Shown one piece after another: positions 1 to 64,000 of a stretch of 64,000 nucleotides of DNA. The notes under the pieces were generated by a model. The model had not been told where the DNA came from, made no database searches, and was given only the letters and a program-made list of their open reading frames with translations. The DNA is from Peredibacter starrii (lineage in GTDB: Bacteria > Bdellovibrionota > Bacteriovoracia > Bacteriovoracales > Bacteriovoracaceae). A program made the translations under genes and the position numbers. Within the stretch, counting starts at the first letter, position 1. Each line of letters begins with the position of its first letter. The DNA is taken from the NCBI RefSeq assembly GCF_034259205.1, contig NZ_CP139487.1, positions 682,001 through 746,000 of the forward strand. Direction: 5' to 3'.

Positions 1-906
1 TAAGATTGGTTGATCATCGATATCTAATGATAGCCATTGACCCTTCTCAAGGCTCGCTACATAGAGCTTACCCTTATCAAGAGAGTTATCAGAGTCAGAG
101 ATAAACTTATAGAAGTGTTCATCTGCGTGATCATCACCAGTATAGGCCACGATTTTGCCATTCTTGGCCTTCGTTACCGCCGCACACTCGTGAGCAAAAC
201 GACCCATCGAAGTGTGTTTCTTTGCCTTACCTGTTAGAGGTTCAATTTCGACCACCCATCCGTAGTGCTCTGGTGGCATTGGATAAAACTTTTCCCAACC
301 TAGCCAGCTTTCTGTCGTCTTACCATCACGGTAGCGCTCGCCCCAGAACATGTCGTAGTTTTCTTCACATGTGAGGAACGTGCCCCAAGGCGTTTTACCA
401 CCAGCGCAGTTACCCATTGTTCCCGTTGCTACTGTTGCTCCTTTAACTTTAGCGCCAGCAGCGAATGGAATTTTTGTATTGGCATCCAAGCGACGGTTGT
501 AGGGAGAGTTATTCACAACTGACCATTGGCCATTTACTTTTTTAACTTCTAATAAGCTTCCGCCCACTTCAGTTTTTTCACGATCAATGTTTGCTTTCGT
601 ACGGGCATCAAATGTTGGGGAAACGTATTCATGGTTCACCCAAAGAATACCGTGGTCATCTTTCAACGGATGAAAAGCGATGAAATCGTTATTGAAGCCG
701 AACTTTTCAGTTTTATTGATGGCGTCCCCATAACGAATCAGAATTTTATAATTAAGGCCTTCTGCAGTGAGAAGTTTGTCCTCAAGCGATGGGGCAAGAC
801 CAGGTAGCTTTGATGAAGAGGAAAAAGGTGAAGTAGTTGAGCATCCAGGAAGTGTTGCTAATACACCTGAAACACCAAGGAATTGGAGGAAATCACGTCT
901 GTTCAT
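1..906 (-). CDS. PhoX/DUF839-family Tat-exported protein (3' part missing)
   Basis: This minus-strand gene runs off the left edge, so only the first 302 codons are visible and there is no stop. Translating back from the ATG at 906 gives a twin-arginine signal (NRRDFLQFLGVSG) followed by LPGC, which is a possible lipobox. The mature part has the PhoX-like features GILWVNHEY, GNCAGGKTPWGTFLTCEE, HYGWVVEIEP and GRFAHE. Proteins of this family are periplasmic calcium-dependent phosphatases or phosphatase-like beta-propellers, exported folded by Tat. The missing C-terminus would hold more metal ligands, so enzymatic activity cannot be judged here. The family call is firm; the substrate is unknown. 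Confidence 0.85.
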   Translation of the reverse strand, partial: MNRRDFLQFLGVSGVLATLPGCSTTSPFSSSSKLPGLAPSLEDKLLTAEGLNYKILIRYGDAINKTEKFGFNNDFIAFHPLKDDHGILWVNHEYVSPTFDARTKANIDREKTEVGGSLLEVKKVNGQWSVVNNSPYNRRLDANTKIPFAAGAKVKGATVATGTMGNCAGGKTPWGTFLTCEENYDMFWGERYRDGKTTESWLGWEKFYPMPPEHYGWVVEIEPLTGKAKKHTSMGRFAHECAAVTKAKNGKIVAYTGDDHADEHFYKFISDSDNSLDKGKLYVASLEKGQWLSLDIDDQPIL

Positions 907-956
907 TGGGACCTTCTTTCTGGGAAATTTTTTAGAATATGATAATATAGAGTCGT

Positions 957-1340
957 ATGAAATACCATTTGCCACTCGTACTTTATGATCCAGAATGTCC
1001 ACTTTGTGTGAGATTTAAGCAAGGATTAGAGTATTTGGATAAGAGTCTAAACTTTGTCTCAGTGCGAGAGGATGAGGTCTATACAGTTTTTCCTGAGCTT
1101 TCCAGACAAGATTGCATCTCTAAAGTTCATCTCATTACCCCTGATAAAGAAATTTTAACGGGACCAGAAGTGGTTGATTATCTTGTGAAGACTCTTCCGG
1201 GAGTATCAAAGCTCAGTTGGCTTCTTGATAATGAGCAAGGACAGAAAGTTAAAAATTATTTTTACGAGAAAGTAGAAGAACTCCGCGAACTCACACAAAA
1301 GAAACAAGAAGAGTGTGATCAGTGTCCGCGGAGACGTTAA
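957..1340 (+). CDS. DCC1-like (DUF393) thiol-disulfide oxidoreductase family protein
   Basis: A 127-residue cytoplasmic protein starting with YDPECPLC, so the CxxC pair is C14/C17, followed by an alpha/beta thioredoxin-like body. This is the hallmark of the DCC1/YuxK family, predicted thiol-disulfide oxidoreductases of unknown substrate. It has no signal peptide. The C-terminus is charged and carries another CxxC (ECDQCP) that is not part of the core family. No good Shine-Dalgarno is seen upstream of the ATG. Its TAA stop directly abuts the stop of metF on the opposite strand. It starts about 50 bases from, and divergent to, the PhoX-like gene. Confidence 0.75.
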   Translation: MKYHLPLVLYDPECPLCVRFKQGLEYLDKSLNFVSVREDEVYTVFPELSRQDCISKVHLITPDKEILTGPEVVDYLVKTLPGVSKLSWLLDNEQGQKVKNYFYEKVEELRELTQKKQEECDQCPRRR

Positions 1341-2297
1341 TTAGAAAAGTTTAGAGGCAATTTGTTGAATTGCAGTGGCCTTACCCATCGAGTAGAAATG
1401 CAGGCAAGGTGCTTTATGCTGAATCAACTCTTTTGCTTGAGCAATCGACCATTCAACACCCACATTCTTAACTTCATCATCAGAACGGCATCTATCGATA
1501 GCATCGATGAGTTCATCCGGCATATCGATGAAGAAGTTTCTTGGTAGATTTGAAATCTGCGACTTAGTTGTAATTGGTTTGAGACCCGGAATGATCGGAA
1601 CTGTGATCCCTTCAGCACGGCATTTAGCTTCAAACTCAAAAAACTTTTTGTTATCAAAGAACATTTGAGTCACGATGTAGTCAGCACCATTGGCGATTTT
1701 TTGCTTAAGGTACTTCAAATCGGTTTTAAGATTTGGTGATTCAAAATGTTTCTCTGGATATCCTGCCACCCCAATACAGAACTTAGTTGGAGTTGGATTC
1801 TGAAGTTCATCTGAAAGGTAGTGACCTTTGTTCATAGAATTGATTTGCGAAACCAATTCGTCAGCAAACTTATGTCCGCCGTGAGTTGGTTCAAAATTCT
1901 TCTGACCTTTAATGCAGTCACCACGAAGGGCAAGCACGTTATCAATGCCAAGGAAATTAAGATCGATCAGAGCGTACTCAGTTTCTTCCTTCGTAAAACC
2001 GCCACAGATGATATGAGGAACGGTATCAACATCATACTTGTGCATAAGAGCGGCACAAATTGAAACTGTCCCCGGACGTTTACGAATTGATTTTTGTTCC
2101 AAAAGCCCATTTGGCATTTTCTTATAAACGAATTCCTCACGGTGATAAGTCACGTCAATGAATTTCGGTTTGAATTCCATCAAGGGAGCAATGTTATCAA
2201 AAAGTTTCTGAATACTTTCACCAGTACTCGGAGGCAAAATCTCAAAAGAGAAGAGAGTGCCTTTCGATTGTTTAATGTGATCCGTTACTTTTGCCAT
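1341..2297 (-). CDS. metF: 5,10-methylenetetrahydrofolate reductase
   Basis: A 318-residue TIM-barrel flavoprotein that reduces methylene-THF to methyl-THF, the methyl donor for methionine synthase. Family motifs are FSFEILPP near the N-terminus, VDVTYH-type strand (FIDVTYHREE), LALRGD around residue 124 (VLALRGDCIKG), and YIVTQMFFDN with PIIPGLKPI in the C-terminal half. It lies nine bases downstream of metH on the same strand with the Shine-Dalgarno AAAGG just before the ATG, so metH-metF is a two-gene operon linking methyl-THF production to its use. Confidence 0.95.
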   Translation of the reverse strand: MAKVTDHIKQSKGTLFSFEILPPSTGESIQKLFDNIAPLMEFKPKFIDVTYHREEFVYKKMPNGLLEQKSIRKRPGTVSICAALMHKYDVDTVPHIICGGFTKEETEYALIDLNFLGIDNVLALRGDCIKGQKNFEPTHGGHKFADELVSQINSMNKGHYLSDELQNPTPTKFCIGVAGYPEKHFESPNLKTDLKYLKQKIANGADYIVTQMFFDNKKFFEFEAKCRAEGITVPIIPGLKPITTKSQISNLPRNFFIDMPDELIDAIDRCRSDDEVKNVGVEWSIAQAKELIQHKAPCLHFYSMGKATAIQQIASKLF

Positions 2298-2306
2298 ATT
2301 TACCTT

Positions 2307-5300
2307 TTAAAACAAGTTGGCCGAGAGCCATTTTTCCATATCAGTTAATGAACTATCTTTTCTTTTTGCGTAGTCTTCTAATTGATCTCTGCCGATCTTC
2401 CCAACGTTGAAGTAACGTGATTCAGGGTTAGCGAAGTACCAACCACTTACAGAAGATGGTGGAACCATTGCCATTGAATCCGTGAGAGAAACTCCGATTG
2501 TTTTCTGGACATCCAGCATGCGGAAGAGCGTTTTCTTCTCTAAATGATCAGGGCAAGCGGCATAGCCAGGCGCTGGACGAATTCCTTGATACTTTTCACG
2601 AATAAGTTCTTCGCTATTAAGTGATTCAGTTGGAACGTATCCCCAGTATTCTTTTCTTACTTTCAAGTGAAGATATTCAGCAAAGGCCTCTGCCAGACGA
2701 TCAGCAAGGGCCTTGACCATGATTTGGTTATAGTCATCCTGATCTTTAGCAAATTTTTCAGAAAGCTCATCCAGACCAATTCCTGAAGTTACACAGAAGG
2801 CACCTACATAATCCATTCTGCCTGATTCTTTCGGCGCAACGAAATCAGAAAGACATGGGTTAGGAGAAGTTGCTTCTTCCATCTGGCGCTGAGTACGAAG
2901 CATATGAAGTGTCTCATAAACCTTATTCTCATTACCAACTTGCAGAACTTTTTGGTGCTTTCCATGTTTTTCACAAGTCCATTCATGGACCTTATCTTCA
3001 ACTGCATAAACCTGGATATCATCGCCAATTGAGTTGGCAGGAAAAAGACCGAATACACCTTTGGCCTTAAGTGATTTGTTCTTCACAATGTCTTTCAGCA
3101 GGGCCTGAGCATCATTGAAAAGCTTTTTGGCCTCAGTTCCAACTTCCGCATCATCAAAGATTTTTGGGTAAGCACCACGAAGACGCCAAGTCATAAAGAA
3201 TGGTGTCCAATCAATATAAGGAACAAGGTCGGCCACTGAAACATCTTCTAATACAGTTAGACCAAGTTTAATTGGCTTTCTGATCTCAGCTTTGTCCCAA
3301 TCAATCTTCACTTTATTTTTGCGAGCGTCTTCAAGAGATAGAAATTTCTCTTCTCTTTGAGAAGCAGCGTGAGCAACACGCATTTTGTCGTATTCTTTCT
3401 TCTGGTCGACATGAACTGCGGCCTTAGTGTTCTCATTTAAGAACTTTTCGACCACTGGTACCGCACGAGAAGCATCCGCCACGTGAATAATTGAACCGTG
3501 GTAATGAGGATCGATTTTAACTGCCGTGTGAACGCGAGAAGTTGTTGCACCACCAATCAGAAGGGGAACTTTAAATTCTCTTCTTTGCATTTCTTTCGCG
3601 ACGTGAACCATTTCATCAAGAGATGGAGTAATAAGCCCTGATAGACCGATCATATCCACGTCATGCTTTTTAGCTTCATCAAGAATTTTTTCACATGGAA
3701 CCATCACCCCAAGGTCAATGACTTCATAGTTATTACATCCAAGCACAACACCCACTATGTTCTTACCGATATCGTGAACGTCACCCTTAACCGTTGCCAT
3801 TAGAATTTTTCCAGCGCGCTTAACTGCCTGGCCGGCCTTCTCTGCTTCAATATAAGGTTGAAGATAGGCCACGGCCTTCTTCATCACTCGGGCAGATTTC
3901 ACCACTTGTGGAAGGAACATTTTCCCTTCACCAAAGAGATCACCCACGACATTCATACCGGCCATAAGTGGGCCTTCGATGACATCGAGTGGACGAGAAA
4001 CTTTTTGTCTCACTTCTTCGGTGTCGGCTTCAATATGATCCACGATCCCTTTAATCAGAGCGTGCTCAAGACGTTTTTCAACTGGGAGAGTTCTCCAGAC
4101 ATCATCTTTCTTCTCGGCCTTACCTTGGCTCTTCACCTGGCCTGCGAATTCTATCAAGCGTTCTGTAGCGTCTTCGCGGCGGTTGAAGATCACATCTTCA
4201 ACGTGATCAAGAAGATCTTTTGGAATATCGCTATAAACTGGTAAAGCACCAGCGTTTACAATACCCATGTCCATGCCGACCTTAATCGCGTGATAAAGGA
4301 AAGCAGAGTGCATGGCCTCACGAACAATATTATTCCCGCGGAAAGAGAACGATAGGTTAGAGACACCACCACTTACTTTACAGTAAGGGAGATTCTTTTT
4401 GATCCATTCAGTGGCGCGGATGAAATCGATGGCATAATTGTTATGCTCTTCCATTCCAGTCGCTACAGTCAGGATGTTTGGATCGAAGATAATATCCTGA
4501 GGTGCAAATTTCACTGTCTCAGTTAGGATCTTATAAGCTCGAGAGCAAATTTCAATTCGGCGCTCGTAATTATCGGCCTGGCCTTTTTCATCAAAGGCCA
4601 TCACCACAACCGCGGCACCATATTTTCTTACTAAGCGAGCGTGTTCAATGAACTTGGCCTCGCCTTCTTTTAGAGAGATTGAGTTAACAATCGCCTTACC
4701 CTGAATGCGTTTAAGTCCCGCTTCAATCACACTCCACTTTGAAGAGTCGATCATGATTGGCACTTTGCAGATATCAGGTTCAGAGGCAACGAGGTTCAGG
4801 AAGTTCACCATCACGGCCTCGGAATCAATCATCCCTTCGTCCATGTTGATGTCGATCACCTGAGCACCGTTTTCAACTTGCTCGCGGGCCACTTTTAAGG
4901 CTGCTTCGTAGTTCTTGTCCAGGATCAACTTTTTAAAAGCAATTGACCCCGTGAGGTTTGTTCTCTCACCGATGTTTAAGAAATTCGAACCTTGGAAAAC
5001 TTTCAGAGGTTCTAAGCCAGAAAGCTTTTGAGTGTGATCTTCAGTCGGAAGAGTGCGAGGAGTGGCATCAACCGCGGCATCAGCAATCGCTTTGATGTGG
5101 TCGTTAGTCGTTCCACAACACCCACCAATGATGTTGACCCATTTATTGTTAAACCATTCCTTAAGAGTTCCGGCCATGTGAGAAGGTGTCTCATCATATT
5201 GACCGAATTCATTCGGAAGACCGGCATTCGGGTAAACTGAAATATGAAACGGAGATTCTTTCGCAAGGATCTCAATATAAGGACGCATAAGTTCTGCACC

Positions 5301-6035
5301 TAAAGCGCAGTTAATCCCAATCGACAGAAGCGGGTAGTGAGAAACTGAATAAAGGAAGGCCTCAATCGTTTGACCAGAAAGTGTTCTTCCTGAAGCATCA
5401 GTAATTGTTCCTGAAACCATTACAGGGAGTGGCTTCTTATTTTCTTTTTCAAAGTAATCCGCAATCGCAAACAATGCGGCCTTACAGTTAAGTGTATCGA
5501 AAACTGTTTCAACCAGAAGGATGTCTACGCCACCTTCGACCAAATACTTGGTTTGTTCATAATAGTTGCGAACAAGTTCATCAAAGTCGACGGCACGAAA
5601 GCCCGGATTGTTTACATCAGGAGAAAGAGAAGCGGTCTTAGTCGTTGGTCCAATAGAGCCCGCTACAAAACGAGGCTTGTTAGGATTTTTCTTCGTGTAG
5701 GCATCAGCGCATTTACGAGCAATCCTCGCAGCTTCCAAGTTAAGCTCAGGAACAAGTTCTTCCATGTGGTAATCAGACATAGAAATACGAGTACAGCTGA
5801 AAGTATTCGTTTCGATAATGTCCGCGCCGCTTTCAAGATACTTGTTATGAATTTCTTCAATCACTTGAGGCTTAGTCAGTACAAGAAGATCGTTGTTACC
5901 TTTAAGTGGATGTTTCCAATCTTTGAAACGCTCACCACGATAATCAGCGTCCTCCAGTTTGTATTTTTGGATCATGGTACCCATGGCACCATCAAGGATT
6001 AGTACTCGCTCTTTGAGAAGATTTTCTAAAGTCAT
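2307..6035 (-). CDS. metH: Cobalamin-dependent methionine synthase
   Basis: A full-length, four-module MetH of 1242 residues. The homocysteine domain ends with the zinc-binding GGCCGTT; the pterin domain has NIGERTN and [10 protein letters not shown]; the B12 domain has [14 protein letters not shown] with the cobalt-ligating His and GLSGLITPS; the C-terminal AdoMet activation domain has [12 protein letters not shown]. It methylates homocysteine using methyl-THF made by MetF next door. A TTG at 6050 would extend it by five residues, but GAGG sits nine bases before the ATG at 6035, so that ATG is chosen. The upstream gap (about 100 bases) shows no cobalamin or SAM riboswitch. Confidence 0.96.
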
Positions 6036-6137
6036 TTTCGGGAACCTCAATGTTGAATACTCTAGTGTATATTTTATTTAGCAAAAAAGTCAAGAAAAAC
6101 TCCTGTGAAATTAGATAGTTAAAATATATTTAGGAGG

Positions 6138-6920
6138 ATGGGTGTAGCACCGATAAGCAACATAATGAAGGCCTTTAACCTCTTAGCTTTTTATTTAATT
6201 TTAGGTATTTCCGTGGCCCAGGCCCAGTACGGAAATCCTAACTATTCTTTGCAGAATAGAAAGCGTCAGCCGCCTCCTGCGTGTGTGGATGAGAAGTTCG
6301 TCTTACATGGAGAAATGATTCCGCTAAATTTCGAAACAGGTAGAAGTACTGTCGGCGAAGATCAAATCGAACCAGTGAAAAATAAAGTAAGCGCCTATCT
6401 TTCATCACATGAAATCGAACTCATCACTGATGTGACGGTGACCACCAGTTCTTCCAAGGCACCTTTCTATACGACAATAAATGGTAAAAAGGTCTTAGAT
6501 CCTCAAAGTAATGAGAAGAGTTTATCTCTAGCAAAAGAACGAATGGTATTTGCAGAGAAGGTAATGAGTTCTCTGAAAGCCTCTTATCCCAATATCAAAT
6601 TTAACTTTGCTGCTGAACTTGCGGGCCCTGATTTTCATCCCGCCGATTTGAATGATCGCTTTGTAACCAGAATGACCGCGGGTTATGGAGAAAGAGTTGA
6701 ATCGCTTTTTCAAAAACATAAGGCCTCATATACGGATCAGGCGATTGTCCAATCTTCATATGACTTGTTAGATGAGCAGAAATTCGGAAATCTCTTTCTT
6801 GCTAAGTTTAAGCCCTTCCACGGAATCAGATTGGTGATCCAAGGTTATAAAAAAGAACTCGTAAAATGCCTTGAAACTAAAGAGAAGATCAATCCAAAAT
6901 CTGGTGCTTCTAAGCAATAA
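6138..6920 (+). CDS. Secreted hypothetical protein with OmpA-like features
   Basis: A 260-residue protein with an N-terminal signal peptide (hydrophobic LLAFYLILGISVAQAQ, cleavage likely after AQA). The middle part (LNFETGRSTV, then SLAKERMVFAEKVM) resembles the pattern of OmpA/MotB peptidoglycan-associating domains, where a strand with N/D is followed by LSLARA-type helix, but the match is loose and there is an insertion, so this is inference. The start is uncertain: AGGAGG touches the ATG at 6138 with no spacing, while the ATG at 6165 gives a cleaner signal peptide but no Shine-Dalgarno. Its 3' end overlaps the convergent EamA gene by 11 bases. Function unknown. Confidence 0.6.
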   Translation: MGVAPISNIMKAFNLLAFYLILGISVAQAQYGNPNYSLQNRKRQPPPACVDEKFVLHGEMIPLNFETGRSTVGEDQIEPVKNKVSAYLSSHEIELITDVTVTTSSSKAPFYTTINGKKVLDPQSNEKSLSLAKERMVFAEKVMSSLKASYPNIKFNFAAELAGPDFHPADLNDRFVTRMTAGYGERVESLFQKHKASYTDQAIVQSSYDLLDEQKFGNLFLAKFKPFHGIRLVIQGYKKELVKCLETKEKINPKSGASKQ

Positions 6921-7794
6921 CCATCAAGTAAAAACCAGCTAGAAAAAATGAGAACGCGACCACGAGATACATATTCGGTAATCGTCGGTGATATAAGCAT
7001 TCCAAGAGTGAGACCCAAACCGGGCCAGTGATCGCAATGGCGGTTAGTGTTCCCACATGAGCGTGTTTTAGAGCAGCTAGATAGAGAGTCAAAGATAAAA
7101 AGCAGCCACAAATCGCTGAACCAACCAGAAGGGAAATCTCTCTCTTTCTAAGTACCGTCAGATCCTTCACGATATTGAGATAGCTTTTTGGACTAAGAAT
7201 TAAGAATCCAAACAGCGCACCCATACAGCGAATAACATTCACTTGAAAAGTTTCCAGAGACGGATCCATTTCATAGGCTTCACGAGTGAGCATCACTCCG
7301 ATGGCATCCAGAGTAATTCCAAGAAACGCCCAGACAAAACTTCTAAGATCCCAGGAACCAGTGAGTTTGTTTCTTTCCAGCATGAAAATGAAAATACAAA
7401 AGATCATGCAGATCACAGCAAGGGTCTGATTAAGAGAGAAGAATTGATTGAGAAAGAAATAGCCGTAGAGTCCCAGCATCAATGGTTGAAAACTATACAG
7501 CACCAATGAACGGGCAGGACCGAGAGTAGTGAAGGCCCTAAAAAGAAAAATATCCCCGAAACAAAGACCTGTGAATCCACTTAATACGAGTAGGGCAATT
7601 CCATAGTTACTAACCGGCGCCATCTGATTAGTGACGGCCATTGCAACTAAAAAAGCCATAAAGGCTACGAAGACCTTGATTTGATTGATCCACATGGAAG
7701 AAAAGCGTTTGGCATAGATGGAAAACACCATACTCGCAGTGGAGTAAGTGAGATTTGCGCCAATGGCCAGAGCATAGACTTCCAAAGAACTCAA
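6910..7794 (-). CDS. EamA/DMT-family membrane transporter
   Basis: A 294-residue polytopic inner-membrane protein with about ten hydrophobic segments arranged as two EamA repeats. Drug/metabolite transporters of this family export amino acids, nucleotides or other small metabolites; the substrate cannot be read from sequence. The start is a TTG at 7794 supported by AAAGG eight bases upstream. It ends in TAG overlapping the convergent secreted protein gene, and is transcribed divergently from msrB. Confidence 0.8.
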   Translation of the reverse strand: MSSLEVYALAIGANLTYSTASMVFSIYAKRFSSMWINQIKVFVAFMAFLVAMAVTNQMAPVSNYGIALLVLSGFTGLCFGDIFLFRAFTTLGPARSLVLYSFQPLMLGLYGYFFLNQFFSLNQTLAVICMIFCIFIFMLERNKLTGSWDLRSFVWAFLGITLDAIGVMLTREAYEMDPSLETFQVNVIRCMGALFGFLILSPKSYLNIVKDLTVLRKREISLLVGSAICGCFLSLTLYLAALKHAHVGTLTAIAITGPVWVSLLECLYHRRLPNMYLVVAFSFFLAGFYLMVIA

Positions 7795-7804
7795 TCGTTT
7801 ACCT

Positions 7805-7833
7805 TTGTTAACTTCTTAGAGTGATTCTAGTAT
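7805..7833 (+). promoter_or_regulatory. Possible sigma-70-type promoter of msrB-apaG
   Basis: TTGTTA (7805-7810) and TAGTAT (7828-7833) are separated by 17 bases in the divergent gap before msrB. Each hexamer matches the consensus at four of six positions. It overlaps TATACT at 7831, an alternative -10. Sequence evidence only. Confidence 0.35.
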
Positions 7834-7855
7834 ACTAATTGCCGAGGTGAAAACC

Positions 7856-8248
7856 ATGAGTACGAACGAAGATTGGAAAAATAAACTTAGCCCTGAACAA
7901 TTTAATGTCTGCCGCCTGGGTGGTACGGAATCTCCTTTTTCAGGGAAATATAATAAGCATTACGAAAATGGGACTTACATTTGTGTGGCCTGTAAGCAGG
8001 AACTTTTTGGTTCAGAGACCAAATTTGATTCTGGAACAGGTTGGCCAAGTTTCTCCGATGTTCGAAATAATAAAAACGTAACTTTAAAAGACGACTATTC
8101 CTACAACATGCACAGAGTAGAGGTTCTTTGTTCAAATTGCGGTTCTCATTTGGGACATGTGTTTCCAGATGGCCCGGGACCGACTCATCAAAGATATTGT
8201 ATCAACTCTGTAGCGCTTGATTTTGTACCTGCGAATAGTTCAAAATAG
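7856..8248 (+). CDS. msrB: Peptide-methionine (R)-S-oxide reductase
   Basis: A 130-residue repair enzyme reducing the R-epimer of methionine sulfoxide in proteins. Two zinc-binding CxxC pairs (C43/C46 and C92/C95), the GTGWPSF and HLGHVF motifs and the catalytic Cys115 in RYCINS are all present. An in-frame GTG at 7847 overlaps the Shine-Dalgarno GAGG (7844-7847); the ATG at 7856 lies eight bases beyond it and is the likelier start. There is no export signal, so it acts in the cytoplasm. apaG follows after three bases, so the two form an operon. Confidence 0.93.
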   Translation: MSTNEDWKNKLSPEQFNVCRLGGTESPFSGKYNKHYENGTYICVACKQELFGSETKFDSGTGWPSFSDVRNNKNVTLKDDYSYNMHRVEVLCSNCGSHLGHVFPDGPGPTHQRYCINSVALDFVPANSSK

Positions 8249-8251
8249 GCC

Positions 8252-8653
8252 ATGACTTATCCATTCGTCTCTATCAGTAATAACTTTAAGATTGAAATCA
8301 AAACTGATTTCGATTTTGATCAGTCTAATCCTTTGCAGTATCAGTATCTTTTTCGATACACGATTTTGATCACCAACACTGGTGATGTTCCTGCTCAATT
8401 GGTTTCACGTAAGTGGAACATTAAAGACGGCAAGGGAGTGGTGAGGTACGTGGAAGGTCCGGGAGTCATCGGACAAACTCCATACTTTGAACCTGGAAAA
8501 TCATTTGAGTATCAAAGCTTTTGCCCGCTTCCGACAATGGAAGGGGAGATGTGGGGATACTTCAATATGGTAGATGATCGTGGGCAGACATTTAAAATCG
8601 ATACTCCGGTCTTCCGTTTCCAAGTGCCGAAAGAATTTATCGATATCTATTGA
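8252..8653 (+). CDS. apaG: ApaG (DUF525) protein
   Basis: A 133-residue all-beta, fibronectin-III-like protein with the typical ApaG signatures YLFRYTILITNTGD, LVSRKWNI, VEGPGVIGQTP and MWGYFNM. In bacteria ApaG is linked by genetics to divalent-ion and diadenosine-polyphosphate phenotypes; the biochemical role is unsettled. It is the second gene of the msrB-apaG pair. Its TGA overlaps by seven bases the end of the small gene on the opposite strand. Confidence 0.9.
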   Translation: MTYPFVSISNNFKIEIKTDFDFDQSNPLQYQYLFRYTILITNTGDVPAQLVSRKWNIKDGKGVVRYVEGPGVIGQTPYFEPGKSFEYQSFCPLPTMEGEMWGYFNMVDDRGQTFKIDTPVFRFQVPKEFIDIY

Positions 8654-8820
8654 ATAAGATCTTTGAAGTCTTTCTCTAGCTTTTTGAGAGTTTCATCAAG
8701 GTCGCTCTTCATTTCTTCTTTGCTAATGGCCTCAAAGTTTTGATCTTTTGCAAGGTCATGCATAATGCGAAGACGTTCAAGCATGTTCATAATGTCATGT
8801 GAAAGTTTGCGCTTATCCAT
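8647..8820 (-). CDS. 57-residue protein resembling an isolated H-box helix
   Basis: A short gene with ATG at 8820-8818 and TAG at 8649-8647. It begins one base inside the TAA of the FAH-family gene (TAATG), a classic sign of translational coupling. The protein is all-helical and highly charged; near the N-terminus it reads LSHDIMNMLERLRIM, which resembles the phosphoacceptor H-box of histidine kinases (SH[DE]x..NxLxxIxx) except that the usual Pro is Met. The rest (residues 25-57) is a Lys/Glu-rich helix. No kinase ATPase domain exists. Coding is supported by the overlap and the clean frame between two genes; the H-box reading is inference. Confidence 0.6.
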   Translation of the reverse strand: MDKRKLSHDIMNMLERLRIMHDLAKDQNFEAISKEEMKSDLDETLKKLEKDFKDLIQ

Positions 8821-9410
8821 TATTCCACCAAGCGGATGGTATGGTGGATAGGTCCAAAAATTAATTCCACGGTATCATTCGGTTTCAATGGACCCACACC
8901 TTTTGGTGTACCAGTGAAAACTAAATCACCGTCACAGAGAGGAAAGAACTCATCAATATAATGAATGATCTCATTTGCTTTTAAATTGGCATCATTAAGT
9001 TTGGCAGTCTGACGAACTTCACCATTAACTTTGAATATGAAGGGAGTTTCCTGCCAATCACCTTCGAAGTCTTTGACTCCTCTCATAGGAGTTACAATTG
9101 CAGAGTTCTTAAATACTTTTGAGATCTCCCAAGGATGGCCGTTCTCTTTTAATTTCTTCTGCTCATCACGAAGAGTGAGATCAAGACCAAGGCCCAAACC
9201 AATCACCATCTTCTTATAAAGTTTTAAAACGATTTCGCATTCGTAATGAATGTTTCCACGTTTCCAAGGTAGTTGAACCTGACTGTTATTTTTTGGTTCA
9301 ATGAATGAACTTTGAGGTTTCAAAAACAACACGGGCCGCTCGGGCGCTTTCTCTTGCATTTCGAGGGTGTGTTCGGCGTAATTCTTTCCAAGGCAGATGA
9401 TTTTATCCAT
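8820..9410 (-). CDS. Fumarylacetoacetate hydrolase family protein
   Basis: A 196-residue protein of the FAH fold (YcgM-like). It has GKNYAEH at the N-terminus, the metal-binding HYECEIVL (acidic pair) and the C-terminal LCDGDLVFTGTPKGVGPL. Family members hydrolyse, decarboxylate or isomerise acylpyruvates such as oxaloacetate or fumarylpyruvate using Mg. The length is like short FAHD1-type members. The exact substrate is not deducible. It is coupled to the 57-residue gene downstream. Confidence 0.85.
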   Translation of the reverse strand: MDKIICLGKNYAEHTLEMQEKAPERPVLFLKPQSSFIEPKNNSQVQLPWKRGNIHYECEIVLKLYKKMVIGLGLGLDLTLRDEQKKLKENGHPWEISKVFKNSAIVTPMRGVKDFEGDWQETPFIFKVNGEVRQTAKLNDANLKANEIIHYIDEFFPLCDGDLVFTGTPKGVGPLKPNDTVELIFGPIHHTIRLVE

Positions 9411-9522
9411 GCTGAAATCATATAACTAACGGGAATTACTGACAAATTAAAAAATATTAATATGGCCCATTGTCTCAAAGAAGAAGTGCAATCATATTTA
9501 AGGGATAAATAAAGGATTTTAC

Positions 9523-11067
9523 ATGCCTAACTTCTCAAACTGGAAACAAGATATCCAGGCTTCCCTCGTAGTGTTCTTAGTTGCACTCCCTCTCTGTCTC
9601 GGTATTGCACTTGCTTCTGGGGCCCCACTTGCGTCAGGTTTGATTGCGGGGATCATTGGTGGTTTAGTCGTTGGTGCTGTTAGTGGTTCGGGGGTCAGTG
9701 TTTCTGGACCTGCGGCCGGACTAACCGTAATCGTAGCAGCTGCGATTATTGATATTGGTAACTTTCAAGGATTCACACTCGCGGTGGTGTTATCAGGTGT
9801 GATGCAAATCATTTTCAGCTTTGTGAAAGGCGGAAAACTTGGTGATTACTTTCCTTCATCGGTGATTAAAGGAATGCTTGCCGCAATCGGCTTGATTCTT
9901 ATCTTAAAACAATTTCCTCACGCGATTGGTTTTGATTCCGACTTCATGGGTGATCAAAGTTTTGCTGAGGCGAGTGGTAGAAACACATTTAGTGCGATTG
10001 GAATGGCCATTGAGGCAGTTCATCCAGGATCAATAATTGTTGCTCTTATCTCTGTCTTCATCATGCTTGGTTGGGAGAAGGGTGCCTATAAAGGAAATCA
10101 GTTTTTTAAAATCATTCCAGGTGCACTAGTCGCAGTTGTGACTTCGGTGGTATTGAATGAAGTTTTCAAACTTACGGCTCCTGGACTTGTGATTGAGACG
10201 TCGCACTTAGTGCAGCTTCCTTTCAGTGGTGGAATGAAAGATTTCTTCGCTGGTCTGGCCATGCCTGATTGGTCTTACCTTTCAAATCCTAAAATCTATA
10301 TAACTGCTGCAACGATTGCTGTAGTGGGATCGATTGAAAGTCTTCTTTCAGTTGAGGCCGCAGATAAGATAGATGTTGATGGACGAATCACTAATAAAAA
10401 CCGCGAGCTTCTTGCTCAAGGTTTGGGGAATGCTATTTCTGGTTTGATCGGTGGTCTTCCGGTGACTGCGGTTATCGTTCGTACGTCGGCCAACGTTTCG
10501 GCCGGAGCAAAAACAAAACTTTCTGCCATCTTTCACGGTCTATGGTTACTAAGCTGTGTGATTGCGATCCCGGCCCTTCTGAACCTTATTCCACTTTCGT
10601 GTCTCGCGGCCGTCTTGATCCTGGTTGGTTATAAATTAACAAAGCCAGAGATCATTAAAAAAATGTATGCCCGTGGTTGGAATCAATTTATTCCATTCGT
10701 CGTTACGACCCTTGCCATTCTTTTCACTGACCTATTAGTAGGAATTGGTATTGGTATGGTGGTTGGATTTATCTTCGTGATTCGTTCAAGCATGCATGCT
10801 TCAATTGTTCTGGTAAACAATGATGAAGAATGGCTCATTCGTTTCCACAAGGACGTTTCCTTCCTTCAGAAGAGTAAACTTACTGAGATGCTAATGAAGA
10901 TTCCAAATGGCGCCAATGTAGTGATTGATGGCTCTAAGAGCATCTTCGTTGATGACGATATTGTTGACCTGATTGAAGACTTCATGAAGCGTGCAAACTG
11001 TTCAGATATTAAAGTACAACTAAGAAAATCATCATTGGCGTTGAGCCCAATTTTTAGAGAGGAATAA
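9523..11067 (+). CDS. SulP-family anion (probable bicarbonate) transporter
   Basis: A 514-residue inner-membrane SulP protein: an N-terminal transporter region of 10-14 helices (starting VFLVALPLCLGIALASG, the family motif) and a short C-terminal STAS domain (from about residue 430, with VVIDGSKS). SulP proteins carry sulfate, bicarbonate or dicarboxylates. The next gene, one base downstream, is a beta-carbonic anhydrase, so bicarbonate is the best guess. Shine-Dalgarno AAAGGA precedes the ATG. Confidence 0.88.
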   Translation: MPNFSNWKQDIQASLVVFLVALPLCLGIALASGAPLASGLIAGIIGGLVVGAVSGSGVSVSGPAAGLTVIVAAAIIDIGNFQGFTLAVVLSGVMQIIFSFVKGGKLGDYFPSSVIKGMLAAIGLILILKQFPHAIGFDSDFMGDQSFAEASGRNTFSAIGMAIEAVHPGSIIVALISVFIMLGWEKGAYKGNQFFKIIPGALVAVVTSVVLNEVFKLTAPGLVIETSHLVQLPFSGGMKDFFAGLAMPDWSYLSNPKIYITAATIAVVGSIESLLSVEAADKIDVDGRITNKNRELLAQGLGNAISGLIGGLPVTAVIVRTSANVSAGAKTKLSAIFHGLWLLSCVIAIPALLNLIPLSCLAAVLILVGYKLTKPEIIKKMYARGWNQFIPFVVTTLAILFTDLLVGIGIGMVVGFIFVIRSSMHASIVLVNNDEEWLIRFHKDVSFLQKSKLTEMLMKIPNGANVVIDGSKSIFVDDDIVDLIEDFMKRANCSDIKVQLRKSSLALSPIFREE

Positions 11068-11068
11068 G

Positions 11069-11698
11069 ATGGATAGAATCAAACATCTCTTACTGGAGAA
11101 CCGCGCCTGGGCGCAGTCAAAGCTGGACATCGATCCAGATTACTTTGCGAAGATGGCCAAAGACCAGAATCCAGAGTTTCTTTATATCGGTTGTTCAGAC
11201 TCACGTGTTCCTCCAACAGAAATGACTAATCTTGACCCTGGTCAAATGTTCATTCACAGAAATATTGCAAATCTTGTCGTTCATACCGACATGAACTTCC
11301 TAAGCGTTCTTCAATACGCCGTAAATAATCTCAAAGTTCCTCATATTATCGTTTGTGGTCACTATAACTGTGGTGGTGTGAAAGCAGCACTTTCTACTCA
11401 CAGTTTAGGGATGCTTAATAATTGGGTGAGAAATATTAAAGACGTTTATTTTTTTAACAAGCTTGAAGTAGATTCTCAAAAATCTGAAACTGAGAGAGTG
11501 AATAAGCTGGTTGAATTAAACGTTATTGAACAAGTAAAAAACCTCATGCACACATCAATCGTTCAGAAGGCATGGCATGAAAGAAAAATGCCTTACATTC
11601 ACGGTTGGGTCTATGACATCAATACTGGTCTTATCAAAACGCTTTTAACAGTAGACCCTGATACGAAGCTTGATTCGGCCTATCGATTTGATTACTAG
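11069..11698 (+). CDS. can: Beta-carbonic anhydrase
   Basis: A 209-residue enzyme interconverting CO2 and bicarbonate in the cytoplasm. Zinc ligands are C42 (CSDSR), H98 and C101 (HYNCGG); the D44/R46 dyad and the HRNIAN motif are intact, so it should be active. GAGG overlaps the end of the SulP gene and the ATG follows its stop by one base, so the two are co-translated. This couples anion entry to CO2 hydration. The TAG stop forms CTAG, shared with the stop of the convergent protease gene. Confidence 0.93.
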   Translation: MDRIKHLLLENRAWAQSKLDIDPDYFAKMAKDQNPEFLYIGCSDSRVPPTEMTNLDPGQMFIHRNIANLVVHTDMNFLSVLQYAVNNLKVPHIIVCGHYNCGGVKAALSTHSLGMLNNWVRNIKDVYFFNKLEVDSQKSETERVNKLVELNVIEQVKNLMHTSIVQKAWHERKMPYIHGWVYDINTGLIKTLLTVDPDTKLDSAYRFDY

Positions 11699-12360
11699 TT
11701 GCTAAAAATCCAAGGTAAGTATGCGGACAGGAGGGGATTGAGTGAAAAATTCCCTTCTGGCCCGTGAGAAAATGTCGAGTGAATGGCCACAAGCTGGATC
11801 TCATTCCCATTCTGCATGAAAATCGGTCCCCCTGAATCCCCTGAACGAGAATATTCATCATTGAGTTCCAGAACTTCTTCCGCGGGATTGACCTTGCGGA
11901 GAGTTGGAGTAATCACTGTTCTTAGATTCTTTTTATCTCTCGCTCCAAAACCAAAACGATAAAACTTTCCAAAAAACTTTCTCTCCGAGGCAATTGGATG
12001 AACTTTGATAAAAGCAGGAAGCTTTTCTTTCATCTGAATTTTGGCGAGATCTGAATAATAACGGGATTGATGAGGATTGTAGGTCGGATGGAGTTTAAAG
12101 TCTTTTATCTCAAGGGAAGTCTGTTTTGGATCATAGACCTCTTGAGTGAAAACTCGCACGCTCTTCACATTGCCTTCTAAGCAATGAGCAGCAGTGATGA
12201 GCATTTGATCCGAGACCGCGACACCGGTACAAGTGAAGACACCGCCAGGTCTCGTGACTTCAATTAATAAACTAGAATTGAATTGTTCCCAATCATAGGA
12301 TTTGGCAAAGCTTAGTAAACTCATGAATAGCACCATTAGGAAGAAGGTAATCTTCAGCAT
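11695..12360 (-). CDS. Secreted trypsin-like serine protease (S1 family)
   Basis: A 221-residue S1 protease with an N-terminal signal peptide (TFFLMVLFMSLLSFA) and the complete triad: H59 in TAAHC, D104 in SDLAKI and S176 in GDSGGP. C44 and C60 can form the usual disulfide. There is no long propeptide. It is the downstream gene of a tandem pair; 18 bases separate it from its paralogue, which lies upstream on the same strand. Export to the periplasm or outside is expected. Confidence 0.9.
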   Translation of the reverse strand: MLKITFFLMVLFMSLLSFAKSYDWEQFNSSLLIEVTRPGGVFTCTGVAVSDQMLITAAHCLEGNVKSVRVFTQEVYDPKQTSLEIKDFKLHPTYNPHQSRYYSDLAKIQMKEKLPAFIKVHPIASERKFFGKFYRFGFGARDKKNLRTVITPTLRKVNPAEEVLELNDEYSRSGDSGGPIFMQNGNEIQLVAIHSTFSHGPEGNFSLNPLLSAYLPWIFSN

Positions 12361-12378
12361 GGTTTATGCTACACGAAT

Positions 12379-13008
12379 CTAAGCTACAATCCACTCGCGG
12401 TGAGATGAGAGAAGTGGGTTAAATGAGTGTTTGCCTTCCGGGCCAAACGAGAGCGTCGAGTGAATGGCCACTAGATACATCTGGCCATTGTTCTGCATGA
12501 AAATTGGGCCGCCTGAGTCACCTGAGTATGAGTACATGTCATTGAGCTCAAGGATTTTTTCCATCGGACGAATGTTTCGAAGTTCAGGTGTAACCATCGT
12601 GCGAACATTTTCAGCCCCACGAGCACCGTAACCAAGACGCATGATTTTACCAGAAAGGTTCATGTCTTTCTTGATGATCGGATAGAACTTCGTTTCTTTT
12701 GGAAGAGTGCCTTTAAGTTTAATTTTGGCGATGTCAGAGCGGAAGTTCGATTCTTTTGAATCGTAGTCTGGGTGAATCTCGAATGAATCGATTTCCCAGA
12801 ATTTACCTTTTGATTTGTAAGAAGCTTCGTTTGAAATTCTAACTTTAAGAATTTCACCTTCGAGGCAGTGAGCGGCCGTAAGAACCGTATTGTTGTTGAT
12901 AGCAACACCTGTGCAGGTAAAAACACCTGTAGGGCGTGTGACTTCAATCAGTAAGCTTGAGTTGAAATTCGACCAGTCAATTAAGGTTGTCATAAGGTTC
13001 ACCATCAT
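12379..13008 (-). CDS. Trypsin-like serine protease paralogue without a signal peptide
   Basis: A 209-residue S1 protease, roughly half identical to the neighbour by eye, with triad H47 (TAAHC), D92 (SDIAKI) and S165 (GDSGGP). The alignment starts at residue 11 (DWSNFNSSLL), leaving only MMVNLMTTLI before it, too short for a signal peptide; an in-frame TAA lies five codons upstream of the first ATG, so no longer start exists. Either the signal region was lost, or the protein acts in the cytoplasm or is inert. AAGG touches the first ATG, so the second or third Met may be used. Confidence 0.8.
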   Translation of the reverse strand: MMVNLMTTLIDWSNFNSSLLIEVTRPTGVFTCTGVAINNNTVLTAAHCLEGEILKVRISNEASYKSKGKFWEIDSFEIHPDYDSKESNFRSDIAKIKLKGTLPKETKFYPIIKKDMNLSGKIMRLGYGARGAENVRTMVTPELRNIRPMEKILELNDMYSYSGDSGGPIFMQNNGQMYLVAIHSTLSFGPEGKHSFNPLLSSHREWIVA

Positions 13009-13074
13009 CCTTGATTCAAATTAGACCTTCATGACCCGTCCTGGGCCGTGACCTGTGACTATTATAAAAGAATT

Positions 13075-13101
13075 AAAAAGCCCGTGTCTAAGGTGCTTTT
13101 T
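13075..13101. terminator. Bidirectional intrinsic terminator-like hairpin
   Basis: AAAAAGC (13075-13081) and GCTTTTT (13095-13101) pair across a 13-base gap, with one extra C/G step inside. The A and T runs give a U-tract on either strand. It lies downstream of the second SulP gene (minus strand) and upstream of the proteases, where a terminator is expected. Confidence 0.5.
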
Positions 13102-13182
13102 GACACTCTGTAAATAGTGGTAATCCAATGAAATCAGGATACTTTAAATTTATGTGCGAAGGATTTAATCGAAAGATTCTGG

Positions 13183-13218
13183 CACTTTCAAGCCACCACG
13201 GGGTGATGTTTGAAAGTG
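13183..13218. repeat. Two-tier hairpin in the SulP-protease gap
   Basis: CACTTTCAA (13183-13191) and TTGAAAGTG (13210-13218) are perfect 9-base inverted repeats. Inside them CACC (13194-13197) and GGTG (13202-13205) pair again over a four-base loop. There is no T-run on either side, so it is not a simple terminator. It could be a 3'-UTR structure of the second SulP mRNA or a protein-binding site. Confidence 0.45.
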
Positions 13219-13266
13219 TTAGAAATTAAGGTATGACGCTAAGTGAACGCTATAGGTTAAGTCCTT

Positions 13267-14841
13267 CTATTTACGATAGCGAGTGCTGTGCGAGTGCTCA
13301 GAAATGCTACGATGTGTATCAAGACCAGTGATCTTGATTGATACTTGATCATGGTTTTTCTTGATGGTTTCAATCATTTGGAAACAGCTGTGTTCCACTA
13401 ATTTTGAGTCGGCAAAATCGATTACAATATGAGAGTTGGCGGGAATTTTTTCGAGAAGGGTCTTCTTGAAACTGTAACTGTTAGTGAAACCTACTGGACT
13501 ATAAATTTTAAGAGTTAGTTCTCCACCTTCTTCTTTTGCTTCGTGCTTAACGTGGAAAATATCGCTGAAACTCATACCGTGATAAAGATTCAAAATAAGT
13601 TGGCACACGAGACCTGCAATAACTCCCACAAGTAAATCAATACTGAGAGTAATGAGGAAGGTCACCATGAATGGTGAAAACTGATCTACGCCGATTTTAT
13701 AAGTGTGGGAGAACTCATTTGGTGAGGCGAGACGGAAGCCGGTGAAGACCAGCATCGCGGCCAGAGTCGCAGATGGAATCATGTGAAGAATATTTGGGAA
13801 GAGAGCGACTGATACCAGGAGCAAACATCCGTGAATGAAGTTTGATTGAGCGGTCTTGGCGCCGTTATCAATGTTTGCTCGTGAGCGAACAATTTCAGAG
13901 ATCATTGGAAGACCGCCAACTAGTGAGGCCAAAAGATTTCCAGCTCCAGTTGCGATCAAATCTTGGTTTAAGTTCGAGCTCTTCTTCTCAGGGTCCATTC
14001 CATCAACGGCGTTTACAGTTAGAAGGGACTCAATTGAACCTACGAGCGAAAGCATCACAATGTACTTAATTGAGATCCAGCTTGTGATAGAAGACCAATC
14101 GGGGAAAGCAAAGGCACTAAAAAACGATGAGGGAAGATTAATTAGGAATGATGAATCTACGTGATAGTTGGTGTTTAAGAATTCATAGTTGTGAGCGTTC
14201 TCAAAATCAAAAATCGAACCAAGAGTCATTGAAGCCGCGAGCGCAAGGATCGCTGCTGGAATTGCTTTTAATTTTCCCTTCGCAAATTTAGGCCAGAAGA
14301 TCAGGAAGAGGAGAGTAATGACTCCGATGATGGCAACTTCAGGGTTAAGTCCCAAAATATGAGTAGGGAATTCTCCTAAGAGGGCAATTGGACTTTTAGA
14401 AACCGGCACCACACCCAAAATATTGTGACATTGTTTTGCGATGATGATTACACCGATGGCCGAAAGCATTCCGTGAACCACGCTCTTAGGAATGATCTCG
14501 CCGATAATGCCGGCCTTCGAGAAACCAAAAATAATTTGAATTATGGCCGCAACTACACCAACAGCTAAGGTTTTCTTATAACCCATGACCGGATCGCCCA
14601 TGCCAAGTTCTGTTACTGCACCAATCACAATAACAATAAGACCTGCCGCCGGACCTTTAATAGTAAGTCTCGCACTCCCCAGAAGAGAGCCAAAGATACC
14701 ACCAATAACTGCCGTATAAATACCTGCAATAGGAGGAAAGCCCGAGGCGATAGAAATTCCTAAGCAGAGTGGAAGAGCGAGTAGGAAAACAAAGAATCCA
14801 GATTTAAAGTCTTGCGCAAAAGTTTGAGAGTTAAAAATCAT
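13267..14841 (-). CDS. Second SulP-family anion transporter
   Basis: A 524-residue SulP protein with the same layout as the one at 9523: N-terminal VFLLALPLCLGISIASG, a membrane domain with the conserved SLVGSIESLLTVNAVD segment, and a C-terminal STAS domain (from about residue 440, VIDFADSKLV). It is a diverged paralogue rather than a recent copy. It has no carbonic anhydrase neighbour, so substrate is open (bicarbonate or sulfate). GGAG five bases before the ATG supports the start. Confidence 0.87.
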   Translation of the reverse strand: MIFNSQTFAQDFKSGFFVFLLALPLCLGISIASGFPPIAGIYTAVIGGIFGSLLGSARLTIKGPAAGLIVIVIGAVTELGMGDPVMGYKKTLAVGVVAAIIQIIFGFSKAGIIGEIIPKSVVHGMLSAIGVIIIAKQCHNILGVVPVSKSPIALLGEFPTHILGLNPEVAIIGVITLLFLIFWPKFAKGKLKAIPAAILALAASMTLGSIFDFENAHNYEFLNTNYHVDSSFLINLPSSFFSAFAFPDWSSITSWISIKYIVMLSLVGSIESLLTVNAVDGMDPEKKSSNLNQDLIATGAGNLLASLVGGLPMISEIVRSRANIDNGAKTAQSNFIHGCLLLVSVALFPNILHMIPSATLAAMLVFTGFRLASPNEFSHTYKIGVDQFSPFMVTFLITLSIDLLVGVIAGLVCQLILNLYHGMSFSDIFHVKHEAKEEGGELTLKIYSPVGFTNSYSFKKTLLEKIPANSHIVIDFADSKLVEHSCFQMIETIKKNHDQVSIKITGLDTHRSISEHSHSTRYRK

Positions 14842-14860
14842 AAAGTCTCCAGTTTCAAGA

Positions 14861-14866
14861 ATTATA
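14861..14866 (-). promoter_or_regulatory. Consensus -10 box upstream of the second SulP gene
   Basis: Read on the minus strand this is a perfect TATAAT, 20 bases before the SulP ATG. No convincing -35 box lies 16-18 bases further up, so the promoter is either extended or activator-dependent. Confidence 0.35.
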
Positions 14867-14926
14867 GAATTTGATCTTTTGAAATGGTAGGATGAAGAAA
14901 TTAGATTTTTTTAATCTGGATTATGC

Positions 14927-15586
14927 ATGACACCCATTACTCACATTGAAACACCTTTTAACGAGAAATTTGGAGTTCCTCGTCAACCGCTATTGGTGAT
15001 GGAGGCCTGGGGCAAGATGCGTTTTCCGAAAAATGATTTTTATGTCGAGGCCTTTCGTGAGATTGAAGCATCAACTCACTTATGGCTCATTTTCGAGTTT
15101 CATCAAATTCCTAATTTTGGCTTTAATGGTCTTGTGCGACCTCCAAGGTTTGAAGGTAAAAAGAAACTCGGGGTGTATGCCACGAGAAGTCCACATCGTC
15201 CGAATCGGATTGGTCTTTCAGTCGTTAGATTTGATCGATTGGAAATTTTAGCGAATGAAATTGTTCTATGGGTGAAGGGTGTGGACTTAGTTAATGGCAC
15301 TCCTGTTTTTGATATTAAGCCATACGTTCCTTACACGGATAGAATCTTAGATGCAGTTTCCGAAAATTTTGATGAAGCTCCTAAGAACTTAAACGTCACA
15401 TGGAAATGTCATCCGGAACTAAGCCGTGAAGAGCGAGAGTTATTTGAAAAGGTTGTGGCCCTAGATCCTAGACCTGGACACGATAAAGACCTGCAAGGTG
15501 AGTACGGTGTCTCACTTGCAGGTTGGAATATTCGATTTCGTTTTATCGATGAAGGTTTTGAAATTTTCGAAGTGACTAAAGCTTAA
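14927..15586 (+). CDS. trmO: tRNA t6A37 N6-methyltransferase (TsaA/YaeB family)
   Basis: A 219-residue protein with the TrmO signatures GVPRQPLL, STHLWLIFEFH, RPPRF, GVYATRSPHRPNRIGLS and DIKPYVPYTD. TrmO uses AdoMet through a beta-barrel fold to methylate t6A at position 37 of tRNAs. The C-terminal half (WKCHPELS...) is the usual accessory domain. It overlaps the convergent sulfatase-fold gene by 11 bases. Confidence 0.92.
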   Translation: MTPITHIETPFNEKFGVPRQPLLVMEAWGKMRFPKNDFYVEAFREIEASTHLWLIFEFHQIPNFGFNGLVRPPRFEGKKKLGVYATRSPHRPNRIGLSVVRFDRLEILANEIVLWVKGVDLVNGTPVFDIKPYVPYTDRILDAVSENFDEAPKNLNVTWKCHPELSREERELFEKVVALDPRPGHDKDLQGEYGVSLAGWNIRFRFIDEGFEIFEVTKA

Positions 15587-17186
15587 CTTTGAAATCGTAG
15601 AGGCCATCGTCTTTAAACTGAACTTCCACCTGACCAGCAAATCCATCAATATCATTTCCAAAGATCACGTAGTTTTCTACTGGTTTAATGGCGTCTTGAT
15701 TAATGGCGTAGCCCAGTTCTTTAGAAAGCAGCAGGGACAGATTATAGTGAGTCACATTCTTTTGAACGGTCTTCATCTCGGCCGGTAATTCAGCATTGAA
15801 TGACATCGCCAGGAATGGAACTTCCCAAGAAGCAGGGATAAGCGCACCATGACCCCAGTTCCCACCTTCGCCCAGAGCTTCTCCATGATCAGAAACATAA
15901 ACCACAAGAACGGATTGTTTTGAGTTCTTAACAATCGAATGGAATTCTTTCATGAACGTATCAAATTCCACCACAGAGTTATCGTAGTGATCAACCTTGT
16001 TTGAACCCTTGAAAACGTTTGATTCTGGGCTAAAACGAAGTTCCCAAGGTGCGTGAGATCCACGCTGATGAAGCATGATGAATTGCTTTTCAGGCTTATC
16101 AAGCATTGCTTTTAGAGATGGGAGTAAGTCACGGTCAAGTGCCGCTTGATGATTGACAGTTTGAGGTGAGATATCTTCTAACGTTTTGTATTCATCCAGT
16201 GAGGCCGCACATAAGTAAGGAGCGATATAACGGAGCTGCTCAGCACTTTGGATAGATAAAAAGTGAGTCGTGTACTTTTGTTTTTTGGCGAGTTTAAACA
16301 GGCAATGCTCACCCTTGGCCGCTTTGATACTACCTGCTGGACCAAATCCCATATTTAATAAGAATGCGACGGCGATATCAGTCGATACTCCGCTTGAAAG
16401 TGCGCGCGAATAAAAGAAATTGGGATCTTGAGAAATTGATTTCAAAAACGGAGTGGTTGATCTTTCATACCCAAATAGCTCCATATGATTTGGCGTGAGA
16501 CTTTCTCCAAGAATGAAAATGACTTTATCCCATTTTGCCTGCCTCTCATTTTGAAGTTTCAAATCAAGCGACACACTTTTAGCGTCGAGCTGGTTATTTC
16601 CCATGAGCTTATGAGGCAGGATTTTTCCCGAGAAATAAGAGAAGGCAAGATAGACATTCATACCCGCGAGTTCTCGCGTAGAAGGTTGTCTTCCCCAAGT
16701 ATTTCCTGTCACAAATGTGCGGATCGGGTTGTAGATAAAATACAGGCAAAAGATCAGACCAAGATATTTAACCTTATATAGTTCTTTCGAGTTTTTAAAT
16801 GCAAACCAACCCAAGAGGCACGGAACGATTGTGAAAAGCAAAGGTATGAAAACGTGATGGAGTTCAACAAGGAGTGTTCCCTGAACTTCATTAAACTGAG
16901 TGAGAAGAAGGTAGATCTCATTCGGTAAGAGTTGAGTACCATAATAGGACAAGTGTCCCATCTGAAAAGCATTGAGGATCATGACGAAAGAGAGAAACAA
17001 ATAGCGAAGAAACTTGTTTGAAATAAAGGTCGCTGCCAAAAGAATCGCAAACACACCAAAGTACTTCCCAAAAGTCAGCCAGACGATGTGGATGTCTTTA
17101 ACCCAGTAAAAGAGGTATTGCTGTGCAAGAGTTAAAACAAAGAATACGAGGGCCAAGCCCAGGTGATGAGTTAATTTTTTGAACAT
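15576..17186 (-). CDS. Sulfatase-fold membrane phosphoethanolamine transferase-like protein
   Basis: A 536-residue protein with about five N-terminal membrane helices (residues 10-160) and a large periplasmic alkaline-phosphatase-fold domain. Visible motifs are ILGESLTPNHMELFGY (nucleophile loop), RSTTPFL, HQRGSHAPWE and SDHGEALGEGGNWGHG (metal site). EptA/CptA/OpgE-type enzymes move phosphoethanolamine from phospholipid to lipid A, core sugars or glucans. The acceptor here is unknown, but the adjacent surface-polysaccharide genes make LPS decoration likely. It is divergent from the epimerase gene. Confidence 0.82.
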   Translation of the reverse strand: MFKKLTHHLGLALVFFVLTLAQQYLFYWVKDIHIVWLTFGKYFGVFAILLAATFISNKFLRYLFLSFVMILNAFQMGHLSYYGTQLLPNEIYLLLTQFNEVQGTLLVELHHVFIPLLFTIVPCLLGWFAFKNSKELYKVKYLGLIFCLYFIYNPIRTFVTGNTWGRQPSTRELAGMNVYLAFSYFSGKILPHKLMGNNQLDAKSVSLDLKLQNERQAKWDKVIFILGESLTPNHMELFGYERSTTPFLKSISQDPNFFYSRALSSGVSTDIAVAFLLNMGFGPAGSIKAAKGEHCLFKLAKKQKYTTHFLSIQSAEQLRYIAPYLCAASLDEYKTLEDISPQTVNHQAALDRDLLPSLKAMLDKPEKQFIMLHQRGSHAPWELRFSPESNVFKGSNKVDHYDNSVVEFDTFMKEFHSIVKNSKQSVLVVYVSDHGEALGEGGNWGHGALIPASWEVPFLAMSFNAELPAEMKTVQKNVTHYNLSLLLSKELGYAINQDAIKPVENYVIFGNDIDGFAGQVEVQFKDDGLYDFKVKL

Positions 17187-17232
17187 GATTCATCATGACA
17201 TAATTAAGATGCTCTTGCTATGATCATGGCCT

Positions 17233-18180
17233 ATGAAGAAAGTATTATTGACAGGTGCAGCGGGACTAATTGGGGCCAAGACAGCGGAAAAGCTACTTGC
17301 TCAGGGGATTGAAGTTGTTGGGATTGATAATCTTAATGACTATTACGATGTTAACCTTAAGCACTACCGACTATCTCAAATTAAAGATCCAAAGTTTCAT
17401 TTTCACCAAATTGATATCGAAGACAAATCCAAATTGCGTGAACTGTTCAAAGCGAACCGATTTGATGTGGTTTTTAACCTGGCCGCTCGAGCTGGTGTTC
17501 GTTATTCGATGGAAAACCCAGATATTTACATGACCACAAATGCGATGGGGACTTTAAATCTCCTTGAATGCATGCGTGAGTTCAAGGTCTCTAAGTTTGT
17601 ATTGGCATCTACCAGCTCTTTGTATGCAGGTCAGGCGATGCCTTTCAAAGAGGACCTTGCAGTAAACACTCCGATTTCTCCTTACGCTGCTTCAAAAAAA
17701 GCCGCAGAGGTAATGGCCTACACTTATCACTATTTGTACGGCATTGATGTTTCGATCGTTCGATACTTCACCGTTTATGGGCCTGCAGGCAGACCTGATA
17801 TGTCGCCGTTTATCTTTGCTGATAAGATTTTAAAAGGTGAAGAGCTTCCTGTGTTTGGTGATGGTACTCAATCAAGAGATTTCACTTTCGTGGATGATAT
17901 TGCTGAGGGGACCATTCTTGCGGGCAAGAAACTTGGTTTTGAGATCATCAATCTAGGTGGCGGTAATAATCCTTATACGCTTCTTCAGATGATTGAACTT
18001 ATGGAGAAGTTTTCAGGTAAGAAAGCAAAACTTAAATTGGGTGACCGAATTAAGGCCGATATGGATGTGACTTGGGCGGACATTTCGAAAGCAAAAAGGC
18101 TCCTCGGATGGGAGCCTAAGATTTCATTTGAAGAGGGGATCGCGAGACTAGTGAAGTGGCATCAAACCACTTCTCTTTAA
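17233..18180 (+). CDS. NAD-dependent epimerase, UDP-glucuronate 4-epimerase-like
   Basis: A 315-residue extended SDR enzyme. GAAGLIGAKTAEKLL is the NAD-binding loop, GIDNLNDYYDVNLKHYRL is typical of the UDP-glucuronate 4-epimerase (CapI/GAE) group, and the catalytic YAASKKAAE is preceded by STSSLY. It would make UDP-galacturonate or a related 4-epimer for the glycans encoded further right. No obvious Shine-Dalgarno. Its TAA shares TTAA with the convergent lipoprotein gene. Confidence 0.82.
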   Translation: MKKVLLTGAAGLIGAKTAEKLLAQGIEVVGIDNLNDYYDVNLKHYRLSQIKDPKFHFHQIDIEDKSKLRELFKANRFDVVFNLAARAGVRYSMENPDIYMTTNAMGTLNLLECMREFKVSKFVLASTSSLYAGQAMPFKEDLAVNTPISPYAASKKAAEVMAYTYHYLYGIDVSIVRYFTVYGPAGRPDMSPFIFADKILKGEELPVFGDGTQSRDFTFVDDIAEGTILAGKKLGFEIINLGGGNNPYTLLQMIELMEKFSGKKAKLKLGDRIKADMDVTWADISKAKRLLGWEPKISFEEGIARLVKWHQTTSL

Positions 18181-18572
18181 AATTTCTCAGTTCTAAAAGT
18201 ATAAGTTCTTAAAGTTTTGTCTTGATGAAAATGCAGAACAAGCGATGCTGTTTTTGTTGATGAAGAGCTAGAGTCGCCCCCTACATTCATCCCTGTCCAG
18301 TTCCAAAAACCCGCACTAGATATATAGTGAGAGATTCCTCCACCTACAGAACTACTTTCATTAGATCGGCGGCTATATGCCCACATATCTCCCTCTGGAG
18401 TCTTTTCAACGACATCTGGGGTTCCGAAATTTTCTAAAACTTGAGATTGGCTAGTTTTGCCTTTGACCAATTTGTCATTTATTTCCAAGGCATTGATTTT
18501 TGTTTGAGATTTCTCTGTGCTCGAACAAGCAACTGTAACAAGAGCGATAAAGATAAGTGATGTGATTTTCAT
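18177..18572 (-). CDS. Small lipoprotein with BamE/SmpA-like domain
   Basis: A 131-residue protein with a lipoprotein signal (SLIFIALVTVAC, then SS) and a short BamE-like segment, KGKTSQSQVLENFGTPDVV, followed by a strand region with a Ser/Gly-rich insert near residues 70-100 that is unusual for BamE. BamE-fold proteins sit in the outer membrane and often assist beta-barrel assembly or other envelope jobs. Whether it is BamE itself is doubtful because of the insert. Its Shine-Dalgarno is buried in a hairpin (see next entry). Confidence 0.7.
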   Translation of the reverse strand: MKITSLIFIALVTVACSSTEKSQTKINALEINDKLVKGKTSQSQVLENFGTPDVVEKTPEGDMWAYSRRSNESSSVGGGISHYISSAGFWNWTGMNVGGDSSSSSTKTASLVLHFHQDKTLRTYTFRTEKF

Positions 18573-18603
18573 ATAACCCTCCTTTAAAGGTTAGGAGGGT
18601 TAT
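18573..18603 (-). promoter_or_regulatory. Perfect hairpin sequestering the lipoprotein Shine-Dalgarno
   Basis: On the minus strand the arms ATAACCCTCCT and AGGAGGGTTAT are perfect 11-base complements around a nine-base loop; the 3' arm contains AGGAGG, five bases before the ATG that immediately follows the stem. If it folds in mRNA the ribosome site would be closed. It has no U-tract, so a terminator role for the upstream toxin-antitoxin transcript is less likely. Confidence 0.65.
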
Positions 18604-18634
18604 AAATCAAAGAACTGATTACGGTCGAAGGTAA

Positions 18635-18844
18635 CTAGAACTGCTTAGCTCTATTTTTCATTTCTGAAAGGACGCGTGTTAAAAGTTCACGGCAATCCCC
18701 ATCATCCATTCCATGAAGCATGTGGCTTGGAGGTAGATTCTTTTCTCCACCGCGGCCGAATGATTCAAGACGGTTGTTGATATTGTTACGAAGTGTTCTT
18801 AATTTTTTGTCAGAGAATTCTGATAAATCAGAGTAGTCTTTCAT
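18635..18844 (-). CDS. 69-residue protein, third gene of the toxin-antitoxin operon
   Basis: I do not recognise it. It is a soluble, charged, mainly helical protein (SDKKLRTLRNNINNRLESFG, then a loop GRGGEKNLPPSHML, then ELLTRVLSEMKNRAK). It starts eight bases after the antitoxin stop with AAAGGACC ahead of the ATG, so it is almost certainly cotranscribed with the toxin-antitoxin pair. Whether it modulates the pair, or is a passenger, cannot be read from the sequence. Confidence 0.6.
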   Translation of the reverse strand: MKDYSDLSEFSDKKLRTLRNNINNRLESFGRGGEKNLPPSHMLHGMDDGDCRELLTRVLSEMKNRAKQF

Positions 18845-18852
18845 AGGTCCTT

Positions 18853-19161
18853 TTAGGCAACTGAAACTTTTAAATTAAGTCCCACATGGTTAAGTTGATC
18901 TTGGAGTGCGAGTTGTACCCAATATGATTCAGGCTCTTTAAGTTTGCAAGCAATTAAGGCGGCCCTTTCCGGACTAGGTATCCTTCGACCTTTTTCTAAG
19001 TCGCAGAGTGAAGCTTGTGAAATTCCAAGGATTTTTGCAAATTCCTTTTGAGAAAGTTCATCAGCGAGCCTGTAGGCTTCAAGCAATTTACCAAATGTTA
19101 ACCGGCCAAAGTCCTTTTCCAGTTCTTTGGACCCGTATTTAATTTTTCGTTTAGTAGTCAT
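18853..19161 (-). CDS. XRE-type HTH antitoxin (HigA-like)
   Basis: A 102-residue protein with one helix-turn-helix of the Xre type, LSQKEFAKILGISQASLCDLEKG in residues about 36-58 with IPSPERAA after it. It overlaps the toxin gene by 11 bases and follows it, the order known for higBA modules. The N-terminal 30 residues and the C-terminal tail (VQLALQDQLN) would bind the toxin or the partner subunit. It should repress its own operon through the operator upstream of the toxin. Confidence 0.83.
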   Translation of the reverse strand: MTTKRKIKYGSKELEKDFGRLTFGKLLEAYRLADELSQKEFAKILGISQASLCDLEKGRRIPSPERAALIACKLKEPESYWVQLALQDQLNHVGLNLKVSVA

Positions 19162-19426
19162 GTTTATTGACCTCTTCTACTTTGATAATCTTCATGATTC
19201 CAGATTCGGCTTCGGAGTAAATGGCACGGTAAGCCTTATTTAATCTAATGGATCGTGTTCCCGCTCTTGAGCCTTTGAGAGGTTCATCGTGATAGCCTGG
19301 AATTTTACGCATTTCTTCGATTCCTTCGCTCTCTACTCCTTCAACCCATCTTTGTAATTTTACAATAATATAGGGTGGGAGCTTTCTTAGGTCCTTTTGG
19401 ACCAAGCTCAAATCAACTCGAATCAC
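19151..19426 (-). CDS. RelE/HigB-superfamily toxin
   Basis: A 91-residue small basic protein with RelE-superfamily features: LRKLPPYIIVKLQRWVEGVE helix, PGYHDEPLKG loop, then SIRLNKAYRAIYSE and IIKVEEVNKHDY, which ends with the conserved His-Asp-Tyr. Family members cut mRNA on the ribosome. It starts with GTG (AAGGA upstream) and is first in the operon. Key residue Arg/Lys and the terminal HDY are present, so activity is plausible but untested. Confidence 0.83.
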   Translation of the reverse strand: MIRVDLSLVQKDLRKLPPYIIVKLQRWVEGVESEGIEEMRKIPGYHDEPLKGSRAGTRSIRLNKAYRAIYSEAESGIMKIIKVEEVNKHDY

Positions 19427-19437
19427 AGATCTTCCTT

Positions 19438-19493
19438 ATTGTATGTCAGTTTGACGTATTTTTAAAGTACTTCAAATGAACTTAACCTGTTCA
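19438..19493 (-). promoter_or_regulatory. Putative promoter and operator of the toxin-antitoxin operon
   Basis: On the minus strand a -10-like TACAAT (19443-19438) lies 11 bases before the toxin GTG. Further up, TGAAC and GTTCA (19477-19481 and 19489-19493) form an inverted repeat with seven bases between, a good candidate for the antitoxin binding site. No strong -35 is visible. Confidence 0.4.
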
Positions 19494-19529
19494 AATTATT
19501 AATGAGGATCAGATTACAAAAAAAGGGAG

Positions 19530-20213
19530 CTATTGTTTCGCGTATGCAAATGCTTTGATTAGATAGTTCACGTATTGATAGGTTTTTAAGTGCTTGATTT
19601 GATCTTGGAAAGAGTTGAATAATTCATCAGCGTGTTGAAACGCTAGTTCGCTTCTGGTCTCTAAGTAATGTTGGAAAAAGATTAAGCCAATAATGACCTT
19701 CCAATAGTTTGCAGTTTCACCTTGGTAAGCAAGCAGAGAGATTTTTATAAGTTCATTGAGCTCGAGGGATTGAAGATGTCTAACCAAGGAAATGAGCCTG
19801 TCCTTAATCTGCTCGAAATTCTGGTTGTTTTTGGGCGATGATTGCTCTGGGAAAAAGTCCAGCGTTTTCAGAATAAATTCTCTCTCAGAAAAAGCAATGC
19901 ATAACAACTTTCTGAGGTCATCTTCTCCTAACCCAAAATGCCAGGTTTTCAATTCTGATATCTCGTACGGAGTATTTCTGAAAACCCCACTGTTTAGCCT
20001 CTTCTCCCATTCATGTGGAAAAACCGAGGAACCTTTCAGATGATTACAATCTCGATGAGAGATTGCGATATTTGATGGGGCGTTAGTTCCACCCTTTGAT
20101 TTCGGGACGATGTGCTCAATTGTAACATCGGTAAAATTAATAATTTCGTTTTTACAAACAAAGCAGGTGGGGTCTTTTGTCCAGATTCGGAGCCGTTTGC
20201 TTAAATTGCTCAT
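19530..20213 (-). CDS. HNH endonuclease-domain protein
   Basis: A 227-residue protein. The N-terminal 60 residues form an HNH/McrA-like zinc nuclease: CFVC (C17, C20), TIEHIVPKSKGGTNAPSN (H34 as the catalytic His, N48) and HRDCNHLKG (C56, H58). The C-terminal 160 residues are helical with no recognised domain. This could be a defence nuclease or a standalone HNH enzyme. GGAAG sits three bases before the ATG. It lies just upstream of the toxin-antitoxin genes on the same strand but separated by about 100 bases with their own promoter. Confidence 0.8.
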   Translation of the reverse strand: MSNLSKRLRIWTKDPTCFVCKNEIINFTDVTIEHIVPKSKGGTNAPSNIAISHRDCNHLKGSSVFPHEWEKRLNSGVFRNTPYEISELKTWHFGLGEDDLRKLLCIAFSEREFILKTLDFFPEQSSPKNNQNFEQIKDRLISLVRHLQSLELNELIKISLLAYQGETANYWKVIIGLIFFQHYLETRSELAFQHADELFNSFQDQIKHLKTYQYVNYLIKAFAYAKQ

Positions 20214-20270
20214 AGACTTCCAATTTAGAATCTATGAGCTCGAAAAATCTATGTCCAAAAGGTGCCAGGT

Positions 20271-21662
20271 TTATCTTTTCTTGCGAAATTTAAATCCAAC
20301 TTTCGCTGGTTCTTTATTATCTTTTCTTTCTTCACGACGAGGACCACCTTGGCCTTTAGAAGCAGGTCTGTGCTCTGGGCGCGGTCTTTGTTCCTGACGT
20401 GGTTTTTGCTCTGGCTTCGGCCTTTGCTGTTGTCCTTGTCCCTGAGGCTTCTGAGGTTCTTTGGCCTTCGGTTTAGCTCTTGGATCACGGTATGGTTTGC
20501 GATCAGTCTGAGTCATCTTTACCGATTGTTCAGCTACTCCAACGAACGTTTCTGTTGGAAGTTTTTTGCCAATTGTTTTTTGGATACGCGCTAAAGCATC
20601 TCTTTCAGTTTCATCACAGAATGAAATGGCATCGCCATCTTTACCTGCACGGGCAGTTCGGCCGATACGGTGAACGTAACTTTCAGCTTCAACTGGAAGG
20701 TCGTAGTTAATCACGTGAGAAACGCCTTGCACGTCAATTCCTCGAGCGGCAATATCAGTCGCAACTAGTACCTTAATCTTACCTGTCTTGAAATTTTCAA
20801 GAGCTGTTTCACGGGCAGATTGAGATTTATTTCCGTGAATCGCGGCCGATTGAATATTGAAGTGAGCAAGATAATCTACGATCTTGTTTGCACCGTGTTT
20901 TGTACGAGTGAAAACAAGAGTGAGTTCAACACCTTCTTCAACAAGAACCTTGCGAAGAAGTTGATACTTATAGGCCTTCTGAGTGAAGATCACTTTTTGA
21001 TTAATTCTTTCAACCGTGGTTGATGGAGGAGTTACTTCCACCTTCGTTGGGTTTTTAAGAATGCGATTAGCGATACCAACGATTTCATTCGGCATAGTTG
21101 CCGAGAAAAGCATGGTTTGTTTTTGCTCAGGAAGTTTTGCGATGATCTTTTTGATATCGTGGATGAAACCCATATCAAGCATGCGATCCGCTTCATCTAG
21201 AACGAAGATTTCTACTTTGTTCAGTTTACAGTGACCTTGGTTCATTAGATCTAGAAGACGACCTGGAGTCGCAATCAGAACATCTAGGCCGTTACGAAGA
21301 GCTGCTACTTGAGCTGCTTGTCCTACGCCGCCGAAGATAACTGCATTTTTTACTTTAAGATTACGTCCGTACTTATCAAGTTGCTCTTTGATTTGAGAAG
21401 CAAGCTCGCGAGTAGGGGCCAGAATCAATGAACGAGGCTCACAAGGAGTGAGGCTGAAATTACGACCTTGAAGCTTCTGAAGCATTGGAAGCGTGAAGGC
21501 CGCAGTTTTACCCGTACCAGTTTGAGCAATTCCTAGAAGGTCATGGCCCTCTAAAAGTGTAGGAATTGACTGTGCCTGAATAGGGGTTGGAGTTTCGTAG
21601 CCCGCAACTTCTAAGTTAGCGAGAATAATTTCGTGAAGAGCGAGTTCTTTGAATTTTAACAT
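20271..21662 (-). CDS. rhlE: DEAD-box RNA helicase, RhlE-like
   Basis: A 463-residue ATP-dependent RNA helicase. The Q motif ends in PTPIQA, motif I is AQTGTGKT (46-53), motif Ia PTRELA, motif II DEAD (156-159), motif III SAT (187-189), and the C-terminal domain has VATDIAARGID and HRIGRTARAG. A basic tail rich in Pro, Gln, Arg and Lys (about the last 80 residues) would contact RNA. Such proteins help ribosome assembly and mRNA turnover, often in the cold. RhlE is the nearest subfamily; DbpA/SrmB are less likely. Confidence 0.88.
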   Translation of the reverse strand: MLKFKELALHEIILANLEVAGYETPTPIQAQSIPTLLEGHDLLGIAQTGTGKTAAFTLPMLQKLQGRNFSLTPCEPRSLILAPTRELASQIKEQLDKYGRNLKVKNAVIFGGVGQAAQVAALRNGLDVLIATPGRLLDLMNQGHCKLNKVEIFVLDEADRMLDMGFIHDIKKIIAKLPEQKQTMLFSATMPNEIVGIANRILKNPTKVEVTPPSTTVERINQKVIFTQKAYKYQLLRKVLVEEGVELTLVFTRTKHGANKIVDYLAHFNIQSAAIHGNKSQSARETALENFKTGKIKVLVATDIAARGIDVQGVSHVINYDLPVEAESYVHRIGRTARAGKDGDAISFCDETERDALARIQKTIGKKLPTETFVGVAEQSVKMTQTDRKPYRDPRAKPKAKEPQKPQGQGQQQRPKPEQKPRQEQRPRPEHRPASKGQGGPRREERKDNKEPAKVGFKFRKKR

Positions 21663-21757
21663 GGGCGGAGAATCGTTGTTTTGGGGCGGGAAGTCAAGGG
21701 GACTGCTAGGAGCACTTAAGTTTTCTTAAGTTTCACGATTTGATTTGAGGCAGTAAA

Positions 21758-22615
21758 ATGCCTTTTTTTAACATTTTGGGTGTTATGAATTTATTACAGT
21801 ATTTCGGCCGTCTAGAGTTTATCAGTCCCCGCCAACGTAAGAAATTAATCTGGAAATGGTGTTCTCGTTCGAGCTTTCAAGACCACGGTTTCTGCAGTGA
21901 TTTCTATGGCTTCAAGTATCGTGGCCACACACAAAATCATATTGATCGGTTTGTATATTTCTTGGGTGCTTATGAAAAAGGCATGCTGAAATTCATCGAA
22001 ACAAGCCTGAAAGAATCTCAGTCGAAGGTATTTGTCGATATTGGCGCCAATGTAGGTCACCACACATTGTTTGCTTCAAAATTTGCTTCTCAAGTCTATT
22101 CATTCGAGCCCTATTACAAGGTGAGGAATGAACTTGAAAAGAAGATTGCCGACAACAACTTGATAAACGTTAATCTCTCTCAGTATGCGATTGGCCTTAA
22201 GAATGAAGAACTAACATATTTTGAGCCTGGAGATCATAACACTGGTACAGGTTCATTTGTTGATGGGTTTGATGCTAACAACACCAATAAGGGTCTTCAG
22301 CTCTCAGTTCGTAATGGATCTGAGTTATTCAGCGAAATGGGAATTAACGACATCGCTGTGATGAAAGTTGATGTTGAAGGTTTCGAAGCAAATGTACTCG
22401 AAAGTCTTTTGCCAGTTCTAAAAAAGACAAAGCCTATCATCATTCTGGAGTTTATTGGTGATACTAAGAAAGCTTTTTCTGAGCGACCTGAGCTAGTTCT
22501 TTTCCTGAAAGAGAGCTACTCAGCGAAGATGTTTAATAACTCCAATAAGATCAATTATAAGTTCCTTCCTTGGGACTTTGATCGTTTTGGTGATGTTGTC
22601 TTCTTTCCAAAATAA
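21758..22615 (+). CDS. FkbM-family methyltransferase
   Basis: A 285-residue AdoMet methyltransferase of the FkbM type. VFVDIGANVGHHTLFASKFA is the AdoMet-binding loop (about residues 90-110), VYSFEPYYKVRNELEKKI follows, and IAVMKVDVEGFEANVLESL is the family signature. These enzymes O-methylate sugars or lipids in surface glycans. GAGG seven bases before the ATG supports this start rather than an internal Met. Its stop abuts that of the convergent glycosyltransferase. Confidence 0.85.
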   Translation: MPFFNILGVMNLLQYFGRLEFISPRQRKKLIWKWCSRSSFQDHGFCSDFYGFKYRGHTQNHIDRFVYFLGAYEKGMLKFIETSLKESQSKVFVDIGANVGHHTLFASKFASQVYSFEPYYKVRNELEKKIADNNLINVNLSQYAIGLKNEELTYFEPGDHNTGTGSFVDGFDANNTNKGLQLSVRNGSELFSEMGINDIAVMKVDVEGFEANVLESLLPVLKKTKPIIILEFIGDTKKAFSERPELVLFLKESYSAKMFNNSNKINYKFLPWDFDRFGDVVFFPK

Positions 22616-23746
22616 TCAATAATTTTGAATAAGATTCAGGAAGTTCTCGTCATACTTTTCCCAAGTGTGGAGGCGGGCAATTTCCTGATTTGCTTTACCC
22701 ATTTCGACTCTTAAAGCGTCTTGATTGATAAGGACTTTCAACTTCTCAGCAATTGCAGCCGGCTCTTGGCGTTCAATGATGTAGTCTTTTTGGACGTCAG
22801 GAAAGAGCTCGGCACATCCTACCGTACTTGTAGCAATGATTGGTCGAGAAAGGGCCATAGATTCTAGGACACTCATACCGAAGGCCTCAATCTTTGCAGC
22901 ATGAACAACGATATCAACAGCTGCGATCAAGTTGGCCACATCAAGACGAGGTTCCATCCAGAATACTTGCTCACCAATGCCTAGTTCAGAAGCCAAGCTG
23001 TAAACTTTTTCTGGTTTCCCTTCTTTGCCGACAATTAGGACTGAAACCTTTTGTCGCTCAGGTAGGGGAAGTTGTGCTACCGCTTTAATGAGGGCAAAGG
23101 CCCCTCTGTTCTCTAAATTTCCTGAAGTAATGACTCCCAGAACTAGCTTATTCTCGGCCTTGATCTTTTGACGAATTTCACTCACAGCCGTTGGATTGAT
23201 TGTGTTGATGAGATTTTGATCATGACCAGGATAGAAAATGTGTGTGGGTACATTCACACTGAAACGTTTTTGAAGGTCGTTCTTCATCATGTGCGAATTA
23301 CAAACTAAAACCTTGAAGCTTCCTTTTTCAAAAATCATGCGATGAAAAGGAATCGAAAGGTTTTTATCGTTATGCTTTCCAGGATAAACATCCGCACCTA
23401 GGTGCACACAAGTGTGAAGGAAGAGAATGTCTTGATGAAGAGTATCACCGTGACCAACAACAAGTGAGCCTGGTGATTTGGAACAAAGTCTCTTTGCCTG
23501 CCAATCAAACCATTGTCTTTGGAAGAGAGTGTTCTTCGGCCACTTCCAGGTTTTAAGACATTTAATCTTCGGATTAGAAGTTAGCTCAGAATGAAAAGAT
23601 TCCGAAATGACTGATACGTCTTGACCGCGTTGGGCCAGAGCTAGGGCCTGTCTTCTTAAAATTCGAGGAGTTCCAGATAACGCATTCGTCTGGCGAAGGA
23701 TCAGATGTACATTGTTTTTAAGGGGCTTTTCCATTAGGATATTCAA
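22616..23746 (-). CDS. GT4-type glycosyltransferase
   Basis: A 376-residue GT-B protein. The C-terminal nucleotide-sugar domain has VLIVGKEGKPEKVYSLA, VFWMEPRLDVANLIAAVDIVVHAAKIEAFGMSVLESMALSRPIIAT, with the EAFGMSVLE motif typical of GT4. It probably adds one sugar to the lipid-linked or core glycan at the cytoplasmic face of the membrane. It is divergent from the deacetylase gene. Donor and acceptor are unknown. Confidence 0.85.
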   Translation of the reverse strand: MNILMEKPLKNNVHLILRQTNALSGTPRILRRQALALAQRGQDVSVISESFHSELTSNPKIKCLKTWKWPKNTLFQRQWFDWQAKRLCSKSPGSLVVGHGDTLHQDILFLHTCVHLGADVYPGKHNDKNLSIPFHRMIFEKGSFKVLVCNSHMMKNDLQKRFSVNVPTHIFYPGHDQNLINTINPTAVSEIRQKIKAENKLVLGVITSGNLENRGAFALIKAVAQLPLPERQKVSVLIVGKEGKPEKVYSLASELGIGEQVFWMEPRLDVANLIAAVDIVVHAAKIEAFGMSVLESMALSRPIIATSTVGCAELFPDVQKDYIIERQEPAAIAEKLKVLINQDALRVEMGKANQEIARLHTWEKYDENFLNLIQNY

Positions 23747-23778
23747 TAAAATCTTACAGACTTAGAAAAGAAAAAATC

Positions 23779-24564
23779 ATGAGCTTTCTACCGACCCACC
23801 TTCCTATTTTGATGTATCACCAAGTTCTTCCAAAGACACACCCGGATTTCAAAAAGCACATTGCAGTGGATCCTGAGGTTTTTAGAGGGCAGGTTAAACA
23901 ACTTTTGGATCAAGGTTGGAGTTTCATGACGGTTGATGAGTATTTCTCTAAACCTGAAAATGCTCGTCCGGCGAAAACTGCTATTTTAACTTTTGATGAC
24001 CTTGCTTCATCGTTTGTTGAGTATGGGTTGCCGGTTTGTAATGAATTGAAGGTTAAGGCGAGTCTATTTCCGATTCAGAATATGACTTTTAATCGTCCGT
24101 ATCACAACCTAAGTAAAGACGGGATTTCACCTCTAAACGATAGTGATATTAAAATGCTTTCTGACGCTGGTTTTGAAATCGGTTCTCACGGACAATCTCA
24201 CCAGAACTTCCGTAAAATTTCTCTGACTCAGGTTAGGGAGGAGATGGAAGAGAGTAAGAAGTGGCTTGAAGGTGTGATTGGTAAGAAAGTGAACACGATC
24301 TGTTACCCAATTGGTGGCGTTGATAGAGATATTGTTGATACTGCCAAAGACCTGGGTTACATCAACGGGCTTTCGACTCTAAAAGGGTCATTGCAGTTTT
24401 CTGGCGACCGCATGTCTCTAAGACGTGTCGACATTAAAAATCACGTTGTTGGAGATAAATTGAAGTTTGGTGTGAGTCCTTTCTACGGCTTCAGACGCCT
24501 AATTACTCGACCATTTAGAGCAAAATACCGTGTGGATGCCAGACATCCAAGTGTCGGGAAATAG
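23779..24564 (+). CDS. Polysaccharide deacetylase (NodB-like) family protein
   Basis: A 261-residue carbohydrate esterase 4-type protein. The metal/catalytic segment is LTFDDLASS (D73, D74) and GSHGQSHQNF gives the H137/H141 pair. The usual TFDDG Gly is replaced by Leu. YPIGG replaces the arginine motif region. There is no signal peptide, so it would act on a cytoplasmic precursor such as a lipid-linked sugar, as in several O-antigen pathways. It is the first gene of a plus-strand pair with the kinase-like gene. Confidence 0.8.
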   Translation: MSFLPTHLPILMYHQVLPKTHPDFKKHIAVDPEVFRGQVKQLLDQGWSFMTVDEYFSKPENARPAKTAILTFDDLASSFVEYGLPVCNELKVKASLFPIQNMTFNRPYHNLSKDGISPLNDSDIKMLSDAGFEIGSHGQSHQNFRKISLTQVREEMEESKKWLEGVIGKKVNTICYPIGGVDRDIVDTAKDLGYINGLSTLKGSLQFSGDRMSLRRVDIKNHVVGDKLKFGVSPFYGFRRLITRPFRAKYRVDARHPSVGK

Positions 24565-24644
24565 GATAATATTTTCCTAGATAACTGCTTAAATCTTAGA
24601 TTTGAATTTCCAAAAAGGTCGTCAGAGTTTAAATAAAAGCCCTT

Positions 24645-25778
24645 ATGACCAAATCCCCTTGGGTCGTGAAAATTCAGGCTGCTCTAGCCGAGCTAGCCTC
24701 GCAATTTGATTCGTCCCTTCCTGAAACCACCTTCGTCTTTCATCCCTTATATCGAGTAGGGCTGTCTGAGAATTCTGTGGAGAATATCGAAAAGATTTTT
24801 GGGAAATCATTTTTGGGAAGACTTCGTCACTACTCAGGAAATCTTAAAAAGATGGACTGGTTAAAGTATGGCCGCAAAAAGTTTGTGGCCCGACTTCCTT
24901 CTGACTCCATTATCTTTTTTCGAAGTGACAAGGAAGGCGTGATTGTAGCCTCTCATGAGAAGCAGATCGCTTTTAAAATGTTCTTTGATGGTGCTCATAT
25001 TGAGCTTTTGGAAGAAGAGATCAGAACTTTAAAGTCGTTTGAGAATACTTCTTTCTCTCCCTATGTCGCAAAACTTCTGGCGGATGGAATAACCAGCAAT
25101 GGTGGCCGTTGGCTTGTCACAAACTTTTGTTCGAACTCAGAAGCGCTGACCAGTCGTCCTCATCATGAGCGATACCTCCTTCGTTATTTCCCAATGATTG
25201 TCATGCCTGCGATGACTCAGTTCTATCAGTCCTTCTCTCCTCGTATTATGGGTCTGGAGCGATGGTTGCTAGAAACTCATTACCGAATTGAAAGACATCC
25301 TTCTCGAAAGAAACTTGAGGTCTTAATTAAAAAGATTGCTGAGCTATCTCGAGAATTCCCCGATTACGAAGTAATGGAGAGTCGAATCCATCATGATCTG
25401 CATGCAGGGAATATTCTGATCGACGATAATCAAACGATCATTATCGATTGGGAAGGCAGTGTCAGAGGTCTAGTTCTAATCGACGTCTTTGATTTTACCC
25501 GACGTTATTTGCAAAGGAATCTTTGGGATAAGTGGCATTTCTCACTCTATATGAGAGGCATCGTTGAAGAACCACCACTTCTCATCAAGAGATCTCTACG
25601 CTTTTACCGAAACTGGAGTTTGATCAATTTTAAGATCAATATTTCACCGGGAAGTGCGCGCTTAACGTTTCTGATCTATGCCGTTGAACGAGCACTTATT
25701 ATTCACGAGCTTCGTGGGCTTGATCGCTTCAAAGATAAAAAAGGGATCGAATCCTGGATTTTAAAAGCGGTACAATAA
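24645..25778 (+). CDS. Sugar/LPS kinase-like (aminoglycoside phosphotransferase fold) protein
   Basis: A 377-residue protein-kinase-like fold. The catalytic loop HHDLHAGNILID (residues about 250-261) and the metal loop IIIDWEG are clear; the N-lobe has AFKMFFDGAHIELLEEEIRTL, with a Lys and a Glu that fit the ATP site. Members of this fold phosphorylate small molecules or LPS heptose/Kdo. Position in a polysaccharide locus favours a glycan substrate. It overlaps the convergent methyltransferase by 18 bases. Confidence 0.75.
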   Translation: MTKSPWVVKIQAALAELASQFDSSLPETTFVFHPLYRVGLSENSVENIEKIFGKSFLGRLRHYSGNLKKMDWLKYGRKKFVARLPSDSIIFFRSDKEGVIVASHEKQIAFKMFFDGAHIELLEEEIRTLKSFENTSFSPYVAKLLADGITSNGGRWLVTNFCSNSEALTSRPHHERYLLRYFPMIVMPAMTQFYQSFSPRIMGLERWLLETHYRIERHPSRKKLEVLIKKIAELSREFPDYEVMESRIHHDLHAGNILIDDNQTIIIDWEGSVRGLVLIDVFDFTRRYLQRNLWDKWHFSLYMRGIVEEPPLLIKRSLRFYRNWSLINFKINISPGSARLTFLIYAVERALIIHELRGLDRFKDKKGIESWILKAVQ

Positions 25779-26405
25779 GTCCGTGAAGCTGGTCGATTCT
25801 TCATCAAAGTAATGCTTACTCTCTAAAACTCTACTTGAAATGAATGTAAAATGCGGCTTCAGAAGTTTCTGATACTTTTCGCGGCTTCGGTGAATCGCGT
25901 ACTCATCTTTGAATTCAAGTTCAGAGATTTGGCGACCTAATTCAACGTTAGTTGGAACCGTGAGGTAGAGATATTTTACTCGTTTGGCGAGAACAGGAAT
26001 TACTTCCTTGAGCTCTTTATCTGTGAGGTATTGGAAGACGGAAGTACAAATTCCGAGATCAAATTTATTATCTTTTCTCTTGGTACGAGTCCAAGTGAGA
26101 AGATCTTCTTCAAAGAGTTCAAGTTTAGTCGAAGGCACCGGGCGAAGTTTATCTGGTTTTGCTTTTTTGAAGGCGAAAGGTGAGGGTTCGATTCCTACGG
26201 CGCGGTATGGTTTGAAAGCCTTTAGCATTTCGCGGAAAAGATGGCCGTAGCCGAAACCCAAGTCGACAATGGTGCTGATATCCACATGCTCAATCAGTAG
26301 AAATGATTCGAGATATATTGTATGTTCTTTAGCGTTACCAATTCCGTCCATGGACATAGGGTCGGAATAGTTTTTGTCCCAGTAGGTTTTGTCGAATTTT
26401 GTCAT
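25761..26405 (-). CDS. Class I SAM-dependent methyltransferase
   Basis: A 214-residue Rossmann-fold methyltransferase. Motif I is TIVDLGFGYGHLFREML (G-x-G-x-G), followed by VGIEPSPFAFKKA and LGICTSVFQYLTD. The substrate is not recognisable. It is divergent from the nucleotide-sugar dehydrogenase gene and sits at the left border of the AT-rich core of the glycan locus. Confidence 0.8.
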   Translation of the reverse strand: MTKFDKTYWDKNYSDPMSMDGIGNAKEHTIYLESFLLIEHVDISTIVDLGFGYGHLFREMLKAFKPYRAVGIEPSPFAFKKAKPDKLRPVPSTKLELFEEDLLTWTRTKRKDNKFDLGICTSVFQYLTDKELKEVIPVLAKRVKYLYLTVPTNVELGRQISELEFKDEYAIHRSREKYQKLLKPHFTFISSRVLESKHYFDEESTSFTDLLYRF

Positions 26406-26435
26406 TTCAAGAGGGTAGCTAAAACTTGATATAAT
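26406..26435 (+). promoter_or_regulatory. Probable promoter of the sugar-dehydrogenase transcript
   Basis: TTCAAG (26406-26411) and a perfect TATAAT (26430-26435) are 18 bases apart, 26 bases before the ATG at 26462. This is the best sigma-70-like match in the window and would drive the UDP-sugar dehydrogenase and possibly the genes beyond it. Confidence 0.5.
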
Positions 26436-26461
26436 GTCGGCCTTTTTCTAAGATTTACTCT

Positions 26462-27676
26462 ATGGAGAAGCTTTGCGTAATCGGACTAGGATATGTTGGA
26501 CTTCCACTTGCTGTGGAATTCGCAGAAAAATACCCTGTGATTGGTTATGACATTGATGCAAAAAGAATTCAGGAACTACAGGCCGGAGTGGATCGTACAC
26601 TCGAAATTACCTCGGAAAGACTGAAGAAGAATTCAATTCGGTACACGTCTCAATTAGAAAAAATTGGTAAATGTAATATCTATATCATCACAGTTCCCAC
26701 TCCTATCGATCGAGACAAAAATCCTGATTTATCTATCCTACTAAAAGCATCAGAAGATGTTGGAAGAGTTTTAAAACAAGGTGATCTCGTCATATACGAG
26801 TCGACAGTTTATCCAGGCTGTACCGAAGAAGATTGCGTTCCTGTTTTGGAGAAGGTCAGTGGGTTGAAGTTTAATCAAGATTTCTTCTGTGGCTATAGTC
26901 CGGAACGGATTAATCCAGGAGATAAGTCTAAAACCATTCGGGATATTGTTAAAGTGACCAGCGGATCTACGCCTGAGGTTGCGGATCGGGTTGATGCTCT
27001 TTATAGAAGTATCATCAATGCTGGAACACATAAGACCAGTTCTATGAGAGTAGCAGAAGCATCTAAAGTCGTCGAAAATACTCAACGAGACCTCAATATA
27101 GCATTTGCTAATGAACTTGCTATGATGTTTGAGAAGATGGGGATTAACACCCACGAAGTGCTGAAAGCTGCTGGTACCAAGTGGAATTTTATGAAGGTTG
27201 TTCCCGGGTTGGTGGGTGGACAGTGTATCGGTGTGAATCCGTACTTTTTGTCCCATCAAGCACAGAAACATGGTTACACATCTAAGTTAATACCGATGGC
27301 CAGAGCGATTAATGATCAGATGCCTGCCTACGTAGCCTCTCAAGTTATTAAGCAAATGATTAAGAAGGGAATCGAGGTTAAAGGAGCCAGGATCCTAGTT
27401 CTCGGGATAACTTTTAAGCCCAATTGTCCGGATGTCAGGAATTCAAAAGTTTTGGATTTGATCAGAGAGCTTGAGGATTATGAATGTGTGGTTGAGGTGT
27501 ATGATCCGTATTTCCTAGAAGAAGATAAGAAAATTATCGACAACCATATCCTAAATGTTTTGAATGAAAAGTCCCTTCTTCGTTACCAGATCGTGGTTTG
27601 CGCCACGAAGCATGACTCACTACAAAGTCTTGAAATAGATATCTCAGACTATTACTCATTTGAACCCAAATTATAA
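26462..27676 (+). CDS. tviB: UDP-sugar 6-dehydrogenase, TviB/WbpO-like, with altered active site
   Basis: A 404-residue NAD-dependent enzyme oxidising UDP-N-acetylhexosamine to the uronate. The N-terminal GLGYVGLPLAVEF is the NAD fold; ITVPTPID and AEASKVVENTQRDLNIAFANE (catalytic Lys202) are typical; the nucleophile Cys255 is in GGQCIGVNPYFL. In TviB/WbpO this segment normally reads GGHCIGVDPYYL: here His254 is Gln and Asp259, equivalent to the catalytic Asp four residues after the Cys in UDP-glucose dehydrogenases, is Asn. The rest is intact, so activity may be changed rather than lost. A strong promoter lies upstream. Confidence 0.86.
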   Translation: MEKLCVIGLGYVGLPLAVEFAEKYPVIGYDIDAKRIQELQAGVDRTLEITSERLKKNSIRYTSQLEKIGKCNIYIITVPTPIDRDKNPDLSILLKASEDVGRVLKQGDLVIYESTVYPGCTEEDCVPVLEKVSGLKFNQDFFCGYSPERINPGDKSKTIRDIVKVTSGSTPEVADRVDALYRSIINAGTHKTSSMRVAEASKVVENTQRDLNIAFANELAMMFEKMGINTHEVLKAAGTKWNFMKVVPGLVGGQCIGVNPYFLSHQAQKHGYTSKLIPMARAINDQMPAYVASQVIKQMIKKGIEVKGARILVLGITFKPNCPDVRNSKVLDLIRELEDYECVVEVYDPYFLEEDKKIIDNHILNVLNEKSLLRYQIVVCATKHDSLQSLEIDISDYYSFEPKL

Positions 27677-27748
27677 GTCAAAATTTTATCAGATGAACTT
27701 AGTTTTTAACTGTAAATTTAGACTGGTAAGAAATAGTATATTTCCACA

Positions 27749-29071
27749 ATGAAAATCAAGAAAACATTACATCAATTCAATAGCGTTTTGGATACCACGA
27801 ATATTGGTAGAGCAGCCAAAAAGAAATTGAAGTATATATTTCAGGATCTTTTACGAGAGAAGCCTTTTTGGTGGAATAAAATCCTCTTGGAGAATCAGAG
27901 AAGAAAATTTTGCTTAGACTCAGGCCACAGAGTTAAAATCGTATTTTTGATACATTTACCCACCTCTTGGACCGCTTTGAAGAGCATTTACGAAGCTTGC
28001 GTCCCAAATGAAAAAATCGATCCTATTTTGGTTTTAACGCCTCGAAGACAAAATCGTTTTACAGATAAATGGGAAGGATTAATTGAAGCGCAAACTTATT
28101 TTGACTGTATTAATATTCCTTATGTAGTCAGCTGCACTAAAGATTATACTGAATGGTTAGATCTAAAAGCACTTAAGCCAGATGTCGTTTTTATACAAAC
28201 TCCCTATGAGGACCAGAGACATCCACTATACAAAATCGGCAAATTAAGTAAGTTTACTAGAGTCTGTTATGTTCCCTATGCCTTTATTTTAACGGCAGGA
28301 ACTTTCGAAAAAGATTTTTATGGCACTTATTTCCATCGAGATTGCTGGCGGATCTTTGCAGAGTCTGAATATCATAAAGGAAAATTTGCTCAGTATTGTG
28401 ATGAGAATCGAATTATTGTCACTGGCTATCCTAAATTTGATGAATATCAGGAACTGAAAAGTAGTGAGATGGAGACATCCTCAAAGACTATTCTTTGGGC
28501 TTCACATTGGACAATTCAGGATGAGCATTTTAACGCATCAACTTTTTTGAAAAATTACAAATATTTTCTCAGGTTCGCTAGAGAGAATGCGCATATAAAG
28601 CTCATCTTTAGACCGCATCCATTCCTGTTTAGGGCCCTCGTTGAGGGTAAGCATTTTACTGAAGAGCAGCTGAATGAATTTATCAAGGAGTGGTCGGATT
28701 TACCAAATACGGAGATTGACAAAAATCCAAATTATTTCGAGGTCTTCGTGAGGACGGATATTCTTGTGACTGATAATGGTTCTTTCTTGGGTGAATATCT
28801 TCTAACAGGAAAACCTATTATTTATACCCATAACTATAAAAGCGATAGTTTCAATTTGAATGATTATGGCGTTCAATTAACCAAATTTCACTATGTCGCA
28901 AGAAACGTGAATCAACTTGAAGAGCTAATCAATGACATATTTTTATGCGGTCATGATTACCTGAAAGAAAAGCGTGTAGAGAATTCAAAAAATCTAATTC
29001 ATTCTTCTGGCGAAAAAGCTGGTGATTTGATTGTGAGGAATATAATTAATGAGTTTTTATCAAAAGCTTGA
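27749..29071 (+). CDS. CDP-glycerol glycerophosphotransferase-like protein
   Basis: A 440-residue protein resembling the teichoic-acid TagB/TagF glycerophosphotransferases (GT-B-like fold). TILWASHWTIQDE, LIFRPHPFLFRA and DILVTDNGSFLGEYLLTGKPIIYTH match the C-terminal catalytic motifs. It likely transfers a phospho-polyol or sugar phosphate to a glycan. It overlaps the next gene by 23 bases, which places it in a four-gene coupled cassette with a HAD phosphatase, a CMP-sugar synthetase and an aldolase. Confidence 0.8.
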   Translation: MKIKKTLHQFNSVLDTTNIGRAAKKKLKYIFQDLLREKPFWWNKILLENQRRKFCLDSGHRVKIVFLIHLPTSWTALKSIYEACVPNEKIDPILVLTPRRQNRFTDKWEGLIEAQTYFDCINIPYVVSCTKDYTEWLDLKALKPDVVFIQTPYEDQRHPLYKIGKLSKFTRVCYVPYAFILTAGTFEKDFYGTYFHRDCWRIFAESEYHKGKFAQYCDENRIIVTGYPKFDEYQELKSSEMETSSKTILWASHWTIQDEHFNASTFLKNYKYFLRFARENAHIKLIFRPHPFLFRALVEGKHFTEEQLNEFIKEWSDLPNTEIDKNPNYFEVFVRTDILVTDNGSFLGEYLLTGKPIIYTHNYKSDSFNLNDYGVQLTKFHYVARNVNQLEELINDIFLCGHDYLKEKRVENSKNLIHSSGEKAGDLIVRNIINEFLSKA

Positions 29072-29717
29072 TCTGAATAGCTATAGTTCTTATATCTTTG
29101 ACTGTGATGGAGTAATTTTTGACTCAAATCAATTAAAATCGGATGCTTTCGTTGACGTCTTGGATTACTTTGGATTCAGCGAAAAAGTAAAGTCAGAATT
29201 TATAAACTACCACCAGGCTAATGGTGGGGTATCTCGGTACGTGAAGTTCAAATACTTAATCACGAATTTATTAAAGCAAGAGTTTGATGAGAACTTATAT
29301 GAGAAACTTCTCATGTTGTATTCTTCTAAGTGCGTCGATTTATATGGAAGAGCCCAGTTTGTTCCAGGAGTGGAAAATTTTATAAAGCATTCTAAATTAC
29401 CTCAATCGGTTGCCTCCGGTAGTGATGAGCAGGAGCTGAATGTGATTTTTAAAGACAGAGGTATTTCTGAGTGCTTTGATCTAATTTTGGGTTCTCCTAA
29501 AACAAAGAGTCAATGTGTGGATAAAATCATGAAAAACTTAAAACAACCGAAGAGAACCGCTTTTTTTGGTGACTCTTACTCCGATTATGCTGCTGCTGCT
29601 GCGGCTGGATGTGATTTTATATTCGTTTCTCAATTTTCAGAGGCGAGAGATAGGATGTTGAGTGTATGCCAGTCTAATAATTGCTTTATTATTGAAAATT
29701 TCGAAGGACTATTGTGA
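29049..29717 (+). CDS. HAD-superfamily phosphatase
   Basis: A 222-residue HAD hydrolase. Motif I is FDCDGVIFDSN (nucleophile Asp19, acid Asp21), motif II SVASGS, motif III K in SPKTKSQCVDKI, motif IV FFGDSYSDY. A helical cap lies between motifs I and II, as in the phosphoglycolate phosphatase group. It probably dephosphorylates a sugar phosphate in the pathway made with its neighbours. Its stop overlaps the GTG of the next gene (GTGA). Confidence 0.85.
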   Translation: MSFYQKLDLNSYSSYIFDCDGVIFDSNQLKSDAFVDVLDYFGFSEKVKSEFINYHQANGGVSRYVKFKYLITNLLKQEFDENLYEKLLMLYSSKCVDLYGRAQFVPGVENFIKHSKLPQSVASGSDEQELNVIFKDRGISECFDLILGSPKTKSQCVDKIMKNLKQPKRTAFFGDSYSDYAAAAAAGCDFIFVSQFSEARDRMLSVCQSNNCFIIENFEGLL

Positions 29718-30385
29718 TTACCGTATTTTTACCATGCCGATCTGGCTCCGAAAGAGTCAAAAATAAAAATATTCGCACTTTTGCTGGAGTTGAAGGGGGG
29801 CTAACCCGAATCAAAATCGAGCAGTTGCTAAAGATTTCTCAAATCCAAAGAATAGTTCTATCCACTAATGACGAAGAGGTTATGAAAATTGCAGAAAGTT
29901 TTAATGACCGAAAAATTCAGATTGATAGAAGACCCCAACATTTAGCTCTCTCTAGTACAAGTACAGATGAACTTATTGACTATGTAGGGAAAATTATCAC
30001 AGAAGGGGATATCTTGTGGACTCATGTAACTTCTCCCTTCGTGTCCGCTGAAACATATTCCAGAGCAATTAAAAAGTATTATGAGGTCACCAATGAAGGG
30101 TATGATTCTTTGATGTCTGTATCAAAGATTCAAACTTTTTTGTGGTCGAGTGAGGGAGCGTTTAATTATGACCCTCTAATTGAGAAATGGCCAAGAACTC
30201 AAACATTAAGACCTTTATATGAGGTTAATAGTGCCTTTTTCATGGCAAATCATTTAACTTATATATCATTAAAAAATCGGATAGGGCAAAAACCCTATCT
30301 GCTTGAAACTAGCAAAATTGAAAATATAGACATAGATTGGGAAGAAGATTTTCAATTTGCTGAACAAGTATGGAGAACAAGATAA
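29714..30385 (+). CDS. CMP-sugar synthetase (NeuA/KdsB-related cytidylyltransferase)
   Basis: A 223-residue nucleotidyltransferase. PCRSGSERVKNKNIRTF is the CTP-binding N-terminal motif of acylneuraminate cytidylyltransferases, with IVLSTNDEEV, RRPQHLALSSTSTDEL and WTHVTSPFV following. The family activates 2-keto acids such as neuraminate or Kdo as CMP-sugars. The start is GTG, overlapping the preceding stop. It differs from the SpsF-like gene at 42351. The substrate is unknown; it is placed directly before an aldolase gene. Confidence 0.85.
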   Translation: MITVFLPCRSGSERVKNKNIRTFAGVEGGLTRIKIEQLLKISQIQRIVLSTNDEEVMKIAESFNDRKIQIDRRPQHLALSSTSTDELIDYVGKIITEGDILWTHVTSPFVSAETYSRAIKKYYEVTNEGYDSLMSVSKIQTFLWSSEGAFNYDPLIEKWPRTQTLRPLYEVNSAFFMANHLTYISLKNRIGQKPYLLETSKIENIDIDWEEDFQFAEQVWRTR

Positions 30386-31950
30386 TGAAGAGAATTAATA
30401 TTTTAGATTGTACATTGCGTGATGGGGGCTATTACACGAATTGGGATTTTGATAATTCGGTGGTGGATGCATATTGTAAGGAGCTAAATGAGCTTCCTGT
30501 TGAATATGTGGAAGTTGGTTATCGAAGTCCTGCAAAGAAAGAATACCTTGGCCGATTTTTTTATCTTCCGAAATTGGTACTGCAAGACTTACGCAAAAAG
30601 CTTCCTAGTAAAAAATTGGTAGTAATGCTTAACCTTAAAGATATTTCAGTTGAGTTATTACCAAGCTTAATTGGAGATCTTAAAGGGCAAGTTGCCATGA
30701 TTCGTATTGTCTCTGCTCCGAGCGAAATCCAAGAGGCTATGAAAATATGTAAGGCCATTAAACTCATGGGGTTTGAGGTTGGCATCAATATGATGTACAT
30801 GTCTAAATGGAGCAATTCGGATGTAGAGAAGATTCAGAATGCTCTCCCTAACTTAAAGGAAGCGGCGGATATCTTATATCTTGTTGATTCATACGGTGGA
30901 GTTACTCCTGAGCAATTCCGGAATATCATCCGGACCCTAAAACCTCTGTGCCCAGTACCTCTGGGATTTCATGGTCATAATAATATAGAATTGGCCCTTG
31001 CAAATGCGATTGTAGGACTTGAAGAAGGATTAGAAAATTTTGATACTACCGTTCTTGGAATGGGACGTGGTGCTGGAAATTTGAAAACTGAATTATTTCT
31101 AATTTACTTAGAAAGCGCTGATGTTTTGAAGTCTTTAAACTTAAATGCCATTGCTCAGATCGTAAATGCTTTTACTCCGCTTCAGCAGCAATACGGTTGG
31201 GGAACGAATGTGCCATACATGATCTCTGGAAGTAAGAATTTACCGCAGAAAGAGGTAATGGATTGGATGGGGATGAAAAGATACGATATCGATAATATCG
31301 TTGTCGCACTCCAGGGCATGGTAGCCAAAAACTCGAATGTACAAATTAAACCGATAGATAATCTTATCAACAAGAGAAGCTTCAAAAAAGCGATCATTAT
31401 CGGCGGTGGACCTTCAGTAAAGTCTCATAACGAAGCTATTTTTGAATATGTTTCAAAAAATCCGGACGCTCTTTTAGTGAGTTCTAGTACTCATTATGCT
31501 GGCGACTGGTTAAAGACAGGCTTAGAACAGGTCATCTGTCTTATGGGTAATGAAGGAAAGAAAATCGACCATCTAGATCAGTTCATGGACACAAAAAACA
31601 TTTCTTTTGTTTTCCCTACGTCTCCAAGGGCCATGGGTCTTTATGTTCCTGAGGGAATTCAGAAAAATTGCTACGAGTTGGATGGTGATTGCTTACTCAA
31701 AGGAACTCCAAGTGATGCTCCTTTATCACTTGCAATGGAGTTGGCGCTGAGATTTAAAGTAAGTGAAATCGAACTAATTGGTTTCGATGGTTATGCTCAT
31801 TTACAGGGTGAGGCTGTCGATTTTGACCTGCATTCTGAAACACAAAAGATTATTAATGCGGCTACCAAGATCGATTCCGTGAAATGGAAGTCTCTTACTC
31901 CAACCCACTATGAAGGTATTAGCACTTCTTCAATTTACAGTTTGTTATAA
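30385..31950 (+). CDS. DRE-TIM aldolase fused to a second, uncharacterised domain
   Basis: A 521-residue protein starting at the TAATG overlap with the previous stop. Residues 1-270 are a DRE-TIM metallolyase barrel like 4-hydroxy-2-oxovalerate aldolase: ILDCTLRDGGYYTNW and the metal-binding GFHGHNNIELA, with GMGRGAGNL. From about residue 330 a different domain begins, KKAIIIGGGPSVKSHNE, and continues with VSSSTHYAGDWLKTG and IELIGFDGYAHL, a Rossmann-like pattern reminiscent of MptE/DUF115-type proteins. I infer that it makes or cleaves a 2-keto acid for the CMP-sugar synthetase. Fusion is unusual. Confidence 0.75.
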   Translation: MKRINILDCTLRDGGYYTNWDFDNSVVDAYCKELNELPVEYVEVGYRSPAKKEYLGRFFYLPKLVLQDLRKKLPSKKLVVMLNLKDISVELLPSLIGDLKGQVAMIRIVSAPSEIQEAMKICKAIKLMGFEVGINMMYMSKWSNSDVEKIQNALPNLKEAADILYLVDSYGGVTPEQFRNIIRTLKPLCPVPLGFHGHNNIELALANAIVGLEEGLENFDTTVLGMGRGAGNLKTELFLIYLESADVLKSLNLNAIAQIVNAFTPLQQQYGWGTNVPYMISGSKNLPQKEVMDWMGMKRYDIDNIVVALQGMVAKNSNVQIKPIDNLINKRSFKKAIIIGGGPSVKSHNEAIFEYVSKNPDALLVSSSTHYAGDWLKTGLEQVICLMGNEGKKIDHLDQFMDTKNISFVFPTSPRAMGLYVPEGIQKNCYELDGDCLLKGTPSDAPLSLAMELALRFKVSEIELIGFDGYAHLQGEAVDFDLHSETQKIINAATKIDSVKWKSLTPTHYEGISTSSIYSLL

Positions 31951-31958
31951 TCTCTATT

Positions 31959-31985
31959 AACTGGGAGACTTTATGTCTCCCAGTT
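31959..31985. terminator. Bidirectional hairpin terminator between aldolase and wzx
   Basis: AACTGGGAGAC (31959-31969) and GTCTCCCAGTT (31975-31985) are perfect 11-base complements with a five-base loop. It lies eight bases after the aldolase stop and covers the last codons of the convergent wzx. The stem is GC-rich in its centre and flanked by T/A-rich sequence, as for an intrinsic terminator. Confidence 0.7.
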
Positions 31986-33167
31986 CTTCTTTAATAATAA
32001 AAAAAGCCCTAAAAAAAGAACCAAAAATGAGATCGCCATATTTGTGGCTACGGCATACATTGAAGAATGGTTTAGAAAATTTAGAATAATAAAAACTAAA
32101 AATGTTAGGACATAACTTTTAAGAAGCTTACTGTCTTTTTTTAGTGCATAAAGAGGCATCATCGTTGCAGATGACAGAGACAAGCAGGTTGCCGCAATGA
32201 TAAAGATATAGAGTAGGCTCGAGTCTGAGATGAAAGCCGCTCTATTCAAGATCTTTAATACGAACTCATTTCCAATAGACAGACACCCTCCCAATATTAA
32301 GCAAGTAAGGATTACTTTCTTTAATAAAGAATAATAACTTTTCGTAAGAGTCTTGCTTTTCAAAATCTCGTACGTAGATGGTGAAATAATACTTGTATCA
32401 ACGAGGGTCTGGATCGTAAAAGCCATGGAGTAAAAAAAAGAATAAATCCCTACTTCAGAGACACTTGTAAGAAAATTGATGATGTACTTATCCAAAGTGA
32501 AGAGTGATCGGCTAACGATAGTAATTGCAAGATATATTGCAGAAGTTCTTAGACCTTCTCGGATAAATTGTTTATCAAATTTAAAAAACTTCAGCTCTTT
32601 TATTCTGATTTTGGTGCAAATGAGAATTAATAAAAGTGAAGCTAGTGAAGTTATCCAAATCATTAAGATGTTATCGAGATTAAATTTCTCACGGTTAATC
32701 AAAAGTAAGATTAACGGGAAAACTGTACTGCAACAGGTTCTTAAAAGGTGGACAACATTGGCTTGAACAACCTGATTTAATGGAATCTGAATTCTAAATA
32801 TTTCGGTGAAAATATGTTCTAAGAAAAGGATTATTGAGAACCAGATAAAATAGCTAAGTTCGATTCCACCATAAAGTATAAGGAGCGGGGTCAAAATCAA
32901 AGATAACAGGCCAGTGAAACTGGTAAATACGAAGTGGTTGTATATGACATTTTTTTTATCACTAGATTCAATCAATATTCTGCTTGTGTAGTTAAAGAAG
33001 TTAACCCCCATTATACTGAGCATTAATGAGATGCTTGTATTAACGAGTGTCAATCTCCCTAGATCTGGAAGCGAGAGGAATTTGGCGGACAGGAGAATAA
33101 ATAGGGTTTTGAGCCCAATACTTGCGCCCCTGATTGAGAATATCGTTAAATTTTTGACCTGAAGCAA
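31971..33167 (-). CDS. wzx: Wzx-like polysaccharide flippase
   Basis: A 398-residue membrane protein with about 12 hydrophobic segments and scattered Lys/Arg between them, of the MATE/MVF oligosaccharide flippase superfamily. It would move lipid-linked repeat units across the inner membrane for polymerisation. It is alone on the minus strand between the aldolase and rfbB genes. Specificity for a given repeat cannot be deduced. Confidence 0.78.
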   Translation of the reverse strand: MLQVKNLTIFSIRGASIGLKTLFILLSAKFLSLPDLGRLTLVNTSISLMLSIMGVNFFNYTSRILIESSDKKNVIYNHFVFTSFTGLLSLILTPLLILYGGIELSYFIWFSIILFLEHIFTEIFRIQIPLNQVVQANVVHLLRTCCSTVFPLILLLINREKFNLDNILMIWITSLASLLLILICTKIRIKELKFFKFDKQFIREGLRTSAIYLAITIVSRSLFTLDKYIINFLTSVSEVGIYSFFYSMAFTIQTLVDTSIISPSTYEILKSKTLTKSYYSLLKKVILTCLILGGCLSIGNEFVLKILNRAAFISDSSLLYIFIIAATCLSLSSATMMPLYALKKDSKLLKSYVLTFLVFIILNFLNHSSMYAVATNMAISFLVLFLGLFLLLKKNWET

Positions 33168-33308
33168 ACCGTAGCTCCCATTTCTTGATTCTATAAGTTA
33201 GTGAACAATGACACGAAGAATTTAATTGCTCAAGGGGACTGAACTAGGAATCTATTCAATACGTATTACAGTAACCTAAAGTGGTTCCCCTCCTTGAAGT
33301 AAAAATAT

Positions 33309-33325
33309 TTGGCATGACTATTGTG
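33309..33325 (+). promoter_or_regulatory. Sigma-54-like site upstream of rfbB
   Basis: TTGGCATGACTATTGTG matches the -24/-12 consensus TTGGCACG-N4-TTGCW at all but two main positions, including the GG of -24 and TTG of -12 with the correct spacing; the C after TTG is T here, which is a serious deviation. It lies 49 bases before the rfbB ATG, in a 206-base gap without genes. Confidence 0.3.
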
Positions 33326-33373
33326 CGCCGCATTTCCATTATCAAAGAATCGTTTAAATGCTATTAATTATTC

Positions 33374-34393
33374 ATGAAAAGCACCATTCTCATTACCGGG
33401 GGAGCAGGTTTTATTGGCTCCAATTTTGTTCCATACTTCCTCGAGAAGTATCCCCAGCATAATGTAATCAATCTCGATAAATTAACCTATGCAGGGGATC
33501 TGTCTCATCTAGATGAGATCAAAGAGCATCCTGGTTACGTCTTTATTCAAGGCGATATCTGTGACCGCGAATTATTAGAGAAGATTTTTAGTGAGTATGA
33601 TGTTCAAGGGGTGATTCATTTCGCCGCTGAATCCCATGTTGATAACTCCATTACTGGACCAGGTGAATTCATTCGCACCAATGTAGTGGGTACTTTTACG
33701 CTTTTGGATGTTGCAAGAAAAACTTGGATGGACGGCCCTTTTAAGTTTAAAGACCAGTATAAGAACGCTAGATTTCATCACATTTCGACCGATGAAGTGT
33801 ATGGAACTCTTGGTGAAACAGGCCTTTTCCTAGAGACAACACCTTACGCTCCAAACTCACCTTACTCAGCATCTAAAGCAAGTTCCGATTTGATAGTGAG
33901 ATCTTACTTCCATACATATGGCATGGATGTTGTAACCACTAATTGTTCTAATAATTACGGACCCAAGCAACACAATGAGAAACTAATTCCAACGATTATT
34001 AGAAAGGCATTAGCGGAAGAAAAAATTCCTGTTTATGGAGACGGGAAAAACATTCGCGATTGGCTTTATGTTCTTGATCACTGCACTGGAATTGATCTGG
34101 TTTTTCATAAAGGTAAGAGTGGAGAGACTTATAATATTGGTGGAAGAAACGAGAAATGCAATATTGATATCGTAAAACATATCTGTTCAATTCTCGATCA
34201 AAGATGTCCACGGAAGAACCAAATAGCGTATTCTGAGCTTATCTCATTTGTGGCAGATCGACCTGGACACGATCGAAGATATGCTATTGATGCTACTAAA
34301 ATCGAAAATGATTTGGGTTGGCGGGCTAATGAGAATTTTGAATCTGGAATCATTAAAACAGTAGATTGGTACCTTAAAAAGGCAGGTCGATAA
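33374..34393 (+). CDS. rfbB: dTDP-glucose 4,6-dehydratase
   Basis: A 339-residue extended [18 protein letters not shown] binds [12 protein letters not shown] and [12 protein letters not shown] are family signatures, the catalytic Tyr-Lys is YSASKASSD, and ISTDEVYG holds the Asp-Glu pair ([13 protein letters not shown]). It converts dTDP-glucose to dTDP-4-keto-6-deoxyglucose, the branch point for the amino-sugar below. It overlaps rfbA by one base (TAATG), the first of a chain of five tightly coupled genes. Confidence 0.95.
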
Positions 34394-35265
34394 TGAAAGG
34401 AATTGTGTTGGCCGGTGGTAGTGGTACAAGATTGTACCCGATTACGAGAGGCGTTTCTAAGCAGCTTTTGCCAATTTATGACAAACCTATGATCTACTAC
34501 CCCTTATCAGTTTTAATGTTGGCGGGGATTAAAGATGTACTGATTATAACCACCCCTGAAGACTCTGATTCTTTTAAGCGTCTTCTTCATGACGGTTCTT
34601 CATTTGGTTTAAAATTATCATATGCAATTCAACCTAAGCCTGAAGGCTTGGCTCAGGCCTTTATCATTGGTGAGAAATTTATCGGTAATGACAGTGTGTG
34701 CTTAATCCTAGGAGATAATATCTTCTACGGACAAGGATTTACTCCGATTTTGAAGCGAGCAATTGAAAACAATACGGGTGGTACTATCTTTGGTTATAAG
34801 GTGAAGGATCCGGAGCGTTTTGGAGTTGTTGAATTCAATCCTTCAACCCTAGATGTTTTATCTGTAGAAGAAAAACCAAAAAGTCCTAAATCTTCTTATG
34901 CTGCAACCGGATTGTATTTCTACCAGAACAGCGTGATTAATATTGCTAAATCTATCAAACCATCTTCTCGAGGCGAGCTAGAAATAACAACAGTGAACAA
35001 TGTCTATCTAGAAAAGCATGCTTTAAAGGTCGAGTTGTTAGGCCGTGGATTCGCATGGCTTGATACAGGAACTCACGATAGCTTAATTGAAGCTGGCCAC
35101 TACGTTGAGACTATTCAGAATATGCAAGGATTAAAGATTGCTTGTTTGGAAGAGATTGGCTGGAGAAACGGCTGGCTTAATGATGAGCAACTATTAGTGC
35201 AGGCCAAGCTGAATTCCAAAAACGAATATGGCCAATATCTCCTGGGCTTACTTGGTAAGGCATAA
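34393..35265 (+). CDS. rfbA: Glucose-1-phosphate thymidylyltransferase
   Basis: A 290-residue enzyme with the RmlA N-terminal nucleotide loop [22 protein letters not shown] (here residues 3-24), [18 protein letters not shown] and EEKPKSPKS. It forms dTDP-glucose from glucose-1-phosphate and dTTP, feeding RfbB. Length is as usual for the family. It overlaps the neighbours by one base on each side (TAATG). Confidence 0.95.
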
Positions 35266-35663
35266 TGAAAAATTACTCTGTTGATTTAAAGGGTATCAGT
35301 GATAATCGTGGACTTTTGGTCTCTTTGGAGAGTTTCAAGAATGTCCCTTTTGAAATCAAAAGAGTGTACTATCTCTGCAAACTTGATTCTCAAGCGCCGA
35401 GAGGATTTCATGCTCATAAGAATCTGAAGCAACTAGTTGTTTGTGTAAGTGGGAGCTGTGATTTTCTACTCGATGATGGGAAAGAAAAAATTCAAATAAC
35501 TTTAAATGATCCGACGAAAGCGCTCTTTATAGAAAGCATGATCTGGCGTGAAATGCATAATTTTTCAAAAGATTGTGTGGTGATGGTTCTAGCAAGTGAA
35601 CACTATGATGAAACTGATTATATTCGAGATTACGAAGTTTTTAAGATTAAGGCTGCAAAATGA
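35265..35663 (+). CDS. fdtA: dTDP-4-keto-6-deoxyglucose 3,4-ketoisomerase
   Basis: A 132-residue small cupin of the FdtA/WxcM C-terminal type, with the motif [29 protein letters not shown] and IWREMHNFS. It isomerises the 4-keto sugar to the 3-keto sugar so that an amino group can be put on C3. FdtA gives the galacto configuration (Fuc3NAc) and QdtA the gluco one (Qui3NAc); I cannot tell which from this sequence alone. It overlaps the next gene by four bases. Confidence 0.85.
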
Positions 35664-36124
35664 TTCATCAATTAAGTGATGTGATGTCTGAGTCAATTGG
35701 TGAAACCACCAATATTTGGCAATATGTGGTTGTACTTAAGGGGGCAAAAATTGGTGAGAACTGTAACGTTTGCTCTCACTGCTTCATCGAAAACGATGTC
35801 GTTATTGGCGATAACGTTACCATCAAAAATGGTGTTCAGATTTGGGACGGCGTACGAATTGAAGACAATGTTTTTATTGGTCCGAACGTGACCTTTACCA
35901 ATGATCAGTTCCCTCGTTCAAAAGTTTACCCGGATAAGTTTTCTGGAGTGATAGTCAAGAAAGGTGCCTCTATCGGTGCCAATGCTACAATACTACCTGG
36001 TGTTACAATCGGAGAGAAGGCTATGATTGGAGCAGGAACAGTAGTTACAAAAGATGTTCCCCCATATGCTGTTGTAGTCGGAAATCCTGGTAAAATTATT
36101 AAAATGTTGGAGAAAGAATCGTGA
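35660..36124 (+). CDS. Hexapeptide acetyltransferase (FdtC/QdtC-like)
   Basis: A 154-residue left-handed beta-helix acyltransferase with hexapeptide repeats through residues 15-140 ([59 protein letters not shown]). It probably acetylates the 3-amino group of the dTDP-sugar using acetyl-CoA. Located between ketoisomerase and aminotransferase with four-base overlaps on both sides, as in known Fuc3NAc/Qui3NAc sets. Confidence 0.85.
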
Positions 36125-37224
36125 TCGAATTTTTAAGTCTAAAGGATGTTAATAACGAAATGGCCCTAGAGCTTAAAGAAGCAGCTAATAGAGTCATTGA
36201 TTCTGGCTGGTATATTTCTGGAAATGAACTTGGTTCATTTGAAAAGAAGTTCGCTGAATATTGCTGCGTAAAGCATTGCTTGGGCGTTGCCAATGGATTA
36301 GACGCTCTTATTCTCACGATTCGTGCTTGGAAAGAGCTTGGAAAGCTTAAAGATGGGGATGAGGTACTAGTCCCTGCAAATACCTATATCGCCAGTGTTC
36401 TCGCGATCACGGAGAATAATCTGAAACCGGTCCTGGTCGAGCCAGAAGAAAAAACATTCAATCTAAATCCTGAATTATTAAAGCAGCATTTAACTGCCCG
36501 TACGAAAGCAATTTTGCCAGTTCATCTCTATGGGCAATTAGCTGATATGCCTAAAATCTGCCAATTCGCAAAAGAACATAATCTTTTAGTTTTAGAAGAT
36601 TCGGCTCAATCTCATGGTGCAAGCATTGATGGCAAAAGAGCGGGAAGCTGGGGAGACGCCTCTGGATTCAGTTTCTACCCAGGGAAAAATCTAGGTGCCC
36701 TTGGCGATGCCGGTGCAATTACGACGAATGACGATCAACTCGCTGATGTTCTTATGTCTCTTAGAAATTATGGGTCAAAACAAAAATATAAAAATGATTT
36801 TGTCGGTGTAAATAGTCGTCTCGATGAGATTCAGGCTGCATTTTTGTCAGTTAAACTTAAGTATCTTGATGATCAGACAGCGAGAAGAAGAAAAGTGGCA
36901 AATCAGTATCTCGCTGGTTTAAAAAATACTCTGGTTCAGGTCCCACATGTCGTAAGACAAGAACAACATGTTTGGCATTTATTTGTAGTGAGAACCACTC
37001 ACCGAGAAAAATTACAGACTTATTTAAAAGAGAGTGGGATTCAAACTCTTATTCATTATCCCATTCCGCCTCACAAACAGCAGGCCTACAAAGAATTCAA
37101 TTCTATGAGTCTACCTCTGACAGAGAAAATCCATGAAGAAGTATTGAGCTTACCAATTGGGCCGACAATGAGTCAGATCGATGTGGAAACTGTTATTTCT
37201 CGAATCAATTCTTTCAGAGCTTAG
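36121..37224 (+). CDS. fdtB: PLP-dependent sugar 3-aminotransferase (DegT/DnrJ/EryC1)
   Basis: A 367-residue PLP enzyme. [18 protein letters not shown] (Asp binds the pyridinium N) and [17 protein letters not shown] with the catalytic Lys are present. It transfers an amino group from glutamate to C3 of the 3-keto sugar. With the preceding four genes it completes a dTDP-3-acetamido-3,6-dideoxyhexose pathway. The GTG start shares a four-base overlap with the acetyltransferase stop (GTGA). Confidence 0.9.
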
Positions 37225-37230
37225 TCAGTC

Positions 37231-38121
37231 ATGAAGCCTGCGGTTAGTATCATCGTCCCGAGCTACAATCACGAGCGGTATATTAGCTTGCTCATAGAGT
37301 CTATCTACGCTCAATCTTTCAAAGATTTTGAGTTGGTAGTTGTGGATGATGGATCTAAAGACGGTTCAGTTCAATTGCTTCGGCAATTATCTGAAATTCA
37401 TGGTTTTCGTTTAATCTCGAAGGAAAATGAAGGAATCTGTAAAACGATCAATCGAGGACTTCGTGAATCAACTGGAAACTATGTTTTAATTATTGGAAGT
37501 GATGATATCTTGCCTCTGAACCGACTTAAAGAACAGGTTGAGTATCTAAGGTCACATCCTGAGGTTGATGTAATTGCTGGAAGTGTGATCCAAATCGATA
37601 TGGAAGGAAAAGAGGTTGGTAAAAATACTCCTCGCATCCTTGGAGCTGTTTCATTCGAGCAAATGTTGATGGTTAATCGAGTTTCAGCTGCCACTTGTAT
37701 GATTAGAAGAAGTGTTTACACCCGCTGGGGTATGTATAAAGAAGATCACGTTTTTGAAGACTATTATATGTGGTTGAATGTTCTTTATCATGGCGGGAAA
37801 ATAGTTAATCTCCCGAATGTTTTTGCTTATTACAGAATTAGTAATCCTAATTTAGAGAAAAAATTCAACTGGTACTACAAAGGTGTCATGCAGGCTTTTG
37901 ACGAGTTTAAAAATGATTCACGAGTTGAAAAAGCGAGATCTCGCTACGCTCTCATTTATGCAATTAAACTCAGCCTTCTATTAGGCTCAAAGTTCTTTGA
38001 AAATTACTCTAATGTTCATTTGCGATTGAATGCATTTGGAAAATTAATTGTATCGATTGTGGCATTCAATCCTGAAGGAATTCGTAATTTCGTGCTAAAA
38101 TTATTAAAACTTAAGACTTAG
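37231..38121 (+). CDS. GT2-family glycosyltransferase
   Basis: A 296-residue GT-A enzyme. SIIVPSYNHERYI, VVVDDGSKDGS and a DXD-type GSDDILPL (metal site) are in the N-terminal half. It lies six bases after the aminotransferase, so it is likely the transferase that uses the amino sugar made by this operon. It ends in a four-base overlap with the convergent fcl pseudogene. Confidence 0.88.
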   Translation: MKPAVSIIVPSYNHERYISLLIESIYAQSFKDFELVVVDDGSKDGSVQLLRQLSEIHGFRLISKENEGICKTINRGLRESTGNYVLIIGSDDILPLNRLKEQVEYLRSHPEVDVIAGSVIQIDMEGKEVGKNTPRILGAVSFEQMLMVNRVSAATCMIRRSVYTRWGMYKEDHVFEDYYMWLNVLYHGGKIVNLPNVFAYYRISNPNLEKKFNWYYKGVMQAFDEFKNDSRVEKARSRYALIYAIKLSLLLGSKFFENYSNVHLRLNAFGKLIVSIVAFNPEGIRNFVLKLLKLKT

Positions 38122-39039
38122 TTTTTGGAGTAAAAGTTAATAATAGTTAGATCTAAACCTTCATCTAAACTGATTTCTGGTTTCCATCCCAGCGATTTGA
38201 TCCTTGAAACATCAAGAAGTTTTCTCATTGTTCCATCAGGTTTTGTGGAATCAAAAAACAGTTCACCTTGGAACTTCATCTTTTTACCAATGATCTTAGC
38301 AACCTCACCAATTTCGATATCTTCACCAGTTCCAACGTTCATGAAGTCAGGAGTATCATTCCCTTGATTCATTACATGGATACATGCTCGGGCCATATCA
38401 TCTACATAAAGAAATTCACGACGAGGTTTACCAGTACCCCAAATTTAAAATGACTTATCACCATTTTTAATGGCCTGATCAAAACGAGCAATAAGACCAG
38501 GGATGACATGTGAATTCGTTAAGTCGAAATTATCATGTTCTCCATAGAGATTGGTTGGCATCACTGAAATCCAGTGAAGTCCATATTGTTTTCTGAAGGA
38601 TTCTGCTGTTTTAAGGCCTGCGATTTTCGCAATGGCATAAGGCTCATTGGTGGGTTCGAGAGGAGAAGTAAGTAGATATTCTTCTTTTAATAGTTGTGGA
38701 GCATTTTTAGGGTAGATGCATGAGCTTCCTAAAAAGAGAAGGTTTTGCGTCTTAACTTTAAAAGCGGCATTGAAGACATTTTGCTGAATTTGAAGATTTT
38801 CAAAAATAAAATCAGCGCGGTAAGTGTTGTTAGCAAGGATGCCTCCAACTTTTGCTGCGGCCAAAAACACGTAGTCAGGGCGGTAATCTTGAAAAAAAGT
38901 TTCAACATTATTCTGGTTTAAGAGGTTAAGCTCAGTGCGGCCAATGGCCTTTACGTTCGTAAAACCTTGCTTCAGAAGATTTCTATGGATGGCTGAACCA
39001 ACCATCCCACGAGCGCCCAGAACAAGAATTTTATCGGTT

Positions 39040-39047
<8 letters not shown>
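38118..39047 (-). pseudogene. fcl: GDP-fucose synthase gene (fcl) with one in-frame stop
   Basis: Reading from the ATG at 39047 gives a full-length Fcl/WcaG: VLGARGMVGSAIHRNLL, LAAAKVGGILANN, FLGSSCIYPK, the catalytic EPYAIAKIAG, PTNLYGEHDNF. At codon 201 a TAA (38447-38445) interrupts it, and the same frame then continues IWGTGKPRREFLYVDD into MARACIHVMNQG up to the stop at 38118. So only one codon is broken, probably AAA or TTA/CAA changed to TAA. Gmd upstream is also dead, so a sequencing error is unlikely to be the whole story. Confidence 0.88.
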
Positions 39048-40121
<1,074 letters not shown>

Positions 40122-40179
40122 TCTAGAATACTAAATCACCATTTGAAGGAAGGTAAACGATTCGATAGATTCTTTATCT

Positions 40180-41025
40180 ATGAAAAATGAAGATATTTGG
40201 ACTATTGAAATTAAATCTCATTCTGGTTTGTTCAACTTAAAATTAAAGGAAATATGGACCTATAGAGACTTGTTATGGTTATTCGTCCGGAGGGACGTTA
40301 TTACGGTCTATAAGCAAACTATTCTTGGTCCACTATGGTTTATTATCCAACCATTGCTTACTACACTTATGTTTTCTCTTGTGTTTGGAAGAATTGCAAG
40401 GCTCTCAACTGATGGTATACCTCCATTTGTTTTTTACCTCGCTGGTGTCACAATTTGGAGTTATTTTTCAGAGTGTTTGAATAAAACATCCAATACATTC
40501 GTTTCAAATCAAAATATTTTCGGAAAGGTTTATTTTCCTCGAATCATCGTTCCTGGATCAATTATTATTTCTACGTTAGTTCGTTTCGGCGTTCAGTTGG
40601 GAATTTTTCTAGTTGTTTGGATATATTACTATCTTCAAGGACAAGTAAATCCAAACTATGTAGCAGTATTATTGCCATTCATTGTTTTAATTATGGCCAT
40701 ATCTAGTATGGGCTTTGGTATGCTGTTTTCATCTATGACAACAAAATATAGAGATCTTCAATTCCTTTTAAATTTTGCTGTTCAGTTATGGATGTATGCC
40801 ACTCCAATCATTTATCCACTTTCTTCGATTCCGGAAAAGTATGTAAGTCTAATAAAGTTAAATCCTATTACCCCTTTGGTGGAGTGCATGAGATTCGGTT
40901 TTCTAGGAAATGGGAGTTTTTCTTTAGGGGAAGTATTTTATAGTTTTATTTTTGCTATAGGTGTTTTTAGCTTGGGCTTTTTTGTTTTTTCGAGAGTTGA
41001 AAAAAACTTCATGGACACCGTTTAA
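40180..41025 (+). CDS. wzm: ABC-2-type polysaccharide exporter permease
   Basis: A 281-residue inner-membrane protein with about six helices and the family N-terminal signature YRDLLWLFVRRDV followed by YKQTILGPLWFIIQPL. Wzm/TagG-type permeases export lipid-linked O-antigen, capsule or teichoic acid. The ATP-binding partner follows 33 bases downstream. No Shine-Dalgarno is obvious. The promoter region overlaps the start of the gmd pseudogene. Confidence 0.9.
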   Translation: MKNEDIWTIEIKSHSGLFNLKLKEIWTYRDLLWLFVRRDVITVYKQTILGPLWFIIQPLLTTLMFSLVFGRIARLSTDGIPPFVFYLAGVTIWSYFSECLNKTSNTFVSNQNIFGKVYFPRIIVPGSIIISTLVRFGVQLGIFLVVWIYYYLQGQVNPNYVAVLLPFIVLIMAISSMGFGMLFSSMTTKYRDLQFLLNFAVQLWMYATPIIYPLSSIPEKYVSLIKLNPITPLVECMRFGFLGNGSFSLGEVFYSFIFAIGVFSLGFFVFSRVEKNFMDTV

Positions 41026-41058
41026 ATCGGCGAAAAATATTTTTTTAACAGGTAGTAG

Positions 41059-42354
41059 ATGAGCGACGTTGTAATTAAAGTAGAAAATTTATCAAAGCAA
41101 TATCGACTGGGTACAGTCGGTACAGGAACACTTTCTCATGATCTGAATCGTCTGTGGGCCAAAGTAAGAGGGAAGGAAGATCCATATCTAAAAATTGGCG
41201 AATCTAATGATCGCACACTAAAAGGAGATTCTGAATACGTTTGGGCACTTCAAAACATGAACTTCGAAGTTAAACGCGGCGAAATGTTGGGAGTTATTGG
41301 CCGAAATGGTGCTGGTAAATCTACTTTATTAAAAATTCTTTCTCAAATCACAAGACCAACAACTGGTTCTGTAAGCATGAAAGGTAGAGTGGGATCACTT
41401 TTAGAAGTAGGAACAGGTTTTCATCCAGATCTCACGGGAAGAGAAAATATCTATATCAATGGCGCGATTCTAGGGATGCGAAAATGGGAAATAAACAAAC
41501 GCTTGGATGAAATTATAGATTTTGCCGGAGTTGAACGCTATCTCGATACCCCAGTAAAGCGTTATTCCAGCGGTATGAAGGTGCGACTTGGGTTCGCAGT
41601 TGCAGCTCACCTAGAACCAGAAATTTTAATTGTGGATGAAGTACTGGCAGTTGGAGATGCTGAATTTCAAAAGAAATGCTTTGGGAAAATGGAAAAAATC
41701 TCAAAAGAAAACAGTCGCACTATTCTTTTGGTAAGTCATAGTATGGATGCAATTGAAAAAATGGCATCGAGAGTTATCTGCTTGGATAAGGGGATGCTCC
41801 AGTTTGATGGCAACGCTACTGAAGGAATAGATAAGTACCTTGATAAGAAAGAATTAAAGAAATGTCGTGCTGAATTTAATACTTCTACATTTGAAAGATA
41901 TGGCGATCGTAAATTTGGAGAATTGCTTTTTGTCGAGAGTCTAAATTCGAAAAATGAATTGCAGGACAATTTTTTCTTTCAGGATGAAATGATTTTCAAG
42001 GTCGGATTCAAATTAAACAGAAATTTTAACAACCCGGAAATTGGGATTTGTATCAACAATCCCAAACGGGCCAGATTGCATCACTTAGTTTCTCACTGGA
42101 AGCATGACTTTGGAGAAATAAAAGAGGGGTATCACGAGGTTTTAATAAGAGTTCCTAATCTAAAACTTTATCCAGGCACTTATTCAATTAGCGCTTGGAT
42201 GAGATGTTACAAAGCACATTCATCAGATGATTTTATTGAGGATGTATTGGTTTTCAATGTAAGACCAAATTCAAGTCTAAAAGAAGTTAACTTTTCAGAC
42301 TATGCACACTCTGGCGGTGTGTGGGTTGATAATAAATGGGAGTTGCTATCTTGA
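41059..42354 (+). CDS. wzt: ABC exporter ATPase with C-terminal carbohydrate-binding domain
   Basis: A 431-residue protein. Walker A is GRNGAGKST (81-89), the signature YSSGM (169-173) and Walker B ILIVDEV (189-195). Residues about 255-431 form an extra beta-rich domain as in Wzt of E. coli O8/O9a, which recognises a chain-terminating cap on the finished polymer before export. This suggests that the exported glycan carries a terminal modification. The stop is overlapped by the TTG of the next gene. Confidence 0.9.
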   Translation: MSDVVIKVENLSKQYRLGTVGTGTLSHDLNRLWAKVRGKEDPYLKIGESNDRTLKGDSEYVWALQNMNFEVKRGEMLGVIGRNGAGKSTLLKILSQITRPTTGSVSMKGRVGSLLEVGTGFHPDLTGRENIYINGAILGMRKWEINKRLDEIIDFAGVERYLDTPVKRYSSGMKVRLGFAVAAHLEPEILIVDEVLAVGDAEFQKKCFGKMEKISKENSRTILLVSHSMDAIEKMASRVICLDKGMLQFDGNATEGIDKYLDKKELKKCRAEFNTSTFERYGDRKFGELLFVESLNSKNELQDNFFFQDEMIFKVGFKLNRNFNNPEIGICINNPKRARLHHLVSHWKHDFGEIKEGYHEVLIRVPNLKLYPGTYSISAWMRCYKAHSSDDFIEDVLVFNVRPNSSLKEVNFSDYAHSGGVWVDNKWELLS

Positions 42355-43031
42355 ATTACGCAATTATCTATAGTCGCATGAATTCATCGCGACTTCCCGG
42401 TAAAGCTTTGATCGATATTGGAGGGAAACCTCTCCTCCAGAGATGTATTGAGAGAGTTCAAAAAAGTAAATATTTTAAACCGATTATCGCAACTTCATAT
42501 GAAGATAGTGATCTTCCTATTTGTGATTTAGCAAAAGATATTGGGGTCGACGTATTTCGAGGTAGCTTAGAAGATGTTGCATCAAGGACTATAAAATTTC
42601 TAGAATCAACTGCATGTAATTATTTCGCCAGAGTGAATGGGGACTCTCCTTTCGTAGATGGGGAGCTATTGGATCGTGGATTTGAAATTATTAGTACTCA
42701 AGAGATGGACATCATTACGAACATTCATCCAAAAAGATCATTTCCCTATGGGATGAGCGTAGAGATTCTAAAGGCGAATACATTTTTAAATAATGCTCCA
42801 AAATTCAAAGATCTCGAAAGAGAACACATAACTTCGTTCTTTTATTCAGAAATAAGTCAGTTCAAGTATCACAATATTGTTTTTGAGGAGGAAAATCTTA
42901 GTAATGTTTCATTGGTTGTAGATGAGAGAAGTGACCTAGAAAAGATAAATAAACTTCTAAAGTTATACCCATCATTGTTTGATTTATCCTACGATCAAAT
43001 TCTCAATATCTTCAAAAAACATAATAAGTGA
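42351..43031 (+). CDS. SpsF/PseF-like cytidylyltransferase
   Basis: A 226-residue enzyme beginning IIYSRMNSSRLPGKALIDIGGKPLLQR, with NGDSPFVDGELL as the metal-binding region. It belongs to the SpsF/CMP-NeuAc-synthetase-like group that activates nonulosonic acids with CTP. A TTG at 42351, overlapping the wzt stop and preceded by GGGAG, matches the usual family start better than the ATG at 42336. It opens an operon that includes NeuB and a PseG-like gene. Confidence 0.78.
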   Translation: MNYAIIYSRMNSSRLPGKALIDIGGKPLLQRCIERVQKSKYFKPIIATSYEDSDLPICDLAKDIGVDVFRGSLEDVASRTIKFLESTACNYFARVNGDSPFVDGELLDRGFEIISTQEMDIITNIHPKRSFPYGMSVEILKANTFLNNAPKFKDLEREHITSFFYSEISQFKYHNIVFEEENLSNVSLVVDERSDLEKINKLLKLYPSLFDLSYDQILNIFKKHNK

Positions 43032-43038
43032 GCAATGA

Positions 43039-44211
43039 ATGATGAGAATTAAAGAAGCATTTGTATATCCGAGAGAACTATTGTCATTCGTTGTTGCGAA
43101 TTATGACATCGTAATTGCATTCTTTGTTTCTCTTGTTTTAGTACCTTCATGTTTTCTTGTGGGGACTATCGGCTATATTCTTTTGCGAGATATTTTATTT
43201 AGATTATTCGTAATAAGACCTGAGACAAACTTCTTAGGGGATTATGCTTGTTATATAGAAGATGACTCAATATCGAGATGGGTTACTAATGAAAAAATAA
43301 ATTCAGATATCGTGTTTCTTGGTAATTCCCATGTAATGGACGCTATTAATCCATCAGTTGTAGCCTCACTGACTGGGAGAAGTTGTTTTAACTTTTGTTT
43401 TTATTCAATAAATTTCCCTAATTTATTGAGACTTGCTGTGGAAAAAGAAATAGCACCTAAAATCTTAGTCGTTGATATAAGCACTCGCTATTCTATGTAC
43501 GATGATGTTCAGATGGAACGATTAAGGCGTCTTGCAGCTCCGTATGGGAAAAAGAAGCTTCTTTTGCATGGATTTTCTGATGTAGCCTCTGCATTTTTGC
43601 CATCTTTTTTTGTGCCCAAAATGTTTACTCCAATAGTAAACCGCTTAAGCAGTAAAGTTTTTTATGCATTTAAAGATGGAGTTATATCTTGTGGGAGATA
43701 TTCACCCTTTAGGACATTGTTTTCTTATGAATGGAGAGTTCATAAAAAAACTAATTATCGTGAAGTTATTCATAAGGCACCAAAGAAGAAGTTTGAAATT
43801 CGAGAATACGATAAATTGCTTAATAGATGTATTGAAGAAACAAAATTGTACTGTCCTATTGGGTCTGACAAGTATATTAAAAGTTTTTCTAAGATGACAA
43901 AGTACTCATTGTTACTTAAGTCTAAGGAAGTTCGGCTAATATTTCTTCGCCTGCCTTTAGATCCAAGGATGATTGAATTTGAAAACACGTCTTACAATGT
44001 TTTTTTTCAGGATTTTAAAAATTGGTCTCTTAGACATGGTTTTGAATACTTTGATCTAAGTGAGAAAGACCACCTAGATCAGATAGGTGACGTTGTATTT
44101 TATAATGATGGACTACATGTCATAAGTGAGAGCTCGGTTAAAATATCAAAATATATGGCTGAAATTTTGAATTTCAGGGGAGGAAATCTTGATAAATCTA
44201 TACTCAATTAG
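43039..44211 (+). CDS. Membrane-anchored SGNH-like hydrolase/acyltransferase, unassigned
   Basis: A 390-residue protein with one N-terminal membrane segment (IVIAFFVSLVLVPSCFLVGTIGYILL) and a likely periplasmic or cytoplasmic domain. FLGNSHVMDAINPSVVA is SGNH-like (GxSx), and near the C-terminus FYNDGLHVISES supplies a D-x-x-H pair of that fold. Such domains occur in polysaccharide O-acetylation proteins (DltD/AlgX-like). The match is partial, so the exact reaction is open. Its end overlaps the next gene by 23 bases. Confidence 0.6.
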   Translation: MMRIKEAFVYPRELLSFVVANYDIVIAFFVSLVLVPSCFLVGTIGYILLRDILFRLFVIRPETNFLGDYACYIEDDSISRWVTNEKINSDIVFLGNSHVMDAINPSVVASLTGRSCFNFCFYSINFPNLLRLAVEKEIAPKILVVDISTRYSMYDDVQMERLRRLAAPYGKKKLLLHGFSDVASAFLPSFFVPKMFTPIVNRLSSKVFYAFKDGVISCGRYSPFRTLFSYEWRVHKKTNYREVIHKAPKKKFEIREYDKLLNRCIEETKLYCPIGSDKYIKSFSKMTKYSLLLKSKEVRLIFLRLPLDPRMIEFENTSYNVFFQDFKNWSLRHGFEYFDLSEKDHLDQIGDVVFYNDGLHVISESSVKISKYMAEILNFRGGNLDKSILN

Positions 44212-45265
44212 GCCCAAGGGTTTTAACATCGGAAATGATGTAATCTATTTAGGTGTTTGTCATTTTGTGAGACAGGCGTTTAAAGAAAATTTTAACATTA
44301 TTTCTTTGCCTGCAACTAGTAAGTACGAAGCGCATAAAAAATCTGGAATTTCTTCCCAAACTGTTTATGAAGTTAATCAGTTTGGAGATGGTTTAATTGT
44401 TGGTGGCGGTAATCTTTACGAAAATGGCGAATTGGAAGTTAATCCAATCGCTCTTAAAGCTCTCGAAAAGCCAATGATGATTTTCAGTGTTTCTAGAGGT
44501 CGAATTTATAATAAGTCTCTAGAGCTGGTAAATAGAACTGATACAATGCCAGATGACAGGATTTCAATTTTGAATAGTTATTCTGCGATTTCTTTGTCGA
44601 GAGATAAATCAACAAAGCAGTATATTGATAATCTTGGTCACCCAGAAAATATTTTAGGAAGTTGCCCGACTCTTTTTATTAATGAGATTCCACAACATAT
44701 TGTTCCTCTTTTAAATTCTGACAAAACGGATGCCCTTATTTCAATTAGAACTCCGAGCTTGATGAGTATTCCAGTGTCTTATCAGTATAAGTTTAGGGAT
44801 GACCTGCTTCAGATGATTGAGGTTCTTAAAGAGAGTGGTTATAAGAATGTGAAGTTGCTATGCCATGATCACAGAGATATTCCTTTCGCAGCGTCGATAA
44901 CGAACGTTAGTTATGTTTATACTGATGATGTGTATACATATTTATCATTGCTCAGAAATACGAGACTAAATGTTACGTTCCGTCTTCATTCTTTTTTACC
45001 ATGTCTAGCGTACAATGTTCCGGCCATCAAATTTAGTTATGATGAGAGAGCTATGAGCATGATGGATACTATTGGCATGGATCAATGGAACATTAATTAT
45101 GTGAAACAAGATCCAATCGTTGAATTTAAAAATCGAGTTAAGAACATCCAGGAATTAGATACGATTAAAGCTAATCTTAACAAAAATCTTTGGCCTGCAT
45201 TCAGAGAAACAATTATGACTTCGACTAATAAGTTTGCAGAACTTGTTCATGAGAGAAGAGGGTAG
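44189..45265 (+). CDS. Polysaccharide pyruvyl transferase family protein
   Basis: A 358-residue GT-B-like protein. It has the typical GNDVIYLGVCHFVR N-terminus, GLIVGGGNLYENG and RLHSFLPCLAYNVPAIKFSYDERA in the C-terminal half. Members add pyruvate ketals to sugars from PEP, or are diverged glycosyltransferases. The start is TTG with GGAGG five bases before it. It overlaps the preceding gene and lies directly before the NeuB gene. Confidence 0.78.
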   Translation: MINLYSIRPKGFNIGNDVIYLGVCHFVRQAFKENFNIISLPATSKYEAHKKSGISSQTVYEVNQFGDGLIVGGGNLYENGELEVNPIALKALEKPMMIFSVSRGRIYNKSLELVNRTDTMPDDRISILNSYSAISLSRDKSTKQYIDNLGHPENILGSCPTLFINEIPQHIVPLLNSDKTDALISIRTPSLMSIPVSYQYKFRDDLLQMIEVLKESGYKNVKLLCHDHRDIPFAASITNVSYVYTDDVYTYLSLLRNTRLNVTFRLHSFLPCLAYNVPAIKFSYDERAMSMMDTIGMDQWNINYVKQDPIVEFKNRVKNIQELDTIKANLNKNLWPAFRETIMTSTNKFAELVHERRG

Positions 45266-45270
45266 TTTCA

Positions 45271-46269
45271 ATGAAAAAGATTCACATTATTGCTGAAGCT
45301 GGAACAAACCATAATGGAAATCTTCAGAAAGCGATAAATTTGGCAGATATCGCTCAGAAGGCTGGAGCTGACTCTGTAAAGTATCAAATCATTTATCCAT
45401 GGGGATTATATCTCCCAGGAGATTACTGGTACGGACATTACAACATTAGAGACGTAATCAAAATTCGCGAAGAGGGTATGCTTAAAGACGAAGATTACTC
45501 AGTCTTAAATAAGCACTGCCTTTCAAGTGGAATTAGCTTTGCTGCCTCGGTTTTTGATGAAAAAGGCTTAGATTTACTTTTGAAGTTAAACCCTCCTTAT
45601 ATCAAGATTGCCTCTTGTGATCTAAATAATATTAGATTTTTAAGACAGGTCGCTGAGAGGAAAAAGAAAATTGTATTGTCCACGGGGATGTCTAGCTTAC
45701 AAGACATCGAAAAGACGCTCACGGAAATTAGCAAGGAAGGAAACGCTGACATCGTTCTTCTTCATTGTGTTTCTGTTTATCCGGCGAAGTTAAAACAGAC
45801 AAATTTACCTTTTATCTCTGAACTTAAGCACCGCTTCGGTACAGAGATTGGTTTTTCTGATCATACAGGAGACAGTACTGCTTCATGTATTGCTCTTTCT
45901 TTAGGGGCTACGTGGTTTGAAAAGCATTTCACAGAGGATAAAGAGCAAAAGGGCTTTGATCACGCTTACGCATTGGATGAGAATGAATTGAAGGACTACG
46001 TAATGGCTCTTCATGATGCAAATTTTTCTCTATTTGGGGAAAAACCTAAAATTACAGATGAAGAAGCTTACACACGCAGAAGAGCAAGACGTTCAATTTA
46101 TGCTTCTCGCAAAATCTTGAAAGGTGAGATTATTAGAGATGAAGACGTATTAGTTGTAAGACCCGAAGGAAAAATGAATGCAGATGATATTGATCTTGTA
46201 ATTGGATCTAAAGCGACTGTTGATATCGAACAGTATCAAGCTTTTGAGCTAAATCTAGTGAATAGGTAA
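45271..46269 (+). CDS. neuB: NeuB-family nonulosonic acid synthase
   Basis: A 332-residue protein. IIAEAGTNHNGNLQKAINLADIA is the sialic/legionaminic synthase start, CSVYP-type (HCVSVYPAKL), GFSDHTGDS and WFEKHFTEDK follow, and a C-terminal SAF (antifreeze-like) domain begins near residue 270. It condenses PEP with a hexosamine such as ManNAc or a 2,4-diacetamido-trideoxyhexose to give a nonulosonate. Followed by a PseG-like gene, so the substrate is more likely a diacetamido sugar. Confidence 0.88.
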   Translation: MKKIHIIAEAGTNHNGNLQKAINLADIAQKAGADSVKYQIIYPWGLYLPGDYWYGHYNIRDVIKIREEGMLKDEDYSVLNKHCLSSGISFAASVFDEKGLDLLLKLNPPYIKIASCDLNNIRFLRQVAERKKKIVLSTGMSSLQDIEKTLTEISKEGNADIVLLHCVSVYPAKLKQTNLPFISELKHRFGTEIGFSDHTGDSTASCIALSLGATWFEKHFTEDKEQKGFDHAYALDENELKDYVMALHDANFSLFGEKPKITDEEAYTRRRARRSIYASRKILKGEIIRDEDVLVVRPEGKMNADDIDLVIGSKATVDIEQYQAFELNLVNR

Positions 46270-46275
46270 AATGTT

Positions 46276-47280
46276 GTGAATTTACTTTTTCTATGTAAGG
46301 CATCTGAAAAGATTGGACTTGGACATCTTGTTCGAAGTAGATCGCTTGCCCGTTTTTTATCTAAAAAGCCAGGCATTATAGTAGACTTCCATGTGATTGA
46401 ACAAAACTTTGATAGACTATCTGTAGGCGAAAATATTTCGTATTCATTTTTTGCGAATGAATCTGATCACAAGCTTTCGAAAGATTATGATCTCATTTTT
46501 TTAGATATGCTGAATGTGGGGGAAGAATTATTTCGAAATTTAAAACAAAATTCGAAATTAGTACTTCTTTCCCCTGTGTTCAATAAGATAAATGAAGTGG
46601 ATTTCTTTTTTCATCGAACTTCTTATCACCCGTCACTGGCCAGCCTAAGCAATGTTCGCAAGTATGCGGGTTTAGATTATTCTATCATTTCTGACGAATG
46701 CATTAGAATTGCTGAAACTCGATACCGTGAAAACCTTAATACTCTATCTCTCCCTATAGCCATTTCTATGGGTGGAGGAGATGCTAATAATAAGACTTTA
46801 AAACTTTTAAAAAATCTAAAGAATTGCAAAGCACCTGTTACTTTTTGGGTTCTCCTGGGGGAAGGGTACTCCCATTCTTATGATGAGTTAGTCAAAGAAG
46901 TGACCAAGGATACTACTCATGAGGTGATTCTAGTTCGATCTAATAGGCACATGTGGCATGTACTTCAAAACTGCGCCCTCGGGATATTCCCTGGTGGCAT
47001 CACAGTTTATGAGGCGGCTTATGCTGGTTTACCATCAGTGGTAATTGTTGAAGATGATGCCCAGGCTTATTTGGTTGAAGAATTAGTCGAGAAAGGAGTG
47101 TGCTTAACAATTAGTGCATCAGCGGAGAGCTACCCGAAGTCCCTTGTTGAAGTAATTGATGGAATTTTTAAAGATCGTTCAAAACTTCTTAATATGCATG
47201 CTTCATCAGTATGTATCGATGGTCATGGCAAAGAGCGAATCTTCAATCTTATTAATGATTTTGTTAAGGAATCAAGATGA
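46276..47280 (+). CDS. PseG-like UDP-sugar hydrolase
   Basis: A 334-residue GT-B-fold protein. LCKASEKIGLGHLVRSRSLA carries the conserved GxGH (His17, catalytic base in PseG), and GIFPGGITVYEAAYAGLPSVVIVE matches the C-terminal phosphate-binding region. PseG releases the free sugar from UDP-2,4-diacetamido-2,4,6-trideoxy-altropyranose before NeuB-type condensation. The start is GTG. It overlaps hisH by four bases. Confidence 0.8.
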   Translation: MNLLFLCKASEKIGLGHLVRSRSLARFLSKKPGIIVDFHVIEQNFDRLSVGENISYSFFANESDHKLSKDYDLIFLDMLNVGEELFRNLKQNSKLVLLSPVFNKINEVDFFFHRTSYHPSLASLSNVRKYAGLDYSIISDECIRIAETRYRENLNTLSLPIAISMGGGDANNKTLKLLKNLKNCKAPVTFWVLLGEGYSHSYDELVKEVTKDTTHEVILVRSNRHMWHVLQNCALGIFPGGITVYEAAYAGLPSVVIVEDDAQAYLVEELVEKGVCLTISASAESYPKSLVEVIDGIFKDRSKLLNMHASSVCIDGHGKERIFNLINDFVKESR

Positions 47281-47897
47281 AAGAAATTGGCGTCATTGAT
47301 TACGGTAGCGGTAACTTTGGTTCAGTCTGGAATGCCTTAAGCAAATTAGATGTGAAACTTCATAAGGTAAGTAGCTCTGAACAATTGCTTAATTGTAGCC
47401 ATATTGTTCTCCCAGGTGTAGGGGCTTATAGTGCTGCCATGTCTCAATTAAATAAAATGGGAATTGTGGAGGCTCTGTCAGAGGAAGTTCTAAAAAAAGG
47501 AAAGCCGTTTCTTGGTATTTGTGTAGGCATGCAAATCCTTTCCAAAAAAGGATTTGAACACGGAGAACATGAAGGTTTAGGTTGGATTGATAGTGAAGTA
47601 CATAAACTAGATGTTGCTGAATATCCTTTGCCTCATATCGGTTGGAATTCGATTGTTAATGGTCTCGAAGCTTCTCCACTAACAAAGAATTTTGATCAAG
47701 ACGCATCATTTTATTTTGTTCATAGCTACTTTATGAAAATTAAAGACTCAGCTTGCGTGATTGCTGAATCAGTATATTCACAACGGTTCACGTCAATCGT
47801 TTCCAAAAATAATATACATGGAGTTCAATTTCACCCGGAAAAAAGTCAGTTTTATGGATTAAAACTTTTAGAAAACTTCACGGAACTAAAATGCTAA
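47277..47897 (+). CDS. hisH: HisH-like glutamine amidotransferase
   Basis: A 206-residue class I glutaminase. The triad is complete: C82 in GICVGMQ, H186 and E188 in HPEKS. It releases ammonia from glutamine. In polysaccharide loci such HisH copies do not serve histidine synthesis; they supply ammonia with a HisF copy to a WbpG/PseA-type enzyme. It overlaps both neighbours by four and seven bases. Confidence 0.9.
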   Translation: MKEIGVIDYGSGNFGSVWNALSKLDVKLHKVSSSEQLLNCSHIVLPGVGAYSAAMSQLNKMGIVEALSEEVLKKGKPFLGICVGMQILSKKGFEHGEHEGLGWIDSEVHKLDVAEYPLPHIGWNSIVNGLEASPLTKNFDQDASFYFVHSYFMKIKDSACVIAESVYSQRFTSIVSKNNIHGVQFHPEKSQFYGLKLLENFTELKC

Positions 47898-48712
47898 AGA
47901 AGAGAATAATTCCGGTTGTCCTTTTGCGTAATGGGGCCATCGTTCAGAGTCGACTGTTTAAACGATTCCAAGTGCTTGGTGTTCCCTCTGCCGTTGTAAA
48001 ACGTTTAAGTAGCTGGGCATGTGACGAGCTAATTTATTTGGATATATCACCTGGAGGAAGCTATTCATTTGGGCGTGAAGATTTAAATTATCCTGAACTT
48101 TCGGGAATATCTGATGTCATCGAACTCGTTTCTAAAAGTTGTCTTATGCCTTTAACCTTTGGTGGAGGGATTAGAAATATAGAAGATATTAGATTCCGTC
48201 TGTCTCTAGGCGTAGATAAAATAACACTTAATACTGCAGCTGTTGAAAATCCGTCTTTAATAAGTGAAGCATCAAAGCTGTTTGGGTCTCAATGCGTAGT
48301 TGTAAGTGTCGATGCTAAAAAAAATACAGATGGCCGCTATTGCATTCTTAAAGGTGGCAAAGAGTTACAGGACAAATGTCCTGTAAAATGGGCACAAGAA
48401 GTAGAAGCACTAGGCGCAGGGGAAATTCTACTTAATTCCGTCGACCGTGATGGAACCGCATCAGGCTTTGATCTCGAGTTAATCGAACAAGTTGCAAGTA
48501 ATGTAAAAATTCCCGTAATTGCGATTGGTGGAGCAGGTGAATGGTCACATTTCGAAGAAGTACTTCTTCAAACAAAAGCAAGCGCAGTAGCTGCTGCCAA
48601 CATTTTTCAGCACTCCGAAAATAGTGTGTATAATCTTAAAAAATATTTATTTGATAAAGGATTTAATGTTCGAAAGCCCTTAAAGCTTTCTCACTTAAGT
48701 TCGAATTTATAG
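47891..48712 (+). CDS. hisF: HisF-like protein lacking the first catalytic Asp
   Basis: A 273-residue TIM barrel aligned to HisF from its first residue. Asp11 of HisF (in RIIACLDVKDGR) is Leu here (RIIPVVLLRNGA), while the second Asp (here D141, SVDAKK) and LTFGGGIRNIEDI, GGAGEWSHF remain. It is also about 20 residues longer than HisF. IGP cyclase activity is improbable; the barrel would channel ammonia from HisH to the next enzyme. Such HisF copies are known from WbpG-containing O-antigen loci. Confidence 0.86.
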   Translation: MLKKRIIPVVLLRNGAIVQSRLFKRFQVLGVPSAVVKRLSSWACDELIYLDISPGGSYSFGREDLNYPELSGISDVIELVSKSCLMPLTFGGGIRNIEDIRFRLSLGVDKITLNTAAVENPSLISEASKLFGSQCVVVSVDAKKNTDGRYCILKGGKELQDKCPVKWAQEVEALGAGEILLNSVDRDGTASGFDLELIEQVASNVKIPVIAIGGAGEWSHFEEVLLQTKASAVAAANIFQHSENSVYNLKKYLFDKGFNVRKPLKLSHLSSNL

Positions 48713-48723
48713 AGAGAATCAAA

Positions 48724-49938
48724 ATGAACATTATGAAGCGTGACCCTCAAACTATCAATTATTGTAAAAAATGTGTTTATCCTGAAATTTCAGTAAATCT
48801 TGTTTTGGATGATGAAGGTATATGTAGTGCTTGTCGACTCCAAGAAGAGTTTGAGGATTTAAATGTTGATTTTTGGCCCAATAGAGAAAAGAAGTTCGCA
48901 GATCTAGTTAGTTGGGCAAAAGCGAAATCTACCTCTAACTATGATTGTGTTATTCCTGTCAGCGGAGGAAAAGATAGTTATTTTCAAGTTCACAAAGCTT
49001 TGGAGTGGGGGCTTAAGCCACTGTTAGTTACATATCATGGAAATAATTACTTGCCAGAAGGTCAAAGGAATCTAGATCGCATGCGTACAGCACTGGGTGT
49101 TGATCACCTGGTGTTTGGTCCTAGTATAGAGAATTTAAAAAAACTCAATCGATTAGGTATGCGTATGATGGGTGATATGAACTGGCATTGCCATGCAGGG
49201 ATTAAGACTTATCCGATGCATGTCGCAGTGAAATTCAATATTCCACTAGTTATTTGGGGTGAAATCACCTGGTCAATTTCTGGAATGTTCTCTTCTTATG
49301 ACTATGTTCAATATAACAAAAGAACCGTTTTTGAGCATGATATGAGAGGCTTCACAATTAAGGATATGATTAATAATGAGGAAGGATTAACTGAGAAAGA
49401 CCTTGCATGGTTAGTTATGCCTTCAGATGAAGAATTTGAAAAAACCGAAACAAAAGGTATCTATATTGGGAATTTTTTCAAATGGGATCCAAATGAACAT
49501 GCCCATTTTGTAAAAGAGAAATATGGTTTCGAATTTGCTGAAAAGCCGTTTGAGAGGACATATCGAACGATGTCTAATTTAGATGATATGCATGAAAATG
49601 GCATTCATGATTATTTAAAGTTTATCAAATTTGGCTATGGCCGTGGAACTGATCATGCTTCGAAAGATATCCGTTCTGGGTATTTGTCACGTGTAGAAGG
49701 CGTACAAAAAGTTCTTCAATATGATCATGTAAAGCCTACTCGGGATCTTGCGAGATGGTTGGATTATGTTGGAATGACAGAGAAAGAATTTGATGACATA
49801 TGTGACAGTTTTCGTGATCCAAGAGTCTGGTGGATTGAAAATAATCAATGGATGAAGAGAAATGTGGATGGGACTGTTTCTTCCTATGGAAAAGTTCGCA
49901 TACCAAAAGAAAAATATTCTAAATATAAGGTTATTTAA
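48724..49938 (+). CDS. N-acetyl sugar amidotransferase (WbpG/PseA-like)
   Basis: A 404-residue ATP-pyrophosphatase-like protein. CKKCVYPE and GICSACR are zinc-type Cys pairs near the N-terminus, IPVSGGKDSYFQVHKALE is the PP-loop, and LVTYHGNNYLPEGQRNL follows. WbpG/PseA enzymes convert an N-acetyl group to acetamidino with ammonia. Together with HisH and HisF upstream this is a complete amidination set. It overlaps the methyltransferase gene by one base. Confidence 0.88.
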   Translation: MNIMKRDPQTINYCKKCVYPEISVNLVLDDEGICSACRLQEEFEDLNVDFWPNREKKFADLVSWAKAKSTSNYDCVIPVSGGKDSYFQVHKALEWGLKPLLVTYHGNNYLPEGQRNLDRMRTALGVDHLVFGPSIENLKKLNRLGMRMMGDMNWHCHAGIKTYPMHVAVKFNIPLVIWGEITWSISGMFSSYDYVQYNKRTVFEHDMRGFTIKDMINNEEGLTEKDLAWLVMPSDEEFEKTETKGIYIGNFFKWDPNEHAHFVKEKYGFEFAEKPFERTYRTMSNLDDMHENGIHDYLKFIKFGYGRGTDHASKDIRSGYLSRVEGVQKVLQYDHVKPTRDLARWLDYVGMTEKEFDDICDSFRDPRVWWIENNQWMKRNVDGTVSSYGKVRIPKEKYSKYKVI

Positions 49939-50942
49939 TGAAAGAGAATGATATTAGGCCTAAAGACTTAATGAAGCTAAAGGAGCCAGCTCTTCAGCAT
50001 GATATTGATTTTATGAAAAATCGAATGAACGAATTCGAGGTTTCCAATTGTCCTTGCTGTAATAGCCTACATCATAACTTTTGGGATGAGAAAAATAGTT
50101 TTAAGTATGATCAATGTAACGATTGTAAAACTGTCTTTATGAATCCAAGACCGGGAGAGATTCTTTTAGGGGAATTTTACCGTCAATCAAAAAACTATGA
50201 ATTCTGGGCAAAGCATATTTTTCCTGCTTCTGACAGCATCCGTAAAGAAAGAATATTTAAACCTCGGGCAGAAAAGGTAATAAACTTTTGGAAAAAATAT
50301 AATGGGAGTTTGACTGGTCGGTTTTTAGAGGTAGGAGCTGCCTATGGAACATTTTGTGAAGCCATAAGGGATCATGGTGTTTTCAAAGAAATAATTGCAG
50401 TGGAACCAACTCCAGAGCTTGCTAAGAAATGCCGAGCTAAGAATTTAGTTACTCACGAGGAAACGATCGAAGAACTCACGATTGAATCCAATAGTGTAGA
50501 TCTTTTGGCATGCTTCGAGGTGATCGAACATCTTGCTAATCCAATAGCGTTTGTTGAAAAAGTTTCAAATTTTTTAAGACCTGGTGGCATTTTTGTGTGC
50601 TCCTGTCCAAATAGCAGAAGTCTCAGCATGCTAGAGATTAAATCTTATGCAAGAGAAGTAGATCACGAGCATCTTAATTACTTTAATCCTGATTCTCTTT
50701 CATTGCTGGTAAAGAAAAACGGATTTGAAGTTCTTGAAGTTGAAACACCTGGTCTTTTAGATGTCGATTTAATGAAGAATATCTACAAAGAAATGGAACC
50801 AACAATTCGTGACGAGCGATTTGGTGGTTTTTTAAAGTTCATAATTCAGAATAGCGAACAAAAGTCACTGGAGACTTTACAGTCATTTATTCGTGAGGCT
50901 GGGCTTTCTTCCCATATGTGGATTGTATGTAAGAAGCTATGA
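49938..50942 (+). CDS. Class I methyltransferase with N-terminal zinc ribbon
   Basis: A 334-residue protein. The N-terminus has CPCCNSL and CNDCKTVF, a zinc ribbon as in C-methyltransferases of the NovU/TylC3 type. The AdoMet fold has FLEVGAAYGTFCEAI and LLACFEVIEHLANP, with PGGIFVCSCPN. It may methylate a sugar or cap the chain that Wzt recognises. The start overlaps the previous stop (TAATG). Confidence 0.82.
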   Translation: MKENDIRPKDLMKLKEPALQHDIDFMKNRMNEFEVSNCPCCNSLHHNFWDEKNSFKYDQCNDCKTVFMNPRPGEILLGEFYRQSKNYEFWAKHIFPASDSIRKERIFKPRAEKVINFWKKYNGSLTGRFLEVGAAYGTFCEAIRDHGVFKEIIAVEPTPELAKKCRAKNLVTHEETIEELTIESNSVDLLACFEVIEHLANPIAFVEKVSNFLRPGGIFVCSCPNSRSLSMLEIKSYAREVDHEHLNYFNPDSLSLLVKKNGFEVLEVETPGLLDVDLMKNIYKEMEPTIRDERFGGFLKFIIQNSEQKSLETLQSFIREAGLSSHMWIVCKKL

Positions 50943-51886
50943 ACGCGGAGTGGTACTATCAGAGGTTTTTGACCCAGAGTAAATCAGACTTTCCCAAAAT
51001 GAAAGTTGCTGAATATTATGGAATGGGCAGAATTATTAGGGAAATGGGTTATTATCCCAGGAAATGGGCGCTTTGTATCTCTACAGATCATGGCCCTAGC
51101 CAAGATGATGAAGCATTAAGGTTTGAACTAACTCATAAATACCCCGTAATATTGTTTCACTCAATGAGAAGAACGATTGCATGGAGAAGTGCTAGTGCTC
51201 GACTTGCCTTTTGTTCGGGTTCACCATTTGCTTTTTATCGAAGGAAGAATCAGATTAGGATTTCAAAAAATGCTATTGGAACATTAGCATTTCATACTCA
51301 CTCAACAGATCAAATTTCCGTTAAACAGCAGATTTTTGAATATATCGAAGAGCTGAACAGTCTTCCAGAGATATATCAGCCGGTTGAAATTTGCATGTAC
51401 TACAAAGATGTTGAGAAAGGCCTACACCTTGAGTACCTTTCAAAAGGATTTGTCGTTCATACCGCCGGTCACATACAGGATATTAACTTTGTTGAAAATT
51501 TTTATAATATCCTCAAAAATTTCAGATATACAACCTCTAATTCATTTGGTTCCCATGCCTTTTATTCTGTTGAAATGGGGTTACCTTTCTTCATTTATGG
51601 AAAAAAACCTATTCGGCATAATTGTGGAGATAGCACAAGGCCACAAGGTGATTATGATCTTACCAAAATATCTAAACAATATGCGAGTGTTACAGATTTG
51701 TTTTCAAATGTCAGAGACAGCATATCTCATGAACAAGCCCAAGTAACAATTGCTGAATTAGGACTAGAAGATTCTTTGAATCGATCTCAGCTAGCTGTTG
51801 TTTTATATTATTCATTAATAGCCTTTTATTTTAAGAATTTATTAAGCGGGCTTAAGAAGAAAATTAAAATTCTGATTAACAGTTAA
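50939..51886 (+). CDS. Unassigned protein, possible GT-B-like transferase
   Basis: I do not recognise a family with certainty. It is a 315-residue protein with no signal peptide. ALCISTDHGPSQDDEALRFELTHKYP and SKGFVVHTAGHIQD are distinctive, and TTSNSFGSHAFYSVEMGLPFFIYGKKP resembles the donor-binding segment of CDP-glycerol or polysialyl transferases, where a Ser-rich loop and SHA/EMGLP contact phosphate. It overlaps the methyltransferase by four bases and is the last gene of the nonulosonate operon. Confidence 0.5.
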   Translation: MNAEWYYQRFLTQSKSDFPKMKVAEYYGMGRIIREMGYYPRKWALCISTDHGPSQDDEALRFELTHKYPVILFHSMRRTIAWRSASARLAFCSGSPFAFYRRKNQIRISKNAIGTLAFHTHSTDQISVKQQIFEYIEELNSLPEIYQPVEICMYYKDVEKGLHLEYLSKGFVVHTAGHIQDINFVENFYNILKNFRYTTSNSFGSHAFYSVEMGLPFFIYGKKPIRHNCGDSTRPQGDYDLTKISKQYASVTDLFSNVRDSISHEQAQVTIAELGLEDSLNRSQLAVVLYYSLIAFYFKNLLSGLKKKIKILINS

Positions 51887-51912
51887 AAGTAGTTTAAGAT
51901 ATCTAGAGCTTG

Positions 51913-52776
51913 TTAATTTCTGAAAAAGATCGAAGGGGAGTAGTAGCCTATGATATAAAAAAGATCAGTTTTTTCTTTAAATGAGCTTCTGGGTGAAACA
52001 AATTGTAAAATCGATCTGGCTATTCGTTTAAAACTGAGATGGTTTTTAGGATAAAGAATACGATTTGATCGTCCCTGCCAGAAATTTCTTTTAATGAACC
52101 AACGCTTTGTTAGTCTCTCTTTATGAATAAAATGTGAAACACTTACACCTTTCAATAAATAGAATTCTAGTCCAAGTTTTTCAGCTTTCTTTTGAATTTC
52201 TATCTCATCACTCGATAGTAAGTTATGACCTTTACGGCCAAGATTTGGATTAAACAAACCTACGAGGTCAAACAGCTCTCTACGGTAAGCAATGTTTGCT
52301 CCAACTAGCCATTCCTTATTGGAAATCTTGCGTGTAGATTCGAATTCTAGAATACTCAAGTAGTTTTTGAAAGATTGATTTTCTAAAATCCATCTTGGTG
52401 CTTGAGTTTCAAAATTTGGGAAAACTTCTCCGCCTACTGCATAGCATTCTGGGTTTGAATTGAAAAATTCAATATATCTCTGTGCCCAATATTGATCGTT
52501 TGGGATGGCATCGTCATCAAGAAACAAGATGTATCTACCTTTGGCATTCTCAATTCCCAGATTTCTGGCATGACAAAGGCCTTGTTTGGTTTCTTTAAAG
52601 TATTTAAATTTCAGATAATGCTTTGCTATTATTTCGGTATTATCTGTTGAATTATTATCTACCACAATGACTTCGAGTGAAGGGTTGTTTTCATAATCAA
52701 CAGATAGCCGCTGAAGAGTTTTGGCTAATAGGGAAGCCCTGTTGTAGGTACAAACGATAATAGATGCTTCAGTCAC
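51913..52776 (-). CDS. GT2-family glycosyltransferase
   Basis: A 287-residue GT-A enzyme. SIIVCTYNRASLLAKTL, VIVVDNNSTDNT and FLDDDAIPNDQYW (DDD metal site) are present. WLVGANIAYRRELF is near the middle, as in galactosyl or rhamnosyl transferases. Alone on the minus strand; the promoter is in the 364-base gap before the next gene. Confidence 0.87.
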   Translation of the reverse strand: MTEASIIVCTYNRASLLAKTLQRLSVDYENNPSLEVIVVDNNSTDNTEIIAKHYLKFKYFKETKQGLCHARNLGIENAKGRYILFLDDDAIPNDQYWAQRYIEFFNSNPECYAVGGEVFPNFETQAPRWILENQSFKNYLSILEFESTRKISNKEWLVGANIAYRRELFDLVGLFNPNLGRKGHNLLSSDEIEIQKKAEKLGLEFYLLKGVSVSHFIHKERLTKRWFIKRNFWQGRSNRILYPKNHLSFKRIARSILQFVSPRSSFKEKTDLFYIIGYYSPSIFFRN

Positions 52777-53140
52777 TGAAGGTTCCTTGGGGAATTAGCA
52801 GGTAAATAATCTGATAAGTATTATCTGATATTACGAGCAATTATTTAATTTTTTTTTGTATTCTCGGTGAATTTTTGAAAACTTTCAGTGGTTCTTTAGG
52901 CTAGAGGAGCTAGCCTAGCTTGAAGGTTTACTTTGAATGGATGGGTTAAAAATTCGAGCCATCTCAATATATTCACCCGTAATATAAAACCTTCAGTTTT
53001 TTCTACAATGAAAGACGTTTAAAGTCTCTGAGTTTCCTTTCTTAAAAGATGCTTGTCGAGATAGAGTTAATTGCAAGATACTTAAGGCTGTTCTATTGAC
53101 TCTGTGTGCAAACTTCTTGTTCTATCTTCGAGAATATAAA
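52777..53140. other. Gene-free gap with inverted repeats
   Basis: No open reading frame of note lies here. It contains a perfect seven-base hairpin AGGCTAG/CTAGCCT (52898-52904 and 52910-52916, five-base loop), and TGAAGGTTT (52921-52929) that pairs with AAACCTTCA (52987-52995) across 57 bases. An AT-rich stretch (about 52833-52860) could hold the promoter of the divergent GT2 gene. Confidence 0.5.
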
Positions 53141-54115
53141 ATGTTCAAAGTTGCTTATTATCCAAAAACTTCAGATGTTAATTCGTATTCAAGAAATTTA
53201 ATTAATATATTGAAAAGAAGCTGCGAGATTCAAGAAATATCGCTTAGCCATTTTGGGAGAACGCTACTCCGTTTACTTGGATCCAAACATACTGATCTAA
53301 TTGTCCTGAACTGGATTGAAAACGCGATTCTGGTAGATGGGAAAGTTCATTGCCGAAAATTGATCAAGGTGACGTTAAAAGTACTTTTGTTAAGGGTATT
53401 CTTTAAGAGGATGGTCTATGTGAGGCATAATTTTATGCCGCATGATTCAAGGGGAGCGAAGCGGTTGATCTTGGCATTTATGAATTTAGTAGAGCTTCTT
53501 TCTAATCGTGTTTTCGTTCATAGTGAAGCTCATGTTGCTCCTAGTCGATCCTATCTCCCTCATCCTTTGTATTCGTTTAATTCTCAAGAAAATGAGAAGA
53601 CAGAGTCAATACCTTTTACGCACTATTTTGTAATCTTTGGTCGATTAAAAGCTTACAAGGGCCTTGATGAGTTTTTTAAAAAATTGCCGAAGAATATCAA
53701 TGTTGTCATTGTAGGGTCGGGTGATTTTGACATTCAGTTTCATATAGTTAATGAAAGTGAAAAATCAAATATTCATTGGATAAGAAATTATGTGCCTGAT
53801 GTGGAATTGGCCCGTATCTTAAAAAAATCTCTTGGAACTTTAATAGTATCAAGCAGTCAAACCATGATTTTAAGTGGGAGTGTAATATTCTCTTTATCGG
53901 CTCACACTAGAATTATTGCCTTACAGAGTAACACTAATTTGTGGCTAGCTGAGATTTTTGGAACCAATGTTATTAGAAACTATTTAAGTATCGAAGAAAT
54001 GTGTGAAGATCTTCATAAGTATTCTTTGTACACCTTCTCTGAAATTGAAGTGAAGAAAATTCGTGATCATTTTTCCGAAGATAAAATTCTAAAAAGCTTT
54101 TTAAGAGTAATGTGA
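53141..54115 (+). CDS. Glycosyltransferase, GT-B fold
   Basis: A 324-residue protein from the ATG at 53141 (a TTG at 53096 would add 15 residues with no Shine-Dalgarno). VYVRHNFMPHDSRGAKR and FVIFGRLKAYKGLDEFFKKLP with VVIVGSGDFD show a GT-B transferase; the N-terminus MFKVAYYPKTSD fits too. Specificity unknown. It is followed by a GT9-type gene on the same strand. Confidence 0.72.
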   Translation: MFKVAYYPKTSDVNSYSRNLINILKRSCEIQEISLSHFGRTLLRLLGSKHTDLIVLNWIENAILVDGKVHCRKLIKVTLKVLLLRVFFKRMVYVRHNFMPHDSRGAKRLILAFMNLVELLSNRVFVHSEAHVAPSRSYLPHPLYSFNSQENEKTESIPFTHYFVIFGRLKAYKGLDEFFKKLPKNINVVIVGSGDFDIQFHIVNESEKSNIHWIRNYVPDVELARILKKSLGTLIVSSSQTMILSGSVIFSLSAHTRIIALQSNTNLWLAEIFGTNVIRNYLSIEEMCEDLHKYSLYTFSEIEVKKIRDHFSEDKILKSFLRVM

Positions 54116-54136
54116 AAAATCACAAATTTTGAAATA

Positions 54137-55948
54137 ATGAAAAAGATTAAACAAATATTAATTAACTTAAAGATGACAAAGACTACAATCATGTTCATCT
54201 ACAATGTATTGCCCATCTGGAAATTTAGAAGATTAAATTTAACGCTTTATTGTCTTCTTGGACTTGATGAGAAGGCTGTTGAAAGTTATGGAGATGCGTC
54301 AGGCAATATGATGGAAAAAAAAATGCCCGCAACTTTTTTCAGAGCGCTGAGTAAGTCAGGAGAAAGGAAAATTCTCTCGAAGTGCCTCGAGGGTCAAGCG
54401 AAATTTGAAAATAAAGAAAGTCTTTTAGCCATTATTGAATCATATGTCTTTTTACGGGATGTTCAAAATGCTGAAAAGATTCTTCGGAAGTATCAAGCAG
54501 AATTTAGCAATAAAGAACACTCTTATTTAATGACTAAGCTTTATCTTGCCAAGAATGACTATCGAGCTGCTTTTGATACCGTTTGTAGCTATTTACTTAA
54601 TTTGAAGAGAATCTCAGTCTCTGAACTTCAAAGATGTGAGGTGATTGTAAATAGAATTGGACTTAGTTTTTCTGGCGAGAGAAAAAAAATTGCAGTGATC
54701 TTGGACTCTAGTTCTAATTTGCGAAAGGAAAAAATTATCAAGCTATTTCCTAACGTAGTTTTTACTACCTGGGATTCTAGGATTACGGAGAATAATGTAA
54801 TTCAAACAGTAGTGCTTCCTGGAGTCTTAGTGAGTGAGTCAGAGATGTTCTTTTCTCTGGCCAGAGTTCAATTTTGTTCTCCTGTAGAAAGTGTGATTTA
54901 TTTTAAAGATGTATTAATTTTGCCTTCGTCAGAATTTAGCCGTATTAATGGTGATGTTACCAATAAGAATTTTGTGTCGAGTTTGCCTCATCTGAAGAAT
55001 TTTGATTTGAACAATACTCCTCCAAAGTCATTGTCCAATCAAAAAGTTTTAATTGCACTTGGTGGAGGGATGGGAAATGCAATTCAGCTTACTCCATTTA
55101 TAAATTATCTTCACTTAGTCTATAACTGTGAAATAGATATATTTTTGGAGTCCTCAATTGGATACATGGCTTCTGTTTTCGAAAAATGCGAAAAAATTAA
55201 AAACGTTTGGACTTCTTCTTTAGATATGAATGACAAAATGTATGACGTTTCAATTTTCACAGCATTGTCCTCTTGTGTTTACTGGTTTCCTTCTCGTTAC
55301 CATTTGAATCTAGAGTTGTATTTCCCATTTTTTTCGACAACCAGAACTATCAATGAAGCAGAGTACCCATTTTGGTGTTTGAAGGAACTTGGGTTGATCG
55401 GAAATTACACAAAGCAGGATTATTCTTCTAAATTTATAACTAATGCCAAGTGGAGTTTGGATAAATGCATGAAGAATAGGATTGTGTTTCATGCTGGCAG
55501 TAAAAAGGGGGTATGGGATAAAAAGAAATGGCCTCATTTTGAGAACCTCGCTCTAAAATTTGCAAAAAAAGGATTTGAAGTCATATCTGTTGGAGGTGCT
55601 GACGAGTATGTGAGTGGTACTCGTAACTTAACGAATCTCCCATTGATTGATACGGTCGAAGTGTTAAAAAGCTCAAGAGTTTTAATTTCAAATGACAGTG
55701 GAGTAATGCATGTAGGTGATGCTCTCGGACTTCCTCTGGTGGCCTTGTTTGGTCCTTCTTCTACTACAAAAAATAAACCCTTAAGACGTTATAGTGAAGT
55801 TATTAGTCTTGAGATGGAGTGCTCTCCATGTCAGTTTTCTAAGCTTCTTATTGCATGTCCTTCAAATAAGTGTATGAAGGAGATTTCCCCTGATCATGTC
55901 GCTGAAAAAGTCCTCAGTCTGATTGAGAAGTCTCATGTTGTAATGTGA
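54137..55948 (+). CDS. GT9 (heptosyltransferase-like) protein with long N-terminal extension
   Basis: A 603-residue protein. The C-terminal half from about residue 300 is a GT9 fold: IALGGGMGNAIQLTPFI, KKWPHFENLALKFAKKG, ISNDSGVMHVGDALGLPLVALFGPSS. The first 200 residues are helical with paired-helix pattern (YVFLRDVQNAEKILRKYQ, KLYLAKNDYRAAFDTV), which reads as TPR-like. GT9 alone is about 350 residues, so the extension is extra. It may recruit partners. A Cys-rich tail (CSPCQFSKLLIACPSNKC) is close to the C-terminus. Confidence 0.8.
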   Translation: MKKIKQILINLKMTKTTIMFIYNVLPIWKFRRLNLTLYCLLGLDEKAVESYGDASGNMMEKKMPATFFRALSKSGERKILSKCLEGQAKFENKESLLAIIESYVFLRDVQNAEKILRKYQAEFSNKEHSYLMTKLYLAKNDYRAAFDTVCSYLLNLKRISVSELQRCEVIVNRIGLSFSGERKKIAVILDSSSNLRKEKIIKLFPNVVFTTWDSRITENNVIQTVVLPGVLVSESEMFFSLARVQFCSPVESVIYFKDVLILPSSEFSRINGDVTNKNFVSSLPHLKNFDLNNTPPKSLSNQKVLIALGGGMGNAIQLTPFINYLHLVYNCEIDIFLESSIGYMASVFEKCEKIKNVWTSSLDMNDKMYDVSIFTALSSCVYWFPSRYHLNLELYFPFFSTTRTINEAEYPFWCLKELGLIGNYTKQDYSSKFITNAKWSLDKCMKNRIVFHAGSKKGVWDKKKWPHFENLALKFAKKGFEVISVGGADEYVSGTRNLTNLPLIDTVEVLKSSRVLISNDSGVMHVGDALGLPLVALFGPSSTTKNKPLRRYSEVISLEMECSPCQFSKLLIACPSNKCMKEISPDHVAEKVLSLIEKSHVVM

Positions 55949-55956
55949 TTAATACA

Positions 55957-56670
55957 CTAACTATATAAATTGCTCATCTTACATGCATTTGAAATAAGCC
56001 CTATCGTTTCTCGAGAATGAGACAAGATATAAACTTCATCTGGTGTGTAAGTGACTGGGTCGAAGTCATATATTCTAATCCAGTACAAGTCACTGCAAGT
56101 TTCAGAAAGAAGATTTGAAAAGTCTTTTCCATAATGTCTGAAGTGTCCATGTTGAGCTTCGTCTGGATATCCCCAATCTATAGTTTTTGGCATTGAGATA
56201 GTTTGCGGAACCGATATAAAAATGAAGCCAGTCTTGTTAATAATCCGGGCAAGCTCCTTAAGTGCTTTCTTGTCATCTTGAACATGCTCTAATACATGAT
56301 TAATGATTATGACATCATAACTTTCTGAATCCCTGTCAATTGCTTGTACATCGAGGCTATTTTCACCATCATATATTGATGTCTCAAAGCTTTTGAACCA
56401 GTCTGGGGAGAATGAAGGGTCATTTGAAAATCTCAAAGCTGCTAAGTTGTTGAAACCAAAAATTTCTTGAAGCTGAAGAGATATTTTCCTTTGGATACGA
56501 TGCCGTTCAAGGGATTTGCAGGATATACATCTAGGATAAAGGCCTGTTGGAGAACGTCTGCAATTAGGGCCAAGTGTAAATTTTCTTGACTTGCAAATGT
56601 TACAATCTGTGAGATACGTAGTTCTTGGAATGCTTATTTTTTGTAATATTCGCGTGGTCAATTTTTTCAT
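55957..56670 (-). CDS. Class I methyltransferase with N-terminal Cys cluster
   Basis: A 237-residue protein. CNICKS, CRRS and CISCKSLERHR give a zinc-binding cluster; the methyltransferase part has VIIINHVLEHVQDDKKALKELARIINKTGFIFISVP, typical of sugar-directed methyltransferases, but the motif I G-x-G loop is not well formed (SIYDGENSLDVQAID). It could be a diverged or inactive member. It overlaps the upstream GT2 gene by four bases (ATGA). Confidence 0.72.
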   Translation of the reverse strand: MKKLTTRILQKISIPRTTYLTDCNICKSRKFTLGPNCRRSPTGLYPRCISCKSLERHRIQRKISLQLQEIFGFNNLAALRFSNDPSFSPDWFKSFETSIYDGENSLDVQAIDRDSESYDVIIINHVLEHVQDDKKALKELARIINKTGFIFISVPQTISMPKTIDWGYPDEAQHGHFRHYGKDFSNLLSETCSDLYWIRIYDFDPVTYTPDEVYILSHSRETIGLISNACKMSNLYS

Positions 56671-57605
56671 TCGCCCTCATTTGTTACTTTGTTCAGCTTC
56701 ATCACATGATTTCTGAAAGATCTTGTTATTTGAGTAAGACTTTCTTTAGCAAAGAAAATGATGAATTCTGGACCTAGCCATCTTACTGTCATGAACATAA
56801 AAAGAGGAAGGATCTTTTTTTCAACAATCATCCTCTCACCAAGTCGTCTACAGGCTATTTTATAAAAAGGAGATTTGTATTGCTTAAATTTCCGATTTTG
56901 GATTAAATGAAACTTCAGATCTCTGTATACCTTAATAATATCTAAACTTTGTTTCCCCACAGGTTTTGTTACAATTGAGTTATTTCTCAATGTGTATACG
57001 TACATCGGTTTCTTTATAATAGCGACTTTAGGAAATGACAGATAGTATCTCCAATTAAAATCTAGATCTGCTCCAATCCTATATGCTGAAAATTTTAAAT
57101 TTATCCTTCTTATGTTTTCACTTTTGTAAACTTTATTCCAAAGGCCGCCATTAATCTTGTGAATGTATTCTTCATTCATCTCAATCTTTTCTGGCCAATC
57201 ATCAAAATGGAAATGTTTTGAAAATGTCCCGTCTTTTTCGAGATATCTGCTAGAACTACACAGGGATGAATCAGTCGTTTGTGTCTCGCAGCCGGTAACT
57301 AAAGACTCATATCCATTATTCTCCATCCAATCATCTGAATCAATGAAACCAATATATTTCCCTTTAGCATGTCTTAGACCAAGATTTCGACAAGCGTATG
57401 CGCCTTTATTTTCTGAATGGAATAATTTAAATCGCGGATCTTTAGCAATATGTGCTTCGGCGATTGAGACGGAATTATCAGTTGATGAATCATTTATTAT
57501 CAGAATTTCAATATCCTCGAGTGTCTGGCTTGATAAGCTATCTAGACATCTTTGAACTCTTGTTTGGTCATTGAATAATGGAAGAATTACAGAAAGTGTA
57601 GGCAT
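56667..57605 (-). CDS. GT2-family glycosyltransferase
   Basis: A 312-residue GT-A enzyme. SVILPLFNDQTRVQRCLDSLSSQ, ILIINDSSTDNS, FIDSDDWMENNGYE (SDD metal site) and GGLWNKVYK are standard. The C-terminal 100 residues are basic and hydrophobic (FMFMTVRWLGPEFIIFFAK), so it may sit on the membrane. First gene of a two-gene minus-strand operon with the Cys-cluster methyltransferase. Confidence 0.87.
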   Translation of the reverse strand: MPTLSVILPLFNDQTRVQRCLDSLSSQTLEDIEILIINDSSTDNSVSIAEAHIAKDPRFKLFHSENKGAYACRNLGLRHAKGKYIGFIDSDDWMENNGYESLVTGCETQTTDSSLCSSSRYLEKDGTFSKHFHFDDWPEKIEMNEEYIHKINGGLWNKVYKSENIRRINLKFSAYRIGADLDFNWRYYLSFPKVAIIKKPMYVYTLRNNSIVTKPVGKQSLDIIKVYRDLKFHLIQNRKFKQYKSPFYKIACRRLGERMIVEKKILPLFMFMTVRWLGPEFIIFFAKESLTQITRSFRNHVMKLNKVTNEGE

Positions 57606-57795
57606 AGTTAATGTTATGAATTTTCGTTTTTTTAAATTGGCAGCAGTATATCCTTTTCTTTCCTGTTAGTGGAAGGGGGGCTAACGGTCTTTGAGTCGTT
57701 GACTGTAGAAGGATGCTTTGCGTTGATAATTCGTACATAGATTTTATTAATTTGTAGAGTAATAATATAGTTTTCGATGACTTAAAAAGGTGAAG

Positions 57796-58773
57796 ATGGA
57801 AAAGCTGACACTGATTTTTCTACAAGGATTAGGAAATTCCATATTAAATTTCCCTATTTATTATAGTCTGATTCAAAAATACGATGTTGAAATACTGACC
57901 TATAAGAATGGAAGTTCTGATTTCTATAGAGAGCTTGGTGCCAAAGTTACCGAGGTGGCTTCACTTAAAGATTTACTTGTTAAAAGCTATCGTAATAAAT
58001 CGGACATAGTAATTACTCTATATCCTAACTGGAGAAGGGAATTAGTTGCTATAAATCTTGCTGATGGTCTTCGTAAATACCATTTTAAAATACCGAAATT
58101 GAGTCAATATTTCATTGGCCGATGCCTTGAAGTTGATCATGAAATTCATGATGTGGAAAATAACCTTAGAATTCTAAGGGTGCTAGGTTTAAAGGCATCT
58201 CCGTATCGGGATTACCTTGTTTCTAAAACTAAGTCATCATTTACGGGAAAGTACATTGTTCTTCACCCAACAGCATCAACGATGAACAAGTATTATCCTT
58301 TAGATTTTTGGCAGGAACTTGTCGATAGATTAAGTTTGAAGTTTGATAGAATATTCATTCTTTGCGGCCACAAAGAAGAGGAGAAAAACTTTTGCGGTCA
58401 GATTGTCGGTGAGAAAGTAGAACTCAAAATTGGCTTAAAATTTAATGAATTATTTTCTTTGATCAATGGGACTGAATTCTTTATAGGCCTAGATTCCTCT
58501 ATGATGCATTTAGCGGCTCTATTCGATAAGAAAATCTATGCACTTTGGTCATTTGCAGACATGCGGAGAATTTATCCCTATTCTTCCGATGTTTCAATTA
58601 TTGCCCCTGTCGAGGTCCTTGAAACAAATGATTTTAAATATCCTAAAAGTGAGTTGCCATGGTTGAAGCGTATGAGTGGTGGGGAGATGTTAAAAATTAT
58701 AGAGGGCAAGTCTCAACCAAATAAAAGAAAGACAGATTTAAATAATAACGATGTCAAAATTTATGTCTATTAA
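57796..58773 (+). CDS. GT9-like heptosyltransferase family protein
   Basis: A 325-residue protein from the ATG at 57796, preceded by AAAAAGG five bases away; a GTG at 57790 is less likely. LIFLQGLGNSILNFPIYYSL is the N-terminal glycine motif, YIVLHPTASTMNKYYPLDFWQEL and GLDSSMMHLAALFDKKIYALW match the GT9 C-terminal half. It adds a heptose or other sugar to core or repeat unit. The 184-base gap in front shows an imperfect GTTAG/CTAAC hairpin near 57667. Confidence 0.78.
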   Translation: MEKLTLIFLQGLGNSILNFPIYYSLIQKYDVEILTYKNGSSDFYRELGAKVTEVASLKDLLVKSYRNKSDIVITLYPNWRRELVAINLADGLRKYHFKIPKLSQYFIGRCLEVDHEIHDVENNLRILRVLGLKASPYRDYLVSKTKSSFTGKYIVLHPTASTMNKYYPLDFWQELVDRLSLKFDRIFILCGHKEEEKNFCGQIVGEKVELKIGLKFNELFSLINGTEFFIGLDSSMMHLAALFDKKIYALWSFADMRRIYPYSSDVSIIAPVEVLETNDFKYPKSELPWLKRMSGGEMLKIIEGKSQPNKRKTDLNNNDVKIYVY

Positions 58774-58790
58774 TTGGGTTAACAAGAGTT

Positions 58791-59549
58791 TCAAAATTTT
58801 CGGTATTTCACGATACCATTCGTAGCATAGAATAAAAAATAATATAATGCTTCAATACGACCCATTCCTAGATAATTTCTATAAATCGACCATTGCGAGA
58901 GTGCTTTCTTGAACTTATTTGATGATAACGAAATATGGCCGATTTTATAATTGGTTAGTGAGTCTTCAGATGCCCGATAAGCGACTTTAATTCTTTTAAG
59001 TAGATGGATCCAAAAGACATAATCTTGGCCACGTTTTAATGAAGGTACCATTCTTAAAGAGCCAAGCACTTCTCTACGAATCATAACTGTCGATGTACAG
59101 ATATGACATGTTTTTAGGATATCTTTCAGTGTAATTTGTTTAGGTGTCTTAATGACTTTTCCACCAATTTTGTTATCTGAAATTTTGCGGTAATTGGTAT
59201 AGATAAAATCTACCTGGTTTTTTTCGAGGAAATCTTTCGAAGTCTCCAACTTTTTTGGCTCCCATAGATCGTCGACATCTAGAAATGCGATAAACATCCC
59301 TCGTGCTAAATCTAGGCCAGCGTTCCTAGCAACGGCAGCTCCTTGGTTTTTATCAAGATAAATTGGCTTTATGCGAGAGTCATCTTTTGATAATGTAATG
59401 AGAGTTTCCCTAGAGCTGTCAGTAGAGGAGTCGTCTATCAAAATCCATTCCCAATCAGTTAAAGTCTGCAACTTCAACGATTGATAGGCATCATTTATAA
59501 AATTTTGCCCATTAAAAACCGGGGTAATAATTGATACTCTTGGATTCAT
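58791..59549 (-). CDS. GT2-family glycosyltransferase
   Basis: A 252-residue GT-A enzyme with SIITPVFNGQNFINDAYQSL, WILIDDSSTDSS, FLDVDDLWEPKKL (DVDD metal site) and CTSTVMIRREVL. Short, lacking a C-terminal extension. It is divergent from the wecA-like gene and convergent with the GT9-like gene, which it leaves 17 bases apart. Confidence 0.87.
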   Translation of the reverse strand: MNPRVSIITPVFNGQNFINDAYQSLKLQTLTDWEWILIDDSSTDSSRETLITLSKDDSRIKPIYLDKNQGAAVARNAGLDLARGMFIAFLDVDDLWEPKKLETSKDFLEKNQVDFIYTNYRKISDNKIGGKVIKTPKQITLKDILKTCHICTSTVMIRREVLGSLRMVPSLKRGQDYVFWIHLLKRIKVAYRASEDSLTNYKIGHISLSSNKFKKALSQWSIYRNYLGMGRIEALYYFLFYATNGIVKYRKF

Positions 59550-59621
59550 GCTGCAACGTTCTGGTTAAAAAAAGAAATCTTAATTTGAAATACTGCAAAA
59601 AATTTCCTTAAATTATCGCCT

Positions 59622-60725
59622 ATGTTATTAGCCTTGGCTTCATTTATTACCTCTTTAACAATAGCTTTTTTTGCTATTCCTTCAATTATAAAAATTGCAG
59701 AAATTAAACACCTTTTTGATGTCCCAGACGAACGCAAGCTTCACAATTCGAATGTCCCAACACTTGGTGGCTTAGCGATTTTTGCTGGAATGATTTTTTC
59801 ACTCACTTTCTGGTCAAGCCAGAAAGAAATTGTTGAGCTTCAATACATCATTTCGTCGATCATCGTTTTATTTTTTATTGGGATGAAGGATGACCTTTTC
59901 AACCTTGTTCATTACAAAAAATTGGCTGGTCAGCTCTTGGCCGCATTTATTTTAGTCCATTGGGCTGGAATTCGAGTTACGAGTTTTTTTGGTATCTTTG
60001 GAATCTATGGATTAGATATTTATTCTTCCTACGCCTTTAGTGTATTTACGATGGTAGTAATAACGAATGCAATGAATCTTGTTGATGGTATTGATTGCCT
60101 GGCCGGCTCCGTGGGGATCTTCGCCACTGCGGCTTTTGGAGCTTGGTTTTTTGCAGCAGAACAAATGCAATACGTGGTTCTTTCGGCTTCGTTAATGGGG
60201 TCGCTGGCAGCATTTCTTTATTACAATAGAACGCCGGCCAAGATCTTCATGGGCGATACCGGCTCATTAATGGTTGGAATCGTTCTCAGCATCCTAGCGA
60301 TTAAATTTATCGAAATGAACCGAATCATTCCGTTAAATGGTCCCCATAAGATCCGTCGCATACCGGTGGTAACTATCGCAATACTAATTATTCCACTCTT
60401 TGATACCCTCAGGGTTTTTACGATTCGCATTCTCCAAGGGAAATCACCTTTTAATCCGGACAGAAACCATCTTCATCATTTGTTAACAGACATTGGTCTG
60501 GGCCATATAAAGACAACCGTAATCTTAATAAGTTTTAATACTCTGATGGTAGGAGTTGCATTCGCAATGCAAAGAGTTCGAAGCGAGATTATCTTGTGTG
60601 TAATACTTTTGAACTGTCTTGCTGCTTCTTATTTCTTGGCTTATCTCAGAAATAAGAAAAAAGGTTATGGGATGGTAAAATTGATGCCTAGACCGGCAGG
60701 TATCTCAAAGGCCAAAAGCGAATAG
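59622..60725 (+). CDS. wecA: WecA-like polyprenyl-phosphate sugar-1-phosphate transferase
   Basis: A 367-residue inner-membrane protein with about ten helices of the MraY/WecA family. MKDDLFNL (Mg-binding DD), TNAMNLVDGIDCLAG and KIFMGDTGSLMVG are all present, as is the HHLLTDIGLGH histidine motif that binds the lipid carrier. It attaches a HexNAc-1-phosphate to undecaprenyl phosphate, starting repeat-unit assembly. Its TAG abuts the CTA-read stop of the next gene (TAGCTA). Confidence 0.87.
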   Translation: MLLALASFITSLTIAFFAIPSIIKIAEIKHLFDVPDERKLHNSNVPTLGGLAIFAGMIFSLTFWSSQKEIVELQYIISSIIVLFFIGMKDDLFNLVHYKKLAGQLLAAFILVHWAGIRVTSFFGIFGIYGLDIYSSYAFSVFTMVVITNAMNLVDGIDCLAGSVGIFATAAFGAWFFAAEQMQYVVLSASLMGSLAAFLYYNRTPAKIFMGDTGSLMVGIVLSILAIKFIEMNRIIPLNGPHKIRRIPVVTIAILIIPLFDTLRVFTIRILQGKSPFNPDRNHLHHLLTDIGLGHIKTTVILISFNTLMVGVAFAMQRVRSEIILCVILLNCLAASYFLAYLRNKKKGYGMVKLMPRPAGISKAKSE

Positions 60726-62003
60726 CTATTGGCCAGCTCCAGAAATAACAGTCTTGATAGTTTTAAGAATGACAAGAACATCCAACCACAAACTTCTGTT
60801 CTTTACATAAAATAGATCGTATTGCAGTTTTTCAGCCGAATCTTCCTGAGAGAATCCGTATCTGAAAGTTACTTGCGCCCAACCGGTTACACCTGGCTTA
60901 ACCAAATGTCTTAGATTGTAGAATGGAATATTGGGGGCCAGTTTATCCTTAATGATTTCTGGCCTCTCTGGACGAGGTCCAACCAGACTCATTTCTCCAC
61001 GGATAATATTAATCAGCTGAGGGAGTTCATCTAAACGTGTCTTTCGAAGAAATTTTCCAATTGTTGTAACCCGAGCATCCCCAGGTTTTGCCCATTGAGC
61101 TCCGTTCTTTTCAGCATCAACCACCATTGAGCGAAGCTTGTAGAGCTTAAATGGCTTGTTGTTTTGACCGGTTCTAATCTGCTTAAAAATAATCGGACGA
61201 CCATGAAAAATAAGCAGAGTAGGGATTAGAATAGCGGCTACCGGTATTAGTAAAATAAGCATGAGGATAGCCGCAGTCTTATCAATGGCAAGCTTCAAAA
61301 AGTCGTATGAGCGGCTCTCTTGGTGCCCGCAGTATTCAATGAACCAAGATTCGTCGATTGCCTTAATAGGGATTTTACCTGAAATTTTCTCAGCAAACTG
61401 AGCAAGGTCCATGATTTCTACGGAGCCAAGCAAAGAAAAGACTTTTTGATAATCTTCAGCATTCACAAAATTTCTTTCAATTGCAATTAACTCTGCACTT
61501 TCTGGAATACCTTTATTCGTAGAAACGATCTTATAACCTAGGAATGGTTTACGCGCAATTTCTTCTTGCACCATTGTTAAGGTTTCAGGAGATCCAATTA
61601 AGACGGTTTCTCGTAAACGTCGATCCTTGGAAAAGAACGTGAAAAAGAATTTTCTCCACCCATACATAAGTAGAATTGTGATCAAGCCAATAAGTACTAG
61701 ATTCGTTTTAGGTGTTACCCCAACTTTTTCAATTGGGAAAAGATAGATGATAATGAATGAAGCAACGATTGAAAGAAATGTACTACGAAGAATCGAGATA
61801 GGGAGCCCGGCTGGATTATACGTTCTTAAAGTATACAGACCTTCAATGAAATATAGCAAAATCCAAATCGGAAAAATAAAGCTAAAGAGGTTATAGTGCT
61901 CTTGAAGGCCTTTATTTCTAACAGCGATAACAATTGTTAGAGATAAAAATAGGATTAAACTGTCTACGATAAGTAGAAGGATGGTTTTAGCTCTGTTGGA
62001 CAT
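60726..62003 (-). CDS. WbaP/WcaJ-type polyprenyl glycosylphosphotransferase
   Basis: A 425-residue protein with four N-terminal membrane helices, a central nucleotide-like domain (about residues 120-220), and a C-terminal bacterial sugar transferase domain: GRPIIFKQIRTGQNNKPFKLYKLRSMV, KTRLDELPQLINIIRGEMSLVGPRPERPE and VKPGVTGWAQV. It transfers hexose-1-phosphate to undecaprenyl phosphate. Thus a second initiating enzyme in the locus. Overlaps the ligase-like gene by 17 bases. Confidence 0.9.
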   Translation of the reverse strand: MSNRAKTILLLIVDSLILFLSLTIVIAVRNKGLQEHYNLFSFIFPIWILLYFIEGLYTLRTYNPAGLPISILRSTFLSIVASFIIIYLFPIEKVGVTPKTNLVLIGLITILLMYGWRKFFFTFFSKDRRLRETVLIGSPETLTMVQEEIARKPFLGYKIVSTNKGIPESAELIAIERNFVNAEDYQKVFSLLGSVEIMDLAQFAEKISGKIPIKAIDESWFIEYCGHQESRSYDFLKLAIDKTAAILMLILLIPVAAILIPTLLIFHGRPIIFKQIRTGQNNKPFKLYKLRSMVVDAEKNGAQWAKPGDARVTTIGKFLRKTRLDELPQLINIIRGEMSLVGPRPERPEIIKDKLAPNIPFYNLRHLVKPGVTGWAQVTFRYGFSQEDSAEKLQYDLFYVKNRSLWLDVLVILKTIKTVISGAGQ

Positions 62004-63153
62004 ATTTTTTACTCATTGTGCTGATAGCGTAAACAAAGAAGATCATACTGGCATTATTTGCATCAAAGGTAACTTCAAATTGACTTGAAACAACAAAGGC
62101 GACTCCCATAGGAACGATGAGTGCCCTATTTAGTCCTCCGGTCTTGAAAGCATGGATGGCCCAAGAAATTAGCCAACCTAGAAAGAAAAAGAGACCAATG
62201 AAACCAGTTCCAGAAGTAATTTCTAGAAAAAGATTGTGCGAGTGAGCATCATCGTAACTTTTGGCATCGAGATTATATTGATTTTTAATCCTTTTAAGCT
62301 GCGAGTGAAAGTTGGAGAGTCCCCAGCCTAAGACTGGTTTCTCTTGGATAGCGATGATTGCTGATTGCCATTGGCTTCTTCTAATAACATCTGAGGAGTT
62401 ATTTTTATTAACCAGAAATCGTGACTCATATTTTCCGGAACCAAATAAATACATTCCACCTAGTCCTAAAACCCCTAAAACAGCTAGTCCACCTAAAGTA
62501 AGTCCAAGTTTTGGTTTATAGAAATAAAGTAGGAATGGAAGACCACATAAGAAACCTAGAAGAGCTCCTCTTGTATAAGTCAGATACATCCCCATAAAGC
62601 CAATAAGAAATGCCACTGCCCCTAATTTGAAGTTAAGCCAGTTTTTAGTTTTATCATGATGTAAAAGAGAACCTAAAAGCATCAGCAGCATCATGGCTGA
62701 ACCGTAACCATACCTCATTGTTTCAGTTAAACTGCTGACTCGGGCTTCGCCAGATATAAAGAACTCCCACGCAGCATAAAGGCCAGCTACGATCATTGAA
62801 ACTAGAAATGTACTGGTGAGAAAAGTTTTTATTTTATCGGTAGTTTCCTTTACCCAAACTCTTAAGACATAAATTCCACCTACTCCGAAAAGAAAATATT
62901 TGATACGACCAAAGTTCTTTCCAGGTTTGGGGACAACGTCAAAGTTTATAACAAGGCTGATAAAAGCCACAAATGCGAATGCGAGCAAGAACCATGCGCT
63001 TTTAGGTAATTTGTAATCATTATTTTTAATTGCCCAATATGAATAGTAACAAAGCGGAATAACAAATAGGACTTGATAGGCGGAGAGAATACTAACAGAA
63101 GTTAGAATTCCAGCGGCCAGGAAGAAGAATGAGGCAGAAGTTAATTTATTCAT
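61987..63153 (-). CDS. O-antigen ligase/polymerase family (WaaL/Wzy) protein
   Basis: A 388-residue membrane protein with about 10-12 helices of the Wzy_C superfamily. The large periplasmic loop has RRSQWQSAIIAIQEKPVLGWGLSNFHSQL and DDAHSHNLFLEITSGTGFIGL, the usual family segments (Arg and His needed for ligation). It either polymerises repeats or joins them to lipid A-core. A GTG at 63177 would add eight residues; the ATG at 63153 is preferred. Confidence 0.82.
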   Translation of the reverse strand: MNKLTSASFFFLAAGILTSVSILSAYQVLFVIPLCYYSYWAIKNNDYKLPKSAWFLLAFAFVAFISLVINFDVVPKPGKNFGRIKYFLFGVGGIYVLRVWVKETTDKIKTFLTSTFLVSMIVAGLYAAWEFFISGEARVSSLTETMRYGYGSAMMLLMLLGSLLHHDKTKNWLNFKLGAVAFLIGFMGMYLTYTRGALLGFLCGLPFLLYFYKPKLGLTLGGLAVLGVLGLGGMYLFGSGKYESRFLVNKNNSSDVIRRSQWQSAIIAIQEKPVLGWGLSNFHSQLKRIKNQYNLDAKSYDDAHSHNLFLEITSGTGFIGLFFFLGWLISWAIHAFKTGGLNRALIVPMGVAFVVSSQFEVTFDANNASMIFFVYAISTMSKKYVQQS

Positions 63154-63247
63154 GTGAAAAAAGGTAGCAGAGACCACCGCGTCAGTCTAGAAATTTGGGG
63201 GATTGACCCATCTGGCCATTATAGGAGTTGTGTTAAGATTTAGCTTC

Positions 63248-63664
63248 ATGAATAGATTACTTTTTTTGGTATTTCTTACTTCTTTATTCGGAGCCTGCAG
63301 TTCCGATCAAACGATCGTTCAAGGTTTTGCCGAGAAAGAGCTGAGTAGCGTGATCCAAAGGATTCGTGGATTAACACCCCAAGAAACTCTGAATAAACTC
63401 GGTAGTCCTGCGATACATGGAAAGTGCAAATCCTGTGGTGCTAAAAATCTCTACCGCATTATTTATTTGAATAGGGACATGAGAAGGTTTTATCTCGATC
63501 TTTCTTACAACACAGACATGGAAGTTGATTGTGTTGTTTTAGACTTTCTACCGAACCCTAAGTTAAAAAAATACGCTTTCTCGAAATACTCCATTCATAA
63601 AAACTGCAATCAAAGAGATGGAGAAATTATGAAGTTACAACAAATTCTAGATAATCCTCAATGA
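63248..63664 (+). CDS. Small predicted lipoprotein
   Basis: A 138-residue protein from the ATG at 63248, with a signal peptide (FLVFLTSLFGAC) and Cys after GA, then SSDQ, as in outer-membrane lipoproteins. The longer reading from 63203 lacks a signal. TPQETLNKLGSPAIHGKC has a BamE/SmpA-type pattern, similar to the lipoprotein at 18177. Four Cys (KCKSCG, VDC, NC) may form disulfides. Function unknown. Confidence 0.65.
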   Translation: MNRLLFLVFLTSLFGACSSDQTIVQGFAEKELSSVIQRIRGLTPQETLNKLGSPAIHGKCKSCGAKNLYRIIYLNRDMRRFYLDLSYNTDMEVDCVVLDFLPNPKLKKYAFSKYSIHKNCNQRDGEIMKLQQILDNPQ

Positions 63665-64000
63665 TGAAGTTCCTTCACCTCGTTTTGGTTCGGATTCATA
63701 AGCTTGCGCTGAAAATAGGTTGTCTCGACAATCCCTTCTTCCAACCAGTTAAACTCATCTTTTTCAATTCTTTGAGCTAGCTTATATTTTTCGTTATCTG
63801 AGTTATGCCAGAGTTCACGGAAAAGAATTTCAATTTTTCTACGTGAATTTTCACAGAATACATCGGCGAGGTCTTGAGCATCTTTGCCTAATTTATCAGC
63901 TTTAGATTGAGTCGCAGCCATTACATAAAGTTCAGTGGCGATATCGACCACTCGAAATAGGAACATCTGCCGATTTTGAAGACCAGGTCCATAGAACAGC
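63658..64000 (-). CDS. Acyl-CoA dehydrogenase C-terminal part (5' end beyond the window)
   Basis: The frame stays open to the right edge, so the ATG at 63966 is internal. The segment YGPGLQNRQMFLFRVVDIATELYVMAA, SKADKLGKDAQDLADVFCENSRRKIEILF matches the C-terminal helical domain of long-chain acyl-CoA dehydrogenases. The reading depends on about 110 residues only. It overlaps the lipoprotein gene by seven bases at the tail. Confidence 0.55.
   Translation of the reverse strand, partial: LFYGPGLQNRQMFLFRVVDIATELYVMAATQSKADKLGKDAQDLADVFCENSRRKIEILFRELWHNSDNEKYKLAQRIEKDEFNWLEEGIVETTYFQRKLMNPNQNEVKELHH

Follow-up and report, generated by a model that had tools for sequence, protein, structure and literature searches.

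A conserved hairpin encloses the Shine-Dalgarno sequence of a BamE-like lipoprotein gene in Peredibacter starrii and may act as a lock on read-through mRNA

In the chromosome of Peredibacter starrii, the Shine-Dalgarno (SD) sequence of a small lipoprotein gene is enclosed in a hairpin that ends at the start codon, which raises the question of how, and on which transcripts, this gene is translated. The initial annotation of the window (the whole 64-kb stretch of DNA analyzed here) had described a perfect 11-bp hairpin holding the SD within its stem, with the ATG right after it. This description was confirmed: AGGAGG lies in full within the stem, whose 11 pairs are all Watson-Crick, and a twelfth pair (U18604-A18572) engages the A of the ATG (Table 1). 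The 3' end of the 16S rRNA, GGATCACCTCCTTT, is present in two copies in the genome, and the enclosed SD is thus canonical. The hairpin dominates the local fold, with a minimum free energy of -23.2 kcal/mol over 111 nt (z = -3.42) and none of 200 shuffled sequences equally stable. No second copy was found in the whole genome with up to three mismatches allowed, and a search of positions 17900-19500 against Rfam returned no matches at E values up to 1.

Table 1. Features at the lipoprotein locus, in coordinates of the window
Feature	Position	Strand	Remarks
SD-sequestering hairpin	18573..18603	-	11 bp, 9-nt loop; kept in five genus orthologues, P. starrii included
5' (anti-SD) arm ATAACCCTCCT	18603-18593	-	core CCCTCCT invariant in five orthologues (pair table)
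Hairpin loop AACCTTTAA	18592-18584	-	9 nt
3' arm AGGAGGGTTAT	18583-18573	-	entire SD within; abuts ATG
Lipoprotein start codon ATG	18572-18570	-	directly 3' of the hairpin's 3' arm
BamE-like small lipoprotein gene, 131 aa	18177..18572	-	PF04355 below cut-off, and Foldseek
Candidate -10 hexamer TATAAC, overlapping 5' arm	18599..18604	-	inferred; TATAAR in loop of four relatives
orf69, conserved small protein	18635..18844	-	ends about 30 nt before hairpin
HTH antitoxin-like gene (HigA-like)	18853..19161	-	not at this place in four relatives
HigB/RelE-like toxin gene	19151..19426	-	PF05015 just under cut-off; TIGR02385 above cut-off
DEAD-box RNA helicase gene	20271..21662	-	upstream gene of unit; Pfam

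The hairpin was compared with a background sample of 464 kb of the P. starrii genome (the window and 20 stretches), in which a simple ORF rule called 438 genes, 324 of them with an SD of at least 4 nt. Among these 324 genes the lipoprotein stem ties as the longest perfect stem covering an SD, the other 11-bp stem being that of L113:713, whose SD match is only 4 nt; when G-U pairs are counted as well, longer stems are found at three of the 324 (12, 13 and 16 pairs). When the upstream bases were shuffled around a fixed SD, only one of 5000 sequences reached 11 bp, and none of 203 control genes matched the 13.5 kcal/mol needed to open the SD in a 60-nt context. The opening energies of four relatives described below were reached by 1, 1, 0 and 6 of these controls. 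Long stems do arise in this genome, as illustrated by a 9-bp SD hairpin before L098:14902 that is not kept in relatives: of the nine that carry it (47-60% identity), seven have a start and an SD under the scoring rule, and their best stem measures 4 bp. Given the shuffling result and the retention of pairing in all five orthologues, however, it is extremely improbable that the lipoprotein hairpin is due to chance.

Conservation of the pairing, which the initial annotation had named as a check together with folding and energy calculations, was borne out in P. starrii and in all four orthologues found in the genus. The lipoprotein gene is present in five of 26 genus genomes, P. starrii included, with stems of 11 bp in P. 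starrii, 10 in G009, 9 in G003, 10 in G012 and 10 in G018, all of them ending at the ATG or at most 3 nt from it. The 7-nt cores of the two arms, CCCTCCT and AGGAGGG, are invariant, whereas the gap between them ranges widely (9, 21, 19, 19 and 25 nt in P. starrii, G009, G003, G012 and G018, respectively). Outside the core, both bases of the second and third pairs differ between species, and these pairs are broken in one and three of the five orthologues. Identity to P. starrii is 56-61% in the intergenic region and 70-73% in the coding sequence; the leaders of G003 and G012 are 92% alike, so that the five orthologues amount to about four lineages. Among named genomes the relatives are limited to these four, and viral contigs yielded none. 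At 16 orf69 loci of the genus that lack the lipoprotein gene this hairpin is never found, seven of them having some other stem of at least 8 bp within 260 nt, which indicates that hairpin and lipoprotein gene occur together in this sample.

The surroundings of the gene are less constant. The four relatives share the order helicase gene, orf67, hairpin, lipoprotein gene, VapB-VapC and convergent epimerase gene, with the start of orf67 overlapping the helicase stop (Pfam searches covered the helicase and VapBC of G003 and the helicase of P. starrii, the genes of other relatives being named by likeness). In P. starrii, an HNH gene and HigBA sit between the helicase gene and orf69, and VapBC is missing downstream of the lipoprotein gene. 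The initial annotation had proposed that the upstream toxin-antitoxin operon reads into the hairpin and that a translating ribosome might open the stem. Read-through is plausible, as the scan lists no terminator on the minus strand from HigBA to the hairpin and the ORFs upstream are co-directional, but the toxin-antitoxin operon is not a conserved partner. Opening by a ribosome is unlikely: the upstream small ORF terminates about 26-30 nt short of the 5' arm in four species, the distance being larger in G018, and a ribosome at a stop codon occupies roughly the next 12-15 nt, so that translation coupling should not open the stem.

In the energy model, opening AGGAGG costs 13.4-16.7 kcal/mol in the five orthologues on an RNA that starts 150 nt upstream, and 4.2-5.8 kcal/mol if the RNA starts at ACCTT; on upstream-initiated RNA the SD is thus predicted to be sequestered in a stable helix, as in the T4 gene e type of control. 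Because the SD is buried, the pairing is kept and a U-run is absent, the earlier reading of the hairpin as a translational gate rather than a terminator is supported, and RNA bearing the hairpin is very probably locked at the level of translation.

Whether every transcript of the gene carries the hairpin depends on where transcription starts. A MAFFT alignment of the five leaders revealed an invariant block, TTATAA, located 6-7 nt before ACCTT[T]AAGGAGGG; it falls in the loop in the relatives and over the 5' arm in P. starrii, which has a shorter loop. Each of the five has a -35-like hexamer with four of six matches 18 nt upstream of this -10-like box. Hexamers at least as good are found at 15-19 nt for 53 of 200 -10-like hexamers in the P. 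starrii genome, and TATAAT is not enriched at any particular distance upstream of 336 of its genes, so that the case for a promoter comes down to conservation in about four lineages. Short leaders of this kind do seem to occur in the genus, since at L098:14902 a TATAAT immediately ahead of the SD is retained in three of nine relatives, as judged by eye. Moreover, -10-like hexamers precede 8 of 17 SD hairpins of at least 6 bp, against 117 of 569 (P = 0.015; 7 of 16 and P = 0.034 without the lipoprotein gene), a post hoc and unreplicated enrichment that is only a hint. We regard the evidence for an internal promoter within the hairpin as suggestive only, with about an even chance that it exists. 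A transcription start between hairpin and ATG had been named as grounds for abandoning the gate, and this objection applies in part: the conserved TATAAN suggests that transcription begins within the hairpin, in which case only read-through mRNA would be locked. At 18682-18653, before the entire hairpin, there is a weak promoter-like site, and if it were used the gene's own mRNA would also be locked. None of the literature matches listed, 10 of 26, mentions transcription start sites in these bacteria.

Taken together, these features suggest, tentatively and with somewhat less than even probability, a cis-acting translational lock on read-through mRNA of the T4 gene e type. Polymerase entering from the helicase-orf69 unit, which here also includes HigBA, would produce an RNA with both arms, on which CCCTCCT would pair with the AGGAGGG of the SD up to the AUG and block 30S binding. 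The gene's own transcript would begin between the arms, from a -10 box in the loop in the relatives and over the 5' arm in P. starrii. With a leader of 16-19 nt and no 5' arm it would be translated, leaving only the read-through mRNA locked. The lipoprotein would then be made on the schedule of its own promoter, regardless of upstream context. The promoter, its start site and the purpose of the lock are inferred; the lock perhaps keeps messages from upstream genes from yielding lipoprotein.

Several known systems resemble this arrangement. RNA thermometers, too, enclose an SD in a hairpin ahead of the start codon. The lipoprotein stem differs from them in being perfect, in matching no Rfam family and in staying shut between 10 and 60 °C: in the energy model the mean probability of AGGAGG being unpaired is 0.005-0.013 from 10 to 42 °C, and opening the SD is still costly up to 60 °C. 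The IS10/Tn10 transposase is protected from outside promoters by fold-back of the RNA, and the read-through RNA proposed here would likewise fold over the start region, although no transposase gene is present. A close parallel is found in phage T4, where the SDs of gene e (lysozyme), soc and I-TevI are buried in a helix on long transcripts (PMC3014915, PMC2988022). At gene e, late promoters in the region encoding the 5' strand of the helix give rise to short transcripts without that strand, and the structure is described as lowering lysozyme synthesis about 100-fold (PMC3014915); I-TevI follows the same scheme (PMC2988022). The lipoprotein locus shares with these genes an SD within a helix, and its candidate promoter would likewise be placed so that its transcript lacks the helix 5' strand; the locus differs in lying on a bacterial chromosome and in having a sigma-70-like candidate promoter in place of a T4 late promoter. 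In the ISPpu9 transposase leader of Pseudomonas putida, structure is thought to bury the ribosome-binding site, and weakening it raised translation (PMC8450116); there the structure is opened by an antisense RNA, whereas none was seen at the hairpin studied here and the gene encodes a lipoprotein. The kind of control is therefore already known, and what is new is a chromosomal candidate for it. If the proposal holds, the T4 device of a gene silent on long messages and active on its own short one would operate in a chromosomal gene of the Bacteriovoracaceae, and would offer a simple test case of how acquired genes shield themselves from transcription at a new site.

Other explanations assign the hairpin a different role. 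All transcripts might be locked, with opening in trans by the DEAD-box helicase of the unit, by a small RNA base-pairing with the 5' arm or by an RNA-binding protein. The perfection and stability of the stem would fit such an opener, as would the overlap of the helicase gene with the ORF preceding the lipoprotein gene in the four relatives and the SD hairpins of farther homologues, which have no -10 box in the loop. Rfam, however, gave no match in the region, inspection by eye revealed no helicase beside the farther homologues, and a lipoprotein match is missing from 17 of the 22 genus genomes that have orf69, making opening in trans rather unlikely. The hairpin could also be a constitutive damper that holds translation at a very low rate and involves no switch. 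SD hairpins are indeed recurrent, with stems of at least 5 bp at 47 of 912 SD genes and at least one CCTCCT...AGGAGG...ATG arrangement in 85 of 129 family genomes. Placing a canonical SD under a lock of 13-17 kcal/mol would nonetheless seem a costly route to low translation when a weaker SD would do, and we consider a damper distinctly unlikely.

Two further alternatives make the RNA structure secondary. The arms form an inverted repeat overlapping a possible promoter, as would be expected if a transcription factor bound the DNA and the RNA hairpin were a by-product; a dimer operator is not expected to tolerate the observed variation in the distance between the cores, and in the four relatives HigBA does not occupy this place, so that an operator is very improbable. 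The position of the hairpin after a co-directional operon might instead mark it as a decayed terminator, and terminator-like structures do lie directly after orf69 in G004 (a 15-bp hairpin) and G011 (an 11-bp hairpin). Against this, no U-run follows the stem on either strand and the hairpin is missing from the terminator scan. Moreover, of 16 lipoprotein-free orf69 loci of the genus, 9 have no stem of at least 8 bp (loop of 3-19 nt) within 260 nt after orf69, and the stems at the other seven differ in sequence. We judge a terminator origin highly improbable.

The 131-aa product carries what we take to be a lipoprotein-type signal sequence. It matches the BamE model PF04355 with an E value of 0.0069 and 16.6 bits, under the curated cut-off of 23.2, and five of seven lipoprotein family members match this model at E values up to 10. 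The predicted structure is of modest quality (mean pLDDT of 62.6), and its top Foldseek matches in the PDB are BamE chains (probability 1.00, E value 0.03), none reaching an E value of 0.001 or better. On this model-based evidence we describe the lipoprotein as BamE-like and do not call it BamE. A link between SD hairpins and exported proteins was also considered. In the first sample, which included the lipoprotein, signal peptides were predicted for 9 of 16 P. starrii genes with SD hairpins of at least 5 bp against 62 of 268 (P = 0.006). The link disappeared on fresh stretches, scored with a stricter signal-peptide rule written beforehand (5 of 20 against 107 of 460, P = 0.52), and was rejected; pooling old and new data gives P = 0.03, a value owed entirely to the discovery data.

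A profile search of 129 genomes identified 17 with a match, at 19 loci; 14 of these loci, together with G048 from a separate search, make up 15 far loci. Their SD opening energies exceed those of the 203 controls (Mann-Whitney P = 0.011), one control, L127:2084, being itself a homologue, which works against the effect. When perfect stems were compared with shuffled sequences in 14 far homologues, only G107 (P = 0.0014) and G098 (P = 0.048) had longer stems than expected, with a clear hairpin of 8 bp and one of 6 bp, respectively. G143, G146 (L087) and G129 have stems of 4-5 bp that shuffles often matched, and 9 of the 14 scored loci lack even a perfect 4-bp stem over the SD. The hairpin was accordingly rejected as a trait of all homologues: it is recurrent yet far from universal across the family. 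G034 has a hairpin recognized by eye, but no SD under the scoring rule, and was left out of the shuffling; its lipoprotein copy (L014 / L089) is apparently frame-broken near the start. No -10 box in a suitable place was found in the SD-hairpin homologues of G107, G098, G143 and G146, and in G098 and G034 no called co-directional gene lies close upstream.

orf69 is present in 92 of 129 family genomes and in 22 of 26 genus genomes. The toxin-antitoxin neighbours of the lipoprotein gene vary: HigB and an HTH partner in P. starrii, G034 and G107 (the HigB-type toxins of G107 and P. starrii scoring under the Pfam cut-off), VapBC in the four relatives, BrnT with a CopG/BrnA-like partner in G069, Phd-like and ParE proteins in G146 and a Fic/Doc gene in G129. 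Across 16 genomes, 3 of 26 HigB and ParE hits fall within about 1.5 kb of a lipoprotein locus, where about 0.03 would be expected, these families having been chosen after the neighbours had been seen. It is conceivable, if unlikely, that the BamE-like lipoprotein gene is a mobile gene that moves in the company of varying toxin-antitoxin modules and brings along its own lock on read-through, an insulator of the T4 type on a chromosome, whose pairing is kept though the 5' arm shifts relative to the -10 box. Integron cassettes were considered because toxin-antitoxin modules adjoin the gene, and were not supported: none of 16 genomes has an integron integrase above the family cut-off, the best partial match, in G030, scoring 117 bits against 265. 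Models of defence proteins gave no match. The loci L003-L006 of the four relatives have a long palindrome overlapping the region just before vapB, CACCTCTTTTG...CAAAAGAGGTG in two and near variants in the rest, which may be the VapBC operator.

SD hairpins and related palindromes were also observed elsewhere. P. starrii and G003 have SD hairpins in common at two other genes, which we take to be a ferredoxin-like gene (L113:10593 / L154:15180) and a flagellar hook-like gene (L113:12538 / L154:13239), the arm sequences of the former differing between the two genomes. A leader of the form CCTCCT...GCGGCCCC...AGGAGGT...ATG recurs in one other genus (G062, G063, G067 and G073). Finally, a palindrome close to CCTCCTAGACTTGAAGCAAACATTCAAGATAGGAGG is found in G085, G086, G088, G089, G091, G092 and G107, where some genomes have it several times and it sometimes lies close to the end of a contig, and is possibly the end of a mobile element.

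Follow-up and report, generated by a model that had tools for sequence, protein, structure and literature searches.

Organization of the locus

The window, as we call the whole 64,000-nucleotide stretch of DNA analysed here, covers positions 682001–746000 of the single 4.15-Mb contig that makes up the genome of Peredibacter starrii. Between 26 and 60 kb the window is A+T-rich, with a GC content of 34–40% as compared with 41–44% across most of the first 26 kb, and carries sugar-biosynthesis and glycosyltransferase genes, resembling an O-antigen or exopolysaccharide locus. Four overlapping genes are found here on the + strand, all of them at the positions given in the first-pass annotation. A GT-B-like, CDP-glycerol-transferase-like protein of 440 amino acids (27749..29071), which matches PF04464 (Glyphos_transf) over cut-off in its C-terminal half (4.4e-10), is followed after a 23-nt overlap by a HAD phosphatase of a cassette-specific subfamily (29049..29717; PF13419). 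The HAD gene shares 4 nt with that of a NeuA/PseF-like CMP-acid synthetase with a GTG start (29714..30385; PF02348, 58 bits, cut-off 22.6), which in turn overlaps by 16 nt the gene of a fused aldolase of 526 amino acids (30370..31950; PF00682 over cut-off). The region's best terminator-like hairpin (31959..31985, + strand, 11 pairs, 6 of them G-C) lies directly 3' of the aldolase gene. Thus, the HAD phosphatase, the CMP-synthetase and the fused aldolase form a tight operon with a terminator at its end. The first-pass annotation had described a four-gene operon; this holds for these three genes but not for the glycosyltransferase as a conserved member, since a GT-B-like gene of this kind stands beside the cassette in only 3 of the 79 loci described below.

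The fused aldolase, whose predicted structure has a mean pLDDT of 92.3, consists of a DRE-TIM (HMGL-like) metal-aldolase barrel (residues 1–319; 30370..31326) and a C-terminal domain (residues 320–526; 31327..31947). This extra domain, previously put at about 190 residues, is real and spans about 207, modelled at a mean pLDDT of 93.7. The closest relatives of the protein are from Bacteroidota, with at most 44% identity, and the fused protein was found in no other genome of the phylum in a sample of 144, so it was probably acquired.

Distribution of the cassette

The aldolase was used as query against 84,980 species genomes, which gave 79 loci, chosen by the aldolase alone, 78 of which belong to the same fused family; the remaining one, from Streptomyces, is barrel-only. 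Together with the window, this gives the set of 79 fused-aldolase loci used here, from Bacteroidota, Balneolota, Pseudomonadota, Campylobacterota and Bacillota. A CMP-synthetase gene adjoins the fused aldolase in 77/79 loci, including the window and one locus recovered on a later look (L065), and the other two loci are cut by contig ends; the gap is at most 30 nt in 62 of the 67 directly neighbouring pairs. The cassette-specific HAD is present in at least 56/79 loci, where neighbourhoods were taken from six-frame and ORF calls, from which short or frameshifted genes may escape. The common gene order is aldolase–CMP-synthetase–HAD and that of the window the reverse, so it is the set that is kept and not the order, and the aldolase and the CMP gene remain together across phyla in either order. 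Among 395 independently drawn Bacteroidota genomes, 9 carry the fused aldolase, at 10 places; the CMP gene lies within 1.5 kb of it in 8/10, a ninth was found by reading further out and the tenth (for L092) was read from L042, on a contig of equal length, where it is three genes on, bringing the total to 10/10. The aldolase and CMP gene are thus set together far beyond chance. Co-occurrence in other genomes, a check set for the initial proposal, is borne out for the gene set without the glycosyltransferase, and CMP activation is the constant partner step. Leisingera plasmids carry an aldolase of 26–28% identity, a '3-deoxy-manno-octulosonate cytidylyltransferase' and a HAD consecutively; a plasmid search with the C-terminal domain alone gave no match. 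No description of the cassette was found in the literature on polysaccharide loci with aldolase and cytidylyltransferase, on 3DXI or on DUF115 with an aldolase, and the Leptospira rfb literature checked makes no mention of an aldolase. The cassette is compact and widespread, and apparently it has not been described before.

In the HAD phosphatase, D18, D20, S123, K153, D175, D179 and the cap motif NGG-SRY-K are conserved from Bacteroidota to Alphaproteobacteria and Paenibacillus. Of 20 genomes with a seemingly HAD-less cassette, 19 have no such HAD anywhere in the genome, and in the twentieth (L063) it was found adjoining the aldolase; about one quarter of the cassette genomes have no such HAD at all. 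Removal of a phosphate by the HAD, as had been suggested, therefore fits the loci with the cassette-specific gene but is not a universal step.

Relatives of the window's GT-B-like gene occur just upstream of the aldolase in only two other loci (L027 and L040). Its product, previously put forward as the possible user of the activated acid, is on these counts at best a candidate local user, other loci having transferase-like genes of other kinds in its place. Genes near the cassette (TRANSFERASES) include GT29 enzymes (6 loci), polysialyltransferase-like PF07388 proteins (8 loci) and MptE-like proteins. The GT29 genes were over cut-off in 6/6 tested of the 79 loci, and 0/296 background Bacteroidota genomes had one over cut-off. 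PF07388 occurs in 11/296 Bacteroidota genomes, namely in 4/9 cassette genomes compared with 7/287 others (Fisher p 1.2e-4, an approximate value because the two genome draws overlap and are not identical), and two of these four have it in linkage with the cassette. Sialyl- and polysialyltransferase-like genes are thus enriched near cassettes.

The aldolase barrel

The barrel matches PF00682 (5e-29; 101.8 bits, cut-off 29) and, most closely, 3dxi_A (2.3e-98), and its model superimposes on 3dxi with a Z of 42.7 over 295 residues and on DmpG (1nvm) with a Z of 31.2. R17, D18, G19, G20, Y21 and Y22 (30418..30435) are invariant in 79/79 relatives, as are H201 and H203 (30970..30978), which together with D18 make up the metal ligands; loss of these ligands was one way in which the metal-aldolase assignment could have failed. 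The roles of the corresponding DmpG residues, the metal ligands and the catalytic His, are those generally known for the family; a review of BphI covers only Leu-87, Leu-89 and Tyr-290. Y21-Y22 align with His21-Ala22 of DmpG, and this His is kept in DmpG and in three DmpG-like proteins of the phylum, whereas the RDGGY motif is found in 79/79 relatives. The replacement of the catalytic His by Tyr counts against the route proposed below. R233, N140, W277 and Y283 are further marks of the clade. The type named at first reading, 4-hydroxy-2-oxovalerate aldolase, is borne out neither by the equivalog nor by the catalytic motif: the barrel scores 86 bits against TIGR03217 (cut-off 286), has RDGGY for RDGxH and is related to these enzymes without belonging to their equivalog.

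Barrel-only relatives with an RDGG motif are found in natural-product-looking loci of Streptomyces, Mesorhizobium and Paraburkholderia, several of them with a HAD nearby, which suggests that aldolase and HAD are the older pair. A gene for an HpcH/HpaI-type pyruvate aldolase lies between the aldolase and CMP genes in 6 loci and further off in another, and also occurs in an independently drawn genome (G260); in at least 72/79 loci, the cluster contains no further aldolase. The six loci with the extra aldolase are difficult to reconcile with a barrel that produces the acid by itself.

CMP-synthetases and partner switching

R9, S12, R14, K18, N19 and D206/D208 of the CMP-synthetase are conserved among 46 relatives, and the window protein falls below the PseF equivalog TIGR03584 (61.5 bits, cut-off 205.7). 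Cassette CMP genes come in three flavours: 40 are NeuA/PseF-like, 29 are KdsB-like, with those tested over the NCBI KdsB subfamily cut-off, and 7 form a third, PseF-like set. Mapped on a quick tree of the aldolase, the flavours require 21 changes compared with a mean of 29.4 in shuffled data (equally low in 1/200 shuffles), and well-supported branches impose at least 12 changes on each of the two large groups. Judged from this tree, the aldolase has switched many times between NeuA/PseF-like and KdsB-like partners. As these two unrelated subfamilies share only the chemistry 'CTP + 2-keto acid', their repeated recruitment points to a 2-keto acid as the product and is the best evidence for this product class.

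The cassette is not the Kdo pathway, because hosts keep a separate one: 8/8 genomes with a KdsB-flavoured cassette encode two KdsB homologues and no more, of which the canonical one lies elsewhere and is over the TIGR00466 cut-off and the cassette copy is below it, and KdsA is encoded elsewhere in the genome in 5/5 cassette genomes tested. On these grounds Kdo itself was ruled out as the product. In P. starrii, KdsA and a CMP-transferase are encoded by neighbouring genes at 3.25 Mb. The window itself contains another ulosonate set, at least 11 kb downstream of the cassette, which comprises a CMP-transferase-like gene of its own and, 13 kb downstream, a NeuB-family synthase. No NeuB- or KdsA-family synthase was found in the window cassette, and NeuB-family genes in the flanks of 11 other loci stand at scattered offsets, adjacent only in L033. 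A PEP-dependent synthase thus does not belong to the cassette, as originally noted; very probably, the cassette yields a CMP-activated 2-keto acid without such an enzyme of its own.

The C-terminal domain

The second domain of the aldolase, left without a role in the first-pass annotation, can now be assigned a fold. Residues 323–473 of the fused protein match PF01973 (MptE-like) at 2.9e-6, below cut-off, and the domain alone at 4.6e-7 (30.2 bits, below the gathering threshold of 34.6); 36/61 relatives match at E<=0.1. A sequence search of the PDB gave nothing significant (best relevant match CstI, E 0.23), and the assignment is therefore based on the fold. In a fold search of the whole protein the barrel took up the list, for which reason the domain was modelled by itself. 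The nearest match of the model is the flagellin glycosyltransferase Maf (5mu5; VIA-align Z 15.5, 193 residues, rmsd 3.7), followed by SteA (11.9), the archaeal HPPK/MptE enzyme MjHPPK (11.8), CstII (1ro8; 10.8 over 178 residues) and GT29 enzymes (8–9), all well above unrelated rows. On the basis of the model, the domain is assigned a Maf/GT42/MptE fold and is probably a CMP-product-binding or transferase domain. GGG-S, GNEG, PRKMGT, G-DGY and E490-N491 are strongly conserved surface motifs, and Y514 is conserved as well. The domain is present in every locus with the CMP gene, and both are absent from 8/8 barrel-only loci examined. Because the domain occurs only where the CMP gene occurs, binding of CMP or a CMP-acid is favoured.

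Isopropylmalate synthase is a DRE-TIM enzyme with a C-terminal regulatory domain, and by analogy we prefer a role in feedback sensing for the cassette domain. The main rival is a divergent transferase, and in its fullest form the C-terminal domain would be an active glycosyltransferase, so that a single polypeptide would both produce the acid and transfer it once the neighbouring enzyme has activated it with CMP. The surface motifs and the Maf and CstII matches speak for this reading: Maf is a CMP-nonulosonate transferase. Its central domain is known to resemble that of CstII, and Neu5Ac and Kdo can both be used for glycosylation by a Maf (PMC11339370). However, the position aligned with the CstII base His188 is variable, and E490, two residues on, is invariant instead (aligned by eye and profile, and uncertain at such identity), and dedicated transferase-like genes adjoin many cassettes, which leaves an active transferase rather unlikely in our judgement.

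A proposed route and its alternatives

Building on the gene set, its conservation, the active-site residues, the folds and the association statistics, we hypothesize that the cassette supplies a surface glycan with a CMP-activated 2-keto-3-deoxy (ulosonic) acid, probably a sialic-acid-like building block, by a short route that does not depend on PEP, a reading that we favour with modest confidence. The barrel would bind a divalent metal, form the enolate of pyruvate and add it to an aldose, which central metabolism probably provides in phosphorylated form. Where present, the HAD would remove the phosphate and so pull the reversible aldol step forward, making it in effect irreversible. The CMP-synthetase would then activate the free acid, a locally variable glycosyltransferase would use the CMP-acid and the C-terminal domain would most likely bind CMP or the CMP-acid, acting as a sensor of the end product or else as a divergent transferase. 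An aldolase route to a CMP-activated acid had been suggested from the window alone; the co-occurring set, the kept metal ligands and a cassette free of PEP synthase bear out its core. The GT-B-like protein is at best a local user, the catalytic motif does not support the 4-hydroxy-2-oxovalerate type and the HAD is not found in all loci.

Alternatively, the product could be CMP-activated and the barrel catalyse another C–C step, using a different enolate donor, supplying the aldehyde by a retro-aldol reaction or extending the chain a second time, with the pyruvate aldol reaction left to another enzyme such as HpcH/HpaI. The loci with an HpcH/HpaI gene, the departure from the DmpG motif and the newly conserved R233, N140 and W277 would fit, but most clusters have no second aldolase, and R17 and the metal ligands are unchanged; we regard this as unlikely, more so than an active transferase. 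One could also argue, from the KdsA, KdsB and NeuB-family synthase of P. starrii itself, that the CMP gene serves to activate a known acid (Neu5Ac, Pse/Leg or Kdo) coming from elsewhere in the genome, with the aldolase as a passenger unrelated to it. Nevertheless, the Kdo and NeuB-type sets of this genome each have their own CMP-transferase, and the co-occurrence of aldolase and CMP gene across phyla in both orders strongly disfavours this reading, which is very improbable. Least credible of all, to the point of near dismissal, is a phosphonate as the activated acid, as in Pnt pathways. DRE-TIM enzymes do occur in phosphonate pathways. CMP activation of phosphonates is widespread (PMC6697681), but a search of the P. 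starrii genome for PEP mutase found none, and partners resembling KdsB and sialyltransferases indicate ulosonic acids.

Comparison with known systems

To our knowledge, bacterial CMP-activated sugar acids (Kdo, sialic, legionaminic and pseudaminic acid) are made by PEP-dependent synthases. The wider proposal, that several phyla possess a PEP-independent aldolase entry to CMP-ulosonic acids in which the sialyltransferase-fold domain of the committed enzyme reads or transfers the CMP end product, seems to us almost evenly balanced, leaning slightly towards the negative. If true, there would be a second chemistry with interchangeable CMP-synthetases and its own phosphatase, and acids in the surface glycans of many Bacteroidota and others would have been missed or mis-assigned. 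It would also tell what the structural-genomics orphan 3DXI does, add a new class to the stereoselective aldolases and offer, as a case open to testing, a metabolic enzyme fused to a sialyltransferase fold.

The Kdo (KdsA-KdsC-KdsB) and NeuB-NeuA pathways share with the cassette the CMP-synthetase families (PF02348, KdsB subfamily) and ulosonate-type transferases nearby, but the cassette has no PEP-dependent synthase and its hosts keep a separate Kdo pathway. A similar logic is seen in the Kdn-9-P synthase, HAD phosphatase and CMP-Kdn synthetase of Bacteroides thetaiotaomicron, where a C3 unit is joined to a sugar phosphate, followed by dephosphorylation by a HAD and CMP activation (PMC6200933). 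However, the synthase there is PEP-dependent, whereas the enzyme in its place here is a metal aldolase of the DRE-TIM type that carries a Maf-fold domain. DmpG/BphI (1nvm) has the same barrel fold, metal ligands and Arg17 and belongs to the pyruvate-aldolase superfamily, and differs in its RDGSH motif (RDGGY here), in the equivalog cut-off that the cassette barrel misses and in the fold of its C-terminal domain. The same barrel family as that of the cassette includes BVU_2661 of Bacteroides vulgatus (PDB 3dxi), with 49% identity over 295 residues; the deposited structure covers the N-terminal domain of a longer protein and was named 'putative aldolase', without an assigned function, and no paper on it was found in the literature searched. 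Finally, the modelled C-terminal domain shares its fold with Maf (5mu5) and CstII (1ro7/1ro8), and differs in being fused to an aldolase, in the apparent variability of the position of the CstII base His and in a Pfam match below gathering.

The window holds, within the cassette's own locus, a second ulosonate set, which is of the PEP type (42336-49938) and comprises genes for a CMP-transferase-like protein, a NeuB/PseI-family synthase and a PseG-like protein, together with HisH, WbuZ and WbuX, labelled as amidination genes. On the minus strand, the gmd-fcl pair (38445-40170) seems to be disrupted: for GDP-mannose dehydratase, the C-terminal part (39040-39507) and a middle piece (39533-39733) each occupy a short frame of their own, and the GDP-fucose synthase frame is short, at 200 aa.

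In other genomes, the fused aldolase and CMP-synthetase genes are separated by an HpcH/HpaI pyruvate-aldolase gene at loci L011, L013, L031, L042, L057, L058 and L126. At L034 (11559-15161), a single cassette contains both a NeuA-like and a KdsB-like CMP-synthetase as well as two genes of the GT29 type, which would fit the production of two acids. Barrel-only aldolases with the RDGGY motif (L076, L091, L088 and L122), hosted by Streptomyces and by rhizobial or symbiotic plasmids, have HAD and SDR genes close by, and L088 also has ATP-grasp-like genes; these surroundings may be unexplored natural-product clusters.
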